A stretch of DNA of 64,000 bases, from positions 496,001-560,000 of the forward strand of contig JAJEKV010000218.1 of assembly GCA_021234155.1 (NCBI GenBank). The letters are read 5' to 3'. The notes under the pieces are model-generated. The model saw only the letters and a program-made list of their open reading frames with translations, was not told where the DNA came from and did no database searches. This document shows positions 1 to 64,000 of this stretch, one piece after another. The position numbers and the translations under genes are program-made. This stretch comes from Isoetes taiwanensis. Lineage: Eukaryota > Streptophyta > Lycopodiopsida > Isoetales > Isoetaceae. How positions within the stretch are numbered: the first letter of the stretch is position 1; each line of letters opens with the position of its first letter.

Positions 1-1700
1 TGCACCCCCTGCTCCTGATTGGCCAGCCATTCTTCCTTCTGTTGTTGTGGTTATACCGCTTCGCCGAATTCCTTTCCCGCCGCTCGCTCTCTTCTGTGTG
101 TTCCTGTATCCTAATTCTCTTCCGCGGGCTTACTATATCGTGTTTCCTTATGTATCCGTTTGGGCTTTTCCCCCCATATCCTTTCAGTTTTGAATTTCAA
201 ATTTCAAATTATCCCATCCAAGATACGCCTATTGAATGTTTGTGTCCGCTCTTTACTCTCGGCGTTTGTTGGCTGGCCCCCAGATCTGTATTCAATTCCC
301 TGGGTTCCGTGATTTCTGATATCATATGAGCTATCTTGTTTTCGTTTGTTCCTTTTGGCAGTGGGTTTTCTGTGACTTTGGTGCACCAGCCGGAGGATTG
401 GATCCTCACTGTCCTGGTGTACGGTCGGGGAGTTGCCTCCCACTATCCCGTACTTGGCAACCTCTGTCTTTCCACTTCCATTTTCGTTTCCATTTTAAGG
501 GCTGGGTAAGTTGGTGTCTGTTGCTTAGTAGTCGGCACCAGCCGGCGGGCTAATTTCCCACGCTGTCCTGGTGTATGGCGGAGACATCCGTCTCTCTGTC
601 CCATACCTTAGCCTTCCACACTTTGCACCATCTACTCCTAGACCCCTTATATATCTGATGTCTGTTCGTCCATCCTTTGTTGTTGTTGCATCTCCTGGAT
701 TAAGGGAGGTTGGCGTACCCTCCCAGCTTTCGTACATGTCGCTACGTCGTGTATAATACATTTACCCGCTTTGCCGTATTATTTTCTTTTTTATGTTTTG
801 CCCCTATGTGGGTCCCTACCCGTGGGCCTGTTGCCCCATTATATATACGCCCTTCCTTACTTTCGGTTGTATTTCTGCCATCCTGCTATGTGTATCTTCT
901 CAAGATCCTATACCTGTATTTACTCGTGTACGGGTGTCAGGTACTAGGTCTTAAGTATATCCCATTTTTGTCCCCTACCACCGTCGTTGCATAGAAATGT
1001 TACCATATGTCTAATTCTGACATCTCGTTGGTCGTCCAATTTGTGCCTGTTACTGGAATGAAGTCGTAAGCTGAATAACTGCCTAGTTTGCTGTCAAGCC
1101 CGCCAGTCCTATATTTGATGATGTTGACATGCGTAGCTGACCTCTAGGTATCCTATCCTATATCCCCATGTGTCACCCGTCATGGTTTCATATAGTCACC
1201 CCGAGAAGTATCATCTGGTTATATTATATTGGGCTACAGAATATATATAAGGGGTATGTCGTTTTCATTTCAGAGAGTTAATGAACGTTACCAAGGCAGC
1301 ACTACTATGCAAACATTCGAAGCCATACTTACTGCATAATTCTACATTCTATTCACAAAAAAGTTGTTTCTCTCATTTATATTTCCTGGCTACATTTACA
1401 TTCGCCTTTCCTGGCTTTTACAACCATTCCTATCCAAAATCCAAAATCGAGAATCGATTTTTATCACACCAGAATTGTATCCCTTCTGATCGAGATTATC
1501 TGCACTGAGCTTGCTTACAGTCAAAAGCTGGAACATATTATATATCCTTGGCGGCCTCTCGAATGCTATTGTCGTTGCTGGCTCTAAATAATCTGATCAT
1601 AGAGTTATCTTAAACGGAAAACAGGACAGAACAGAACAGAATAGATTAAAACAAAAACAAAAAGAAAAAGATAGGACCGAAAAGCCCTGGCATGCATCTC
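1..1700. other. Unassigned region with two hairpin copies
   Basis: No gene is recognisable. The plus strand is pyrimidine-rich. Two related segments, 384-419 and 536-573, both begin CACCAGCCGG and end TCCTGGTG. Each can therefore fold on a 6-bp CACCAG/CTGGTG stem. Short open frames here have no recognisable motifs and are probably chance. Confidence 0.4.
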
Positions 1701-1716
1701 TTTTTTCTTGGAAAGA

Positions 1717-2265
1717 CTAATTTTTTGGTTTCTTTTCAGAGGACGGTTCCCCGATCTTCTTAACCTTTTCCAGATTTCTCCCTATATACGCCCGGCACAG
1801 AAAATCAACGGGGTTCTTTTCACAGCAGTAGATACAGACCTTCCCGAAATCACATACCAAAAGATTGTGTTGGAAATTCGAGGACCTCTGTATAGCAGCA
1901 TGGACCTGTAATCTGTTGAAGCACTGCATGGTTCGATCCAGGTCTTGGCGTCTCACTGTGTCGTTCTTGTCGCCCAATACTCCGAGAACTTCCAACAATC
2001 CTAGGGTATAACCACTATCTCGCATGGACTGTGCATGATGTATTCGGTCACAGTATAGGCAATGAACGCGGCCGCAACTGATGCACGATGGCAGACCTCT
2101 GCATAAGCACCTACAACTATCAAAGCAGATGCACCAGGGATTAAGCTCTTCAAGATCCGGGTTGAATGGCACCGTGAGGTTGCCTGGAGTACCAGAGCTG
2201 GGGCGCTTCTTGCCGACCTTTTCCTCCCCACATAAATCCACCAGAACTTTCTTACCCTTGTCCAT
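1717..2265 (-). CDS. Cysteine-rich protein of unknown family (182 aa)
   Basis: I do not recognise this ORF. It opens with a lysine-rich stretch (MDKGKKVLVDLCGEEKVGKK) and ends in another (EPSSEKKPKN). Between them is a dense cysteine/histidine cluster at about residues 44-75: CICFDSCRCLC, then CISCGRVHCLYC and HH. This looks like a small metal-binding module. A second pair, CIYCC, lies near residue 145. An overlapping frame on the same strand (2001-2558) is also open for 185 codons, so either may be chance. Small cysteine-rich proteins of this type occur in plant RNA viruses and in retroelements, so a fossil insertion is one reading. The frame looks whole. No intron or neighbour helps. Confidence 0.3.
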   Translation of the reverse strand: MDKGKKVLVDLCGEEKVGKKRPSSGTPGNLTVPFNPDLEELNPWCICFDSCRCLCRGLPSCISCGRVHCLYCDRIHHAQSMRDSGYTLGLLEVLGVLGDKNDTVRRQDLDRTMQCFNRLQVHAAIQRSSNFQHNLLVCDFGKVCIYCCEKNPVDFLCRAYIGRNLEKVKKIGEPSSEKKPKN

Positions 2266-2559
2266 TCTTTGCTTCGGAGCTGGGCCGGAGGTTGAGACTT
2301 GATGGCGCTTCCCCTGTTAGGCCTAATTTCCCGAACTTCAAACACTGAGGCGCTCGAGCAGCCGGATGTTCTTGAATTACAGACGACGATCTTCACACTC
2401 ATTCTTTCCTTCGCTACCACTGTTATATAGATTTTAGGGTAATTAGGGTTTACGAAATCTGTCAGCTTTCCCGCCTTCTTAATTCCGGCCGTCCACCTTA
2501 AACGCCAGTCTTGTCCTATCCTATCACAAGAGTTTTCGTCTGCTAATCCCCGCCACATA

Positions 2560-4370
2560 TCCCCAACCCGTAACCTGACATGTGTACCTTCTCATATTTC
2601 CTCTGTATTTTCATTATTATGGCTACCGTAGTTGTCATGATTATTATTATCCGTCATGTCCAATTATATGCGCTAATTCCCGACGTTTTATATTTTATAT
2701 ATTTTTACATATTTTTACTATTATCCGCACGTTTTGTATCCCGTCCCCGCCACGTGTCCCATCCTTTGTCGCTACCCTGTCGACTGGTGTTCTCTCCCCA
2801 CTATTCCACGTTCCATCCCCTTTTATTTTCCAAATTGCACAGGTTTTCAAGATTATTTTATTTTATTTTGTTTTATTTTTACTTTATGTTATTTTATTAT
2901 ATTTTATTCATACGGCTATTTCTCAACGGCTCTGAGATTTTGAATCGACCATCGCCGGAATCTTGAGCTCCCTCTTCTCCGTCTTCCCCTCTGTGAGTCT
3001 TCATCTTCCTATTATGCTCCAATTATGCCGGTTCGAGCTATCAGTTTCCGCACACTATGTATCTTATCTTTTACTTTTCTACCACATCCATTTGTCATTA
3101 TCTAGCACTTGGATGTCGTGGTCCGGCACAGATAGCTGGCTGTTCTTTCTCTATTACCTAAATTATTTCTAAGATAGATGGCATACTCTAATCTAATCCT
3201 TTATAGAAGAGTAATACTAATGCATTAGGAACCATGGGAGTCCGGGGAAATTGCACTTATCTGGTCATCGCCATACTTTCTCGCCTCCCGTCGCCTCCCG
3301 TCGCCTCCCCGTCAGAACCCCGTTAATGACTGGCATATCTTAGCATTGTCAGGCCTTAGCTACAAACATGTTATACATGGAATGGTGCAGGTTTTCCAAA
3401 TGAAGTGTTTGTGCAATTGGTGAATTGGCATATGTGGAGGAGGTGATCATTGTTTCCAGGCTTTTGGGGTGACTTTATAGATGTTTAAAATTTTTAAATT
3501 CTATTAAGACCTCAGGTCGTTTAGGTGGACGATGTTGCAAACATCTATCAACATTCGTAGTACATGTTAAAGATGGTTTATAGCGTTGGGTGACGATTTT
3601 ATATTGTGATTACTTAATACATTTGGTTTGTGCCTTTGTGGTCTAGCTGGTTGTGTTTATGGTTTATAGGTAGTAGTAAGTTTGTTTATGGGTTGTTGAA
3701 CATATAGCTGGTTGTGTTGATGGTTTATAGCTAATAGTAAGTTTGTTTATGGGTTGGTCAACGTATAGATGATTGTGTGTTTATGGTTTATCTTAACATA
3801 TATAATTATTGGAGGGCGATTCTTTTGGCATATTACTTCAAGATTCTTTTCTATGATCACGACACGTTAGCTTTTTTCATGCGCAACACTTCTATTGTAT
3901 TTTTTTTTGACACATTGCATTGGGCGAAACAGAGTATTCTGTTTCGACTAAGCATGCAAGAACCTCAAAATCTCCAAAGGCGGAGGGAAAAAATGGATCG
4001 ATGGAGCCGGCAGGGCTTCAGCAGCAACGGCAGGCAGGCAGGACAAGATTTGAAACAAAAATCTACCTCCATATTGCGATGGAAGAAAGTCTGGAAAATG
4101 GAGAAATAAAAGAAGCTACTTAATTCTCAAGTGACGGAGATGGGGAAAAAATGCTGCAGCGGCGAGCTACAGAGCTGGAAATATGTAGAGGAAAAATATT
4201 GGAATTGGCTATGGTGGTTTAATGGGTAAGGATAGAATTGGTTAAGCTTTCTAGCGATGGACAAAACCGTGGAAAAGAGAGAAATTGAAAAAAAAAACCC
4301 AGTTTTTCGTTGTTAACAGGACCAAATATGTTGCAACGGCAAGCTGCAAAGTTGGAAAATTTGTAGTGGA
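2560..4370. other. Gene-poor AT-rich stretch with a short tandem duplication
   Basis: No coding region is supported. An approximately 73-bp degenerate direct repeat (TAGCTGGTTGTGTTTATGG-type unit) occurs two to three times at about 3643-3792. A short run of GTCGCCTCCC-type repeats lies near 3285-3312. Confidence 0.4.
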
Positions 4371-4399
4371 ACTAGGGGATTGAAAGGGACCCTCGGGCT

Positions 4400-4982
4400 T
4401 AAAAGCTGGATTTGGGCGGCGCTCGAGGGATGCCGTGGTGCCAGCCAAGGAAGAAGAAGGGCTTCTTCAAGCTCTGGCTATGGCTGCAACGGCCCACCCG
4501 ATGTCCTCTATTCCTACCACAAAACCGAGCCGAAGAACAAATTTCGCCACATATGTAAGTCCTCAATTCACTGTATTGCATCTCATTTCATAATTTTCTC
4601 TGTTTGAAATGCTAATTGGGTTATTGGGTATATGGCAGGTGCGAAATCAGAGATTAAGAAGAGGCATTTTGCCTTGACGGAGGAGATTCTGAAGGCAAAT
4701 CCGTCGCTCTGCACTGCTGGAGAGAGATTGTTGGATGTAAGGCAAGATTTTGCATTTGTAGAGGTGCCCAGGCTTGCAAGAGAGGCGGCCTTAAAAGCCA
4801 TAGCTGAATGGGGGCAGTCTAAAGATAAAATTACACATGTAATCTGCTCTGCAATGAGCAGATTGAAGGCACCAGGAATAGAACTAACTCTGATTAAGTT
4901 GTTAGGATTATCTTTGGAGACAAACAGGGTGACGATGTACCATCAAGATAACAAATCTAGAAATATCTGCGTGCAAACCTAA
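4400..4982 (+). pseudogene. Chalcone synthase-family (type III polyketide synthase) gene fragment
   Basis: Type III polyketide synthases condense malonyl-CoA units onto a CoA starter in the cytosol. The fragment keeps the family's exon junction. Exon 1 reads PDVLYSYHKTEPKNKFRHI and ends inside a cysteine codon at about 4555; an intron follows to about 4638. Exon 2 then reads KSEIKKRHFALTEEILKANP, followed by VEVPRLAREAALKAIAEWGQ and KLLGL. This phase-1 intron in a Cys codon matches the conserved chalcone synthase intron. Only about 130 residues of a roughly 390-residue enzyme remain. Where the catalytic cysteine is expected (YQQGCFAGG in the family) the text reads YHQDNKSRN and then stops. 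The active site is therefore gone, and this is a relic. Confidence 0.75.
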
Positions 4983-5171
4983 TGGGGAACTTGTGGCATA
5001 TTCTGAGTATATGCTAGAATATACTCAGAATATGTTGATGACTGCTCCAAACCGATTGTATCCTGTAAACTGGCGGTCATTTGCGTTCTAAATCGAGGAT
5101 GGTGTAACCAATTAACTGGCATGGCAGATCGATGGTTTTAAGTACGCCTGATTTGGGTTGGCCTCCCGTGG

Positions 5172-5640
5172 AATCCCTTCCAAATTTCCATGGAAACCCT
5201 TCTGGTTTTCCATGGAAACCCTTTCTATTTTCCATGGAAACCCTTTCTATTTTTCATGGAAACCCTTCTGGCTTTCATTAAAACCAGGAAGGGTTTCCAT
5301 GGAAACCCTTCCTAATTTCCATGGAAACCCTTCCGAATTTCGATGTTTGGAAAACAGGAAGGTTTCCATGGAAAACCGGAAGGGTTTCCATGGAAAATGG
5401 GAAGGGTTTCAACTTTTTTTTTTTTAATAATATTTTTAATTTTGACACGTGACGGCCTTTATGGACCACGCCTTTCTAGACGGACGCCACCCATTAATGG
5501 GGCACACTCATAAATATGCACGCCACCCAAGAAGTCAAAATGCATTTCAAGTGGAAATCCTTCCTATTTTCCATGGCATTGGAAAATAGGAAGGGTTTCC
5601 ACAAATGGGGGAAAATAGGAAGGGTTTCCACACCCGACCA
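5172..5640. repeat. Fold-back cluster of TTTCCATGGAAA palindromes
   Basis: About seven exact copies and one variant of the 12-bp palindrome TTTCCATGGAAA occur between 5187 and 5396. They are followed by CCCTTCC on the left and preceded by GGAAGGG on the right, so the first half reads as the reverse complement of the second. Further GGAAGGGTTTCCA copies lie at 5544-5622. The array can form large hairpins. No protein or recognisable transposon terminus is attached. Confidence 0.75.
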
Positions 5641-6225
5641 AAAAATTTCTAAGGGTTTATGCTCTTCTTGCGCTTGCTCTCCGCCATTGCATGGTCCCTA
5701 ATTGCATGCGCACAAGCTTGAACCTTTGTGTGCGTATCATATGGATGGGCAAGTATATTCCATTGATATTTTTTGAACAACATTTACCATTTATAGTTAT
5801 GGCAATTCAATGGCACTGTCACAATGCTCCAAAACAAGCATTTGTTATTTTTAGTTTTGGAAATTTAATTTTACTCGAGTCTTTTCGCAATCCCTTATAA
5901 TTCAACGTCCATAGTCAATACCACGATGGAGGGATCACCAATGTTGACTAATATCTTATACTCTACACACAATGGCGTAGAGCATGATGTCTTAAATAAT
6001 ACAGTGATAAACATTTTTGTTTGATGATGTTTATGAGATTCCACTTTGTTTGATGATGTTTATGAGATGTTTGATGATGTTTATGAGCTCCTACATTTAA
6101 TGATTTCTCCAACTTCATAATTACTAAACTATGTTGGACCACTAAGACATCAACATATGAAGCTAAAGCATACATTGTTGTTTGCTCTCATGTTTGCTTC
6201 TTCTTTGCTATCATTACAACTAAAT
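5641..6225. other. Non-coding stretch with a short tandem repeat
   Basis: No gene is supported. A 20- to 28-bp unit containing TTTGATGATGTTTATGAG is repeated three times at about 6020-6088. Confidence 0.35.
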
Positions 6226-6229
6226 GATA

Positions 6230-6701
6230 AAGACTGAAGAGCTCAAATAGCAATACTAATTGCAATACGATGCTTCTTAGCTGTAGAACAATTCCTCGGA
6301 TGAATTCCTAAAGCCTTGGCAGCTAATCTTTTGCTACCATGCCTGACCTTCCCAAGTGCCATGACTAATGCTGCTCTTATTGCTACTAATTTGTCATTGG
6401 ACTCCAATCCTTTCACATGCTATATGGTTTCTTGGATGCTATCTACAATTTCACTATGAACAATTTTTTCCTTATCAGACACTGCAACCTGCATAACTTT
6501 GTCATTCTCCACTAGATGCCATATTTCTTTCTTCTGATCTGTAGACATTGAGCTTGTCAAATTCAAAAAAGTTTTTGTGATTACGGAGGCTGCATGCTGC
6601 AATTGCTTTTTTGAGTGCTTGATACTCCAATCAAAATTTCCATTTGCCAGTTGTTGCCTCAGCTTGTTGCTTGCTCTTTGTCGTGCTTTTGCAAACGCCA
6701 T
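6230..6701 (-). pseudogene. N-terminal exon fragment of a DDE-type transposase-like gene
   Basis: The minus-strand frame starts MAFAKARQRASNKLRQQLAN at 6701. It is open for 93 codons and then, after one stop, continues in frame through HVKGLESNDKLVAIRAALVM and RLAAKALGIHPRN to about 6240. The second half resembles the first exon of the DDE-like gene at 27596-28087 (AKNAILSMVV..., KAKAKLLGINKSN): hydrophobic residues, a Lys-rich spacer, then A-K-x-LGI-x(3)-N. I infer a detached first exon of the same family. The similarity is modest and was judged by eye. Confidence 0.45.
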
Positions 6702-6974
6702 TTCTGCCTCTTGTCTTCGTCATTAGTCATCAGATCGCAAGAAGCTTGAACAAAAAATGGATGGAAAGAAAGAAACAAGATCTCTCTCCCTCGGGAAAGG
6801 GGGAATCAACCATCCCTCCGATATTCTCGCGAATTTTGAATTTCCCACTTCCCATAATACTAAAAGAAAGTGCTAATTTGGGTGGACAAATGGACAATAA
6901 AAATGAGACACCGTAACTTGCGAGAACCCACCTGTGCTCCTGCACATTCCATCTAGCTAGCTACTGAGCTCTCA

Positions 6975-7530
6975 CTTCCAATCAGCAGGCCTTTAGGCGC
7001 TGAGGCCCCATTGCCACGGTGTAAGCAAGATTAGGGAGGCGAGTATCGTCCATACTGACCATCTTTTGGAAGTAGATGATGTGTCTGCCAAGGGCGCCCC
7101 TCTGAAGAGGCAAGAAGCCTGTCTCATGCAACAGTATCTGGTATGGAACTGTGGACTTTACATTTGTAAGTGGATACCATTTCAATAGTTTGGCCACGAT
7201 AAGTGAGAATTGGAGCCCTTGGTTGGTGTGCGGATTGGCGGACGATATGAGGACCACCTTGATCTTGGCCAAGTTGACGCGCATGTCAGTCGCCTAGCGT
7301 AATGTGTTCAGGGCATCGAGATGGTGTTGTATGCCCGATTGAGTGTGAGGCAGGAGCACATCATCAACATAGATCAGTTGTCTCATTATCTGGTGTAGAA
7401 GTTGAGTTCCATCAATTGCCCCCCACTGTCAGCAAGCCATCTCTCCAACTGATCCACATACATGCCAAATAGTGTGTGAGAGAGAGGGCATTCCTAGCAG
7501 ACCCCGATACTGCTTTCGAAGGATGGATTG
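6975..7530 (-). mobile_element. LINE fragment (reverse transcriptase C-terminal part)
   Basis: Minus-strand translations match the LINE at 13684-15395. They include CPLSHTLFGMYVDQLERWL near 7490-7410 (compare CPLSPTLFGLYIDQLEHWL), VNLAKIKVVLISSANPH at 7280-7230 (compare VNLAKTKVVLISSSRHP), STVPYQILLHETGFLPLQRG, and LPNLAYTVAMGP. The piece lacks the catalytic YADD region and both ends. It is a dead, truncated copy of the same LINE family in the opposite orientation. Confidence 0.75.
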
Positions 7531-9640
7531 TAAAAAATTGAACTATATGGATATCAATGCTAATTCTTAATATTGAGTCCTTAAATATCCTAATGAAGGG
7601 CCAGTGAGCAGAATCATTACTCTTATGCAAAGAAAATGTATTTAGACGATGAACATTGATTTTTTGTGATCATGTTCTGAAGATGAAGCTTCATTACACA
7701 AATTCAAAGTTGCACTCATTTCCCTCATGCTCCCATAAACATTTGTCAAGCATGGAGAACACTAATTTTCATATGATATAAGCTAAAATCATCTCCCTTC
7801 TCTTATTTTTATTCCTCCAAATTTTAAATAACGTGTTTACAACATGGCTACCTACTGTAATCGTATTTATGTTGGCAACGCCAGCATCCATTACTAATTT
7901 TGGTGAAATTTGAAGTGTTGGAAAGGTCTTATGATGAGCTTCCTTATTAGATCATATCTGATCAGATTTGCTATTTTTTAGATCCCTCAAAAAGTACACT
8001 ATTAGCTAATTCCTAGTGGTTCTTGCACATGGTTCTATCTCTTCACGTTCTCTATTTTTTATTGGGTTTATTTCTTAAACTTTGAGGTTTCGAAGTAGCA
8101 TTGAGGTGGTATTGCTTCCTTACTTGAATCAAGCCTTTATTTGAAGCTTGTTATAGTTGGATCCGATTTAGATGGTGGTAGCTATAAATAATATTGGGGT
8201 AGTATTGCTTCTTTACTTGTATCAGATCTTCCTTTGGTATTAGAGATGGGAAGATAAGTCCAAGAAACAAGCAATGCTCAAAAGGAAAAAAAAGCAGGAT
8301 GCATTAAGGATTCTCAAGCTCAACGTACAATACCAAATATGTGAATAATGTGGTATTTCAAGATGGGAACCCAATAAATGAATATGGTTTTGTGATGACA
8401 TAGGAAGGGCAAGAGCAAATTGAATCACATCTCACAGAATGCAGAGAAATGTAAAGTGCCACCTTTCGCACATGATGATATCCAAACTCTTGCAAAGTTT
8501 GAGATTAGAAAATGAGAAATTGGACCTCAATTTTTTTCGATTTCATTGGGTGACATAGAAAAGGTTGCATTTCCAATGCTATCAATCTCAGCCCAGGTAA
8601 AATTACAGGGTATAATAGATATTGTATTTCTATCAGAATAAGCCTGAGTATTAGATGCTGGCTTGAATTGCTAGCTATATTCTACTCTACTGCCCTTACT
8701 AATTGTAGACTCAATCGGATGCAAGATCCTTGCAACCAACATGGATCGCTAGTGTGACGCTCCCAGAATCTATATGATGCTCCCATCGTACAAATACGGG
8801 AATTCCCCTCCCATGGCGACTACATCACCATGGAAAGGCCCTCCGTCATACTCGGACCACTTGGGATGGCCAAGTGTCCCGGCGAGGAACACGGAGGTGT
8901 CATTTGTCCCACGTCCCCTATGGGAAATCCTATACAGCGGAAGCATGCATACATGTTAGCATACAACGATCATGCAAAAATAATATACCACCATGAAGGG
9001 TGGCCCATCCATCATCATCAATGGAAGACAATACAACTATGATAATATAAGCTAAACACCATGACAGGGCGCTACCCGAGGCTCAGACTTCAAGAAGTCA
9101 ACTGATGACCAGGCCTCAAGATAACAGCAGACGGAAGTATACATGGTGTTGGCTGGCATAAGACAATGGCTAGGGTAGTCCACTCCATGCCCCTCCTGTG
9201 CACATTTTGTAGATAGCTCCCCCCACCCCCACCCCCAACACAAAAAAAAAAAAAAAAAAAAAAAAAAACAAACCGAGTCAATGTTGTAATCCCTACAACC
9301 ATACATGTGGCAATACACACATAATGAGATAATTAAAAGAACACAACCATTCAAACCCAGGAAATGATTAAAATTGCCATAGTGCACGTGCCAAACATCC
9401 TCAAATAGCAAAATATAGAGGCGGTGGAGGAATCGAACCTCTCGACACCCCACACACCACAAAATAAAAATCGAAAAGCATGCAGAGTTACAATACAAAA
9501 TACTTCTGATAGATGAAAACATGTAAAGATACAATGTGAAACCGATAAAAAGGTCATTAAGCTCTTGAAATCTTCAAGCGTATAAGCAGAAGCATAAATG
9601 ATTTTGTGAAGCAACTCTAAGCCTAAACATCATTTACACG
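7531..9640. other. Unassigned stretch with a poly-A run
   Basis: No gene is recognised. A homopolymer of about 27 A lies at 9242-9268, preceded by a C-rich CCCCCACCCCCACCCCC run at 9220-9236. On the minus strand GGTTCGATTCC near 9430-9440 resembles a pol III B box. No A box or cloverleaf was found, so no tRNA or SINE is called. Confidence 0.35.
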
Positions 9641-9677
9641 TTCTAAACTTATGCCCAGCAACATTGGGCATTACTAG
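9640..9677 (+). mobile_element. Helitron 3' terminus (plus strand)
   Basis: The sequence ACTTATGCCCAGCAACATTG continues to GGGC and then ATTA-CTAG, followed by T. This is the Helitron 3' end pattern: a short hairpin (here GCCCA/TGGGC, partly decayed) a few bases before CTAG, with the host T after it. The terminus is shared with the ends at 9824, 43544, 54847 and 56704. The matching 5' end upstream was not found, so the element length is unknown. Confidence 0.6.
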
Positions 9678-10198
9678 TAACATTTAAGAGAACTATTGGC
9701 ATTAAAAACCACCCTAGTTTACAAGCTTGATACAAGAGACAGATATCTGAGATTGAAGCAGCCTCAAAACCCTAGCCTCAGTGAGTTGTACCATCACCAA
9801 ATCAGCCAAGTCTTTATCTAATACTAGTAATGGTGCCCAGCGTTGCTGGGCATAATTTGGAAGCCTTTAAAAGTTTCAGCCGCAATGAGAAAATCGTGCA
9901 GTATTAATTTAACATTTGTACTCTTTTCTCGTAATTTTTGTACAAAGGATAAAAAATGAACGAATGCCAAGAATATGTTGTTAGATTCGTACATTTAGGT
10001 GTTGGCAAAATATAGCTTGAAATGCCTTCTATTGTAGGAGGGTGATGTCTCATTCATTCGAATTCACATCGATTTTTTGTAGGTGCCTGTAAAGCAAAAG
10101 CATGATGCTAATTGATACATTTTTCTGGATGCCTGTAAAACAAAAGCATGATGTTAATTGATATATTTTTTTGAATGCAACCGAAAATATGTCTTATC

Positions 10199-10373
10199 CT
10201 AGGGTTGATAACGATGCCAAGATCTTTCGGTACCTAAGTTGTGTTCATTATTGTCCTCTATCTTAGTCCTAGGGTTGATAACTTCATTATTGTCCTCCAT
10301 CTTCATCCTAGGGTTGATAACGATGCCAAGATCTTTCGGTACCTAAGTTGTGTTCATTATTGTCCTCTATCTT
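10199..10373. repeat. Direct duplication inside the Helitron
   Basis: A 66-bp segment beginning CCTAGGGTTGATAACGATGC occurs at about 10199-10264 and again at 10308-10373, with a partial third copy between them. A smaller pair around GCATGATG(C/T)TAATTGAT lies at 10099-10165. These appear to be internal rearrangements of the Helitron. Confidence 0.7.
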
Positions 10374-12301
10374 TGTAGTAGGCGAGAATTTTAAGAGGGA
10401 AGTTCTTTAAAAAAGGGCCTTTTTATCCACGTCACATGTCATTTTACTATTCCCCCTTTTCTTTTCGTATAACCCTTGTAATTGTAGTTGTTAAAAAAGG
10501 ACATGACAATACAATTATTTAACTATAAAACTGTAGTTGTTGAAAAATGACATGGCACATAGTTGTAGAAAAGGACATGGCAATACAGTTATTAAAGTAC
10601 AAAGTTGTAGTTATTGGAAACGAACATGGCATTAGAGTTACGTAAGTATATAAAGGAGCAAACACCAAAGTCTATTTATTTAAAATATAAAATCCTTCCT
10701 CAAAAAGTGCACAAATTAAACAAAGTCCGGGCATTTTACAAATCTAGCCAAAGCCTGCCAATATAACAAATGGAGAAACAGTCAATTTCCAAGGAGAAGC
10801 TTTTAAATTCTCATTGCCATTGTGTAGCCTAGATTTGTTGAGAAAGGGCTCATGGGCTAGATAACGTCCTCTCCCGAGGAGTTATGGGCCATGAAAATGG
10901 CCGAGTGGCCATGTGGCCAGGAAAGAGAAAGAGAGAAGCCGCTAGAGGCCGCCTAGAGGTCTGGCTATGGCTTGGAGGTCTGGCTATGGAGGCCGGAGGC
11001 TTGGCTATGGCGGCCATCTGCGCAGAAAAATAGCACAAAATAGCACGTGGCAGCAGAGGATGTTATGGACATAACATTCTTGTTATGGACATAACAATTT
11101 TGGCCGAAATTGTTACTGGATATAACCTCCTAGAATAGACGGCTGGGATTTAATCCTACAGCTAAATGCAGAGGCCAAGGACGTTAAGGCTTTTAGAAAA
11201 TGATGCAAGCTTGAGCACCTGATGTGTAAAGAATGACAGAAACCATGCATATATGGGCCTTCATATTCTTATGTTGCCCCTTCAAAATGCACTTTTATGT
11301 TGTACAAATATCCATGGTTGGAATAAAACCTGTATTCTTCAAAGATCGCAGTATTTATTTGGGCTTTTCAGCCATCATTGCATGCCTTTAATAACGTATC
11401 TTCATGTCTCTCAATAAGATGTTGCAACTTCTGGGCAAATAGTTCTTGTTTTTATATCAAGAAAAGGACAACATTTTATACCTGATTAAAGGAGACTATA
11501 GAAATTGACGACATAGATAGCGCCAACAAATTTCATTTTACATGTATATCAAGAAGTTTGAACCAAGCCATGGCACCAGAACATGTAACCGCACTGCACT
11601 GGGAAGCAAAACTCCAAAGGCAGGATCCTCCAGCATTTTATGCAGTATGAGCAAATTCCTAAATAAAAGAAAACAGACATTTTTGAACAAATGAGCAAGA
11701 TCCCAATGCTAGAACCATGGGCATAATCTCCTGATCATACCTTTAAAGTTGAGTGTTATCAAATTTTCTTTTACCGTCGGAGAAGCAGACCCTTAATAAT
11801 TTTTGTCTTAGCAGTCCTGGAAGGAGTAAATGGTGTTAGAGCTAAGGAACAAAACAACAAAGAAATTACAAAATATGATATCTTTCCTCATATAGAGCTT
11901 AATTTACAGGTAAATACTTACATGAAATTTTCCACGAAAAGGCATGGAAATTCAATGATCTTCGTGAGTAAACTTCAAGGTATTTTTGAAGATTGCAAAA
12001 CGTTTCGAATCTTCAATAAACCTTCCATGTTTGCATGTTTCCATGTTTGATTGTTTCTGCTGCGGTCTTCGAAACCTAACGGCCCAAACTCCAAACGATA
12101 ACTTATACTATATTCCAATCCGTAAAGAGCAGCATTAACCCTAGAAATAAAAAAGAGATGCCACACTTAGAAATGATTAGAACTGGGATTGACAGGATAT
12201 AAACATGGCCTTTTAATTCTACAAAATCAAGCCACAATGAAACAAATACCTCTGATTTCGCCTTTAGCTACGCAACTAATACGGAAATGCATGTGACCCA
12301 C

Positions 12302-13170
12302 CTGCAAGTGTCTTGATCACTGAAGAACCCCCAAAGGAATAATTCTGGTCATTGACAACTTCCACCCTTTATATATTCACAATTTCCTAAACACCTAGAT
12401 GCATCAACAATAAGCAATAACACTTTATTACCTTTGATTTGGTACTCAAAAAGTAACACACTTCATGTAATTCTGCAATGCTAGGTATAGAAAGTAAACA
12501 CTGCCAATATCATTATTGCAGCAGCATGAATTATTGATCTATATGTCAAGCGATAGACAGTTTATATTTACACATATATGGCATATACCTACCTTCAAAT
12601 ATTTGTCGAGTAGTTTGCATTGTTCTTGAACAAATGTATTATCCAAACTGCTCCACAGGAATCTTTTAGGAGGTAAACTAAGATTGTAATGTGGCATATC
12701 TCTAAGCCTTCGGTGTAGTTGCTCAAAGTTACGAAACCTGCATTAGACCCAACCTTCAGAAAAACCTTCAGAGGGGAAACAGGCTGTATTTTTTAAAATA
12801 GGAATAAGCACCTTCTGTCGACCATCTATATTTTATCTTCAGCATCTGAAACTTCAAATGAGTATACAACAAAAGCTTTTGAACCATTTTTTTCACAATG
12901 CGCTCCTTTAACCTACAAAAAAGAGAGGTTAATCAGAAGCCTTAATAAGTTCCAAAGACATATCCATAATCCATAAATTTGATGAGCTTCAAAATACTTT
13001 TGGCCATTGCATCAATGCAGAATTTTACCTGACACTTCAGCTTACGATATGTGGTTGCCTGCTGCACAATATTTACCCGTCTAGGACCGGATTGCGAAGG
13101 AGCAAGAAGGTTATTCTGGGTATATTCTGAGTTCCCAGACGCGGACACTATCTTCAGTTCTCCACTTCTT
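12302..13170 (-). pseudogene. Captured PX-domain exons of a sorting-nexin-like gene
   Basis: Four minus-strand blocks with proper splice junctions spell a phox-homology domain: GPRRVNIVQQATTYRKLKCQ (exon to 13029); VKGAHCEKNGSKAFVVYSFE to VDRR (12912-12812); FRNFEQLHRRLRDMPHYNLS with LPPKRFL and CKLLDKYLK (12737-12593); and NDQNYSFGGSSVIKTLA (about 12365-12302). RRFRNFEQLH and PPKRFL are the phosphoinositide-binding signatures of PX domains. The order fits plant PXA/PX/nexin-C proteins. The PXA and nexin-C parts are absent. In-frame stops occur near 13177 and in the second block, where the family has Trp. Lying wholly inside a Helitron, this is best read as gene-fragment capture. Confidence 0.75.
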
Positions 13171-13661
13171 TCCAATCATCCAAACCAGAACTGCTCCTCG
13201 TCCTCCTTGGCCTTGGAAAACCTGATGAGGTTTATCATCAGTGTCAGAAAAGCTGAATCAGAAGCTAGATAAGAAGTTGGAGTTGAGCTGAACGGGGTGC
13301 AACCCGCCGTAGTCACCAAAACTGGATCAGAAGCCAGAAGAAGTCGAAGTTGAGCTGAAGGGGGATGCAACTCCGTCATAGCCACCAAGAGCCGTCGGAT
13401 GGCTAGACTTGCTAGGTTTCTTCCATCATACTGGCCGCTGCTAGTGCCAGAAGAATCCATCGAAATTTTGAAGGAACCCTAAAAAAGGGCATGAAATCTC
13501 AACCATAACGTCTAGGTTACTAAATCTCGACCATTGAAGTTAGGGCAAAACCTTATAATATAGGATAGGATGATCAAATCTCTTCCATTGATTTCATCAA
13601 ATCTGGGCCGCCCAAATTAGGGCTGGGTCCAACACTTACACAATAACATTATAATATAAGA

Positions 13662-13683
13662 TTCACATACAACTACACAATCT
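13662..13683. repeat. Right half of the LINE left target-site duplication
   Basis: The 22 bases from TTCACATACAACTACACAAT to 13683, joined with 9809-9823 across the Helitron, match 15396-15432 at 34 of 37 positions. They are the left target-site duplication of the LINE, split by the Helitron. Confidence 0.75.
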
Positions 13684-15395
13684 CTCTTTTGGTTGAGGAT
13701 ACCAGAAACCGTCGGCGGGACCTGTATTGTTGCTTTGTTGACTTTGCGAAGGCTTTTGACACCGTGCCTCGGGAAAAGTTATGGGAAATATTGCGGCAAC
13801 TAGAGGTTCCCGTGGATATGCAAAATGCAGTATACAGGTTGTACGAGAGTTGTACAGGCCAAATGCGGATGACGGCACAACCATTCACTAGCAGTATTGG
13901 GGTCCACCAAGGATGTCCTCTTTCCCCAACATTGTTTGGTCTGTACATTGACCAGTTGGAACACTGGCTCATGGACAAGGGGGGGTGGCGGGACCCAACT
14001 TTTGCATCAGGTCATCAGACAACTCATCTATGCAGACGATGTTGACCTCTTAGCTCACACTCCAGAGGATACGCAGTCTCACTTAGATGCTCGGATACAT
14101 TCCCGCCACCCACGAGACATGAGCGTCAATCTGGCCAAGACCAAGGTGGTCCTAATCTCATCCTCGCGCCATCCAAGGCCCCCTTCATTCACTTATCGAG
14201 GGCAACAAGTGGAGGTAACACCCACCTACAAGTATCTGGGAGTGGAGTTTCCTTCTACACTATCTTTGGAACACTTCCATAAGATTGCGTGTAGCGCCAG
14301 GCCGAAAGCACTCTATGCAATGAGAACAATAACCACGCAGCGTAACTATATGATTGGGGCATCAGGCACATCTGTTCAGGGTATTGGTAGAGCCCCTTCT
14401 TTTGTATGGAGTTGAAGTCTGGGGCCCAGTGGTGTCCCTTGCTACTTGGAGCGACTTAGAACAAGTGCAGAAGGCCTTCTTAGCACGGGCACTCGGAGTG
14501 AAATCCACGGTCCCATATCAAATTTTGTTGCGGGGAGACGGGTTTCCTGCCCTTCAGCCGAAGCGGCCCTTGATAGACACATCGTCTATTTCCGAGGAAG
14601 GTGGTAAATATGGATGATGATCGCGTACCGCGACTTGACTTATGCAGTGGCAATGGGACCTTAACGACTCAAGAATTGTTGGAAGGATAAAAGAGTGCAG
14701 TGGCTAACTAGATGGAATGTCCAGGAGCACATGTGCATCCAGGTAGAAACAGACTCAGATCGTGACAGCCTGAGATGTTACCTTCATGCTTGTTTCTCCA
14801 GCAAGCTTTGGGATTCCAGGGCTCTGGAGCAAGTCAAAACAGCACATTACAAGCAGCACATAAATCCCACATTAGAACGAGGCCCACGGCTACTGCGTTC
14901 ACATCGCGCCCATGAAAAGCGCGGGCATATCGCCTCCATTCAAGACAGGTGCCCACCATCTCCGGATTGAGACAGTCGATGGATTGGGGAGCCACGTCCG
15001 GGATAGGGTTTGTCGGTGCTGCTTTGAGGCGGAGCCATTGAGGATGAGTGTCACACTTTCCGTGAGCGCCCAAAGATATGATCGATTCGGACACGCTATG
15101 CTCGGTTGATTAGACCCCGATGAGCCGCTACACATGATCTTGGGGCACGACTTGGTGCGCCACTCGGATCATACATTCAGGAAGTACTAGACTTGAGGGC
15201 TCAGATATGCCCCCAGTCAACCATTTAATTGATGTCATCAGTCTTATTGCTGCCACGGTTTTTCCCTTGAAAACCCTTCGGGGCGGGGGTTTTTTAATCC
15301 GGGCAGTAATGTGACTGCTGCGCTTTTTGTATTGGGTCCCATAGGCCGATTGGTCTCCGTGGACGATAAAAACAATTCTATTCTATTCTTTTTTT
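13684..15395 (+). mobile_element. 5'-truncated LINE with reverse transcriptase
   Basis: The translation shows reverse transcriptase motifs in order: CCFVDFAKAFDTVPREKLWE, VHQGCPLSPTLFGLYIDQLE, YADDVDLLA (catalytic YADD, 14029-14040), and the thumb region VNLAKTKVVLIS and YKYLGVEF. Further C-terminal blocks are KSTVPYQILL and a degraded cysteine motif, RVCRCCFEAEP. Several frame changes and stops make it inactive. The 5' part (endonuclease) is missing. The 3' end carries TAGGCCGATTGGTCTCCGTG followed by a TTCTA-type short repeat. Flanking 37-bp duplications mark retroposition. Confidence 0.85.
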
Positions 15396-15432
15396 AGCCT
15401 TTATCTAATGTTCACATACAACCACACAATCT
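15396..15432. repeat. Right LINE target-site duplication (empty Helitron site)
   Basis: This 37-bp copy starts AGCCTTTATCTAATG and continues TTCACATACAACCACACAAT. The left copy is 9809-9823 plus 13662-13683, with three differences. It shows what the site looked like before the Helitron inserted. Confidence 0.75.
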
Positions 15433-15984
15433 TTTTTTTTTCTTTTTGAAAATCAACGGGCAAGAAAGGATGTACTCTAGAAATACTATTTAGTATAGTC
15501 AAACGAATACATCAACCAAATCATAGCAAAACCATATTGAAAAGCGTACAAAAAACAAAAAGGAAACCCCCTATTATTGTGCTATATGTGAAAATCTGAA
15601 CTATAATTTTTTTCCTCCAGTTCTCAAAAGCAATTGTTCTTACATTGGTAGAGACATACAAAACTCTATATTCATCAAACCTTTCTATAGAAAACGGTGA
15701 ATTTTTTATGGTAGTTGAAGTAATAGATTACTTAAACCTGTCATATTATATATTCTTTCAAATTGACTGAGATTCTTTTTCTACATTACTTGCCCGATTT
15801 CTTGCATAGATCAATAATTATGCCACTAATTGAGTCAAAGTAAATGTTATGCTCACAGAGTAAATGGCTTATATTCTCTTATTCATGGCCTTTTCATTCC
15901 GCTCCTATCCATTCCGCTCCTGGTTTCTAATGTTTCTAAGGTTACTATAAGCAAGTTGCTGAGAATTACCAGAATTCAAAAGCA
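15433..15984. other. Non-coding AT-rich stretch
   Basis: No coding potential or repeat structure was recognised apart from short T runs. Confidence 0.35.
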
Positions 15985-16345
15985 AATCAGTACAAGAATT
16001 TAACATACCTAACTTGCATTACATGCAAGCAGTGGTAAAGAAGGTTTTAAGAATGCACCCTCCAGAGATATTTCTATCATGGGCAAGGCCGGCTATCCAT
16101 GACACTGAAATTGCAGGACATTCATACCTGCAGGAACCATTACCATGGTTGACATGTATTCTATAACACATGATCCTGACGAATGGAAGGATCCTGACGA
16201 GTTCAATCCTTCAAGGTTCATGGCAGAGGAAGAAGGTATGGATATGGATATAAAGAGCACCAATTTGAAGCTGGAGCCCTTCAGAATGGGAAGGTGAGTA
16301 TATCTTGGAAGAATGCTTGGATTTGCAACAGTTCATCCGTGGCTT
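15985..16345 (+). pseudogene. Cytochrome P450 fragment (CYP78A-like)
   Basis: CYP78A enzymes are ER-bound monooxygenases of plant organ growth. The fragment reads YMQAVVKKVLRMHPP, LSWARPAIHDTEIAGH, then after a frame change AGTITMVDMYSITHDPDEWK, DPDEFNPSRFM, LKLEPFRMGR, and LGRMLGFATVHPWLA. These are the K-helix/PERF/heme-loop blocks of CYP78A in the right order. At the heme loop a stop follows MGR, and the residue aligning with the heme-ligand cysteine is tyrosine (VYLGRMLG instead of VCLGR). It covers about 115 of roughly 520 residues and is non-functional. Confidence 0.8.
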
Positions 16346-18455
16346 GCTATTCCAATGGTTGCCCTTTGAATTTTGGAAGGCCGATACTGGCTGTTCCAAT
16401 TTTTTGGTTGGTGGCCAAGTCAACATGTTTCAACATTTTACTGACGGTCAAGCCAACGAGTTATTCCATGTAGGCCGATCCTCAGACAAACCCTTCACAA
16501 AGAAAAAGAAATAGGCAAACCTTAAGAAAAAAAAAAATCTATTGGGTTTTGTCTTTGCATTATCCCCTTCTATTTTTTGTTTGCGGGCAAACCTTGCTCA
16601 TGTAGGTGAAAGAGAATATTTTGGGTGATATGCCAATAAAAACCTAGATATTCGTTGTAACTGGCCTAAACTTGTTGTCATAGGTAATTTACACGTTGGA
16701 TGCCAGCTTAGGTATCTTTCCTTTGACTAATAATCAAAATTTCAACTTTGAGATCGATCTAGTTCAAATTCAATCCTGGTTTTTAGCCGAGCTAACCAGA
16801 CATTGTTGCAATATACTCTCTCAATCTCCTCCAATATAGGATATAACCATCATTTATTTAAATTGGATTTATGTCTGTTCCAAAAACATGCCACTTTTGC
16901 ATACCCTTTTTTCAATATAGTGTTGTTGTGTGTGACATGCTGTTTTGCAAAGTTGCAAATTTTTACATTATAGTAGTGGGTGGTTTAGGGCATAAGCACA
17001 CTACAGGTATCCATATTTTGAACCTACGAAACTACCCACACTAGGTACCTTTTTTTTAGCACCTTTCCTATTACCAAAAAGTATAATTTGAATTCAAAAG
17101 AAATCGCGTAATTTGAATTCAAAAGAAGATCGCGTTATTAATGCTGGAGGCAAGAATCAATATCGATCCAATCCTTGTGGGATTCAAGGAAGAATGCCTA
17201 TGTTCTCTTTCGGTTCATGTCTTCTCTGTTCACACTCCCAAATTGTCTCCGCTGTGCACGAGGTATTGTTTTCAGTTACGGAGCTTCATTGTAATCGTCA
17301 TAGAAGTTTTCTAAGAATCTCCTCCTAAGCTCAGGTTCACAAATTCTAGCATGATCTTAAATATATCATGAGGCGATAACGATGGTGACAACACTAGTGG
17401 CTGGCATGTAAATGGTGGATCGGTAACCAATTACTTCAGTTCAAACCAAACTTACTACGTGCAAATCAACGGAAATAGTTCTCTAATTCGTCAAGCAAGA
17501 CCAAGTGAGTCTCATTTAATTAAAGTTTTACGTTATATCATTGAGTTTGTTGGGGAGAAATGAAACCACCTGCAATGTACGGCCAGTATCCTGCTCAGAT
17601 TTCAAGAGTTGCAAAGGCAAAAACGGGTCCCCATATATATCTTGTTGCTCTATCACGCTGTGAATCTTTTAGAAAGTCCTATGAAGGCAAGTAGCAACGT
17701 ACAAAGCACTAAAAACATTTTCTATACATTTCTGTAAAAATTTACACTTGAACAGGACTTAAACGGTCTGAAATAATTAGAACTCACACATTGGAAGCAA
17801 TTAGGATTAACAGGTTGGAAGCAATATTCAGAGCTTTTACAGTATGAGTTGATGGGTTTCTTTGAAATGCACATAATCCTCTCTTAGTCCATTTGTTCTT
17901 CTCCTCTAATCGGTCCAACATCTCCTCTCTCCTCTTCAATCCAATCAATCCTTGCTCAGAGATGCACCCACAAGAATATGTACATAAAATATGCCTGATT
18001 TAGATCTGTTCATTATTCCTGTGATTTTGCTAGCTGATGGAACTCATTTATGATCTTTTTGTGGTACAGTGGCGCATATATGTCTATATATTTCCCTTCT
18101 TGGTAGTCATCTTCTCAACATGTCTGCTTATCAGCATTTATCTTCCATGACCTAGACAATTCATCTTCTCAAGTTGTTTGCTTATCATCATTAAACTTCC
18201 ACGACCTGTAACAATACAAGACTATATTAAATGTGGTCCTTCTAAGATGAATCAAGCAAAACGATAAGTATTCTACATTATCTTTAACCTATTGTTCACA
18301 TGCCTGCACAAGATTGGGTTTCATCCATTACAATTGGATTTTCTTGGAAGCATTCTTCTTTTTGAGATAGGTAGAATTTGATACAATTTACGTATATTAA
18401 GGTTATCAACAGCATATTAAGGTTCTGAATTCAACATGTCTTTTATGTTTCGCAG
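16346..18455. other. Intergenic region upstream of gene A
   Basis: No gene is supported. The last part presumably contains the 5' leader and an intron of the gene beginning at 18463. A pyrimidine tract and an acceptor-like TTTCGCAG end at 18455. Confidence 0.35.
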
Positions 18456-18462
18456 GTGTAAC

Positions 18463-19819
18463 ATGAAGAAAACTCATAGAGTCGTAGCATCTCCTCGACA
18501 ACCAAAGAAACAAAGAGTTTCATGTAGTTTAGAGAAACTTTCACCTAGTCCTAAGAAAGTAAGCCGTTCTTATAGTTTTGAAGATGATATAAGTGCACAA
18601 AACAAGGAAGAAAAGTTAGTGCAAGACGGCAATCTTGTTTCATGCTCCGAAGTCAAGATGTTTTTGACGCCAGAGATGATGTCTAGCATATGGGGGATTG
18701 CTTCAAAGGATGGCAAACAAGGATACAATGTGTCACGTCTTAGGAGGCAGTGGAAGCTTGAGTTCTTGGGGATCTACAACAAGATCTTCCATAACAAAAC
18801 TGAAGTATACCGTGCACCGATGTATATGGCTCGATGTTATGCAGCATGGAAACATGGCATTGACATCGACTGGGATAGTGTTAGTGAATATGCTCAGGAT
18901 AAGAAAAAACAAGATAAAAAGCCTCAACAAAAGGATGAGTTGGAAAAGGATGAGAAGCCAAAGCAACATGATGATTTTACTATGTCGTCAGCCATTGCTA
19001 CTAAATCAATTCAAGTGCTTGAAGACCATCTCAATATTCTGAAAAATGTTGCCTCTCAAGAAGAGATATGTGTCCATTATGAGAGTTGGAGAGCCGCTTT
19101 GACAGAATTGGAAAGTGCAAAAGCAAATTCTAAGTACATAGAAGAGCAGATTACAAATTTAAATCTGAAACTTGAAAGTGTGAAAAGGGACCTTGAAGCA
19201 AAGAGAAAGGAGCTTGAGATGCAATCAAAACTCGTTGAAAAGTTGGGCCTTGGAGCTCGAGATAGTGCGGAGCTGAAACTTGAATATCATGAAGAAGTTG
19301 ACGTGAAAAAGAAATTAGAGGCTGAAGTGGAAAAACTAAGTATGGATGACCTTGGAATGAGTTATATGATAAGTGCGAACGTGAGAAGCTCAACTGCAAA
19401 TGAGGAAAGAATAAAGTTAATGGAACATGAAGTAAAGCTGAAGGACGAACTATATCAGAAAGAAAAGAATATAAATGAACAGATAGCCTGCAGGAAGAAG
19501 AGACTAGAATCTTTTATTCATGCAATACAAGATGGAGGGAGCATGATGATCGTGCCACAGCTATCAATTCCTAACGAAAACTTTACAACGGTGAAGGTCG
19601 AGGTAGTAACATGTGGGTTTTGCGGATTTGGTTTTAAAGACCTCCAATATGCTGCAGTAATCTCTCCATGCATGCATTCCTTCCATTTGGCATGCGCAGT
19701 CTATACATTCAAGGTTTCAGATCTTTGTTGCATTTGTACTCAACAAGTCAGCAAGGATTGGCTTCAAAGCATTGGGATTACAACTCTTCAAAGTATTGGG
19801 GTTACAACTCATGATGCAG
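18463..19819 (+). CDS. Gene A, exon 1: 'DW'-motif domain, coiled coil and RING-like finger
   Basis: The start ATG lies just after an acceptor-like TTTCGCAG; the open frame extends 27 bases further upstream. From this Met the protein runs as follows. A basic Ser/Pro-rich N-terminus covers residues 1-45. A conserved-looking domain at about 65-140 contains LRRQWKLEFLGIYNKIFHNK and ends MARCYAAWKHGIDIDWDSV. A charged Lys/Glu linker follows, then a long coiled coil (about 205-350). The zinc-finger-like end at about 383-445 reads CGFCGFGF, CMHSFHLAC, LCCICTQQ, WLQSIGI, which is a C-x2-C, C-x-H, H-x2-C, C-x2-C RING-type spacing. A donor follows GATGCAG at 19819. The function is unknown; protein-protein or nucleic-acid binding is inferred. 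Gene C (57999 on) shares this order. Confidence 0.65.
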
Positions 19820-19959
19820 GTATGACTTTTGAGAGTTTTGTCCTATATGTCAGGCCTTGCATTATTAGAAGAACACCTACTTTTGTTCTTTAGTTCAAAG
19901 CTCTTAAAATAGAAAAATGCTTCTTTTATAGTTGGTAACACTAGGCTGTGAATAAGTAC

Positions 19960-20430
19960 TTGTATGGAACGTTAAGGTATCTGCCTGCCTTCAACATGAA
20001 GTAACTTTTGTACATCAAGAATCAAGTAATATGAAATAGTATCGAAGTACCTTATTAATACTTCAAGTACAATGACAATCATATTGATACTTCGGATATT
20101 ATTGTTCCTTGTATGGAACTTTAAACACATCAGCTTGAACATGAAGTACCTTTTGTACATTAAGTACATTCTCATGAGTACTTCGGATACTATGGTTCTT
20201 TGTATGGAACTTTGAGTACCTCACCTTGAACATGGAGTATCTTTGTACATAAAGTATAACTAATATAAAATAGTAGCTAAGTACCTTGTTAGTATGACTT
20301 CAATAGCACCTTAGATACTATGGTTACTTTTGCTTGATAAAGTATCTTATGTACTTTGGATTTTAGATACTATGGTTACTTTGACTTGATAAAGTACCTT
20401 ATGTACTTTGGATTTACTCCCGAGTAGCTT
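19960..20430. repeat. Intronic degenerate repeats rich in AAGTAC/GTACTT
   Basis: Imperfect copies of a unit containing TACTTCGGATACTATGGTTC, TTGTATGGAACTTT and GAAGTACCTTTTGTACAT recur across the intron between gene A exons. The same short words dominate the 40-bp minisatellite at 26.94-27.16 kb. Confidence 0.6.
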
Positions 20431-20588
20431 ATGTTGGCTAAGGTTTATTAAGTACTAGAGTAACCTTTTACTCTTCAGCAAGCAAGCAAGCAATTTGGGA
20501 CTTCTAAATTTGGGAATCTGTGTATGTTAGATACTTTAGTAGGCTAGTAGGGTTTCCTCTCGATATATTGAGAATATCATTGTTTCAG

Positions 20589-21744
20589 CAATAACACGTA
20601 GGAATGATTGCCCTAATCAACTAATAAGCTCACATCTTGATCTATTGGGCGATGCAGAAGATGTCGTAGAAGATGTCACTGTTGTTCGAAGTTTAGGAAC
20701 AAAAAAATCAACACCATCCACAACGAAAAAGATCACATGGAATGTTGACTCTGAGGATGATTGGATGAGCAAGCTAGAGAAGCAAAAGGAAGTTGTAGAT
20801 ATTGAGGTGCCTAAGACAAAACAATCTGACCATAAACTTGACAGCCTAGAAGACCAGCTTGTAGAATCCAACCACGAAATATCTAAAAATTTGGATGAAT
20901 CTATACAGGCCTGCAACATACCGCTCAATTCTGAACATGAACTTGAGCAGCAGGTCGAACTCCTTTGTAAGTCCCCCATTTCTTTGCAAGAGAATGATGA
21001 GAGGCATAATGTACTTCAAGGTTGCAATACTACATCAAAGGATTTGAGTAGACCAATACGACGGTCTTATGAAAGAGCCCCAATAGTAAAAAAAGGTGGC
21101 ACGGATAAGCAAGGACCAGCAAAGACAAAGGCAAGAAGAAATCTAAGACTGCATGAAATTTCAGGTAGGTGTATTAATCATAAAAGTTTGAAGTTTTTAT
21201 TTTCCAAAACATTGAAGTAATGCTAATGCTGTTGATTCTAAAACAGGGGTCTCTGATTCTAAAATAGGGGAGGGTGATACTGGAACACCAAAAATGCAAT
21301 CACATGAACCAAATACAGGTCGGTGCTTTAAACAATACGTACCTGACATGCATTGATATTTTGATTGAAAGGAATTGTCGATGGTAGATGATGTTGCCCA
21401 CAATACCAAAAGTCCAAACTTGATGCGCAAAGAAGGAAAGCTAGCTGCACCAGGGAAGAAAAAACTAGTGTAAGTACATATGTTGTGATTTCCATTGTTA
21501 GAGATGTTTGAAAAGAGAAAGAACGTGTTTTAATGGTCTTTATTATTTGTAGAAAGTCCTTCAAGTAAAAAGGTGTTAGCGTAATCAGTGGGCAATTAAG
21601 ATATCCTAAAAGTTTAAATTGCTCTGTATATACTCCTTTTGTTTAATATATTTGACCAATATAATCATTGTTGACTTGTTGCAGGCCAACGGCTTCCCCA
21701 ATTAAAACAGTGTGCAATCCTGCCAAACCTATCCTATTAGCAAG
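20589..21744 (+). CDS. Gene A, middle exons: charged linker
   Basis: The first of these exons runs 20589-21164, from an acceptor TGTTTCAG to a donor TCAG/GTAGGT. It encodes an acidic then basic linker (DAEDVVEDVTVVRSLGTKKS, WNVDSEDDWMSKLEKQKEVV, PAKTKARRNLRL). Shorter exons follow at about 21247-21318, 21370-21469 and 21684-21744, each with canonical AG/GT borders and a Lys/Pro-rich product (GKLAAPGKKKL, NPAKPILLAR). The linker joins the RING-like exon to the HAD exon. Composition suggests a disordered nuclear protein; no domain is recognised. Confidence 0.5.
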
Positions 21745-21799
21745 GTAGATATATTCCTAACATAGATTCGAATATGCACCTCATTTTTGCTAAATATTA

Positions 21800-22455
21800 T
21801 GAGATTTTGCTGTGGGAGAAAAAGGCTTTTTAATACTAGATGTGAATAGAATCTTCATTAAGAGATTTGATGCCGGTGAGAGACTACCTAGACGACATCC
21901 GGAATCGGAGCTCTATCAGATTGGCAGGTTTAGTGTCGCAGTAAGACCAGGTTATGTGCACTTTGTCAAGGAGTGTATGAAACACTTTATGTTGCAATTT
22001 GGTCTACATTGTGCTTAACAAAACTTGGCCATGATGCTCGAGAATCTATTTCCGAAGATGTACGAACAAATTTGTGTTTATTTGGGACCAAACACAATGT
22101 GAGTCCACAAATCTTGACCATCCCAGACACTCCAAGTAGGAAAATATTCCTCAAAGATCTCCGCACAATATGGTCATCAATGCCGTACAATTCCTCAAAT
22201 AGTCTTCTAATAGAGGACTCTGAGTACAAGTGTCTATTGAATCCTAGAGGATCATATATTGTACCTTACTCCTTTAGTTGTCAGTCAGAAGCGGGAAGTG
22301 GCAAATATTTGATCGATGAACTTCTTCCTTATCTTGAGAAAGTCGTTGCTGCAACAAACGTTTGCACCCATGTAATGCGATTTCCGATGATGAAGGGTTC
22401 AGCCAAGGAGACAGCAGATGTGAAAAAACTACTCAAGAACAACAAGGTTTTGTGA
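21800..22455 (+). CDS. Gene A, last exon: FCP1-like HAD domain
   Basis: FCP1/SCP domains are HAD-fold phosphatases that usually act on phosphoserine, for example in the RNA polymerase II tail. Visible blocks are GFLILDVNRIFIKRF (motif I position), FSVAVRPGYVHFVKECMKH, VAIWSTLCLTK (motif II), ILTIPDTPSRKIFLKDLRTI (lysine region), and SSNSLLIEDSEYKCLLNPRG (motif III, compare LLIDDSPYKALLNP). The catalytic DxDGT is replaced by DVNRI. The second Asp, the general acid/base, is missing, so a pseudophosphatase is likely. The frame is interrupted between the two halves, so this copy may not make the full domain. Confidence 0.6.
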
Positions 22456-24040
22456 GATAGTTGCTTATTGCCATTGGCAAATTTTGTAGCATCTATTACC
22501 TTCTTGACACAATCAACAACATGTGCTTGTTCAATCGATTGTTGAATCAAGATATGGTTTTTTGACATTTAACTTTGCAGCCTGTATGTGGCATAGACAT
22601 GATGGTTTTCCTGCTTCAAATGAACTTCTCATTTGGTTGTATGCGAAGCATAATAATTTTGAACTAAACCTTTGGATGTTAATACTAGGTTCAAATTTAT
22701 ATTTCATTAGCTATTGGCTTGAAACACAACATAGAACACAACTGTTTTGGGAGACCAAAGTGCAAATAGAATCAAAAGCCTCCTTTAAACAACTAGAAAC
22801 GCTAAATAAATCATCCTTGCAAGATCTTACCGCATGAGTATTTGTTTCCAACATGGTATGCTTCACACAAGCAATGGACGAGGTCATACTCCAAAATCCT
22901 TCAAGTACTTCATCCAAGATCACCACTTTATGCGTTCTAAGAACTCGAACAAAACCTTCAGTATATCATCTAAGATCACCACTTTCTATGTTCTAAGAAC
23001 TCAAACTGCATTTGGTTCGGCTGTTCAAACTCTATACCTGCAGTTCAGTACTACCCCTGAGTCCAACGTTATAAACTACAAATATGCTACAATGCACTTG
23101 AATAATTGGTCCTCAAACTTTTAAACTTAAACTTCTAACAGTTAAACATAACTCCAAGATGGACTTTCAAAAAGCAAAGAGTAGTTCAAGCTGGGTTAAA
23201 TGTAGACAGTCCTGAGGTAATGAAAGAAATGGCAACCAGCCCACCATTTGAACTCAATCCAAAAGTATAATTCTTGTATTCTGCAAGCTACGTGCAATAG
23301 CAGAGCCTTAAATTTGTATGCAAGTGGTGGCGTTCAAAAACACCGTTATAAGGTGAGTTAAAACTAATTGTTGCAACAGCTCCTAGGTTGCAGGTAAAAC
23401 AAATATGACTGATGTGATACAAATCCCTGCCATATATACGGACGGACGTGTAGTATGCGCTATTGGACGAAGGCATATTCTCAGAAAGGATTAGTAGGAC
23501 GCTAGATCAAGGCTGAATGCTCTAGAGATCCATCAAATTCCACATAAAGATTATTTCACCATACACTGTTAAACCTATGCATCTACACTGAAAAGGGCAT
23601 AGCCTGGTATTTGTATCTAATGCAGAGTTTTGGATACCTTGAAAGGCCTGACACAAGAAAGCCATCTTGCCCTAAATCAGCTCATGTCACCACTTTGTCA
23701 ATCCACTATGATGTCATTACAGCAGAAACCAGAAATATTTGAATGCCATTTTAAGTAACATGTTCACATCTGTAATACAGGTTGTTTAGATGACCCGAAT
23801 CAAGCCAGGATTCTAAATAACACAGTAGAAATTGAAAAAAACATGTCAATACCATAAGACTTTACCCTGTACAATAGATTTGTGTGTATGGCCTACAAAA
23901 TCTTTCTCTACCCGCAATTGTCTCCATTTCTTCATGTTCCAAGCAAATTTGTCACAGACCTGATCATAATGTATGTGAATCACATCAATCATAAATCAAA
24001 GAGTTGACATCGTCAAAAAGCACAAAGCAAGTGAGGCTGG
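22456..24040. other. Spacer between gene A and the DDE-like gene
   Basis: The two genes converge here. No coding segment is recognised between 22456 and 24040. A 55-bp near-direct repeat around the phrase AAGATCACCACTTTATGCG / AAGATCACCACTTTCTATG lies at about 22916-22995. Confidence 0.4.
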
Positions 24041-24199
24041 AAATTATCAGATATTCGCCGCTAAGAACATAGATGTTAACATAATCTGCAACCCTAGTAA
24101 AAAAATACAGTTCGCTGCCAGTAGATAACAAAAGTACATGTTATATATGCCCAATCCAAAGTGAACAAAAAATTGATTGATTGCAACCAACAATGGGCC

Positions 24200-27100
24200 T
24201 TTGTTTCTTGAAAAGTCATCATGCCTTATGCACAATGATAACATTTCAACCAAGTTTCTCCAAAATCTTCTCTTCGTCCGCTGCTCCAAGCAAGTGAACA
24301 ATTTTTCCTTTAACTTTGTGACCTTGGGGCATATCCACAATAATGTGGATGACTTGTTCTGCATATACAATAGCACCACTATTCTTTCCACCAAAGATGT
24401 AACTAGTTGTCCCTGAATGAGTATTTCTATTGCCCTCATATCTTTTAAAGTACTTTCCCTCAAGAACTTCATCACCTTTCACAAATCTATTCCCATGTGC
24501 ATCAACCATATCTTCTTGAAGAGCATGCTTTGGGACTGAGCATAGCACCAGCCAAAACATATCACCATCTTCGTTGTCAACTGGGGCCTCAACTGCAAAT
24601 ATTGTCCCAATACCTACGAGATCAACAAGAGGCGCATGATCATCAATGTCTTCAGTGTGTTCTCGTAAATTATAGCTATCTCTTCCACGCAAGGGTTCCA
24701 AAATACGCGCTGCCCAACCACCAATTTGTTTTATATTCTCACATTGGTGGATCTCACCGTACATGCAAAATGTGCAAAAGCATGCAAATCGTCTAGTCAT
24801 CACTTTCGTTGAATCCTCTTTGCTTATACCACGAATGCTATGAATTTTTCGCGTGCCTTCAACTGTTTTACAGTCCCATGCTTCTCTACGATTGACATCA
24901 TCGATTTTGACTTCCCAAAAGTATCTTTTCACATCTCTTGTTTGACTAGAACAAGTTGCTGCTGCGCCAGTGGACAGGTTATCAGTGAGCCAAGAAGTAG
25001 CAACATGAGCGTTGGGTTCAATACAGCTATCAGCCTTTAATTGCTCCTTTTCTACCGCGTACTTAACATGAGCCCCTTGCCCGTCATGTTCTCCTTTTCC
25101 GTGACCAGAACAAAAGAAATTCCACTGCAATGGAACTCCTGTACTAGTAAAATATCGTGGAACAAAATAAAATGGACGGGCGGCCTTAAAATGCGCTGCA
25201 GCTCCATCTGACCAAACCCAATGCTCATTCATCTCATACCCTTGTTTCTGGACCCACTCATGATACAACCTGAAGCAGTGCTGCACGAATAATGTATCGT
25301 GTTCTTTATCATCCGAGATATAAAAGTGGTATTCCTTTATAGGTTCCTCGGACTCCGACTCACGCCTATAGGTAATATGAACTAGTATAGTAACTTGTTG
25401 ACTATGAAAATACTCACTTTGGATTTCATTCTCGCGGGCTTAAACGTAGTTTTCAAAGAAAATCGACCACGGAAACAATAACACCAGGAGGAAAGTTCTT
25501 CACGCATTCTCTAAATTGTTTGTCTTCCCAACATGCTGTGAAGTTGTGGGTAACAAAATCTTTAACATGTTGGTAAAAGAAGCTTATCAATTGTGCTGGT
25601 GATGTCATTTTTGAAACAAGTTGCTTTCTACTTTTTGGACGACCCTCTTTATCTTTGCCATCCTTCACATCCTCATATACTTTCCATTCAACGAGTGGGC
25701 CAGACTCTGCTAACTCCTTAGGGCAAAACCTAATCTTTTTTTATCCACATTGAGCACATTCTCCGAGCAGGCAACTTAGTCTATGCCATTCAGCCCCCTC
25801 ACTTCTTGGACATACGGCCATTTCCCAAATTTCGCGAAGCCTAGAAAATGTTTTTTCTGTTGCTATACAAGACTGCATGCCTTCCTTCCATTCACAAACA
25901 GAGCAAGTACATCTACAATCTTTATGAATGGCTGAAGTTGTCCTCATTTCATTCAAGGATACTCTCAGTAAATCCAACTGCACGTGACGCACACAACAAC
26001 AAGTGTTGCGTTCCTTTAATTTCTTCACATAAAAGGGCTTCCATCTCTCAAACAATCTTTGCCCAACACCTATATCAGGATATGCCTCCTTAAATTGCAA
26101 AAACATTTCAACCTGCCAAAAGCACAAGACGCGTATTAGACTTGAGCTACCTATCCAAATTTCAAGAAGAAACACTGGTAAGAGCACTTGAGTAAGTAAT
26201 AGAAGCTAAACAATGGCTAAACACATGTGGATAGTAGTAGGCTATGAAATTCTCCATACTGTTACAGTATTTAACATCATATACCCTTTGCTGGGAGCTT
26301 CATTGGAACGTTGAGATTGTCTGATAAGGTTACATTTCCATAGCACAGCCATTAGTATGTTGACTTACAGCACAACGCTATTCATATAATATATGACCTC
26401 AAAGGATTAAACCAAGGTTGAGAGGTATTGATTCTTGACATACGTTGTCAAGCTGCCATAGACTATCAAAGAAGTCACTTTCTTATTGTTGAGAGCAGAA
26501 TGACAGCAATATGCAAGCTCAAGTATAAAATATACATTTGGCCCACAATTATTCTTTTCCGTATGCAATATGTATCCCTTCCATAGTCATACCAATCCAC
26601 AATTGCCCGGGATGCAGCAAGAAAAGAGCTTCATTTACAGGTAAGCATCTCCTCCATATGTGAAAAAAGGAACTTGCACTTTAAAATTAGAAGGCTTGCA
26701 TATTGGGTCTGTGAGTGGTGTACCTTACATACAACCAAATGTAATTTTGGAGTGTTATATCCTCTAGATCCAAACTAGGCTTAATATTAATTATGCATGC
26801 TAAAGCTTTAACATAGCAATGATGCTAGTAAGCTGCATTGTAGATATAGTATACCAATTCCAAACGTCCAAATGTTAAAGCAAAAGTAACTTGTCTACTT
26901 TGAGCACTTCAAATTACCTTAACATATATTCAACGGTACTTTTGAGCATCAAAAGTAACTTGATGTACCTTCAAAGGTACTTTGAGCATCAAAAGTAACT
27001 TGATGTACCTTCAAAGGTACTTTGAGCATCAAAAGTAACTTGATGTACCTTCAAAGGTACTTTGAGCATGAAAAGTAACTTGATGTACCTTCAAAGGTAC

Positions 27101-28087
27101 TTTGAGCATCAAAAGTAACTTGATGTATCTTCAACGGTATTTTGAGCATCAAAAGTAAGTAGCTTACGTACTTTTAAATTCCTCTAAAGTAGCTTCACAT
27201 ATACTTTCTTTAAAAATCCTTTTAGGAACTACTTTAGATGCTTCTAGGTCCAACTGTAGGTTTGTGTACTTTATGTACTCTAATTCCTTGTGAGCTTCAA
27301 AAGGCATTTTGGAGACTTATATCATGTATTTAAGCTTCCTTACCTTCCAATCACTCTTAAAAAAATCAGTATTTTTGAACAATAGAAACATATTTATTGT
27401 TTTCATATTCTTTCACACATGAATGAATTAGTTAATGGTACATCCAGAAAATTATAAAACAAAGCATGTGAGAATCACTTACCTGAGGGATTTCAAGATA
27501 GTGGGTTGGATGCGTGATTTAAATTGTCTTTGCCTTTGCCAAGCTTCTTCCCGCAGATATCTTTCTTGTTTGGTGACACCCTAGTTTTTCAAATTTCAAA
27601 ATACTTGAATCATGTCTATAACCTCTCGGGACAACCTATCACTACGTGATTGCCTTAAGCCATGAGCCCATAATCCATCCTCATTGATAATTTTTTTCTT
27701 TCTCTCACAAGCCCTCTTAAAATTACTCTTATTAATACCTAGTAGTTTTGCCTTGGCCTTTTTGTTTTTCATTTTACTTCCTGTTGCATCTGACTCTGAC
27801 ACTACCATGGATAATATGGCATTCTTAGCTGCAAGATGATCGCAACTGTGAGCATTCTTCACCACTTGCAAAGAGCTTCTCAAATTTGTCATGACTTCTA
27901 ATAAGCTTTCACCTCCAAGAAGAATCTCAGGATTATATGCTGCTGCCATTGATGAATGACGAACAAATTTACCCAGAATTTGTTGTTGCCTTTCTTTATC
28001 CAAATGACCGGTTTGTTGTTGAAAAAACTGCACCATGTTATTTACTAATCGATTGTCATATTGATGGCAACCTTTGGACTTTCCCAT
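24200..28087 (-). pseudogene. DDE-type transposase-like gene, multi-exon
   Basis: It starts at 28087 (MGKSKGCHQYDNRL) with a first exon to about 27596. A degraded VSPNKKDI block sits near 27560. After a long intron, an exon from 26112 (VEMFLQFKEAYP) carries a cysteine cluster (NTCCCVRH, CRCTCSVCEW, CLLGECAQC) and continues through KDFVTHNFTACWEDKQFREC. The catalytic-like part runs 25470-24246: VVSVVDF (first Asp), EHWVWSDGAAAHFKAARPFY (second Asp), NFFCSGHGKGEHDGQGAHVK (Glu). D-D-E residues in a HGKGE-D-G context mark a DDE-like nuclease fold. The last block is open for 346 codons. Stops and a frame change elsewhere, including just after the first Asp, indicate a decayed copy. I do not know a superfamily name. 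Confidence 0.6.
26937..27160. repeat. 40-bp tandem minisatellite
   Basis: The unit starts ACTTTGAGCATCAAAAGTAA and continues CTTGATGTACCTTCAAAGGT. About five and a half copies run in tandem, the inner ones almost identical and the outer ones more diverged. It lies in the intron of the DDE-like gene. Confidence 0.9.
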
Positions 28088-29400
28088 GCTACTAAAGCAA
28101 CTTTTTCACCTGCACAATATTATAAAAAAGTCAGTCTTTATCCAGTAAGATGGACTAATCACAAAGTAAAACTAGCCTAGAAACAAAGTTGAGTTGGGTT
28201 TCTAATACTAATTTATTATGTTTCTAGCTCAACCAGGACATGTGAAGATTTTACTTAACTAGTCTTAGGGCCCATAGAGCCAACAGAGACTCATAGTACT
28301 CCTAGTACTGTTATTGATCTCTCAATCCAGTTTGCTCCAGCAACCGTGGAGCTACATAGGACTGTAAAACAGGATAAAGTGCATGTCAATTATGGTTCTA
28401 CTAGTGGGCAAGACAATAGGGCTGACAGCAATGGCATTATACATCAATTCTACCTAGACTATTCTTGACGATGACTGCAAGAATATATGTCAAAGGAGCT
28501 ACTAGTTGTTGAAAGCTGCTTATAATTCCATCTGCTACCAGAAGGAAGACTGAATGAAGAGATGAATGCTGCAAAATCATACGTTTTTTGCTTGGGCCCA
28601 AGCTTCACCTTACGACCAAGAATCAAGTGCAAAGATGCTGGTTGAATCAATCGGCAAGTGAAAAGGCTAAAATCTATGTCTTAATCAGCCCGCTTAATTA
28701 CATTCTATGTGAAAGCTAAATCTTGCATTTAGATAATGAGGAAAAGAAAAACATATGGATCGGCTCTCGGTCTTGAGGTATGGAGTTGGCCACATGCTCA
28801 ATGATCTTACATCTGCCTACTAATTAGATTTAGGACTTGCAAGATTTCTAGGTTTAGACAAAGATCTCATTTTTTTTATAATTCCTTATGCGCACAAGCA
28901 ATTAGCCGTCATGTTGTCGTCACTTATGGATGGCCTTACTACCATTCTTAAAAACGATTGGTATGTTTTATCGCTTAACGCGTGCATGTTAATCACCTTT
29001 TCATTCCTCGAAATTTGAGTTTCAACTTTAATGGTGGTATGCGTGAGGGATCGCCTCTAGTAAATGTTGTCATTCTCTTGATGATTTGATGGTTGGCTAG
29101 CATGTAATATTGTTCGTTCGAGATCTCTAATGATGTAGACAGTTGGATACTCATGTTTTGCAGCAATATTCAACATGGGATGGGCTGCAACTCAAGTTTC
29201 ACGCATATAAGTACAAATAGCAGTTTGTACTGTATTGTTCTTTGAGAAAAATGACTAGAAGTCAGCATTGCATGCACCTCAAATATTACTAATATGGCTC
29301 AGGTCATTGGTTAACTGTCTCATAGCAGATCCGTGCTATAGATAGTTGTCGTAATGCGTTTACTACGGTAAATGTAATGGTTATCCAGGTTGCAAATCTA
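28088..29400. other. Spacer, no gene recognised
   Basis: Upstream of the DDE-like gene there is no supported coding region. A promoter could lie here but no clear TATA/start arrangement was identified. Confidence 0.35.
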
Positions 29401-29562
29401 TTGCAATATGCAATAGCTTTTAACTGTTTTTGCATTTATTCATGGAAGAAATGCACATGGTGTTCAGATTGAGGTGAGGTTTGGTCCTTTTTGCCAGAAA
29501 TTATAGCATAAATAAGTGGCACGCATATTGGCCTGAGGTACTGTTTTGCTTTCACAGTTCCA

Positions 29563-29826
29563 GTGGATTTCGGGTACTGCAATAGCTTTGGGAATTTGTT
29601 TCGTGTTAATCTTTCTCACAGGGGTATCGAAGCCAAGGTGCAGCTCTTTTTCTATCATAGTGTAATCAATATAGATAGAGTTGTGTTGGTACCTTTTTCT
29701 CTTCGTCTTCAATTATTGACATCCGAGCCAGCCGACCATAATCATTTCCAAACTTTCGTTTTAGATCTTCGAGGAAGTAGTTGTCTGATAGATAATATGA
29801 CCAAGTTTAACAACCACAAACCATAG
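29563..29826 (+). other. Open reading frame of unknown nature
   Basis: An 87-codon frame reads MDFGYCNSFGNLFRVNLSHR then EAKVQLFFYHSVINIDRVVL and HNHFQTFVLDLRGSSC. The composition looks protein-like rather than low-complexity, but I recognise no family. Preceding text could be another exon. It may be a fragment of a host gene. Confidence 0.25.
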
Positions 29827-29924
29827 ATTGGGTTTAACGTCTAACTAATTAAGTAGAAAGAAACCAGAAATGCAAAGGGAGAACCTGCATATTTCGTTGG
29901 AAACACATTTTCTAACAGTTCTAC

Positions 29925-30470
29925 ATGTCACTTTTCTAGATTTTCCTTTACTACAGTGTGAATTGTGAAAAGATACATCTTACTTGTGGTATCCCAAGCC
30001 TTCTTCCAATCTAAACTTTCATCATCAACAAGTATTCGCAGTAACTCTGCAACTCCAATTGTTGGGCATGTGTCAATATAGATGCCACCTGTAAATAGTG
30101 CCACCTGTAAATAGTGCCATATAAGACCAACAAATTTCTCAATAGTAATAGCATGAGAATAAATAATATCTCATGCCATGGTGAACTGTCTCAAGTGAAA
30201 TTCAAGTGGAACTGCAAACCTTAATCCTTAATTTGCAAAAACCTTGTCTGCAAAGCAATCAAAATTGGAATGGAACTCTTTAAATCTCCAGACAATATCA
30301 TTTAAAGATGTTGAAACAAGAAATAATGCTGCATTAAATGGAGCTCCTTCCCCTGCATTCATCCAATCATTTATCTAGCCGTGAGCCTCAAGAATAATTT
30401 GGCGTTGCCACATTAAGAGATTTGGAATGTATCTATAGTTGTTTGAAAGAAAATGTGGCATATCAAAACT
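29925..30470 (-). pseudogene. Alpha-glucan phosphorylase gene fragment
   Basis: Glucan phosphorylases release glucose-1-phosphate from starch. On the minus strand, pieces appear in family order: ASFDMPHFLSNNYRYIPN (compare FDL.AFN.GDY), APFNAALFLVSTSLNDIVWR then FKEFHSNFDCFADKV (compare LFLVSASLQDIIRRFK), and CPTIGVAELLRILVDDESLD then WKKAWDTTSK, LFTIHTVV (compare HPTLAI.ELMRILVDEE, ITNHTVLPE). Introns seem to separate the blocks. A stop follows ILEAHG, and the rest of the roughly 840-residue enzyme is absent. It is a dead fragment. Confidence 0.6.
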
Positions 30471-31123
30471 AGCAAATCTACCCTGACAGTACCTACACTT
30501 TACAAACCACTGTTTAGACTTCCCTCCCTTTTCTCTAATGGATGTTGCGCATTATTTCTACAAATGTAAAAGTTTACAAAAAAAAAGGAGGAGAATGTGC
30601 GGTGGAATAAGCGGATAAAGCATTTGTCACATTATTTCTTATATCGTCTTCAGATCATCTCAGCATGAACTCCTATGAGTAAGGCTCTTACCTACAAGTA
30701 CCGTCCAGCTTATCCGGAACCGATGAGAATGTGCACACCCGCAGAAAGAAAATTTCGTATTGATAATACAAAACTTCTATACGCATCACGATCATGAACT
30801 CCTTACTGAAGAACCTGCTGCTAACTGCACGGCCGGAATCACTAGTGAGCGCTACTAGTGGAGACTTGCCGCCAATGCAACCTTATTCAAATTTTGATAA
30901 TTCGTTTAATGGTTCCCGAAGTACCCTATGTCGGGTAGTATTTTAGGTAGTTCTATGCTACCTTAATTATACTTTTTAAGGTAGGGTGTAGCGTGCTTAT
31001 GCCCTTTAACATTTTCTTGTTTTAGTGAGAAGAATGTGTTGTTTGATTAGCATTTGTAGATAACAACACATCAATATACACAGAGCGCTTTTTACATTGT
31101 ATTCACTTGATATGAAGATTACA

Positions 31124-31854
31124 TCATGGAGGGACTAGTCCTTTCTTTGTCAAATAACTCTCAAGATAGGGATCCATCTCCTTAGTCCAATCTAGTTCTG
31201 GAAGCACTTTGACAACATTTGATACCGTTTTACCAGCAGCCAACCCACTCATGATGGATATGAATAGTACTAGAAACTCATCTGTTGAGTAATCTAGTGG
31301 AGTATAATTTGGTGGATTTGGAGCCTGACCTTGATTATAAAAGCACTTAAGAGCATCATGATCTACTATTATGATGTCCTCTTTCTTTTGAATATCAAGC
31401 TGATCCATCATAGTACCAAGATGTTTAACGAAGACCGGTTTGCCATCCAGATCTCTTGGATGTAGAAACTTTATACACTTAGTTTGGTCCCAAATCGTCA
31501 CAATGTCTCTATTCATTCCTGGTAATACCCTAAGAACTTGTTCAATATTTCTGCGCTCCATTGAGGACAAGATAGCAATTCGAAACAATCTGCCATCATA
31601 TCTTCTAAGTGTGGGCGAGGATAGATCCACTTAGTATTCGATTCTAGAGGGACTTGTTCGAAGTCATCCCTGTTAATAAGCTTCTTAGGAAACGTTTTAC
31701 ACATGACACCATTCATATCGAAGAATAATTTTGTCACAAAGCAGGTGGAGCCCTGAACCATAGAAAACAAAGAGTTAGCCATACAAAAATTGTCTGCAAT
31801 ACATGGCAAGCTCATTTTGTTCGTCATAAGTATTTTACATATCGCGCCCCGCAT
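31124..31854 (-). pseudogene. Assembly B: FCP1-like HAD segment
   Basis: Two overlapping frames together cover a HAD domain. The N-terminal half reads FVTKLFFDMNGVMCKTFPKK (motif I position) and WIYPRPHLEDMMADCFEL. The C-terminal half reads RIAILSSMERRNIEQVL (motif II region), VTIWDQTKCIKFLHP, GKPVFVKHLGTM (lysine region), and KKEDIIIVDHDALKCFYNQG (motif III region, compare IIVDDSPYK). The catalytic DxDGT reads DMNGV, so the second Asp is absent, as in genes A and C. A conserved tail ends LESYLTKKGLVPP. A frame break separates the halves. It follows the methyltransferase-like segment on the same strand and may be the C-terminus of the same transcript. Confidence 0.55.
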
Positions 31855-31857
31855 GAA

Positions 31858-32150
31858 TTACCTTTCATCATTACAGTCTTTATGGTCATCCCCAGCCGTC
31901 GTAGCGTCTACTTCACTCCCCGGATGCTTACTGCCAGAAGCATCAACTCCATGGTTTAGTTCAGACACGTTCTCTTCTATGAGATTTTGATTCCTAACCT
32001 CAATGGTTGAATCTGAGCTTGCATGATCATCCTGGCTTGTATCAGGAACTGCCATAGTCGTACCCCCAAGTGTAACATTACCAATTGGAATATTACCAAG
32101 CGTAGACTCCATATTTTGTTCCATGATCTCACGTTCCCACGCTAGCATTG
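31858..32150 (-). other. Assembly B: acidic linker segment
   Basis: A 96-codon frame rich in Asp, Ser, Thr and Asn (WEREIMEQNMESTLGNIPIG, TSQDDHASSDSTIEV) joins the methyltransferase-like and HAD segments. A disordered linker is inferred; no domain is seen. Confidence 0.4.
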
Positions 32151-32227
32151 CGGCCTTCTTCTCGGGGGTTGCATTCCTTTTTTGAACATTCTAGAGTTGT
32201 TCTTGGAGGCAGTTATGAAATAGTAGT

Positions 32228-33122
32228 CTACTTCTTCCCTTTGTAAGGTACCAAAGCAAAGGGGTTTTTATCTTTGACAGGATTCCAATCAGCCGTAGCT
32301 AGTACCTTTTCGAAAAATACTTCAAGAGAATCCCTTGACTGGTCATCGTTGACAAAATTTAGATATCTTCTTAATGTCTTCAGGGCTTCTCTACCAATGG
32401 ACCCTCCAACATGAAGTCCACAACAAGTGGTATCAAGTGGTGCAAAAGCCTCAACAAGATAGCTTGCCAGATTGATTGCAAACACATGTTTATTCAAGAG
32501 CCCCTTTTCTTTTGTCAGCAAGTCCAGAGTGATGTCTTTCCGGTAAAGGTCAGGAACATCAAATTCCGCATTCATTTGTTTCATCCTCATCATCTGCTTT
32601 GTAGAACACAATTTTCAAGCTGGGTTCATCCAAAAGAAAACACTGCCATGCACCTTTATCTGATGCCCCTTTGCTCTTAGCTACCTCATAGTCATCATCT
32701 GGCACAAGGGATATCATTATGAAGATTATACAGGCGCTTTTAAACTGCATCTTTAAATCAGTATCCTTTGTCTCAAAGAGAAAAAAACCTTCTTTAACGA
32801 CCTTTAGGCATTCCAAGTCGTATGAAGCCACCAAAGCATGCATATGAGGCTCTCCTAGAGGGCATAGGATGACAATAGTAAAGAGCTTCTCAGTTGTTAA
32901 GCCTATGCAACTAGTAAAAAAATTGATGTACTCTTTTTGAGTCATCCCCCTCTCTCCTTTTGCAGTCCTGCTATCCAAAACAAACAGAGAAATATTACGA
33001 GGGCCTATTGTTGTATCGGGTAGGAGACCTTTATAGCCCGTAGAGACCAGGTATTGGAGTGCAGGTAAGTCACCACCAGCATCTTTCAGGATGGCAACCT
33101 TTCTTCTCAGCTCAGCCATCAC
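32228..33122 (-). pseudogene. Assembly B: amino-methyltransferase-like (N6A/N4C type) segment
   Basis: Two overlapping frames read in an order fitting a beta-class DNA methyltransferase. The block ISLFVLDSRTAKGERG sits where motif IV (DPPY) is expected. Next come FTIVILCPLGEPHMHALVAS, DKGAWQCFLLDEP and VPDLYRKDITLDLLTKEKGL. The block YLVEAFAPLDTTCCGLHVGG then SIGREAL resembles motif I (FxGxG, cofactor loop), and RRYLNFVNDDQSRDSL the acidic-loop region. DSRT instead of DPPY would abolish catalysis. The segment ends ALVPYKGKK. There is a frame change between the two halves. This family call rests on motif order and spacing and needs profile confirmation. Confidence 0.45.
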
Positions 33123-33146
33123 CTTATCTGATAGTTTTGTAGTATG

Positions 33147-33823
33147 CTATTGGTTCTTTGATTTTCTGTTTTTCAGAAAGTCCTTGGGCCAGAAGATATA
33201 TTTCTTGATGTTATCAGCAGACACGCCATACTTGTCTAGCAGGCCGAGTTCAGACAATGTTACATCACCAGATAGCTTCTGAAGTTCTTGCCCAACTGCT
33301 ACCTTCATAACTCGCATGTCCTTTAAATGAGTGCAACAATCAACGAAGGACATTTTGTCCTTAACTGAAGAAGCCTTCTTGTACAGAACTTCTTTGTTCA
33401 TGCATTGATCTAACAGCCAAATGACTTCATCATCCTGAAGGCCCTGTACTTTTCTCATCTCGATGGTCTTCAAATCAAATATGGAAATATCTTGAGGAGG
33501 CACTCTTTCCATTGCATTTGGTATCTATTTCTGAGCATACGCATCCCAGAACTCGTTCCACTTCGCCCAGACTTCGTCCTTAGCCAAGATGATCTTGTAG
33601 GCATCTGTAGGGCCTTTGGAAGATGCTTCAAAAGTTTCCCCAGCTTCCTCTCCACTTTTTTTCCTGTCTTTTTGGGCCTTGGTTTCTTATCTTGGATGAT
33701 AGTCTGTGCCAAGCTCTTTTCCAATGCCTTATACTCCTCAGACTTCGTGCCTCCCTCTTTTGTTTGCAGCAGTCTTCCATATTCTATCCATTGTTGGCGG
33801 GCATGAGAGAGTTGTTCCATGTA
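33147..33823 (-). pseudogene. Assembly B: basic middle region
   Basis: Frames at 33470-33823 and 33147-33512 give a Lys-rich stretch (KKPRPKKTGKKVERKLGKLL) followed by a mixed region (IFDLKTIEMRKVQGLQDDEV, GVSADNIKKYIFWPKDFLK). The two frames overlap and probably come from one original product. No domain is recognised. Position between the DGQH and methyltransferase-like parts suggests a DNA-binding spacer, but this is inference. Confidence 0.4.
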
Positions 33824-34081
33824 AGGGCTGCACGAATAAGAAAATCATATCAGCCAAAACACGCAGGGCAGACAAAAATATATTGCTTTTTGATCAAGCC
33901 AACAGGATAATCAAGAAAGGACAAAGCCGAGCGTGCCCAATTCGCTTCTGGCAAAAGATTGCCAATTTGCGCCAGGCATGTATTCATGCTAACAATTTGT
34001 GCCAGGCGTGAATTGGCAGCATAAATACATGCCTGACCTAGTCTATTGCTGTTATTCTTACTTGGTATATCTAAATGCCAC

Positions 34082-34765
34082 CTAATATACTAACCTTTTA
34101 TAAAGGAAGACTTCGCCCATTTCGTTTAATGTTGCACTAATCTCTGTGAGGTCCTCTGCAGGTGTATGGGGGCTTAGAAACTGACACCTCCTATGGTTGT
34201 AATGAAGCAGATACATGATTTGTCCTGTTTGCTTAGCCTGGTTGGAGAGGGATCGTTGTGCTTCAATAGAATGCTGTCCGTCAATAATAAGAAAGCATAC
34301 ATTTGGGTTCTCCACTGTAAGCTCCTCCAGCGTTGTCCACTGCAGTGGAGCATCCTTTTTCCTATCCTAAGGAAGCATGTCTGCTGGCATGGGGACTTGG
34401 CCTGGATTCCTCACCATCGCCCTCAAGATTTTTCTTCCATGCTCAGGATCATACCTCCTACTAATAAATGTTGACTTATGTGATCTCACCAGATGGTCAA
34501 CATGGATGGGATGTGTAAAAGATTGGCCAAGTGGGTAGTTGTCTGCATACTAGACTAACCTACTCATTGCCACCAGCTGCAATTTTTTTTGGGACTCATT
34601 TTCTGCTAGCATGCCATCAATTGTTGCAGCTGGGATGTCCTTTCCTAAGTCCAGCAATTTTCATACATCCATGATATCATTTTGATGCTTCAAGCCTTCC
34701 AGGTAGTAACTTGGAGAAGATCCTCGCAAAGCTCTCCTCATTGCAAACACCCTTCACTTATAGAC
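34082..34765 (-). pseudogene. Assembly B: DGQH (ParB/DndB-like) segment
   Basis: The minus-strand text reads QSFTHPIHVDHLVRSHKSTF, ISRRYDPEHGRKILRAMVRN, then VENPNVCFLIIDGQHSIEAQ. The last block has the hydrophobic strand plus DGQH(R/S) signature of DGQHR/DndB and ParB/sulfiredoxin-fold proteins, where this loop binds nucleotide. Further on, CQFLSPHTPAEDLTEISATL looks like a domain continuation. It precedes the methyltransferase-like segment on the same strand. ParB-methyltransferase pairings are common in phages and bacterial mobile elements and unusual in plants. The frame is interrupted in several places. Confidence 0.45.
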
Positions 34766-35800
34766 ACTGGAGTGAGAGCAGTATTTTGAGGCCATCCATA
34801 CTTGAAACATGACTCAGCACTCACATCCTTCTTCATTAGACCATCTTTGAAAGTTGTTGTAAATTTGATGAGATCTTTCTTGTGGTTCTTCACAACCAAG
34901 AAGGTAACGGATCAAATGCACTAATGACCTGTAGTGCAATTGCAGATTCCCTTTTAAAAAACCCCAAAGTTTAGTACTTTTGGCATATTTTAAATAAAAA
35001 AGATACAATAAAAAAAGGTTGCACATTGAAAATGACCATTTTTGGATTAAGGAAAAATATTGTAGTTAAAGTAAAACAAAAAATAGCGTTTTTTGCTACC
35101 CGGTTGCATGTTACATTGTACAAAGCCTATGCACCCATTAGGTGGAGACACTTTAGTATAAATACAAAGAAGACAAAAGTTAATGAAAATACAGTCAGCA
35201 CATTGTAGTCAAATACTATCACAAAGGATTTAAGGTGTCAAGCATAATCCTTTTAAAACAGCAGTTTATCAATGCATGCATAGATATAGACAGTTAATTT
35301 AGAATACTGTGGAGCAAATGCAGGTCAAATCATAAATAATATATGTGCTTGTAATCAATTACATAAAAGAGTTTAAATGTCAAGTTCTTCTTCATTATCC
35401 TCTTCAAGGACAATCAATTTAACAGTCTTGTCAGGTGGACCTTCATCTCTATCTGAATCAATCTTCTCCCTTCACCTTTCTGGTCATCTTCTGGGAGGAG
35501 ATCGACGTACTCTGCAGCATCATTCGTGTAACTGTTGACAATTCTGTAAGCTTTTGCAAAACTGCATAACTGCATGACACAGGAAAACATTGCTCAAGTC
35601 CAATCTGTCTAGACACAGGCACAACTGTAAGACACTAGAAAATAATGCTCAAGTCTAATCTTGTAGTGGAGAAAGGATCTTTTGAAATTATAACTATAAT
35701 ACCAATGTGGAGCATCTCTCAGACAACATTTCCTGTAATATTTATCTTTAACCTGATGTTAATAAAATTACAAATTTACACATTTCTATTGGCACGTAGA
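34766..35800. other. Spacer without recognised genes
   Basis: Upstream of assembly B there are short open frames but no motif. The region may contain its leader. Confidence 0.35.
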
Positions 35801-35839
35801 AACAGAAGAGCATGGGCAAGTGGTTTTAAAAAAATGACG

Positions 35840-37100
35840 TTGTCTATGAAGTCATAGGTTCCTTGTGGGTGTCGTCATAGGCAACAAAATTATGCAACAG
35901 ATTTAGGAGAATAATTCGTCTCATAGGCAGAACACAATGAAATTATTCTTTGTTTATGCCGTCATAAACAATATATAATCTATAATGCATACGGTCATAC
36001 GTAGTCTATGATCTATAATCTATGCCATCACAATCAGGGGAAAAAACCTTCAAAGAAAGTATTGCTTGCCTATGCCGTCATAGGCAATCTATAATTATTG
36101 TCTATGAATACATAGCTAGAAGCTAACTAATTATTGCATGTCCTGCATTGCCCAGAGCAAAAAATGAAGATTAGAAGATGAACTTAAGCAAGAAATCTTG
36201 TGATTGGGGAGAAATATGCAAAAAAGAAAAAAGAAAAAAGTGGTGAACAAAACTGCATAATGCAATGCCAAAAATCCAACAAAAAGAACATTGTAAAACT
36301 CAAGTTTTGCTAATATTGGCATCTACAGATAGATATCAAACAAATTTTACACAAATAGAACTCAAATTTCGTACCTGTTTCCTGCAATTCTCTGTAATTC
36401 TCTTTGGCTATGCATACTTTTTCAAATTTCGTACCTGTTTCCTACAATTCCTATAATTCTCTTTGGCTATGCATACTTGTTCAAAATATTTGCAGATTCG
36501 AGACAAGCAGCAAGCTCCTTAGGCGCAATAAGCTGCTATGTCAAATTCAACTAAATATGACAGAAATAAACAGCTGTAAAACAGAAATAAAAAAGCTTAG
36601 GATTAAATCCAGATGGGCTGTACGAAATTTTCATCGTGCTTTGACATCTGTGTTGAGCCGAATCTCAGAGATTTACAAAGATTTACCTGAGTTGAATCTG
36701 GCTGACAGCTAAGCACTGAATTTTTATGGCACTGAGTCGAATCTGGGTTGAGTCGAATCTAGGCTGAGCCAAATATCAGAGCCGAGTCTGGGCAAGGTCG
36801 CTGCCAGATTTCTGATGACTTTGCCATCCAAAAACATTCGTTACCTATGCCGTCATAGACTCAAATTTTTGCCGTCATAAGCGTAGGGTTTCTTTCTTTC
36901 GCTCTCTCTCTCTCCCTTAAAAAAATCTATGATATTATAGCCACTTTGTTTTTTTTTTAATCTTTGTCAGGCAAAAGCTTTTGAAAATTTTGTCTTTGCC
37001 TATGCCATCATAGGCATGCCCCTTTTTTTTGTTCTTTTCTTTTTTCTCGTTTTTTGAAAAAGAAAAGAAATTGGTCTTTGCCTATACGGTCATAGAGAGT
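35840..37100. repeat. Cluster of the dyad motif GCCTATGCCGTCATAGGC
   Basis: At least ten exact or decayed copies of an 18-bp dyad (7-bp arms GCCTATG/CATAGGC around CCGT) are dispersed in about 1.3 kb. Clear ones lie near 36070-36087 and 36998-37015, with partial ones near 35875, 35953, 36846, 36866 and 37079. Such clusters resemble subterminal repeats of CACTA-type transposons, but no CACTA terminus or transposase was seen. Confidence 0.65.
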
Positions 37101-37985
37101 CCTTTCTAAAAATCGTTCTGGTGCCACCATATGCATGTCCCCTCTCTTTGTGCCCTTTCCTTTTTGCTTAGGAGCAAGGATGTGTACAAGTGCAAAATAA
37201 ATGAATATCGTACCCTCTTGAAGCAGTTCGATACATGCTTCGTTGATAAGACTATTGGACAACAAGATCTCAAATAAATTCCTACACCCAGCTCTTTATG
37301 ATGTCCTACCTTTTGCAGAGAACAAGTTGCTCCAGCTTCTGGTGTCATTTGGTTTGCGTCAAGACTCTAAGTTCAGGAAAACACTTTGCAAGGGTGCAAT
37401 AAGAGGAATATTCCATCATCAATAGAGTTTAGAAAGTAGGAGTAGATATTGCACGCTTTCGAAACAAATGATCAAATGAGCCTTTTGATTCTTCTACTTC
37501 AATAGTGGCATCATCCGTAGCATTCAGAACCGCAGACACATCGCCAACAGGACTCAATCACCTTCCAAAGACACTTGTCTTTGAGAATCATCTGGATTTG
37601 CCACTTCCATAGTTTGAAGTTTGTCCAGCAAACCTCAAAATGAGCCATCGTTCATAAGAGCTCAGAGTTTCGGTAGCAGCATCATCAATACAGAAGGAGG
37701 TGGCGAAAAACTAAAACTTAGAATTAATTGAGAATAACTGAAAACAGAGTATACAACTTATGCAATCTTAGGACCGCAATGGACCCATAACCTGTTGAAA
37801 CAGGATCAAGTAACTGAATAACAAGAATAACTTGAGCAACTGTAATGCAAGAATCATAAAAGTGCATTGTATGCTGGAGAACAATTGGTAAAACAAAACG
37901 TCCCAACATTAGGTTTAACTACAAGCTTTCTCAAAACTTAAGGCTTGGATTAAGCCTAAACTTTATATTCCTAATTGTCTCCACT
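37101..37985. other. Spacer with CT-rich short tracts
   Basis: No gene recognised. Tail of the dyad-repeat region followed by AT-rich DNA up to the Gypsy fossil. Confidence 0.3.
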
Positions 37986-37989
37986 ATTT

Positions 37990-39070
37990 GAGCATCAATC
38001 GAGATAACTAAAATAACATCTGCTTATTTTAATATTCTTAACGAAATGAAATTACTATCACCAGAAGTTCCTTCTTATAAGTTGAATAATTTATTTCTCG
38101 TTTGGAACTTTCAGGAGTGATAGGGAATCGAGTGCAATTCATGATCATCCCCCTCCAATGATAATATACCGATAATAGCAAAGTCAAAAGCATCTGCTTC
38201 GACAATACAAGTATGTGAGGCATCTATATGGGCGAGAACTGGAGCCGATGTGAAGGCATGCTTCAAGATAATGAAAGCCATTCAAACTCAACTGCCCATT
38301 CAAAAGGGCATTCTCTCAGTGAGACGTGTCAAAGAAAGACATGTCCTGAATAAATCATTGATAAGAATTGGCAAATCCAAGAAAACACCGAACATGTCGG
38401 ACCAAAGGAGGTGTTTGCCAATCTAGAATAGTACAGATATTATCTACATCCATAGGAACTCCCCGAGGAATGATGCAATAGCCAAGAAACTCCACATTGT
38501 CTTGGTTAAACTGGCACTTCCCGAGCTTGACATGTAGCCTATGCTCACGTAACTTTTGAAGAACCTATCGAACATGTCTCTCATGGTCCTCGAGAATTTA
38601 AAAAAAAGGATATCATCTGGATATATGATGATGATAAGATACAAATATTCTCTGAAGATATCTTTTTACCTATGCTAAGAAATTGTCGGGGCATGAATAA
38701 GCCGAAAAGGCACGACAATATGCTCAAAATGACCATACCAAGAACGGTAAAGTTGTCTTCCATTCATTGCCTTCATGAATCTGGATAAAATTATAAGCAC
38801 TACGGAGACCATTCTTGATAAAATAGGATGTACCTTGTAACGTTCGAGTAGCTTAGGAATTAAAGATAGAGGATATTGATTTGACACTGTGATCTCTGTG
38901 AGACCACGTAATCAAACACAGAGAATTATCTTTCTTCTTCACCAAAAAGATAGCACTCCAGCAGGCGTCTGAGAATATTGACTAAAGCATGTGGTCAGGT
39001 TCTTCTCCAATATGATGAGCTAGATGTGCATATAACCAACGTAAAAAGGGATTAGAATTTTGTAATAGTT
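37990..39070 (-). mobile_element. Ty3/Gypsy LTR-retroelement pol fossil
   Basis: Minus-strand frames show pieces of a Ty3/Gypsy pol: reverse transcriptase parts around 38900-38440 and the start of RNase H around 38220-38040 (for example INYSTYKKELLVIV). No LTRs, gag or integrase were found. The piece is an old, heavily broken fragment with many interruptions. Confidence 0.65.
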
Positions 39071-40660
39071 GCAATACCTAAATGGCCAAGCATTGTCATC
39101 TTACGCCGTGGTCTCCCCATGACATACCTTTCAATCTTTACCCTCTAGCGCCTGCCCACCTTCTCCCTCTAGCCGCCTATCCATCTTCCCCCCTTCTCTC
39201 TAATACCTGGGAACATTTTTTCTCTAGGGTTAGGGTTTTACCCACACTCTCTAACTAGGGTCTTGCTCCCAGACCTCAAAATATTGTGCGTACGACCTTT
39301 TTTGAGTCCCTATTTTGAATTCAGAGCATTCAAAATGTCCTACGAGCAACACTTCTTATTTGCCTATTCTCTCATTAGGGTTTTGCTTCCAGATCCCAAA
39401 ACATTGTGCGTTTGGCCCTTTTTCTCCCATAATGACCCATAAGATCAGAGAAATGGCAAGGAAAGTTGCGAACCCAAAGCCAGGCGCATCATCAGTGATG
39501 CCTTTGCTAGTACATGTAATTGACTTCCAAGCACTCGTGCTCCCCTACTTTAATGTATCAGGTCAGGACCTGATTTCATGCCTTTGGTGCAAATTACTTT
39601 ACCAAGGTACAAGTTTTTATAGAGGGAAAAGTATGAACTTTTAACTCTACTTTATTCTTACTGTCTTAAAGTGCTCAGAACAGCATCCTCAGGTGTCTAC
39701 TAAGGCACTCCTTGATGCTAGTGTGGAGACCAAAGAGCATATTCAAGTCCACGTCATGGTGCAGACGGACGAGCAGGCCCAACTAGTATACATGGATGTG
39801 CAAACAAAGGACATAGATACACAAATAGTGGAGGAGGCATAGGATAATGTCAAAGAACTAGAATAGATTGATCAGAACAAGCCAAGGGCTCGGATTTACA
39901 TCTAATGGGGGTGTCTGAGATACCTCAGATGCAGAGAAAGCTGAACATTTTTTCATGCATACATTGCATTTACAGAGGCCTGCCATCGCCACAGCTACAT
40001 GGGTTGGTGCTAACAAATTGGACCGCCCCATCATATTTTAATGCATTTTTACACACCACATGACTGCCTATATGTTTTACAGCATGGGAGTCACCTCAGG
40101 AGTACTCATTTCTCTGTGCAGGAAGATCTCTCCCCCTCTCCAATTATCTAGAAGGCTTGCGGAGTTGGCTAAGGTTCGGGAAGCAAGAATGCAAAGAAGT
40201 GGGCAGTGTATAGGGGTGGCACAGCCATCATTCGCGATTGTTGGTCTCTGAAACCCTGCTTGGGCACTCTACCGTAGTATGGATATACTATTCTCTTGGG
40301 GTTTGTTATCTAAGTTCATAGTTTTCGATTCTTTTGTTCTTATGATGGGGTTTAGTCCCCAAGTTTCAGTTTGGGCTCTCGTCCTTCGTATGCACTTCGT
40401 CCCATAAGCCGTAGATCTTCCTGCAGACGTTAAATTTTTTTTTATTGTCATATGACATTGACAACATCCTTCTATGACACAATAAGGATCCTTCTAGGAC
40501 ACAATAAGGATTCATGAGCAAAGCATCTAACAGACACACAACACATATGATAAGACTTGCACTTTACTACTTTTGTGGCTTCTAACCCGAGGGAGCCAGT
40601 GGGTTTATTGATTAGGACATATAAGGCTTCATGCACAAACCATTTATCAACATCTTCTTA
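39071..40660. other. Spacer with a short repeated phrase
   Basis: No gene recognised. A phrase close to CTCATTAGGGTTTTGCTTCC AGATCCCAAAA recurs at about 39255-39290 and 39370-39405, suggesting a degenerate duplication. Confidence 0.35.
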
Positions 40661-40995
40661 TCTTATCTTATCTTATATTATAATATTATTGGGTAAGTAT
40701 GTCGTCAACGAAACCCTAAAATTGACGGCTCAGATTTAGTTAGAAAGTTAGGTTAGACGGTTCAGATAGTCTACAATTTTCTTCCTTTTTTTCTCGCTTT
40801 TAGCCCTGCTGCCTGTTTTGGAGATGGCTGGCTATGGCGGCAAATCTGAGTTTCCTCACTTGGGAAAGGCTTTACTCGGCATTGACATGTCTGTCGAACT
40901 TACAGACGGTAGAAACAGGGTAGACAAACAGGGCATTTAAGAAGTCGCAAGCTATTATGGGAGGCATGATTTTATTCAGATTTTCCCTTTCCCTT

Positions 40996-41107
40996 ATAGA
41001 TAAGTCGTAATGGTGGCTCTTCATTTTGGTATGCTTGAGCAGAAGCAGAAAATAGATAAGTCGTAATGGTGGCTCTTCATTTTGGTATGCTTGAGCAGAA
41101 GCAGAAA
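40996..41107. repeat. 56-bp tandem duplication
   Basis: Two near-identical copies of the segment beginning ATAGATAAGTCGTAATGGTG lie in tandem within the Helitron. Confidence 0.85.
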
Positions 41108-41169
41108 ACTAATTCCAATTTCTATTTAACAGTATAACTGGATCTGGTTGCTAAATGGCCGCTAAGCAT

Positions 41170-41520
41170 CTCTAGAATTTATCATGGCAGATGTTGGATA
41201 TGATGTTTGGTTAAGAAGTATCAAGTCAAGTTTTTATAGTTATGGCCACATGCAATATGATAAGCAGGATAAGGTAATGCCCAAACATGGTAGTTTATTT
41301 ACAGCAATATTGGATCACGAATCGGTTGTAAGAATTTTCGATCCATTTTGATGGGATTTCTGCTGATAGCAAAGTTTTTGGGATTGGAGCTTGGATGAGC
41401 TTGCCCTATATGATTTTCCTGCGGTGCTAAATGTAGCTTATCTCTATCACGAAATTGCAATTGCAGCTTTATCAGAAAAAAAGTTTGTCCAGAAGCTCGC
41501 CTTGATGAGGTTCGTATTAA
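41170..41520 (+). pseudogene. Acid lipase (LIP1/gastric-lipase family) fragment captured by Helitron
   Basis: Blocks fit plant triacylglycerol lipase 1-type alpha/beta hydrolases: MADVGYDVWL and YSYGHMQYDKQDK (compare LADAGYDVWL.N.RGT.YS.GH), then DWSLDELALYDFPAVLN (compare DWSWDELALYDLPAML) and IAIAALSEKKFVQKLA. The nucleophile-elbow sequence GHSxG expected between the last two blocks is missing, and a stop precedes DWSL. It is an inactive gene fragment inside a Helitron. Confidence 0.6.
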
Positions 41521-42944
41521 TCTGGATTTTGAGATTATATTTTGGAAATGCTATCTCATTTGTTGATTTATGATATTTGCAGTTGAATGCCAATTTGTTG
41601 CAATCAGAAGTGCCGATTCATGCATAAAAGTTTGCGACAGCAAAGGCCTTCACTTGAAACTGGTTGAGCTATTACTTGGGAGTATCTTTCCTTTCTTTAC
41701 TGTTTGGTAAAGCTAGATTTGCGCCATTCTTGCATATTTTACGCAATGCAAACATGTAGCAGTATAGATCAGAATGCAAATGCTTCCGCTTTCTTCTTTT
41801 TCTGCTTTGAATGTATTAGGGCAAACATAGTCTTTAGAGGCCCTAATTCTGGTATCAGAAGACTACCAGAATGATTTTCAGCAGTAACTACCTCCACTGT
41901 GGAAGGACAATTGACCAGCATGATCTATAGGTAGAAGATCCTCTCAATTCAAATATTCTGATGCACGTTTGGGCAAAGGTAATAAGTTTGCAAGGCATTC
42001 AAATTATCAGGCTTAACCTTAGGGATTGATTCGTGAAGTATGCTACCCTTTTAGCAAATTTATTATTGCCCTGCAATTCAAAGCTGGCAAGCACAAGTAC
42101 ATATGCAGGTTAGTGTTTTGAACGGTTGGTTGTTGTTTTGGACAAGATTTTCTTTCATGTCTTTCTGTATGCAATTAGAGATGGTGAACATCATCTTTTG
42201 TTTTATGTATCTTTAATATTGGCAAACTAAGGCCACATTTTATTTTTGAAAATTTAAAAGGTTCAAAGCTCAAGAAATATTTAGCCTCATAATCATATGG
42301 TGGAGCTATACATTCTAAGGTAAATGTTCAGGGTGTCCATTTGCAGATATGAATTATTTGATTTTGATGGAACCTTTTCTATGTGCAACAGTGACGGCCA
42401 ATGGTCTGTGATTACGAGCTTTTTGTATTTAGGTGTAGAACTGAGCAAAAATCAGAAAAATAATATGTATTTTACAACTGGAAATAGATTCAAAATTGCT
42501 TGCAAATGGATTTGAAAATGCCCATGTGCTAAAATAGCTTTCGTATTGGGAAATCACATTCCAGAAGTGTAGTTATGTAGAATGCTCATGTTTTTAAAAT
42601 GAGGCTTCAAATGGTAACCCCATGTTTGATCCAAAGTTCTTAAGTGATGCTGGGCTATCACAACAATTTCAGACTATTGTGCATGAGATGTTCAATGCAT
42701 GCACAATAATTAAATGAAAGAATTCTAAATCTATAAAGAATGAACAATTGCTAAAGTAAATACTAAATAGAATGAAACTATAATTTTCTTTACAATTTTC
42801 TCACACTTCTAGGTTGTGGTATAAATTGCTAACAGACAACTAACACAAACAAATAACAAACAACTAATAGGTGTTTAACATTGCTTGCCTCTTATTCTCT
42901 AGAAAATCTCAACGGTTTATGTATTATGTAACATGTTATTTCCT

Positions 42945-43335
42945 AGAAAGTCTCACATAACATAAGGATAATAACATAAGGATAATGGAAAAATGACTTG
43001 AAATAAAAAGACATATAGTGGTCAATATATGTGATTAATTCCTCTGGGTTGAACATTGATAACTACAACCCTTCATTAGTGCCTAGAAAGTCTCACATAA
43101 CATAAGGATAGTAACATAAGGATAATGGAAAAATGAGACATACTTAGTGGTCAATATATATGATTAATTCCTCTGGCTTGAACATTGATAACTACAACCC
43201 GTCATTAGTGCTTAAAGGCAGTGACATATGTCCCTACATAACTTAAGAGTCAATATTGGCACACAACCTACGTATACCTCAGCTAGAGACTTAAGGGTCA
43301 ATATTGGCACACAACCTGCGTATACTGCATCTAGA
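42945..43335. repeat. Two tandem duplications in the Helitron 3' part
   Basis: A unit of about 135 bp beginning CTAGAAAGTCTCACATAACA occurs at about 42945-43080 and 43083-43212. It is followed by a 57-bp unit (GTCAATATTGGCACACAACC) repeated at about 43249 and 43306. Confidence 0.75.
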
Positions 43336-43816
43336 GATTAACATTCTTATTGTCTTGAACATATATAATTGCTATCCTCTAGACTAACATTCTTACTGTC
43401 TTGAACACATGCAACTCAATACCCTACATCATCATGCCACGTCTTCCATCTTGGATGTTCTTGGAATGACCGAATTTGAAAAAAGGAACCACAACATTTA
43501 TAGGCTCCCAACTTATGCCCAGCAACGCTGGGCACCTTTACTAGTACACCACATATTGTGGTACTTGCACTCATCCACCCTCCCTGCCTTGGAGACACCC
43601 CATCCCTGAGGCCTCTTATTTTATGAAAAAAAAAGGACAAATAGAATATGGAACTCTAGATCTGAAAGAACTAAAAAATACCATTAGAACGGTATGTTCT
43701 AGTTTCCATCTCACTACTCTTGTTTAGGTCTAGGAGTAGCCATTGAGATAGAAAAAAGATGTTTCATGTTGAAAGGTACAAAACGAAAAAAAAACAAAGG
43801 AGGAAGATAGGTAAAG

Positions 43817-44146
43817 CTAAGGGGAGCATTGGGAAGGGGCAGAAATGGTGAGGTTGCATTTGGCAGGCATGGCCTGAGCTGCAGTGAAGTTGAAACGAGG
43901 GATAGAGGTGGTAGCGTTGGACAAGAGCTTGCATTCGCATATTTCGTCGGGTGTGGTGGATCTGAGTACGTCGCAGCAGGCCCTTGTTGGGTTTGGCGGA
44001 TTCGCCCCCATTACTGAAGCTGCGCACGCCCCCAGCCTGAACTTAGCCAGCCCGCAGTTTACCTTTGGCGCCTCAGGCCCTGCGCTTTCCACCATAGCTA
44101 TGCTTATCATAAGCACCCATCCCAACACCACCAGTTTCTTCTCCAT
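43817..44146 (-). CDS. Non-specific lipid transfer protein
   Basis: This is a complete single-exon ORF of 109 residues. The first 22 residues (MEKKLVVLGWVLMISIAMVE) form a secretory signal peptide. The mature part has eight cysteines in the nsLTP/2S-albumin order C-x9-C-x15-CC-x11-C-x-C-x24-C-x9-C, which form four disulfides around a lipid-binding cavity. The product is expected in the cell wall or apoplast, carrying lipids for cuticle or defence; the exact subtype is uncertain. The start is the only in-frame Met before the signal peptide. No breaks are visible. It lies about 270 bp from the 3' end of the Helitron at 43544. It is the only clearly whole small gene in the window. Confidence 0.8.
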   Translation of the reverse strand: MEKKLVVLGWVLMISIAMVESAGPEAPKVNCGLAKFRLGACAASVMGANPPNPTRACCDVLRSTTPDEICECKLLSNATTSIPRFNFTAAQAMPAKCNLTISAPSQCSP

Positions 44147-47100
44147 TCTTTCGCCTTATAACGCTGCAGTATACAACCAAAAGTTTAGTAAGACTTTGCT
44201 AGCTTATTAGACTATCTTCATAGAGGTGTCAGTTTTACTATTTTCTTCATTGTTTTCATAGCAGGCTGCCCTGCTATACCTAACCACTCTAACTTAACCT
44301 GTAACCATGCATACTCTGTAACTACTCTACCACTTATTATAACACTACATAGGCATGCATACCCCAACCATTCCTCCCTGCATTCATACAGAATAACTTA
44401 ACACCTGTACACATCCCAGAAAACAGATTCTGCCCTGAAGCATCCAAACAAGACCCAGAATGCAATGCAAAACCACTACTTGTTTCCATTAAAAAGACAT
44501 GCTTACAAAGCACACAGCCACAATACCAAAAACCGTTTGCTCAGAAAATGATACCTGACTATCCGCCGAGAAGACCCTGAAGAAATAAGACGCAGCGACA
44601 ATGCATGGTTCATATAGGGGCGTAACCTAACCACGGTAGGGTTAGTTTATGGGTTACTTATCACGGGTATTTGTTTACTGGACTCTGGTCGGTGCGTTCG
44701 ATTTTTGGGCCTCACAAATCACAATATATTCTGCACCAGGTATTTAGAAAACAAAAACAATTGCCCATGCTCATCCTACACCCCAAGCCAACTGAAGTTG
44801 TCAGAGTTTTACTTGGTTGCTTTCCATTCTATCTAAACACACGTCAATCTCAGATGTTGATGTCTCGTTTGTGGCGAGTTGTTTCTCTTGCTATGTTATT
44901 TCTTGGAAGATCACATTCTCTTTTCTCTAATTTGTTGGTATACGAGCTGATTCACATCATTGAAGTAATGCATTAATATGGGTACTAAACTCTTTGCTTT
45001 TGGATGTTGTGGTCTAAAAGGCAAACCCTTCGAACATTGATTTAATACTGATGTAATCAACCCGATTTGCATTTGGATACACTGCCAAGGGGGTGTCACC
45101 TATAAGCCCCTTCAAAACCACGTGCGTGAATGGCAAGAAAATACCATCTTTCTTAAAAATCTTAGTGCATGCAAGAACGGGGTTACCATATCATACGAAT
45201 AGAGACCGTTGGTACATAAGCACATACATAGGCTTTATAGCATTATGGTTTTACCATCAAACATCATCTTCTTATTAAACAACCATTCCAAAAATTAGAG
45301 AGAATAGAATAGAATAGAATAAGAATAGAATGAAAACGATGGTTGTGTTCTATCTGAGTGATTTCTCAAAACAGCACCAGTGCTTGTGTGGACAATAGGC
45401 TAGACCTTGATAATATAACGGGCCAACAACATGTAGCAGGCATGTAAGGGGCCATCAGTGGCTTTTGATAATCCTTATGCACTTGAAAAGCTATAAACAT
45501 ACAAGAAATTTATCGCGGCGGCCAAGGTCGCTGCGAACATTTCTCTTCCCCGGCGGCCTGAGTCAAGGGAATACTCTTGGGGCAAATATTTTTCTCTAAT
45601 GATCCATCTGGTGATAGTGGATGTATGTCAGTCTAGGAATAAGCAGGATTGGGACCTATGCTAGTGCCTATGTCTATAGAGTACATATTCATTTCTCATA
45701 ACCACCATGGGATTGCCACTATTGACCTCGTTTTTCCTCTAAGACCTCAAACCCTCAACTTTTTCCACTGACACTCCACCCAATGTTAGCTAGTGGGCTT
45801 CAAGTCTAGGTGTCTCGGAGATTACCTTACTTGTTCTAATTTTTATTAAATATAAAGAAATTTATCGCGACGGCCAAGGCCGCCGCGAACATTTTCTTTG
45901 GTTCCAAGCTTGAGGGGTTACCCCCACTATTAACGTAACATTTCATAATTCTTTGGTTCCAAGCATGTGGGCATCATAATTCTTTGGTTTCAAGCATGTG
46001 GGGTTACCCAACTATTGACATAATAACACTTCATAATGCAATGCATGCTTAATGATAGATTTGTGATCAAGTTAATTTTTAGCCGTAATACTCAAAATTT
46101 AAGTGCTACATGCAGTGCATTAGGTTGAAGTTGTCAACTAAGCATGACGACTCAGACCATTGAAAATGGATTAAAGATTGTGGTACATGATGTTCCACTA
46201 ATTTGAATCTCATTGAGAGAGTGCATGAAGTTATTTCTCTTTATGCTAATATTTAGCACAAACTATGTTCTTAAGACTACACATGTCAAGATGTAACAAT
46301 GGTGAGGCTTAGAGACTTTTCTTTGAATATTAATAATAGTGAGGCTTAGAGACTTTTCTTTGAATATTCTACCGTGCATATTATTCTACATATAGTATTT
46401 GAACATTTTCCCTCGTCTTGTATCAAAATAAAATGTTGAAAGACATGTTTTCTTAACTTTCTAACTCTCCCTCACAAGTCAATTATATTTGCCTTGGAAT
46501 TGGATGTATCATGGGCCCTTGCAGTCCCTCCATTGGTAGCACAAAATACATTTACCATTCGATAACAGAGGTAACTCAAAGTATTACTGTCGCAATAAAT
46601 TTCTTGTACAAATAAAATAGGTAAAGGCATAAAGCTTATCAGGTAAAGCAACATCCCTTGGTTGCATATTTCAATCATTTTCTAACATGTCAACTTGCAT
46701 AAATTAACTGATTTCTTCACATGTAAAAACCAACATGCCTTGATTTTGGGATTTGCTTGACATGATATGCTTGTTCATGCATATTATAATTACCAACTAT
46801 GCAATGCCCAATAACATGTGACTGCCAATGTTAAGATTCCTGCCAAAAAATGATAATAGATAAAATAAATCCAAGCCAAATGTTCCTCGAAGGAGTAATC
46901 ACAGCCTGCCATTCCTGCTAAAAAGTAGCACGGTTGGTAATCTATGGAAATAATCCAAGCCGAATCTTCCTCAAAGAAATAATGCAATTCAGCAACTTTA
47001 GCATGGATTAGTGGAACCATGGTTAGACCATTAACATAGCATATGCTATATGCATATTGCATAGTGACTGTATTTATACATGTACGATGGTTTAGAGCTT

Positions 47101-47720
47101 TTTTCTTGCAACTATAGATGTCTGCTTAATGGAATAGCTAATGCCATTAATGGATTAGCCAGGGCTACTAGGTGTTTGCTCTAAAAGAACTCTCATTCCA
47201 AGAGATTACTAGTGAAAGATGTAGATATGTCTATCTTTACTTTTGACTCTTAATTTACCCAAAAAATATTGCTTTCTTTTATGCTTGCACACGTAATAGG
47301 AAACCAGAGTACTTCCCATGTGAAGCCTTGCTTGCTACAAAATCAGCAATCGTAACCATATGAGAAAAAGAGGAAAGGACAGTTTGATATGGACAAAAAG
47401 TCTAGTAGACTTGACTTAATCACGAGTCTACAGGATATGGATGACGTAACAAATTCAAAAAAAAAACCTTCTACCGACCTTTGTATAACGTTGTATAACT
47501 TCCAAGCTCTGAAAAGCCAATACCTGATAAACACAATTTTCATTCACTTGGAGTGCATAAAACAACATGTAATGCATGGGCCACAGTAACCTCCAATTCC
47601 AAACAATATTTTTGTCACGTTGCAATGCCCATGTACACAAGATGTTGGCCCTCAAATTCGTCAACTTAGAATTGAGAATCCCAACATCCATATATATCAT
47701 ACTTAAGATGGAAAACTCAA
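44147..47720. other. Gene-poor stretch
   Basis: The first 200 bp should hold the promoter of the lipid transfer protein gene; no convincing TATA box was picked out. A short AGAAT-type microsatellite lies at 45300-45332. A 25-bp phrase around AAATTTATCGCGGCGGCCAAGG recurs at 45507 and 45859 (GACGGCCAAGG). A direct repeat, GTGAGGCTTAGAGACTTTTC, lies near 46302 and 46333. No coding region is recognised. Confidence 0.4.
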
Positions 47721-47734
47721 AGGGAATACAGTAA

Positions 47735-48250
47735 TATGATACAGTTGCTTGGTTTTTCTTCAAGCCTTTCTTCATGTCTTTCAAAAAGCCAACAACCTGT
47801 TGCATTGTTGGTCGTTTCGAAGGGCACTCAGCAGTACATAAATATGCAATTTGCAACATTTCGAGCATTTCCTCAGTAGACTCTTCGCTTAAAAGCCTTG
47901 GATCTAATGCCTTGTGACTGCATTTATCACGAATTAAAGTCTTTACCCAGTTAATCAGCTTATCAGCATAATTTCCTTTCTCAGTGGCAAGCTCAAATAG
48001 CACAATTCCAAAGCTGTAAACATCGCCCTTCGCTGACAGATCCTTGCTCTCTATGTCTCCCGATTTGTACTCCCCTTCCTTCATGGCTAATAGTCATGCA
48101 ATACCAGTGGCTGCCAAATGTGGTTCATATTCCGTATCTAGCAATATGTTGCTTGACTTCACACTAGAATGCACAATTGGAGGAGAAAAGCCATGATGCA
48201 AGAAAGATAAAGCCCTTGCAGTACCAAGAGCTATTTTATGTCTAGCAGGC
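47735..48250 (-). pseudogene. LRR receptor-like kinase fragment (kinase C-lobe)
   Basis: The minus strand reads [54 protein letters not shown], a stop, then SAKGDVYSFGIVLFELATEK, LLSEESTEEMLEMLQIAYLC and CPSKRPTMQQVVGFL. This is the C-lobe of a plant LRR-RLK of the BIR/PSKR-like kind. The catalytic loop HGDVK reads HSSVK (catalytic Asp lost), and the DFG motif reads ATG. With the in-frame stop it is a dead fragment. The N-lobe and ectodomain are absent. The upstream end abuts LINE-tail sequence. Confidence 0.8.
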
Positions 48251-48284
48251 CAGCTAAGGTGATCTTTTGAGCGCCTAGATAGGG

Positions 48285-48475
48285 CCTCTCAATGCCTACT
48301 ACAAGGGTTTTTCCTCCCACATGGGGGGGGGTTTTCATCCCAGTGGTAGAGACACATTGTACAGGCTTTCTGTGGTTTTCTTTTGTGTTTGGAAACTTTC
48401 CGCTATATTGTATCACCGTCTCATAGGCCAGTTGGCCTCCGTGGACGTTAAAATATACTTCCTTCCTTCCTTCCT
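48285..48475 (+). mobile_element. LINE-family 3' tail (5'-truncated insertion)
   Basis: The phrase CATAGGCCAGTTGGCCTCCG TGGACGTTAAAA at about 48423-48453 matches the 3' end of the LINE at 15340-15372 (TAGGCCGATTGGTCTCCGTG GACGATAAAA). It ends in a TTCC microsatellite. It is a short tail-only copy of the same or a related family, or a SINE borrowing that tail. It joins the kinase fragment. Confidence 0.6.
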
Positions 48476-49300
48476 TTAAAAAGTCAACCTTAGGTTGTTC
48501 CCATGTATCCATGGTCCAATCTTTTGTGTTCTGTATTCCTTCAGGAAGCTTATGAAATTTGCTATAAAAATTTCATAAGCTTCATAAATTTTATAAAAAT
48601 TTGCTATTATTTTGTGTTCTTGGGTTCTATAAAAATTTGTTGTTTGTAAGTAAAATTATAGATGTTGGCCTTCAAATTGCTATTTTCCCATGATTCTCGC
48701 TATGTTTTGAATCTCACCAGAAAATTTTGCTTGGTGGAGAAATTTGTGTCGTTCAAAAATTCAAAGTTGTGCACGATGCAAAAAACCTCCTCCTCCTCCA
48801 AAGCAAGATCACCCATGATTCCTTTTTTTAGACCCGAGTCACATGTTGATAGGAGATTGCAACTGATGCGCACAAATTTGGATGTGCTAATGATCTTGGA
48901 TGATTTCAATAAAATGTTCATCTCTCTTATTCGCACTCGTCGCGCCCAACACCCCATGCAGCCGTCAGATTTGCCCATCCTATCGCATCTCCGGCACACG
49001 ACTAGTGCGAATATGTTTAGAAATGATTTGCACTGTATTTGTAATCAAATACTCTATAATTTGCAATGGTTACCAATCCCGTCGATACAAGGATTTGAAC
49101 CTCCATAAAAGAGAAACAAATTTTTTTTGAGAAGTCCTTTAGCCAACACTCTGTAATACCTCTACTTGCTTAAGAAGAAGTACATTTTCCTATCTTTTTT
49201 TGAGATCCTGCTCCTTAGACATCTGTGGCAGAGGACATGGTCTGCCTATTCATTTCCCCCCTAGACACCCCCCAATCATTTTTATCCTTATAAAATCCAA
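48476..49300. other. Unassigned stretch
   Basis: Open frames on both strands at 48662-49108 lack recognisable motifs. A 17-bp inverted repeat (GAAGCTTATGAAATTTG ... ATTTCATAAGCTTC) lies at about 48543-48583. Confidence 0.3.
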
Positions 49301-49309
49301 AGGTGAGAC

Positions 49310-50320
49310 ATGCAGCAAGCTAACTGACTTTTCAATGGAGATGAGAAGGCAATTTAATAAGAAGATCGCAATATCCAAAGTGATAGTGGAGGAGAATTCT
49401 GTTCAAATGCCTTTGAAGCCTTTCGTCATCAGGAAAGAATTTCTATTGCAAGTGTATACATCATGCATGAGTAAATCTCTGATTATTGTCTATTGTATTG
49501 ATGACTTTTTTATCATAGCAGACCTCCAAACTCAAAAATCTCAAGGATCAACTCCGATCAGAACTCTAAGATGAAAGATCCTGATCAGGTCCATAACATT
49601 CTTGGCCTAGAGATTCACTATAATCAAGCCCTTGTTTCAATCCAAGTATCTGCATGATCCTTTAACTCATACCAACATGTTTGTATATAACTCTGCAACT
49701 AAGTTGTGCCCAATCTGCTTCCTTATCATGACAAATTTTTATGTTGTTTCATCTACCAGACCTACTGTAACTTTAGCTTTCTGCAAATTGAGCCAATTGT
49801 AACAATCTCAAGAATGCCACAATTCATTGAGATGTTTGAGGATTGCAAGAACAAATCCTCATGGATTGCAGTATTCGGTTAGTGGGGATCAAAGACTAGT
49901 GATTTAGTTAAGTTGGGCAAGGGATCATCATTTGAATACATTTTGTATTGGGCAAGCAGTGTAGTAGTTGGATAAAAAATAGAGATGCCTGGCTCAATCC
50001 ATACACAAAAGATGAGTATATAGTGCACGCAATGGGGCGGCATGGTTACATCAATTTGTCGTATAAGAAGCATCGATTTGAACAGTAAGGATATTTAGAG
50101 AAATCAATGGGCTATAATAGTACCTCACAATCCAATTATGTATAAAAGAAGAAACACTATATACATCAAGGATCACATAATCATGGATTTTGAGGAGAGA
50201 GGACTTGTGAAATTTTACTATTATCCAACAGAGGATATTCAGAGCTGAAGTTCTCAAAAAAATTTGAAAGCTACCAACTTTGACAAGAGGCAAATCATCT
50301 AATTTGTGTTCGAGTAGGGG
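49310..50320 (+). mobile_element. Ty1/Copia LTR-retroelement pol fossil
   Basis: Plus-strand frames contain remnants of the Copia reverse transcriptase (a YxDD-type block near 49490-49515) and RNase H region in family order. No LTRs, gag or integrase were recognised. It is a very old fragment with many interruptions. Confidence 0.6.
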
Positions 50321-50661
50321 TGTTGAAAATCATACAAATATAGATCTACTATTGCTTGTTCGATCTTAAACTTCTATTCTCGCATTTTTCTGTCAGTAGT
50401 GGCTATTTATGACGATAACAACATGTTTTCTATTGTAAGTAAAGAGATTACAAAATAGGAAGTCTTACATGCAAAAGCCACCTAAGCTATCTTGAGCCTT
50501 CTACACTGTTTTTGCTTCAATATATTTTTTGACCTTCCACTTCTATTTGTTTCCTATTTGATACTTTTTGTTATATCTACTACTCATGCAAGCAGAATGG
50601 CAGCATCATCACAGCTAACAACAATAATTAAGTAATTTGTGCTATCTAGCAATATCATCTA

Positions 50662-51123
50662 GTTTATGCTGGAAGACCGTATATATCATCCGGGATGTGG
50701 TTAACCCGGACACCCGTTATCAGCCATTGTGGTTAATCAGGACCTGCGCAGTTTGAAGCCCAAAAACCAACTATTTTTGCCCTTTTTTTGATCGATTCTG
50801 CTCTATTTCGTCTTAAATCTCTTCCTCTCTTCATCAATCTAACATAAAAGAGGCATACAAAGCGATTGGCATGCTTTTTAAAGCGGATCAAACCGCCCAC
50901 GGAGCAGCAAGAGCGATCTGATCAAAATTTCTGCCCCCGCCGCACAGTTCTACGCTTGGTTTTTTGTCCGGATTAACCACTTTTTGTCCGGATTAACCAT
51001 TTGGCTGATATCGGATGTCTGGATTAACCACCCTGGCTGATACCGGATGTCCGGATTAACCACTCTGTTTTGTCCGGATTAACCATATCCCGGATGATAT
51101 ATACGGAGTTCCGTTTATGCTGG
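50662..51123. mobile_element. Mutator-like MITE with 11-bp target duplication
   Basis: An 11-bp direct repeat, GTTTATGCTGG, stands at 50662-50672 and 51113-51123. Just inside, inverted repeats start CCGTATATATCATCCGGGAT (50678 inward) and the complement of TATCCCGGATGATATATACG (51087-51106); each arm is about 35 bp. The 440-bp interior is non-coding and repeats GTCCGGATTAACCA several times. TIRs plus a long duplication fit a non-autonomous Mutator-like element. Confidence 0.8.
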
Positions 51124-51183
51124 TCAACATTACGAACCTTGCCAAGCACTATTCACATTCTCGCTTACCAACGTATGCTAATG

Positions 51184-52312
51184 TCATGAATATTCCTGTC
51201 TCAAAATCTCCAGAAGAAAATCATTCCAGACATCAATAGGTCCAGGCATGCACCAATGTAAACAATCTTGTGGAGGCGGCCTCCCATTAGGGTCGCGCTT
51301 TGTCTTTTTATCAGGGTCCTGGTTTCTAAAAGGACCAGGATGACCATCTGCACGGTATTGAAATACTGAAGTCACATCCATAAGCCTCAATTTGGATAAG
51401 TTTGTAATCTGTTTTGAAGCTTGATTGTAGGCTTCAATTTGTCTTACATGCAATAACTCTGTGAAGTTATTATGGACAAGTTCAGTCTCAGAATCAGGCT
51501 TAGTTTTGCCTGTGCATGAACCTCCTGTATCCCATTTACCACCCCCATAGTGGTCTGGAGAATATGTTCTGAATATGGTTAAGCCTTTATAACTTGGAAG
51601 AGAGACAAGGGCCTCTAATGCTGTGCGCGTTGCAGCAGAAAATGCATCTACATTGTTGTATTTCATAGGATAGTTATTATGCCACCATAGTTGTCCACCA
51701 ACTACCTCATTTCCAACAACAAATGCTGCTCTTTTTGTAAACCAATGTCCTAAAGAGATCACCAATACATCAAATGTAGGTAAGAACTTTGAGAATTTCT
51801 CATCAACTTGGTCCAAGTAAAGATGTGCCAAACCGTCTGCTGAGGAATTAACATGCACAAGAAATGCAGACCAAATCCTTATTATTGTAACTGAATGAGA
51901 AGGAAAGTACCAATGTTGCATCTTCTTGCTTCCTTTGTTTATAGGAGTCTCTACCTGCCAAACAATATGTAGCAATAAAATAGTTGCAATATATCTGTTT
52001 ACAATCTTAAAACTATTGAATGAACTCTAATCACCTGCATCAGAGTGCACATCAATGATTCCATATGATTTCTACAAACTGAATCTCCAACAAAGGCTAT
52101 TACTTTGCCAGACATTAGCTTAAAAAATACATTTGCATCAAAGCATAATAGGATACAAGCATTTGGCGCCCACCTCCAGTTCTCATACTCCTTATCTGGC
52201 CTTCCATTTCCTTGGCAATTTTGGCCTTGTGTTAAGATTGGACAAGAATCATTTCTGTACAATGGTCCTAAAGGGTCTTGAACCCATTTTCCATTATAAA
52301 GATCACATGTAT
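51184..52312 (-). CDS. TBL/PMR5-type wall polysaccharide O-acetyltransferase (first exon absent)
   Basis: Trichome-birefringence-like proteins are Golgi membrane enzymes that O-acetylate xylan, mannan or pectin. The upstream exon at 52312-52035 carries the PMR5N domain (CDLYNGKWVQDPLGPLYRND, CQGNGRPDKEYENWRW) and the GDS motif FVGDSVCRNHMESLMC. The next exon, 51954-51184, holds the esterase-like domain and ends with the DxxH motif in DCLHWCMPGPIDVWNDFL. The intron 52034-51955 has GT-AG ends in phase 0 (LMQ/VETPINKG). No breaks are visible over about 350 residues. The exon with the start Met and membrane anchor is not visible upstream of the acceptor at 52313. It may lie beyond a long intron, or the gene may be truncated. 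Confidence 0.85.
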
Positions 52313-52970
52313 CTGCAAAAAAAAGATATTAAATTTGAATGCCAAATAACGCAGTCCTGTCAGAGCAGAAATTTGCGTTTTCATAGCATGATCTATAAAA
52401 TCAAGAATACGGTTATCATCCATTTATTTACAAAATTTAAGTGATACAACAGAGCATAAAGATGTTATTTTCAAGAATGAGATCCATAGCACAATCATTT
52501 GCCAAGTTAATTGAGTGTGGTATAAGACTGAGTTTATGGCAAGACATGCCGCTTTCTCTTGATCCAATAGTTACACGTGATTTAGGGTAGAGAATGCAAA
52601 CTTGTTGAGGTCTTGCCCGTGCTATACAAATGCCAAGAGTGCTCATTTTGGAGTGCTCATTTGTTGGTGAACTAAGACTAAAGAGGAACTTCTTTGCAAG
52701 AATTACGCACAATGCATCCGTCCTTCCTTAAAAATTATCTCAAAGAGTACAGGAGCTACTGAAAAGATTGACCTTTTTTCATTAGTTGATGAGTTTGGTG
52801 ATTTTGAACTTAACATGTAGTAGGTCTAGAATGTGGAGATTATTTAGCAATAAGTATGTCGTAACAAGTAAACGGCTTAAGTTATGGCAGTTAAAAAACT
52901 TGCGTGATCACCAGATTTTTACATGTATTAGCTTTTCAATTTTCCAAACTGCTTTAGAGTTCCTCACAAA
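52313..52970. other. Spacer or first intron of the TBL gene
   Basis: It starts with the pyrimidine tract of a splice acceptor on the minus strand. No membrane-anchor exon is recognised here. Confidence 0.35.
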
Positions 52971-53006
52971 CTAGTTTTTGAATTGCCCCCTGTTAAGGGG
53001 CAATTC
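52971..53006 (-). mobile_element. Helitron-like 3' terminus of a second family
   Basis: On the minus strand a perfect 10-bp-stem hairpin (GAATTGCCCC/GGGGCAATTC, 53006-52980) is followed by AAAAA and CTAG, then host T. This fits a Helitron end but differs in sequence from the other five. The 5' partner was not found, and the next Helitron begins at 53233. Confidence 0.45.
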
Positions 53007-53232
53007 ATTGGAGGGAGGGTGGCTTTGAGCATCTTGAGGTATATTTTAGGATCTAACGGCTACAATTAATGATATTTTTTCTGGCAGTGAGAAAACTTTT
53101 TGTATTTTTCATATGAGCTTGAAGCTAGGGCTTTTTGGGTTTTGATACCAAAAAATTTTAGGATCCACGGGAAAACTCATTTTGCCAAATTTTCTAATAC
53201 CATTAACAATTTGGGCCGTCCCTAATTTCTAA

Positions 53233-54847
53233 TCTTATATTATAATGTTATGCCGTATTGAATGGATCAAGCCCTAATTTAAATGGCTGAGATCGTCTGA
53301 TTGAAATTGAAGGCCAAGATTTATCGCACGACTTCCCACTACCGTGATTAGTCATGATTTGATCTCTTAAGGGAAAAGAAAAAGGAAAAAGGAGGAAAGG
53401 CATGGGTAAAAGGGAAAAGGGGAAGGGAAAAAGGGCACGGTAAAATGGCGAAGAGGAAAAGGGCAAAAGGGAGGGGAAAAATGACATGGAAAAAATGAAA
53501 AAAAAAGAATAGAAATAGAGAGGGAGAAAGGGGAGGGAAAAAGGGCAATGAAAAAAGGGGAAGAAAGAAAGGGTGGGAAAAGGAGAAAAAAGGTAAGGGA
53601 AAAGGGTGGGAAGGAGGGGATGAACAAAGTGCGTGGGAAAAGGGAAAGGGAAAGGAAAAAAGAAAAACAGAGATGGAAAAGGAAAAAGGGAACCTGGAAA
53701 AAGGGCACGAGGAAAAGGGCAAAAGGGAAGGGGGAAAGGGCATGAGAAAAAAAGGAAGCGGGAAAGGGTGAAGAAAGAAAAAAAAGGGAAGCAAAAAGAG
53801 AGCATCGAAAAAGGGAAGGGAAAAGGTTAGAGAGAAAAAGTGAACAAAGAGGAGAAGGGAAGGGGAAAATGGCATAGAAAAGGGGAAAAGGAAAAAAAAA
53901 AAAAGGGAAAAAAAAAAAGAAAAAAGGCATTGAGAAAAGGGAACGGGTGGGAAAAAAGGTGAATAGGAAAAGGGTGGGAAGAAAGCAACAAAGCGCATGG
54001 GAAAAGAGAAAGGAAAAGGAAAAAAGAAAAAGGGAGATGGAAAAGCGAAAAGGGAACCTAGAAAAAGAGCAGGAGGAAAGGGCAAAAGGGAAGGGGGAAA
54101 GAGCATGCAGAAAAGGGGAAGAGGGAAAGGGTGAAGAAAGAGGAAAAGGGGAGCAAAAATAGGGCATCGAAAAAAGGAAGCGAAAAGGTTAGAGAGAAAA
54201 GGTGAGGAAAGAGGAGAAGGGACAGGGAAAGAGGAAAAGGAAAAGAGAGTGGAAAAAGGAAGATAAAAAGCGGCCGAGAAAAAGGAAAGAGGGAAAGGGT
54301 GGGAAAAAGAGGAAAATTGAAGAGGGAAAGGGTGGGAAAAAGAGGAAAATGGAAGAGGGAAAGGGTGAGAAAAAGGAATAAAAGAAGGGAAATGGAAAAA
54401 AAAAAGGAAAAGGGAAAATGTGAAGGAAAAGGAAAAGGAAAAAGGGAAAGGGAAAGGGAAAGGGAAAGGGAAAGGGAAAAAGGGAAAGGGAAAAAGGGGA
54501 AGGGGAAAGGAAGGGAAAGGAAAGGGGAGGGAGAAGGGGGCTAAAAAAAAGAAAAAGGGAGAAGGATAGATAGATAGATAGAGAACAAGATAACGTGTAG
54601 GAAAATAAGAAAAATGGGAAAAAGGAAAAAGAAAGGTGTGTAGGATAATGAGAAAAAGAGGAAACACGGAATAGAGCAACAAGCAAAGGGAAGGGAAAGG
54701 TATCAAATGCATAAAAACCTTTTATAGCTCAACAACACTGGGCTTGGTTTCTATTACATTGATTTATGAACAGAAGTCTGGGTTGACTAGGTTTCCATCC
54801 ACACAGGTTCCCAACTCATACCCAGCAACGCTGGGCACCATTACTTA
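53233..54847 (+). mobile_element. Non-autonomous Helitron filled with a purine-strand minisatellite
   Basis: The 5' end is TCTTATATTATAATGTTAT at 53233 after host A, as in the other two complete elements. The 3' end has CCCAGCAACGCTGGG (54821-54835) followed by CACCATTACTTA, where relatives have CACCATTACTAG; the last bases have decayed. About 80% of the interior is the GGGAAA-type repeat at 53370-54700. No coding sequence is present. Confidence 0.7.
53370..54700. repeat. 1.3-kb purine tract (AAGGGAAAAGG-type minisatellite)
   Basis: The plus strand is almost pure A and G, made of degenerate units such as GGGAAAAGGGAAAG. A clean GGGAAA hexamer run lies at about 54440-54480, followed by a short GATA run at 54566-54580. 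Half-kilobase blocks recur: the phrase GAAAAAGGGCACGAGGAAAA near 53695 and a close relative near 54058. Long Phe/Pro-rich frames on the minus strand are by-products of composition. Confidence 0.9.
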
Positions 54848-56700
54848 CAATAATAACAATTTCAAACGTAAGACTCATTTGATCTCTGTTGTCTTGCCGG
54901 AATGGATCTATGTGCATGAGGCAGCATTGAACGAATGGCTCTTAAGCTTTTTTTGTTGCCATTTAGCGTCCTATTTTATTCCTTGCCATTCAGCGATTTG
55001 TTTTGTCTCTGTTGTGGCGGTCGATTTGGCTACATGTCTTGGAAGATGTTCTAACCTGGGAATCTATACTTGCAATAACTGTTGTTATATCTATAACTGT
55101 TGTATTATCTCTACGTGTTCCAATAATGATTGTGAAGGAGGTTTCCACACCAATCCAGTGATGGAGGTTGTTGTTACTTTTATCTTCCATCTAAGAATCA
55201 TAAGATTCCTCAAATGGACTAATAATGGATTGGTGATTGGAAGTTGCACAAGTATGGAGTAGCAAATAGAGGTTCCATTATTTTTATCTTCCATCTCAGA
55301 ATCACAAGATTTCTTAAACCTGGGAGTCAAACAAGGTGCGCTATAACTATATATAGATCTTGTTTACGCAAACACAGTAGATGAGAGTGGGCCCTTACTT
55401 TTTAGCATTTTAAGCACACCATATATAGGAGCATGGGTTTCCTTCCTTAATTGCGATAAATCGTGTAGAAGTAATTGATCTTTGGGTGATAGAAAGTTGT
55501 TTCCACTATCCCTGCTCATAAGATCCTTAACAAACTAATTCCTTTACAAGCAACTTTAGAGCATATTGTGGGTTTGTATATGTTCGTCTATTAAGTTCTA
55601 TTTTAGACTTCTCATTCTCATGGAGAGATTGTATAGCCCATAACACATATCACGTGTGTGATGTCTTCGAAGTGCAAAGAACTAGGATAAGTAAATCATG
55701 ATTCTTCGTTTCGATAGCATTTGCACAGAACCAAAGATAGCCTCCCCAGATCGCAAGATTATGGAAGGGCCTAGCCATGGTACACTTATGAGAGAAAGGC
55801 ACGGCCCATAGAGGTTGTTCATGCGACTCCCCGTGAAGGACTACACTAGCTAGTATCATCGCCCTCAATAAGTAGCTTCGGAGTAGGAGCTCCTAGTCAT
55901 TTCTCGGAGTCAAGAGGAACCAGAAGGATGCAAATGCGTAGGCCTAGTTAATATCTTTTGTCTTCCCAGAAATGGTACATTCAAGGCCTACTCACAGTGT
56001 TGTGAATATAGTTACATGCTCATGGCACCAACATGAGTACTTCTAGCTTTGGGAAGGGAAAGGTTAACCCCTAATCTTTATTAGATTAGACTCTAGACTA
56101 GCTAGAGCTGATTCTACTACTAGGTAGAGGACCAAAACTCCCAAACCCTAGCGGTCAAACCATACACATGCGAGGCAGTAGTTCTACCACGTTGGGCTTC
56201 ATTGCTGATATAACCCCTAGCCACATCCAGAAAGTTAGTGTGTTTGGCAGAATGGAAGGTCACCCATCCTAGTGCTATTCCAGCCAAAGAGCGCTTCACT
56301 TGAGGAATGTTACTAGGCCTAGAACCCATATCGCTTCTGTTCGGCAAATCTTTGCCGTACATATATATTTGTTACAGGATTCAATCCCATTTTAGGAAGT
56401 CAGGATCCTAGTGGCAACTCTAGGGGCATCACCAACCTAGTGTTGCCTGCCATGAAGGAATTTTCAGGCATTCTAGGACCGCCAAAAACAAACAACCTAG
56501 TCTTTAGATTAGACTCTAGACTAGCTAGAGCTTATCCTACCACTAAGTAAGGGACCAAATGCCTTAAACCCTCGTAGAAAAACCATGATGCCAGGCGGTA
56601 GTTCTACCACGTTCAGCTAATATAACATCTAGCCACACCCAGAAAGTTAGTGTGTTTTACCGATGGCAGGCTAAGCATCTCTAAGCATAAAGTTAATTTT
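54848..56700. other. Spacer with duplicated segments
   Basis: No gene recognised. A segment of about 150 bp starting TTAGATTAGACTCTAGACTA GCTAGAGCT occurs at about 56082-56242 and, diverged, at 56503-56655; both end in AGAAAGTTAGTGTGTTT. A second pair sharing TTTTTATCTTCCATCT(A/C)AGAATCA lies at 55174-55200 and 55281-55307. Confidence 0.55.
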
Positions 56701-56703
56701 GAA

Positions 56704-56760
56704 CTAGTAATGGTGCCCAACGTTGCTGGGCATATGTTGGGAGCCTGTAAGTTTTTGGTC
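56704..56760 (-). mobile_element. Helitron 3' terminus (minus strand)
   Basis: Read on the minus strand: GGCTCCCAACATATGCCCAG, hairpin GCCCAGCAACGTTGGGC (56731-56715), ACCATTA-CTAG, then T. It is the same family as the ends at 9677, 9824, 43544 and 54847. The 5' end (TCTTATATTATAAT in reverse) was not found to the right, so the element is truncated or extends beyond what I can recognise. Confidence 0.65.
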
Positions 56761-56962
56761 GCAAAAGAAAAGCTTGCGGGAATAATCCAACTATTCAATT
56801 TTTTATTATAGCGAAACTTTTCAAAGGTATAACAATGTCTATAAGACATCTAGCTCCTTCATGTTAGATAGTGTTGCATCGGTATCTATCTGAGAGCTTT
56901 AAGTAGAACAGGATGATGCTTGTTCATAGCAATTCTTAGGTCTCCACATTGCCACATGCTAA

Positions 56963-57598
56963 GTGTGGCACATATCGTACCACAATGATAGGAGAAATTT
57001 CATGTACACCATATTTGGCTATGCAATTCAGGATGAAAGATCGAAGAAAAAAAGATTTCCATTGAATGGAAAGTGGATATGTTCGAAAGCATGGATGGCT
57101 ATACATGGAATTCCAACCTCTTCCTGGCACAACTGGCAAAAGAGACATGAAAATGGAACTAGAATTGCATTGCATGGGAACACTGGCCAGCAAAGACCAA
57201 CCTCTAGGACTATAGCTGCAAAGGAAATATTTGAAACGTATGTGGAGTTCAATGCAGAAAACATGCCACATAAGAGTAAGAAGGATGAACAGGGTAGAGT
57301 TGTTGTTGAGAAGAGATTGCCATCCCATTGTACCCAGAAGAGCATACTAGAGGAAATAAATGCATTGCTTCGGGAACTTGGAGTAGCCTCTATATCCCAG
57401 CCCAGTTTTAGTAGGCTATGGAATAAGCATTTCAAGCATGTGACCATAGCAACTTCAAACAACTTTGCAAAGTGCAATTTGTGTGCTAAGCTAAAGGAGA
57501 CTCTTGATAATGATAAGACTGTGCAACCAAGTCTAAGGGCTAAGATAAGGGAACACATGAAGGACCATATGACTGATCAACTATCATGTAGAGGGTAA
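56963..57598 (+). CDS. Truncated transposase-like ORF
   Basis: This is a 211-codon uninterrupted frame. It contains MAIHGIPTSSWHNWQKRHEN and HGNTGQQRPTSRTIAAKEIF (helix-turn-helix-like), ENMPHKSKKDEQG, LPSHCTQKSILEEIN, ISQPSFSRLWNKHFKHVTIA and FAKCNLCAKLKET. The arrangement (HTH, a PHKS block, an SxFxRLWK-like block, then a Cys pair) resembles the N-terminal half of transposase-like proteins found in various algae and non-seed plants. The catalytic half is absent. It differs from the DDE-like gene at 24-28 kb. It lies 250 bp from a Helitron end and just upstream of gene C. Confidence 0.45.
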   Translation: MWHISYHNDRRNFMYTIFGYAIQDERSKKKRFPLNGKWICSKAWMAIHGIPTSSWHNWQKRHENGTRIALHGNTGQQRPTSRTIAAKEIFETYVEFNAENMPHKSKKDEQGRVVVEKRLPSHCTQKSILEEINALLRELGVASISQPSFSRLWNKHFKHVTIATSNNFAKCNLCAKLKETLDNDKTVQPSLRAKIREHMKDHMTDQLSCRG

Positions 57599-57998
57599 AA
57601 GCACGTTAGGGTGATAAAATATTGGGTCATTTTAATACATATACATTTTTAGAAATGTATAATAATTACCGTGAATTTTGGTTTTTTTTTCGACCGAAAA
57701 TAGGCAATGGAAAATTCCCTCCAATTCTTTCTTCCCCGTTCTTGTTTCTTTGTCCTTTGATCTCTCTGCTTTTACCCTGCGATCCGGCACCTCGATCTCT
57801 TGCAAGCGACTAAAGCACGCTCTTCCGAAGTCGCTTGGTCACTCACAACAAATCAAAGGTACAATCGTCTTCTTCCCTAGTTTTCTTCTTTCTGCTTTTA
57901 ATTTATTACTTTAGGTTTTTGTTTACATGTGCAAGCTCAGATTGTTGCACCTTTAGGACAATTAAAAGATATTTGTTGTTGCATTGCAGGTATAGACA
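57599..57998. other. Probable leader and 5' intron of gene C
   Basis: A pyrimidine-rich leader (TTCTTTCTTCCCC to ATCTCTCTGC), a donor-like AAAG/GTACAA near 57857 and an acceptor TTGCAG/GT near 57989 precede the ATG at 57999. The arrangement parallels the acceptor just before the ATG of gene A. Confidence 0.4.
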
Positions 57999-59222
57999 AT
58001 GGCAAAGACACCAAAGAAGAGTGCTGCCCCCTCGATCGGTCCGAAAATCTCCTGTGGCTTCCAAAGCGGGGACACATTTGAAGTCCGGAAGTCCCGGGTG
58101 TAGCAAGGAGAACCGAAATGAGGACACAAGATTTTTACGCAAGGGATCCGTGAATATGAAATTCAAGGAAAATTTGCAGAGTACAACTCTTTAGTGACGT
58201 AAGTTTGGGGATCTAAGGAACCTACCGTGTAACGGGTACAAGCATGAGCCGGTGAAGTTGGAAGACCGTGCAGAATTTTTCAAGTGGTAATGAAGTTTGC
58301 ATTCGGTAGGAAAGATGTACGTAATTACTATGTTCCCCTCAGATTTTGCTCGAGCATTTGCCTTACACTTAAAAGGTGAATCAGTTGATTGGGATGATGT
58401 GAAAAAAAAATAGCCATGCCTAAAAGCAAGGTCAAAGAACTGGAGGTTTTGACCGAAGTTGTAAATGCTTAAGTCGAAAGCAATGCCAAGGGCCACAAGT
58501 CCTATGATACTTTCTACAAAAAAAAGAGGATCCGACGGTTTGAATGTATTTTCGAGAGCAGATCCTCTTTGAAGGAAAGCATATGTAAGGAGATGCAGAA
58601 TTTACAGGAGACGAGACCGCAAACTATATGAGACTTTGAAGCATAGGGAAGGGGAAAGGGCGATATTCTAAGCTAGTCCATGAGGCCGAGACTAATTACT
58701 TGAATCGATGTCGAGTTGCGGGCATTTCAACAAACAGATGGATGAAAGTGACAAGAGTGCTATGAAGTTTGAGCACATAAAATGGAAGGTGGAGGATGCA
58801 ATTGCTGTAAGAGCAAGCGGGGCGGGATCTAGCCGAGCTTAGCAAGGAAGTGGAAGCAAAAGCATCCGAGTTGAGGCAATTAGATTCTCGAACTCAATTT
58901 AAGGTCTTCAAAAAGAGAGCAATTGAGGAGGGGGACACAAAGATTTTGGAGTTGAGGGAGTTCTTAGATCACTCCTCGGTCCTTAGCTTGCAGCCTCCTC
59001 CTCTTTCTTTGGTTTCATTTTGTGGCAGACCAAATGTCGATTTTCAGTCCCGCACAAATTGTGAGAAAGTTGTTTTGGTTTCTCCCCCTGGTATTGGCAT
59101 CTTGCGCACATCCCACTGCCTATTATGTATCTCCTATCTTGCTAGCACAAGGAACAACTCGCTGGTGTACCGGTGCTGCACATGGGATGAATCTACCTCG
59201 TGCATTGGGGCTGATTAGAAAA
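57999..59222 (+). pseudogene. Gene C, first part: 'DW' domain, coiled coil, RING-like finger
   Basis: It starts MAKTPKKSAAPSIG. The text contains KFAFGRKDVRNYYV then DFARAFALHLKGESVDWDDV, matching the MARCYAAWKHGIDIDWDSV end of the N-domain of gene A. A charged coiled-coil-like region follows (ELSKEVEAKASELRQL, FKVFKKRAIEEGDTKILELR). Near 59080-59215 a degenerate finger reads LVLASCAHP, TTRWCTGAAHGMNLPRALGL, which parallels SPCMHSFHLAC ... WLQSIGI of gene A. Several frame changes and stops interrupt it. Gene C is a decayed paralogue of gene A. The order of parts is seen; homology is inferred from short blocks. Confidence 0.5.
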
Positions 59223-59878
59223 GGTAAGCATGCATAATCGATTTCTTTCATGTCTTTCTTTATTAGTTCAGGTGTAAGATTGGTAGATGGATATTAGTTA
59301 GAAGTTGTGCATTGGTTGTGCATTAATTGTTCTGTAGTATATTAATTACATTTGGGTTTTAAAATGTAGGTTGAAGTGAAGATTTATAGGGTTGGATCGT
59401 TTTGCTTTTCTAGGGCTGGTGTAAACATCATGTTAGTACATGCATATTATTAATGTGCATGATGTACGTTGTTGCCGATATTATTGAGGAGTTACTTTTA
59501 TGTACTAAGAAAATAGGATAAGTAGGTAACTGCCTGTGTGTACATTTGTATAACATGTGGTCTTCTACTGGGGGACATTTTGATACATGATGTACTCTAT
59601 GATACATTTTAATGCAATTACAATTTTCCAGTAAGCTTTTCTACACTTGGCTCCAAATACATATATCTAATATATCTAATACAACTACATGGAATGCATT
59701 TATGAATTCTTTTTTCTAGGAAGCTTTCTACATTTGGATGTGGGTACATAAAACTGTATATAGTTCTGCAATACAGATACATGGAGTACATTTGGAATTG
59801 GATTGTACATTGCTTTTCTAGATTGTACATTTCTTTCAGTCATCTAGTTACTATTGGTAATGCTTTCATTCTTGCAGG
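59223..59878. other. Intron of gene C with a degenerate duplication
   Basis: AT-rich. Two related segments (AGCTTTCTACATTTGG and AAGCTTTTCTACACTTGG contexts, each followed by ATACATGGA/ACTACATGGA and GTACATT/TGCATTT) lie at about 59630-59700 and 59720-59800. Confidence 0.4.
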
Positions 59879-59964
59879 TGACATGGGCAGTATAAAGAAG
59901 CCAGAGAAAGGTATGTGATATGTGGTTATGGTCTCTTCATATGTATTTCAATTTCACCTCGTAT

Positions 59965-60911
59965 GCAGATGCCGGCAAGAACAGAGTAGATCCTCCTGCA
60001 AAGACACTTGATTTTTCAAGTTGTGTAGATGATTATTATGGAGGGAAGCATGATAAGTCAACCCCGTCCACATCTAGGTCACCTCTGAACACATTGAACA
60101 CATTTGTAGCAGAGCATGAGAGAGGAGGAAAAGGAACATCAAGTAAGTAATTAGTTTTAAATGAATTTGCTGGATTTTATAAGGAAGAAAATTGAGCTCA
60201 TTTTTTTAAGAACAGATACAGTTGTCACAAGCAAAGCTACAATTGTAGCTTCATATGCACAACAAATTGAGCTCCTAAAGCAAAGGGCTGAATGTGGCAA
60301 CACAGGTGTGTGTCCATATTAGTTTAATTTCTACATTTTCTTGATGTTTATGCTGCTGTTGACAATGAGTTATCTTGTAGTACTGGAACCAGCGAGCGAG
60401 GAGAACAATGAAGCCGTCTCTGACACTCTAAAGAAAAAAGATATTATTGTAGAGGTCTTCGACACTCCAAAGAAAACAGTTGTAGACAAGGTGCAGAAGG
60501 TACCAATTCTAAAGCCAATGCCACATCATCAGACCGAACTTGAAATGCTGTTTCAAATGGTAAGTCAAAAACTACTTATTGCATTTATTTATTGCATGTT
60601 CATACATTTTACTATTCGCAAAAACAGAGGAAACTAGTGGATCTATGGCCTTAGTTGGAACTACAATCGAAAAGATTGAAGAATCATGTAAGAGAGGAAT
60701 ATATACAACTGGCACTGAAGAAATTTTAGTGGAGAATGTGGCTACAGATATGAAGCAGGTGGTTGTGGTAAAGCAAGAGAAGGAGGAATCTGAGGATAGA
60801 ACAGATACAGATAGTGGTGTGAACGAGAAAGAGTCAAGAAAAAGAAAAGATACAAAGGTGTCGCGGCCAGCTAAGAGAACTAGAAGCCAGACATCAATTG
60901 AGCAACTGTAA
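59965..60911 (+). CDS. Gene C, middle exons: charged linker
   Basis: Short exons with AG/GT borders encode AGKNRVDPPAKTLDFSSCVD and SRSPLNTLNTFVAEH (about 59969-60144), KATIVASYAQQIELLKQRAE (about 60216-60306), NNEAVSDTLKKKDIIVEVFD to HHQTELEMLFQM (about 60380-60558), and EKIEESCKRGIYTTGTEEIL to SRPAKRTRSQTSIEQL (about 60626-60908). The last holds a basic nuclear-localisation-like SRKRKDTKVSRPAKRTR. They occupy the same place as the linker of gene A. No domain is recognised. Confidence 0.45.
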
Positions 60912-60964
60912 GTGTAATTGGATTAGTAAATATGTGTTTTATGACCATTGATGCTTGGTTTGCA

Positions 60965-61935
60965 GTGACATGGATAACCTTCAGACAATGGTTCCATTCT
61001 ATCCGTTCCAAGCTGAACCTCTGATTAAGGTCACGAAATATTGTGTGGAGACATTGTTTAAATATAGGCACATGTCTAATGACATTTAGACATATTCGAA
61101 GGTATGTGAGCAGCACATTGACATCCAAATGGCGAGATGTCTTCTTTTTTCTTCCCTTGAAAAACTTTTTGACTTATCGGGCAAGCATTTAAAAGATTAG
61201 CCCCGGATGCTAATAGTATGGGACGGTCAAGGCAGAGTGCAGTTTGAGAAAGGGCTACAAGGCATTGTTGTTAGTAAATGCCAAGATATTATGGTTCCAG
61301 TTCAAGTTGAGGACCCCGCCCATCATGTTTTGGTGATTTTTGTTTTAGAGTTCGCAAAAAATGCAAAGTACCACCTCAATGGCTTCTCCCGCAATTATTG
61401 TGTTGAACTCCATGACCGGGTATAACAAAGGGACAAACAAACTCCTAAATATGTGAGCATTTTCTTTTCAAGATATGTACCACCGCCGCTTGCTTAAATC
61501 TTAGTTGCATGTTCTCATTTGTGTGTGCAAGCTTCATAAGGATGTCATCACATATCTAACCAACTCTAGCTCACGAGAGTTGAATTATATGTGAAGAATG
61601 CAAGTTGAAGAAGGAAACTATTCCAGAGGTTCCACAACAACCGTGATAATGTAAGTCGCGGCCTTTATGTGATGGCCTTTATGCAAGCTTTTGTGGATGC
61701 CCAAGTGAATTCTAAAAGCATTGTGAGTTGTTCTTATATTTCACATAAATCCTTTGGGATGTTTTATTATAGCGGATCTTAATTCTTGTGTTTGTTGCAG
61801 TTTTCATCAACATGGTTCGACAAGGATTTTGCACTTGGCAGAAGAAATGTATTAATAAAAGCCATGATTGAATATGGTTTGAGAAGAAGAGATGAGACAA
61901 AACAAGTTGTCACTGGGCAGAAGAGTGGTAGTTAA
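60965..61935 (+). pseudogene. Gene C region: unassigned conserved-looking blocks
   Basis: Broken frames read DMDNLQTMVPFYPFQAEPLI, CLLFSSLEKLFDLSGKHLKD, MLIVWDGQGRVQFEKGLQGI, MVPVQVEDPAHHVLVIFVLE and FSSTWFDKDFALGRRNVLIK then KAMIEYGLRRRDETK. The HHVLVIFVLE strand has a slight look of the His-containing strand of C48 cysteine proteases (HWVLVVID), but no catalytic set was found. The blocks separate the linker from the HAD exon. They may be a domain of gene C or part of a neighbouring gene. Confidence 0.3.
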
Positions 61936-62095
61936 ACTCATTCCAACTTATGGAATTTAAAGCTAATTGACTATTGTACTTTGAAATTTATTTGAATAAG
62001 AAATTGTTTGCAACGCTTTAATTTCTATCAAGGGTTAAAAACTAGAATTAGTTTAGACTTTCTGTCTTATCCTTAGGCTTGGTCCGGTTAGATGT

Positions 62096-62927
62096 ATGGC
62101 TAACCTAAGCGCCTGGATTACTACATGTGGCTTATTATATTTGATCTCCAAGGCATTTTGGGTTACTATTGTAAATCAGCACCCAGTGACTATAATGGCA
62201 CTCAAGTGCCAATCCAATTACATGATGGAGTCTTCTTTTGTCGTCCATTGTCGAAATCATTGTTGTACTGGTGTTCCAACCATTGGGATTTATCGCTTGG
62301 TCGATCTTCCCTTGGATGTTTCGGATGACCATTGTAGACAAGTTGTATGAGCAAGGCATACCAAGATTTAAATTCATTTATGGTGGCAATAGATGTTGGA
62401 CCCTCTTCTTAGAGGTCAATGATGGGACAGACATATTTCTTTTCCCTTTGGATATTCCACTCCTCAAGTATCCAGAATAGGGAAATAGATGTGTTATGAT
62501 TACTGACCTTCCTTTCAAATGTATCTTCAATGAGGGTTGCTCTTGCTGCATACCAGTATGGCATCCCAGGCTAACTGGTGAAGACAAAGATTTGTGTTGG
62601 CTATTTGACTGGTTTGTAGGCTTGAAGAATGCAAATGACTTTACCACTTATGTCCAAGAGCATCAATTTGATACTTCTCGTGCATACAATGACACAGTAG
62701 TGAAATGCATAAAATCTCAATATGGTGAAGACATTGATAGTTTATGGAGCTTTTGCAATAGAGGTTGCTTGCTAATTAAGAAGCCTAGCATCACAGTGAA
62801 AAGATTCACAATAATAGAAGAATCTAGTGAAGATGATGAAGGTGGGGTACAAGATGAGTGTGCTGGTACATCAGATAGCAAACAAGTCGAGGACACGGGC
62901 ACATCTTCGTGTATGTATCTAACTTAG
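62096..62927 (+). pseudogene. Gene C: FCP1-like HAD domain
   Basis: Blocks fit the FCP1/SCP order: MWLIIFDLQGILGYYCKSAP (motif I position), VPIQLHDGVFFCRPLSKSLL then YWCSNHWDLSLGRSS (motif II region), IPRFKFIYGGNRCWTLFLEV, then VMITDLPFKCIFNEGCSCCI then PVWHPRLTGEDKD (motif III region), and GLKNANDFTTYVQEHQFD. DxDGT reads DLQGI, so the second Asp is replaced by Gln. The motif III aspartate persists (ITDLPFKC). A frame change and a stop interrupt the N-terminal half. The C-terminal 143 codons (62496-62924) are open and end in an acidic tail (ESSEDDEGG). A donor follows near 62910. Confidence 0.55.
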
Positions 62928-63051
62928 GTAATACAATTATGCTTAGATGTTGTATGTTTTAGAGCTTTTGCAATACAGGCTGTATGTACATGACTTAGGT
63001 AATACAGTTAAGCTTTCACATGATATACTAATAATTTTGTATGCATTGTAG

Positions 63052-63400
63052 ATGTAAGGAATGATCTACAAAACAAATTTCAAATTCTTCAACCAGCTGA
63101 AGTAGATCTTCAACCAACTGATATAGAAGAAACAAATCTAAGTTCCTAATATGCTGGCCGGGGGACTAATCCAAGGTCGAATACCATGCTTCCTGAGCTT
63201 TGGGAAATGGTTGAGAGAATCAGTGATTCAGATACTCGAAGCAATTTGCTAAATCTACTTGCAGTCCAAGGTTTACTACATAATCCTTGGGGGAGACCAT
63301 CCTTTGCAGAAGTAGTTGATCAGCCAATAGGGTGGACCGGCCTTCCAATAGCCAGAGAATGCCCAACAAATAGTGCTACTGCCAGAAAGCACATGTAAAT
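63052..63400 (+). CDS. Gene C: C-terminal tail exon(s)
   Basis: After an acceptor ATTGTAG near 63051 the text reads VRNDLQNKFQILQPAEVDLQ and ETNLSS followed by a stop. A further 70-codon frame (63186-63398) reads MLPELWEMVERISDSDTRSN LLNLLAVQGLLHNPWGRPSF and ends ARKHM. Helical and proline-containing, it may be a family tail or a separate fragment. No domain recognised. Confidence 0.35.
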
Positions 63401-64000
63401 CCTGAAAACCGTTGGAAGAAAGGCTTGCATGATGCAATAGTAACGGTGAGATATTATGTTCCAAATGACATAGTGATTAGGCACGCTTCTTAAGTTATTA
63501 AGTGTGTACACTGTACTATTTGCTTTAAATATAATTATGTGTACCTTTTGCACTTGTCTACAATTTGAACTTCAACATGTTCCATGCTATATTTTACAAA
63601 CCAGGTAGTTCACACAAAGACAAAACCGCATCGCAAATTCAATTCAATTCAAAAAAAAAGTAACACAATACAAAGCATCGCAAATTCAAAGCCTTCACCT
63701 AATCCAAGGCATCCACCATTTGGGAAGACTTCCTAGCAACATCTCATGCACATCATCGACAATGCAAAAGCTGCACTAGCACCTTTAACCCCCGTGATTT
63801 ATCTTCTTCATGGGAAATTTAGCTCCAATAAATGACTCTACCTGGTACCAATACTTCTCTATCATCCAACAGCTTATATTTGTTATGTCAACTTGGTAAT
63901 TTCGATAATTGTAAGTTGATATGATCATGTCACCGTGATGATGCTCATTCTTATAATCATCAATGATCGTTTGATCCAATACATGCTTTTCTCTAGTGCA
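63401..64000. other. Unassigned right end
   Basis: No coding region is recognised. A short duplicated phrase (GCATCGCAAATTCAA) lies at about 63629 and 63677. Confidence 0.35.

Follow-up and report, generated by a model that had tools for sequence, protein, structure and literature searches.

Enzymes of the HAD class carry the catalytic motif DxDx(T/V), while beta-class amino-methyltransferases are distinguished by motif IV, (D/N/S)PP(Y/F/W), and motif I, FxGxG. In one study, fusions of ParB to N6_N4 methyltransferases are described as typical of phages, and sulfiredoxin as the commonest ParB-fold protein in eukaryotes (PMC12704722). The sulfiredoxin signature is given as FG/SGCHR in a second study, where the features of the DGQHR family include a QR pair and an FxxxN motif (PMC4619093).

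The window analyzed here is the whole 64-kb stretch of Isoetes taiwanensis DNA. On its minus strand lies a decayed coding unit with a HAD domain at the C-terminal end and a DGQH box in the N-terminal region. That the DNA comes from a plant genome, as the initial annotation had assumed, agrees with the PC-Esterase (6e-57) and the lipid-transfer protein encoded in the window.

A decayed coding unit with a C-terminal HAD domain

The strings on which the initial annotation was built, LIIDGQHS, a basic stretch, LFVLD, GGSIGREAL and a HAD domain, were all found on the minus strand and in the order claimed, with the basic stretch KKPRPKKTGKK at about 33662-33823, LFVLD within 32562-33146 and GGSIGREAL near 32407. 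They look like parts of one decayed coding unit, which has the following layout:

34097..34549, minus strand: N-terminal region with the DGQH box, one in-frame stop inside; VCFLIIDGQHSIEAQR begins at 34300
33828..34094, minus strand: putative GT-AG intron of 267 nt, phase kept, read by eye
33662..33823, minus strand: basic region of the decayed frame
33150..33629, minus strand: helical-looking unclassified region, with an in-frame stop between two open pieces
32601..33146, minus strand: middle region with LFVLDSRT (claimed motif IV), no family match
32231..32593, minus strand: middle region with LHVGGSIGREAL (claimed motif I)
31861..32190, minus strand: acidic linker-like stretch
31753..31861, minus strand: putative small GT-AG intron of about 109 nt at the linker/HAD junction, read by eye
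31582..31740, minus strand: HAD (NIF/FCP1-type) domain, first part, KLFFDMNGVMC
31127..31588, minus strand: HAD domain, second part, and C-terminus, in a different frame; PF03031 match

The copy is indeed broken, with five in-frame stops and four to five frame changes by our count. Three of the stops are in the frame of the box, one within the N-terminal region and two upstream of both the box and this region, in a stretch extending to 34753; a fourth interrupts the helical region, and the fifth precedes the part with LFVLD. A hairpin with 25-nt arms (33973-34035) is located within the putative 267-nt intron, and a frame change adjoins the putative 109-nt intron. Most likely, no full-length protein is made from this copy.

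Between 31100 and 34800, ORFs of at least 90 aa add up to 1058 residues on the minus strand and to 530 on the plus strand; over 200 order-2 Markov resamplings, the minus-strand total averaged 156 and never exceeded 862. Across nine segments (976 codons), the frequencies of G at codon positions 1, 2 and 3 are.31,.14 and.24, and no composite of chance ORFs, among 2000 built, reached the difference of.17 between the first two positions; the composites averaged.03 and went no higher than.09. As the segments were cut between stops, the near-absence of stops (one in the nine segments) was dropped as evidence of coding. The several frame changes, together with an acidic linker that could mark a boundary, are also what would be seen if two or more adjacent genes or pseudogenes had been read as one, with the HAD gene apart from the DGQH gene. 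This is very unlikely in our view, given that the segments share one strand, are ordered, have open frames that nearly abut and jointly show the codon-position bias.

The HAD assignment of the initial annotation holds. With its two pieces joined by an X, the C-terminal domain covers positions 3-155 of the 160 in the Pfam profile PF03031, with an E-value of 2.4e-7 and a score of 31.0 bits against a curated cut-off of 21.8; the second piece alone scores 21.4 bits (E=2.2e-4), just under the cut-off. Searches of NCBIfam and of PDB sequences did not return the HAD match. Judged by profile similarity, the identity of this domain as an NIF/FCP1-type HAD is established, and it is the sole part of the unit for which this can be said. 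Within FFDMNGVMC, the first Asp, a candidate nucleophile, is kept (31717-31719) and the second Asp of DxD is replaced by Asn, a departure from DxDx(T/V). Because of this replacement, which gives DMNG, the domain encoded by the window copy is probably weak or non-catalytic.

The DGQH box and its flanks

Against a DGQHR/DndB matrix, the 16-residue box that starts at 34300 scores 21.8 bits, in comparison to 7.2 bits for the next best site in the window and 16.7 bits for the best site over 25 Markov-3 simulated windows, all of which it exceeds. As a local match to the DGQHR/DndB signature, the box is strong. Aligned by hhalign to a profile of 15 DGQHR/DndB proteins (from 22 loci, L161-L182, seven of which had no qualifying ORF by our filter), the box region reached an hhalign probability of 87.7 over 24 columns only, and none of 150 shuffles did as well. 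When the box was retained and its flanks were shuffled, the score was equalled in 13 of 100 cases, which means that nearly all of the signal, and with it the fold assignment, comes from about nine residues. Masking the box left no in-register match, with 4 of 100 shuffles as good. Against the phage ParB-methyltransferase profile, the box region was equalled by 30 of 150 shuffles.

The flanks lend what may be called marginal support to the DGQHR/DndB match, since the upstream block was matched by 226 of 2000 shuffles, the downstream block by 138 and their sum by 84. In the best-scoring placement, the box is followed on its 3' side by a strand, MYLLHYNH, and then by LTEISATLNEMGEV, an order expected for the family; the latter segment has the form SxxxN, with its N at the place of the N in FxxxN. 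On the upstream side, QR does not fall on a QR-like pair and RR is near the expected place by eye only. The upstream block scores -8.6 bits, in comparison to 18-71 bits in six true family members, all of them in the training alignment.

The proposal of a ParB/DGQHR-like domain is supported at the level of the motif, by the box and by hhalign, and not at the level of library profiles. In Pfam and NCBIfam searches, in which the HMMER filters discard most matches above about E 0.1, the N-terminal part had no match to TIGR03187, PF14072 or PF02195 at E<=10, and it had none in PADLOC. Single-sequence AlphaFold2 models had pLDDT values of 40.4 and 41.7 and were not counted as evidence in either direction; with 50 Foldseek matches listed for each of these low-confidence models, the best E-values were 1.1 and 0.27, and no ParB was among the best 50 of 185 matches to the model with a pLDDT of 40.

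The box may also be a coincidence, in which case the locus would be a decayed (or transposon-captured) plant gene with an NIF/HAD end and a lineage-specific N-terminus, without kinship to ParB or methyltransferases. In keeping with this, the HAD domain is the sole part that any library recognizes above chance, the in-register match disappears with the box, and the initial annotation came from a look across very many candidate motifs. Coincidence nevertheless appears rather unlikely, as the box outscores every simulated window and the elements 3' of it are in the expected order.

The proposed methyltransferase middle

In the initial annotation, the locus was interpreted as a phage-type ParB-methyltransferase fusion that a plant had captured. 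The fusion would then have spread, forming a mobile or multigene family, and would have gained the HAD domain at a later point; in this copy it would be inactive as a methyltransferase. The order of the parts suits a beta-class amino-methyltransferase, and fusions of this kind are the phage-typical ones described above. No support for a methyltransferase emerged from Pfam, NCBIfam, PHROGs, PADLOC, PDB sequences, hhalign, HMMER or motif matrices, and the middle region has no match to the PF01555 profile. The claimed motif IV is DSRT rather than DPPY and scores -10.2 bits at its site, and the best motif IV site of the region is equalled or exceeded in 463 of 500 shuffles. VGGSIG is the best motif I site of the region, yet it is equalled in 127 of 500 shuffles. 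Unlike the box, these motifs are not rarer than chance. The strings are real, and their designation as methyltransferase motifs is an interpretation; to call motif IV inactive is meaningless unless a methyltransferase is shown.

Shuffled sequences also equalled the middle region in the other methyltransferase comparisons, both by hhalign (38 and 15 of 150) and by HMMER (623 and 443 of 1000). The methyltransferase profile comprised 29 of 30 loci and 10 phage rows (39 in total), to which the HMMER test added the S-SKS1 protein, and 79 of the 80 loci in the viral ParB-methyltransferase set were used. At about 347 residues, the spacing from the box to motif IV is also longer than the median of 142 (130-162) in phage fusions, as determined for the 53 of 79 in which our filter located both features.

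The 296-residue middle region has a single distinct phage match at E<=10, a cyanophage DNA methylase (two records of one phage), which aligns at motifs X and I in the register first proposed, at 31% over 65 residues with the region 32231..32593; it is the sole result that points to a methyltransferase. Two controls were derived from a 128-residue piece: the shuffled sequence matched nothing, and the reversed one matched a scaffold protein as well as one polymerase locus, the latter in four records. However, the E-value of the methylase match is 8, which is chance level, the 128-residue piece also matches (E=2) a phage record that lacks annotation, and plasmids gave no methylase.

Searches for relatives and repeats likewise brought no sign of capture. 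Six gene pieces had no relative among IMG/VR viral contigs, nor did the DGQH region among GTDB genome contigs, in scans that would miss distant relatives because exact 8-residue seeds were required; tblastn against phages and plasmids gave no significant match. No second copy of the unit is present within the 64-kb window, and no repeats of at least 20 nt bracket it between 27.5 and 38.5 kb. Capture of a phage-type fusion is unlikely, and with the methyltransferase middle unconfirmed, a captured DNA-modification cassette is an interesting guess.

Several other matches were set aside. PHROG matches with E-values of 0.06 to 0.41 (0.08 and 0.16 for the helical region, which belongs to no Pfam or PADLOC family) were attributed to chance; one of them, labelled "DNA methyltransferase" (E=0.082), falls in the helical region and not in the proposed methyltransferase part. 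Plasmid matches with E-values of 0.7 to 9 either lay outside annotated genes or were in those for RepA, an Fe-S protein or a peptide synthetase. A degenerate DGQHS pattern identified three IMG/VR loci, which encode ordinary ParB-like DGQHR proteins that are unrelated outside the box. In the neighboring ORF at 27599-28105, a match to the Pfam ParB-family profile PF08775 (E=0.015) is below the cut-off and was also taken as chance.

Preferred reading and comparison with known systems

The explanation we favor, with about as much confidence as doubt, is a dead large plant gene with a HAD end, a ParB/DndB-like DGQH N-terminus and an unclassified middle. The window copy would be the dead version of a plant gene of about 980 codons (segments tested) with two putative introns. 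In intact relatives, the DGQH box would most likely form a nucleotide-binding loop in a ParB/DndB-like fold, and the middle would be an unclassified domain, possibly with a remote or degenerate methyltransferase-like fold. The N-terminal domain of the intact ancestor may have bound nucleotide or DNA and held the HAD domain, at the C-terminus, in position on a protein substrate. The decayed coding unit, its HAD domain and the box are shown by the data, whereas we infer the ParB-type fold around the box and the derivation of all parts from one protein.

To our knowledge, a DGQHR-type box and an FCP1-type HAD domain in one plant protein would be an architecture not known before. If the middle is a methyltransferase, a phage-type DNA-modification module would have been domesticated by plants. 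A wider proposal is that some plants possess a gene family fusing a phage-type ParB/DGQHR domain, a dead amino-methyltransferase and an FCP1-type HAD domain in one protein. In such a family, a DNA-modification module would, after its capture, have become a pseudo-enzyme platform that reads DNA and is switched by nucleotides; this seems distinctly unlikely. At present, the locus is a lead consisting of one decayed gene, one solid domain and one strong short motif.

Among known systems, the NIF/FCP1-type HAD phosphatases (PF03031) resemble the locus in the profile match of the C-terminal domain, whereas the locus has DMNG in place of DxDx(T/V), about 780 codons of other sequence ahead of the domain (segments tested) and a broken copy. 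Phage ParB-N6_N4 methyltransferase fusions (PF02195 and PF01555) have the same order of a ParB-like box followed by putative methyltransferase blocks; the locus differs from them in its lack of profile similarity and of DPPY, its longer spacer, its putative introns and its HAD end. Eukaryotic sulfiredoxin would have the ParB/Srx fold in common with the locus, and is set apart from the DGQH box by the description of its FG/SGCHR signature only. In comparison to the DGQHR/DndB proteins (TIGR03187, PF14072; ParB/Srx fold), the flanks at this locus just marginally beat shuffles and the near-invariant DGQHR pentapeptide is DGQHS, with S for R, while the FLIIDGQH box and the order of strand and helix 3' of it are alike.

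The decayed coding unit and its plant setting

The window is plant DNA, and the initial annotation's placement of the gene in a plant genome agrees with a PC-Esterase ORF (E=6e-57), a lipid-transfer protein and a kinase fragment, alongside a LINE reverse transcriptase. Between approximately 34750 and 31127, the minus strand carries a series of open segments that reads LIIDGQHS, a basic stretch, LFVLD, GGSIGREAL and a HAD-like end, in the order originally claimed, and these behave as a single decayed coding unit. Minus-strand ORFs of at least 90 amino acids comprise 1058 residues; 200 order-2 Markov resamplings of this stretch averaged 156 and peaked at 862, and its plus strand has 530. Additionally, G frequencies at codon positions 1/2/3 are.31/.14/.24 over the nine segments of the unit (976 codons), a bias like that of the PC-esterase ORF (.28/.16/.17), and the difference between positions 1 and 2 was reached in none of 2000 equal-length composites built from chance ORFs. 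The scarcity of stops is an artefact of how the segments were made and is excluded from the evidence.

Five in-frame stops interrupt the unit: three share a reading frame with the DGQH box, and two of these lie upstream of it; one splits the helical region (33150-33629) and one stands ahead of the LFVLD part. A manual count gives four to five frame changes, one of which adjoins a putative intron. The copy is thus broken, as first described, and most likely dead. Two candidate introns were read by eye from the sequence:

33828-34094, minus strand, putative GT-AG intron 1
31753-31861, minus strand, putative GT-AG intron 2

A hairpin with 25-nt arms of 88% complementarity lies at 33973-34035, within the first of these.

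There is no second copy of the unit within the 64-kb window, and from 27.5 to 38.5 kb no direct or inverted repeats of at least 20 nt bracket it. An imperfect palindrome centred on TTGCCTATGCCGTCATAGGCAA occurs in scattered copies 5' of the gene (35859-37107), forming families D1-D3, with five copies in D1. By eye, three minus-strand ORFs at 24249-28105 (397, 154 and 169 aa) resemble a decayed DDE-type transposon; none has a match in NCBIfam, and in Pfam, where the first and third were scanned, the 397-aa ORF has none and the 169-aa ORF only a sub-threshold PF08775. The LINE-type reverse transcriptase fragment lies at 13647-14042 (PF00078, 4.7e-13), and the sequence around it has inverted partners near 7 kb (6929-7514) at 68-73% identity. 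A long repeat array at 53251-54728 contains Pro/Phe/Ser/Leu-rich open frames on the minus strand, with strong strand skew.

The HAD end and the DGQH box

The C-terminal part of the unit is a HAD domain of the FCP1 type, as had been proposed. Its two pieces together match positions 3-155 of the 160 in the Pfam NIF profile (PF03031), with E=2.4e-7 and a score of 31.0 bits, and the second piece by itself reaches E=2.2e-4 and 21.4 bits, slightly below the cut-off of 21.8; NCBIfam and PDB sequences returned no HAD match. The first catalytic block is FFDMNGVMC, in which the second Asp is replaced by Asn, while the retained Asp presumably occupies the nucleophile position of the HAD family.

In the N-terminal part, the 16-residue DGQH box from 34300 scores 21.8 bits on a position matrix built from 15 bacterial DGQHR/DndB proteins, compared with 7.2 for the next best site in the window and 16.7 for the best of 25 Markov-3 windows. 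Two loci collected for this profile, L163 and L165, encode bacterial DGQHR proteins of about 780 aa with a long N-terminal extension ahead of the box. Against the same 15 proteins, hhalign of the box region gave a probability of 87.7 and a score of 43.7, unequalled in 150 shuffles, over 24 columns only. When nine box residues were kept and all else shuffled, 13 of 100 sequences equalled or beat this score; with the box masked, the alignment was out of register and 4 of 100 shuffles equalled its score. Aligned to the phage ParB-methyltransferase profile, the box region did no better than 30 of 150 shuffles.

Beyond the box, the DGQHR family features given in the consulted part of PMC4619093 are a QR pair and FxxxN. 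At permitted spacings, flanking blocks were matched by shuffles in 226 of 2000 cases upstream, 138 downstream and 84 for the sum. The best downstream placement is as expected (MYLLHYNH, then LTEISATLNEMGEV), the best upstream placement is not, and the upstream block scores -8.6 bits, against 18-71 for six true members, all within the training alignment. Pfam, NCBIfam and PADLOC hold no match for this part. The box score is unusual, but given the 24-column alignment, marginal flanks and lack of a library match, a ParB-type fold around it is only plausible, and the ParB/DGQHR assignment stands at the level of the motif.

Two structure predictions made without relatives (pLDDT 40.4, pTM 0.29; pLDDT 41.7, pTM 0.48) were uninformative, with best Foldseek E-values of 1.1 and 0.27, respectively.

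The middle region and the methyltransferase question

The middle region (32231-33146), previously read as an inactive amino-methyltransferase, gave nothing above chance in any library searched or in PDB sequences. With hhalign, 38 of 150 shuffles did equally well against 39 diverse N6_N4 methyltransferases and 15 of 150 against 79 phage ParB-methyltransferases, and in unfiltered HMMER searches shuffles were as good in 443/1000 (first half) and 623/1000 (second half). The claimed motif IV site scores -10.2 bits, and the best motif IV site of the region was equalled or beaten in 463 of 500 shuffles; the claimed motif I site is the region's top site, yet 127 of 500 shuffles matched it.

One match points the other way. 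Among 50,697 phage records searched at E<=10, the sole distinct match of a 296-residue region was the DNA methylase of Synechococcus phage S-SKS1 (two records, E=8), which a 128-residue piece also found at E=2, level with an unannotated phage record (E=2). The alignment (65 query residues, 31%) falls on methylase motif X and motif I, with DPFCGS against HVGGSIG. With a reversed sequence as the query, a control search matched a scaffold protein and a polymerase locus represented by four records, one of them annotated hypothetical; a shuffled sequence gave 0 matches. The S-SKS1 match, which lies in the proposed register, is a hint that lifts the methyltransferase idea from unlikely to a low but appreciable probability.

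Proposed working and relation to known ParB-fold proteins

In an intact ancestor, a predicted N-terminal nucleotide- or DNA-binding domain would position the C-terminal phosphatase-like HAD domain, and the middle may have been a substrate- or DNA-binding pseudo-enzyme; both the fold of the box region and this joint action are conjectural. Of the initial interpretation, the HAD domain, the broken copy and the plant genome hold, the ParB/DGQHR part survives as a motif, the methyltransferase ancestry has the S-SKS1 hint behind it, and horizontal transfer and mobility are conjecture. A plant family fusing a ParB/DGQHR domain, a dead amino-methyltransferase and an FCP1-type HAD domain is rather unlikely.

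Among the matches listed from titles and abstract openings of open-licence literature, no paper describes a plant ParB-methyltransferase-HAD protein, which leaves its absence unproven. In the consulted portion of a 2025 survey, whose main text there has no word starting 'plant', sulfiredoxin is the commonest eukaryotic protein of the ParB-CTPase fold, and N6_N4 methyltransferase fusions of this fold are more frequent in phages (PMC12704722). A bacterial ParB-methylase with nicking activity is cited in the available part of PMC5512222. In the 53 of 79 phage fusions in which our filter detected both box and motif IV, the two lie 130-162 residues apart, compared with about 347 in the Isoetes unit.
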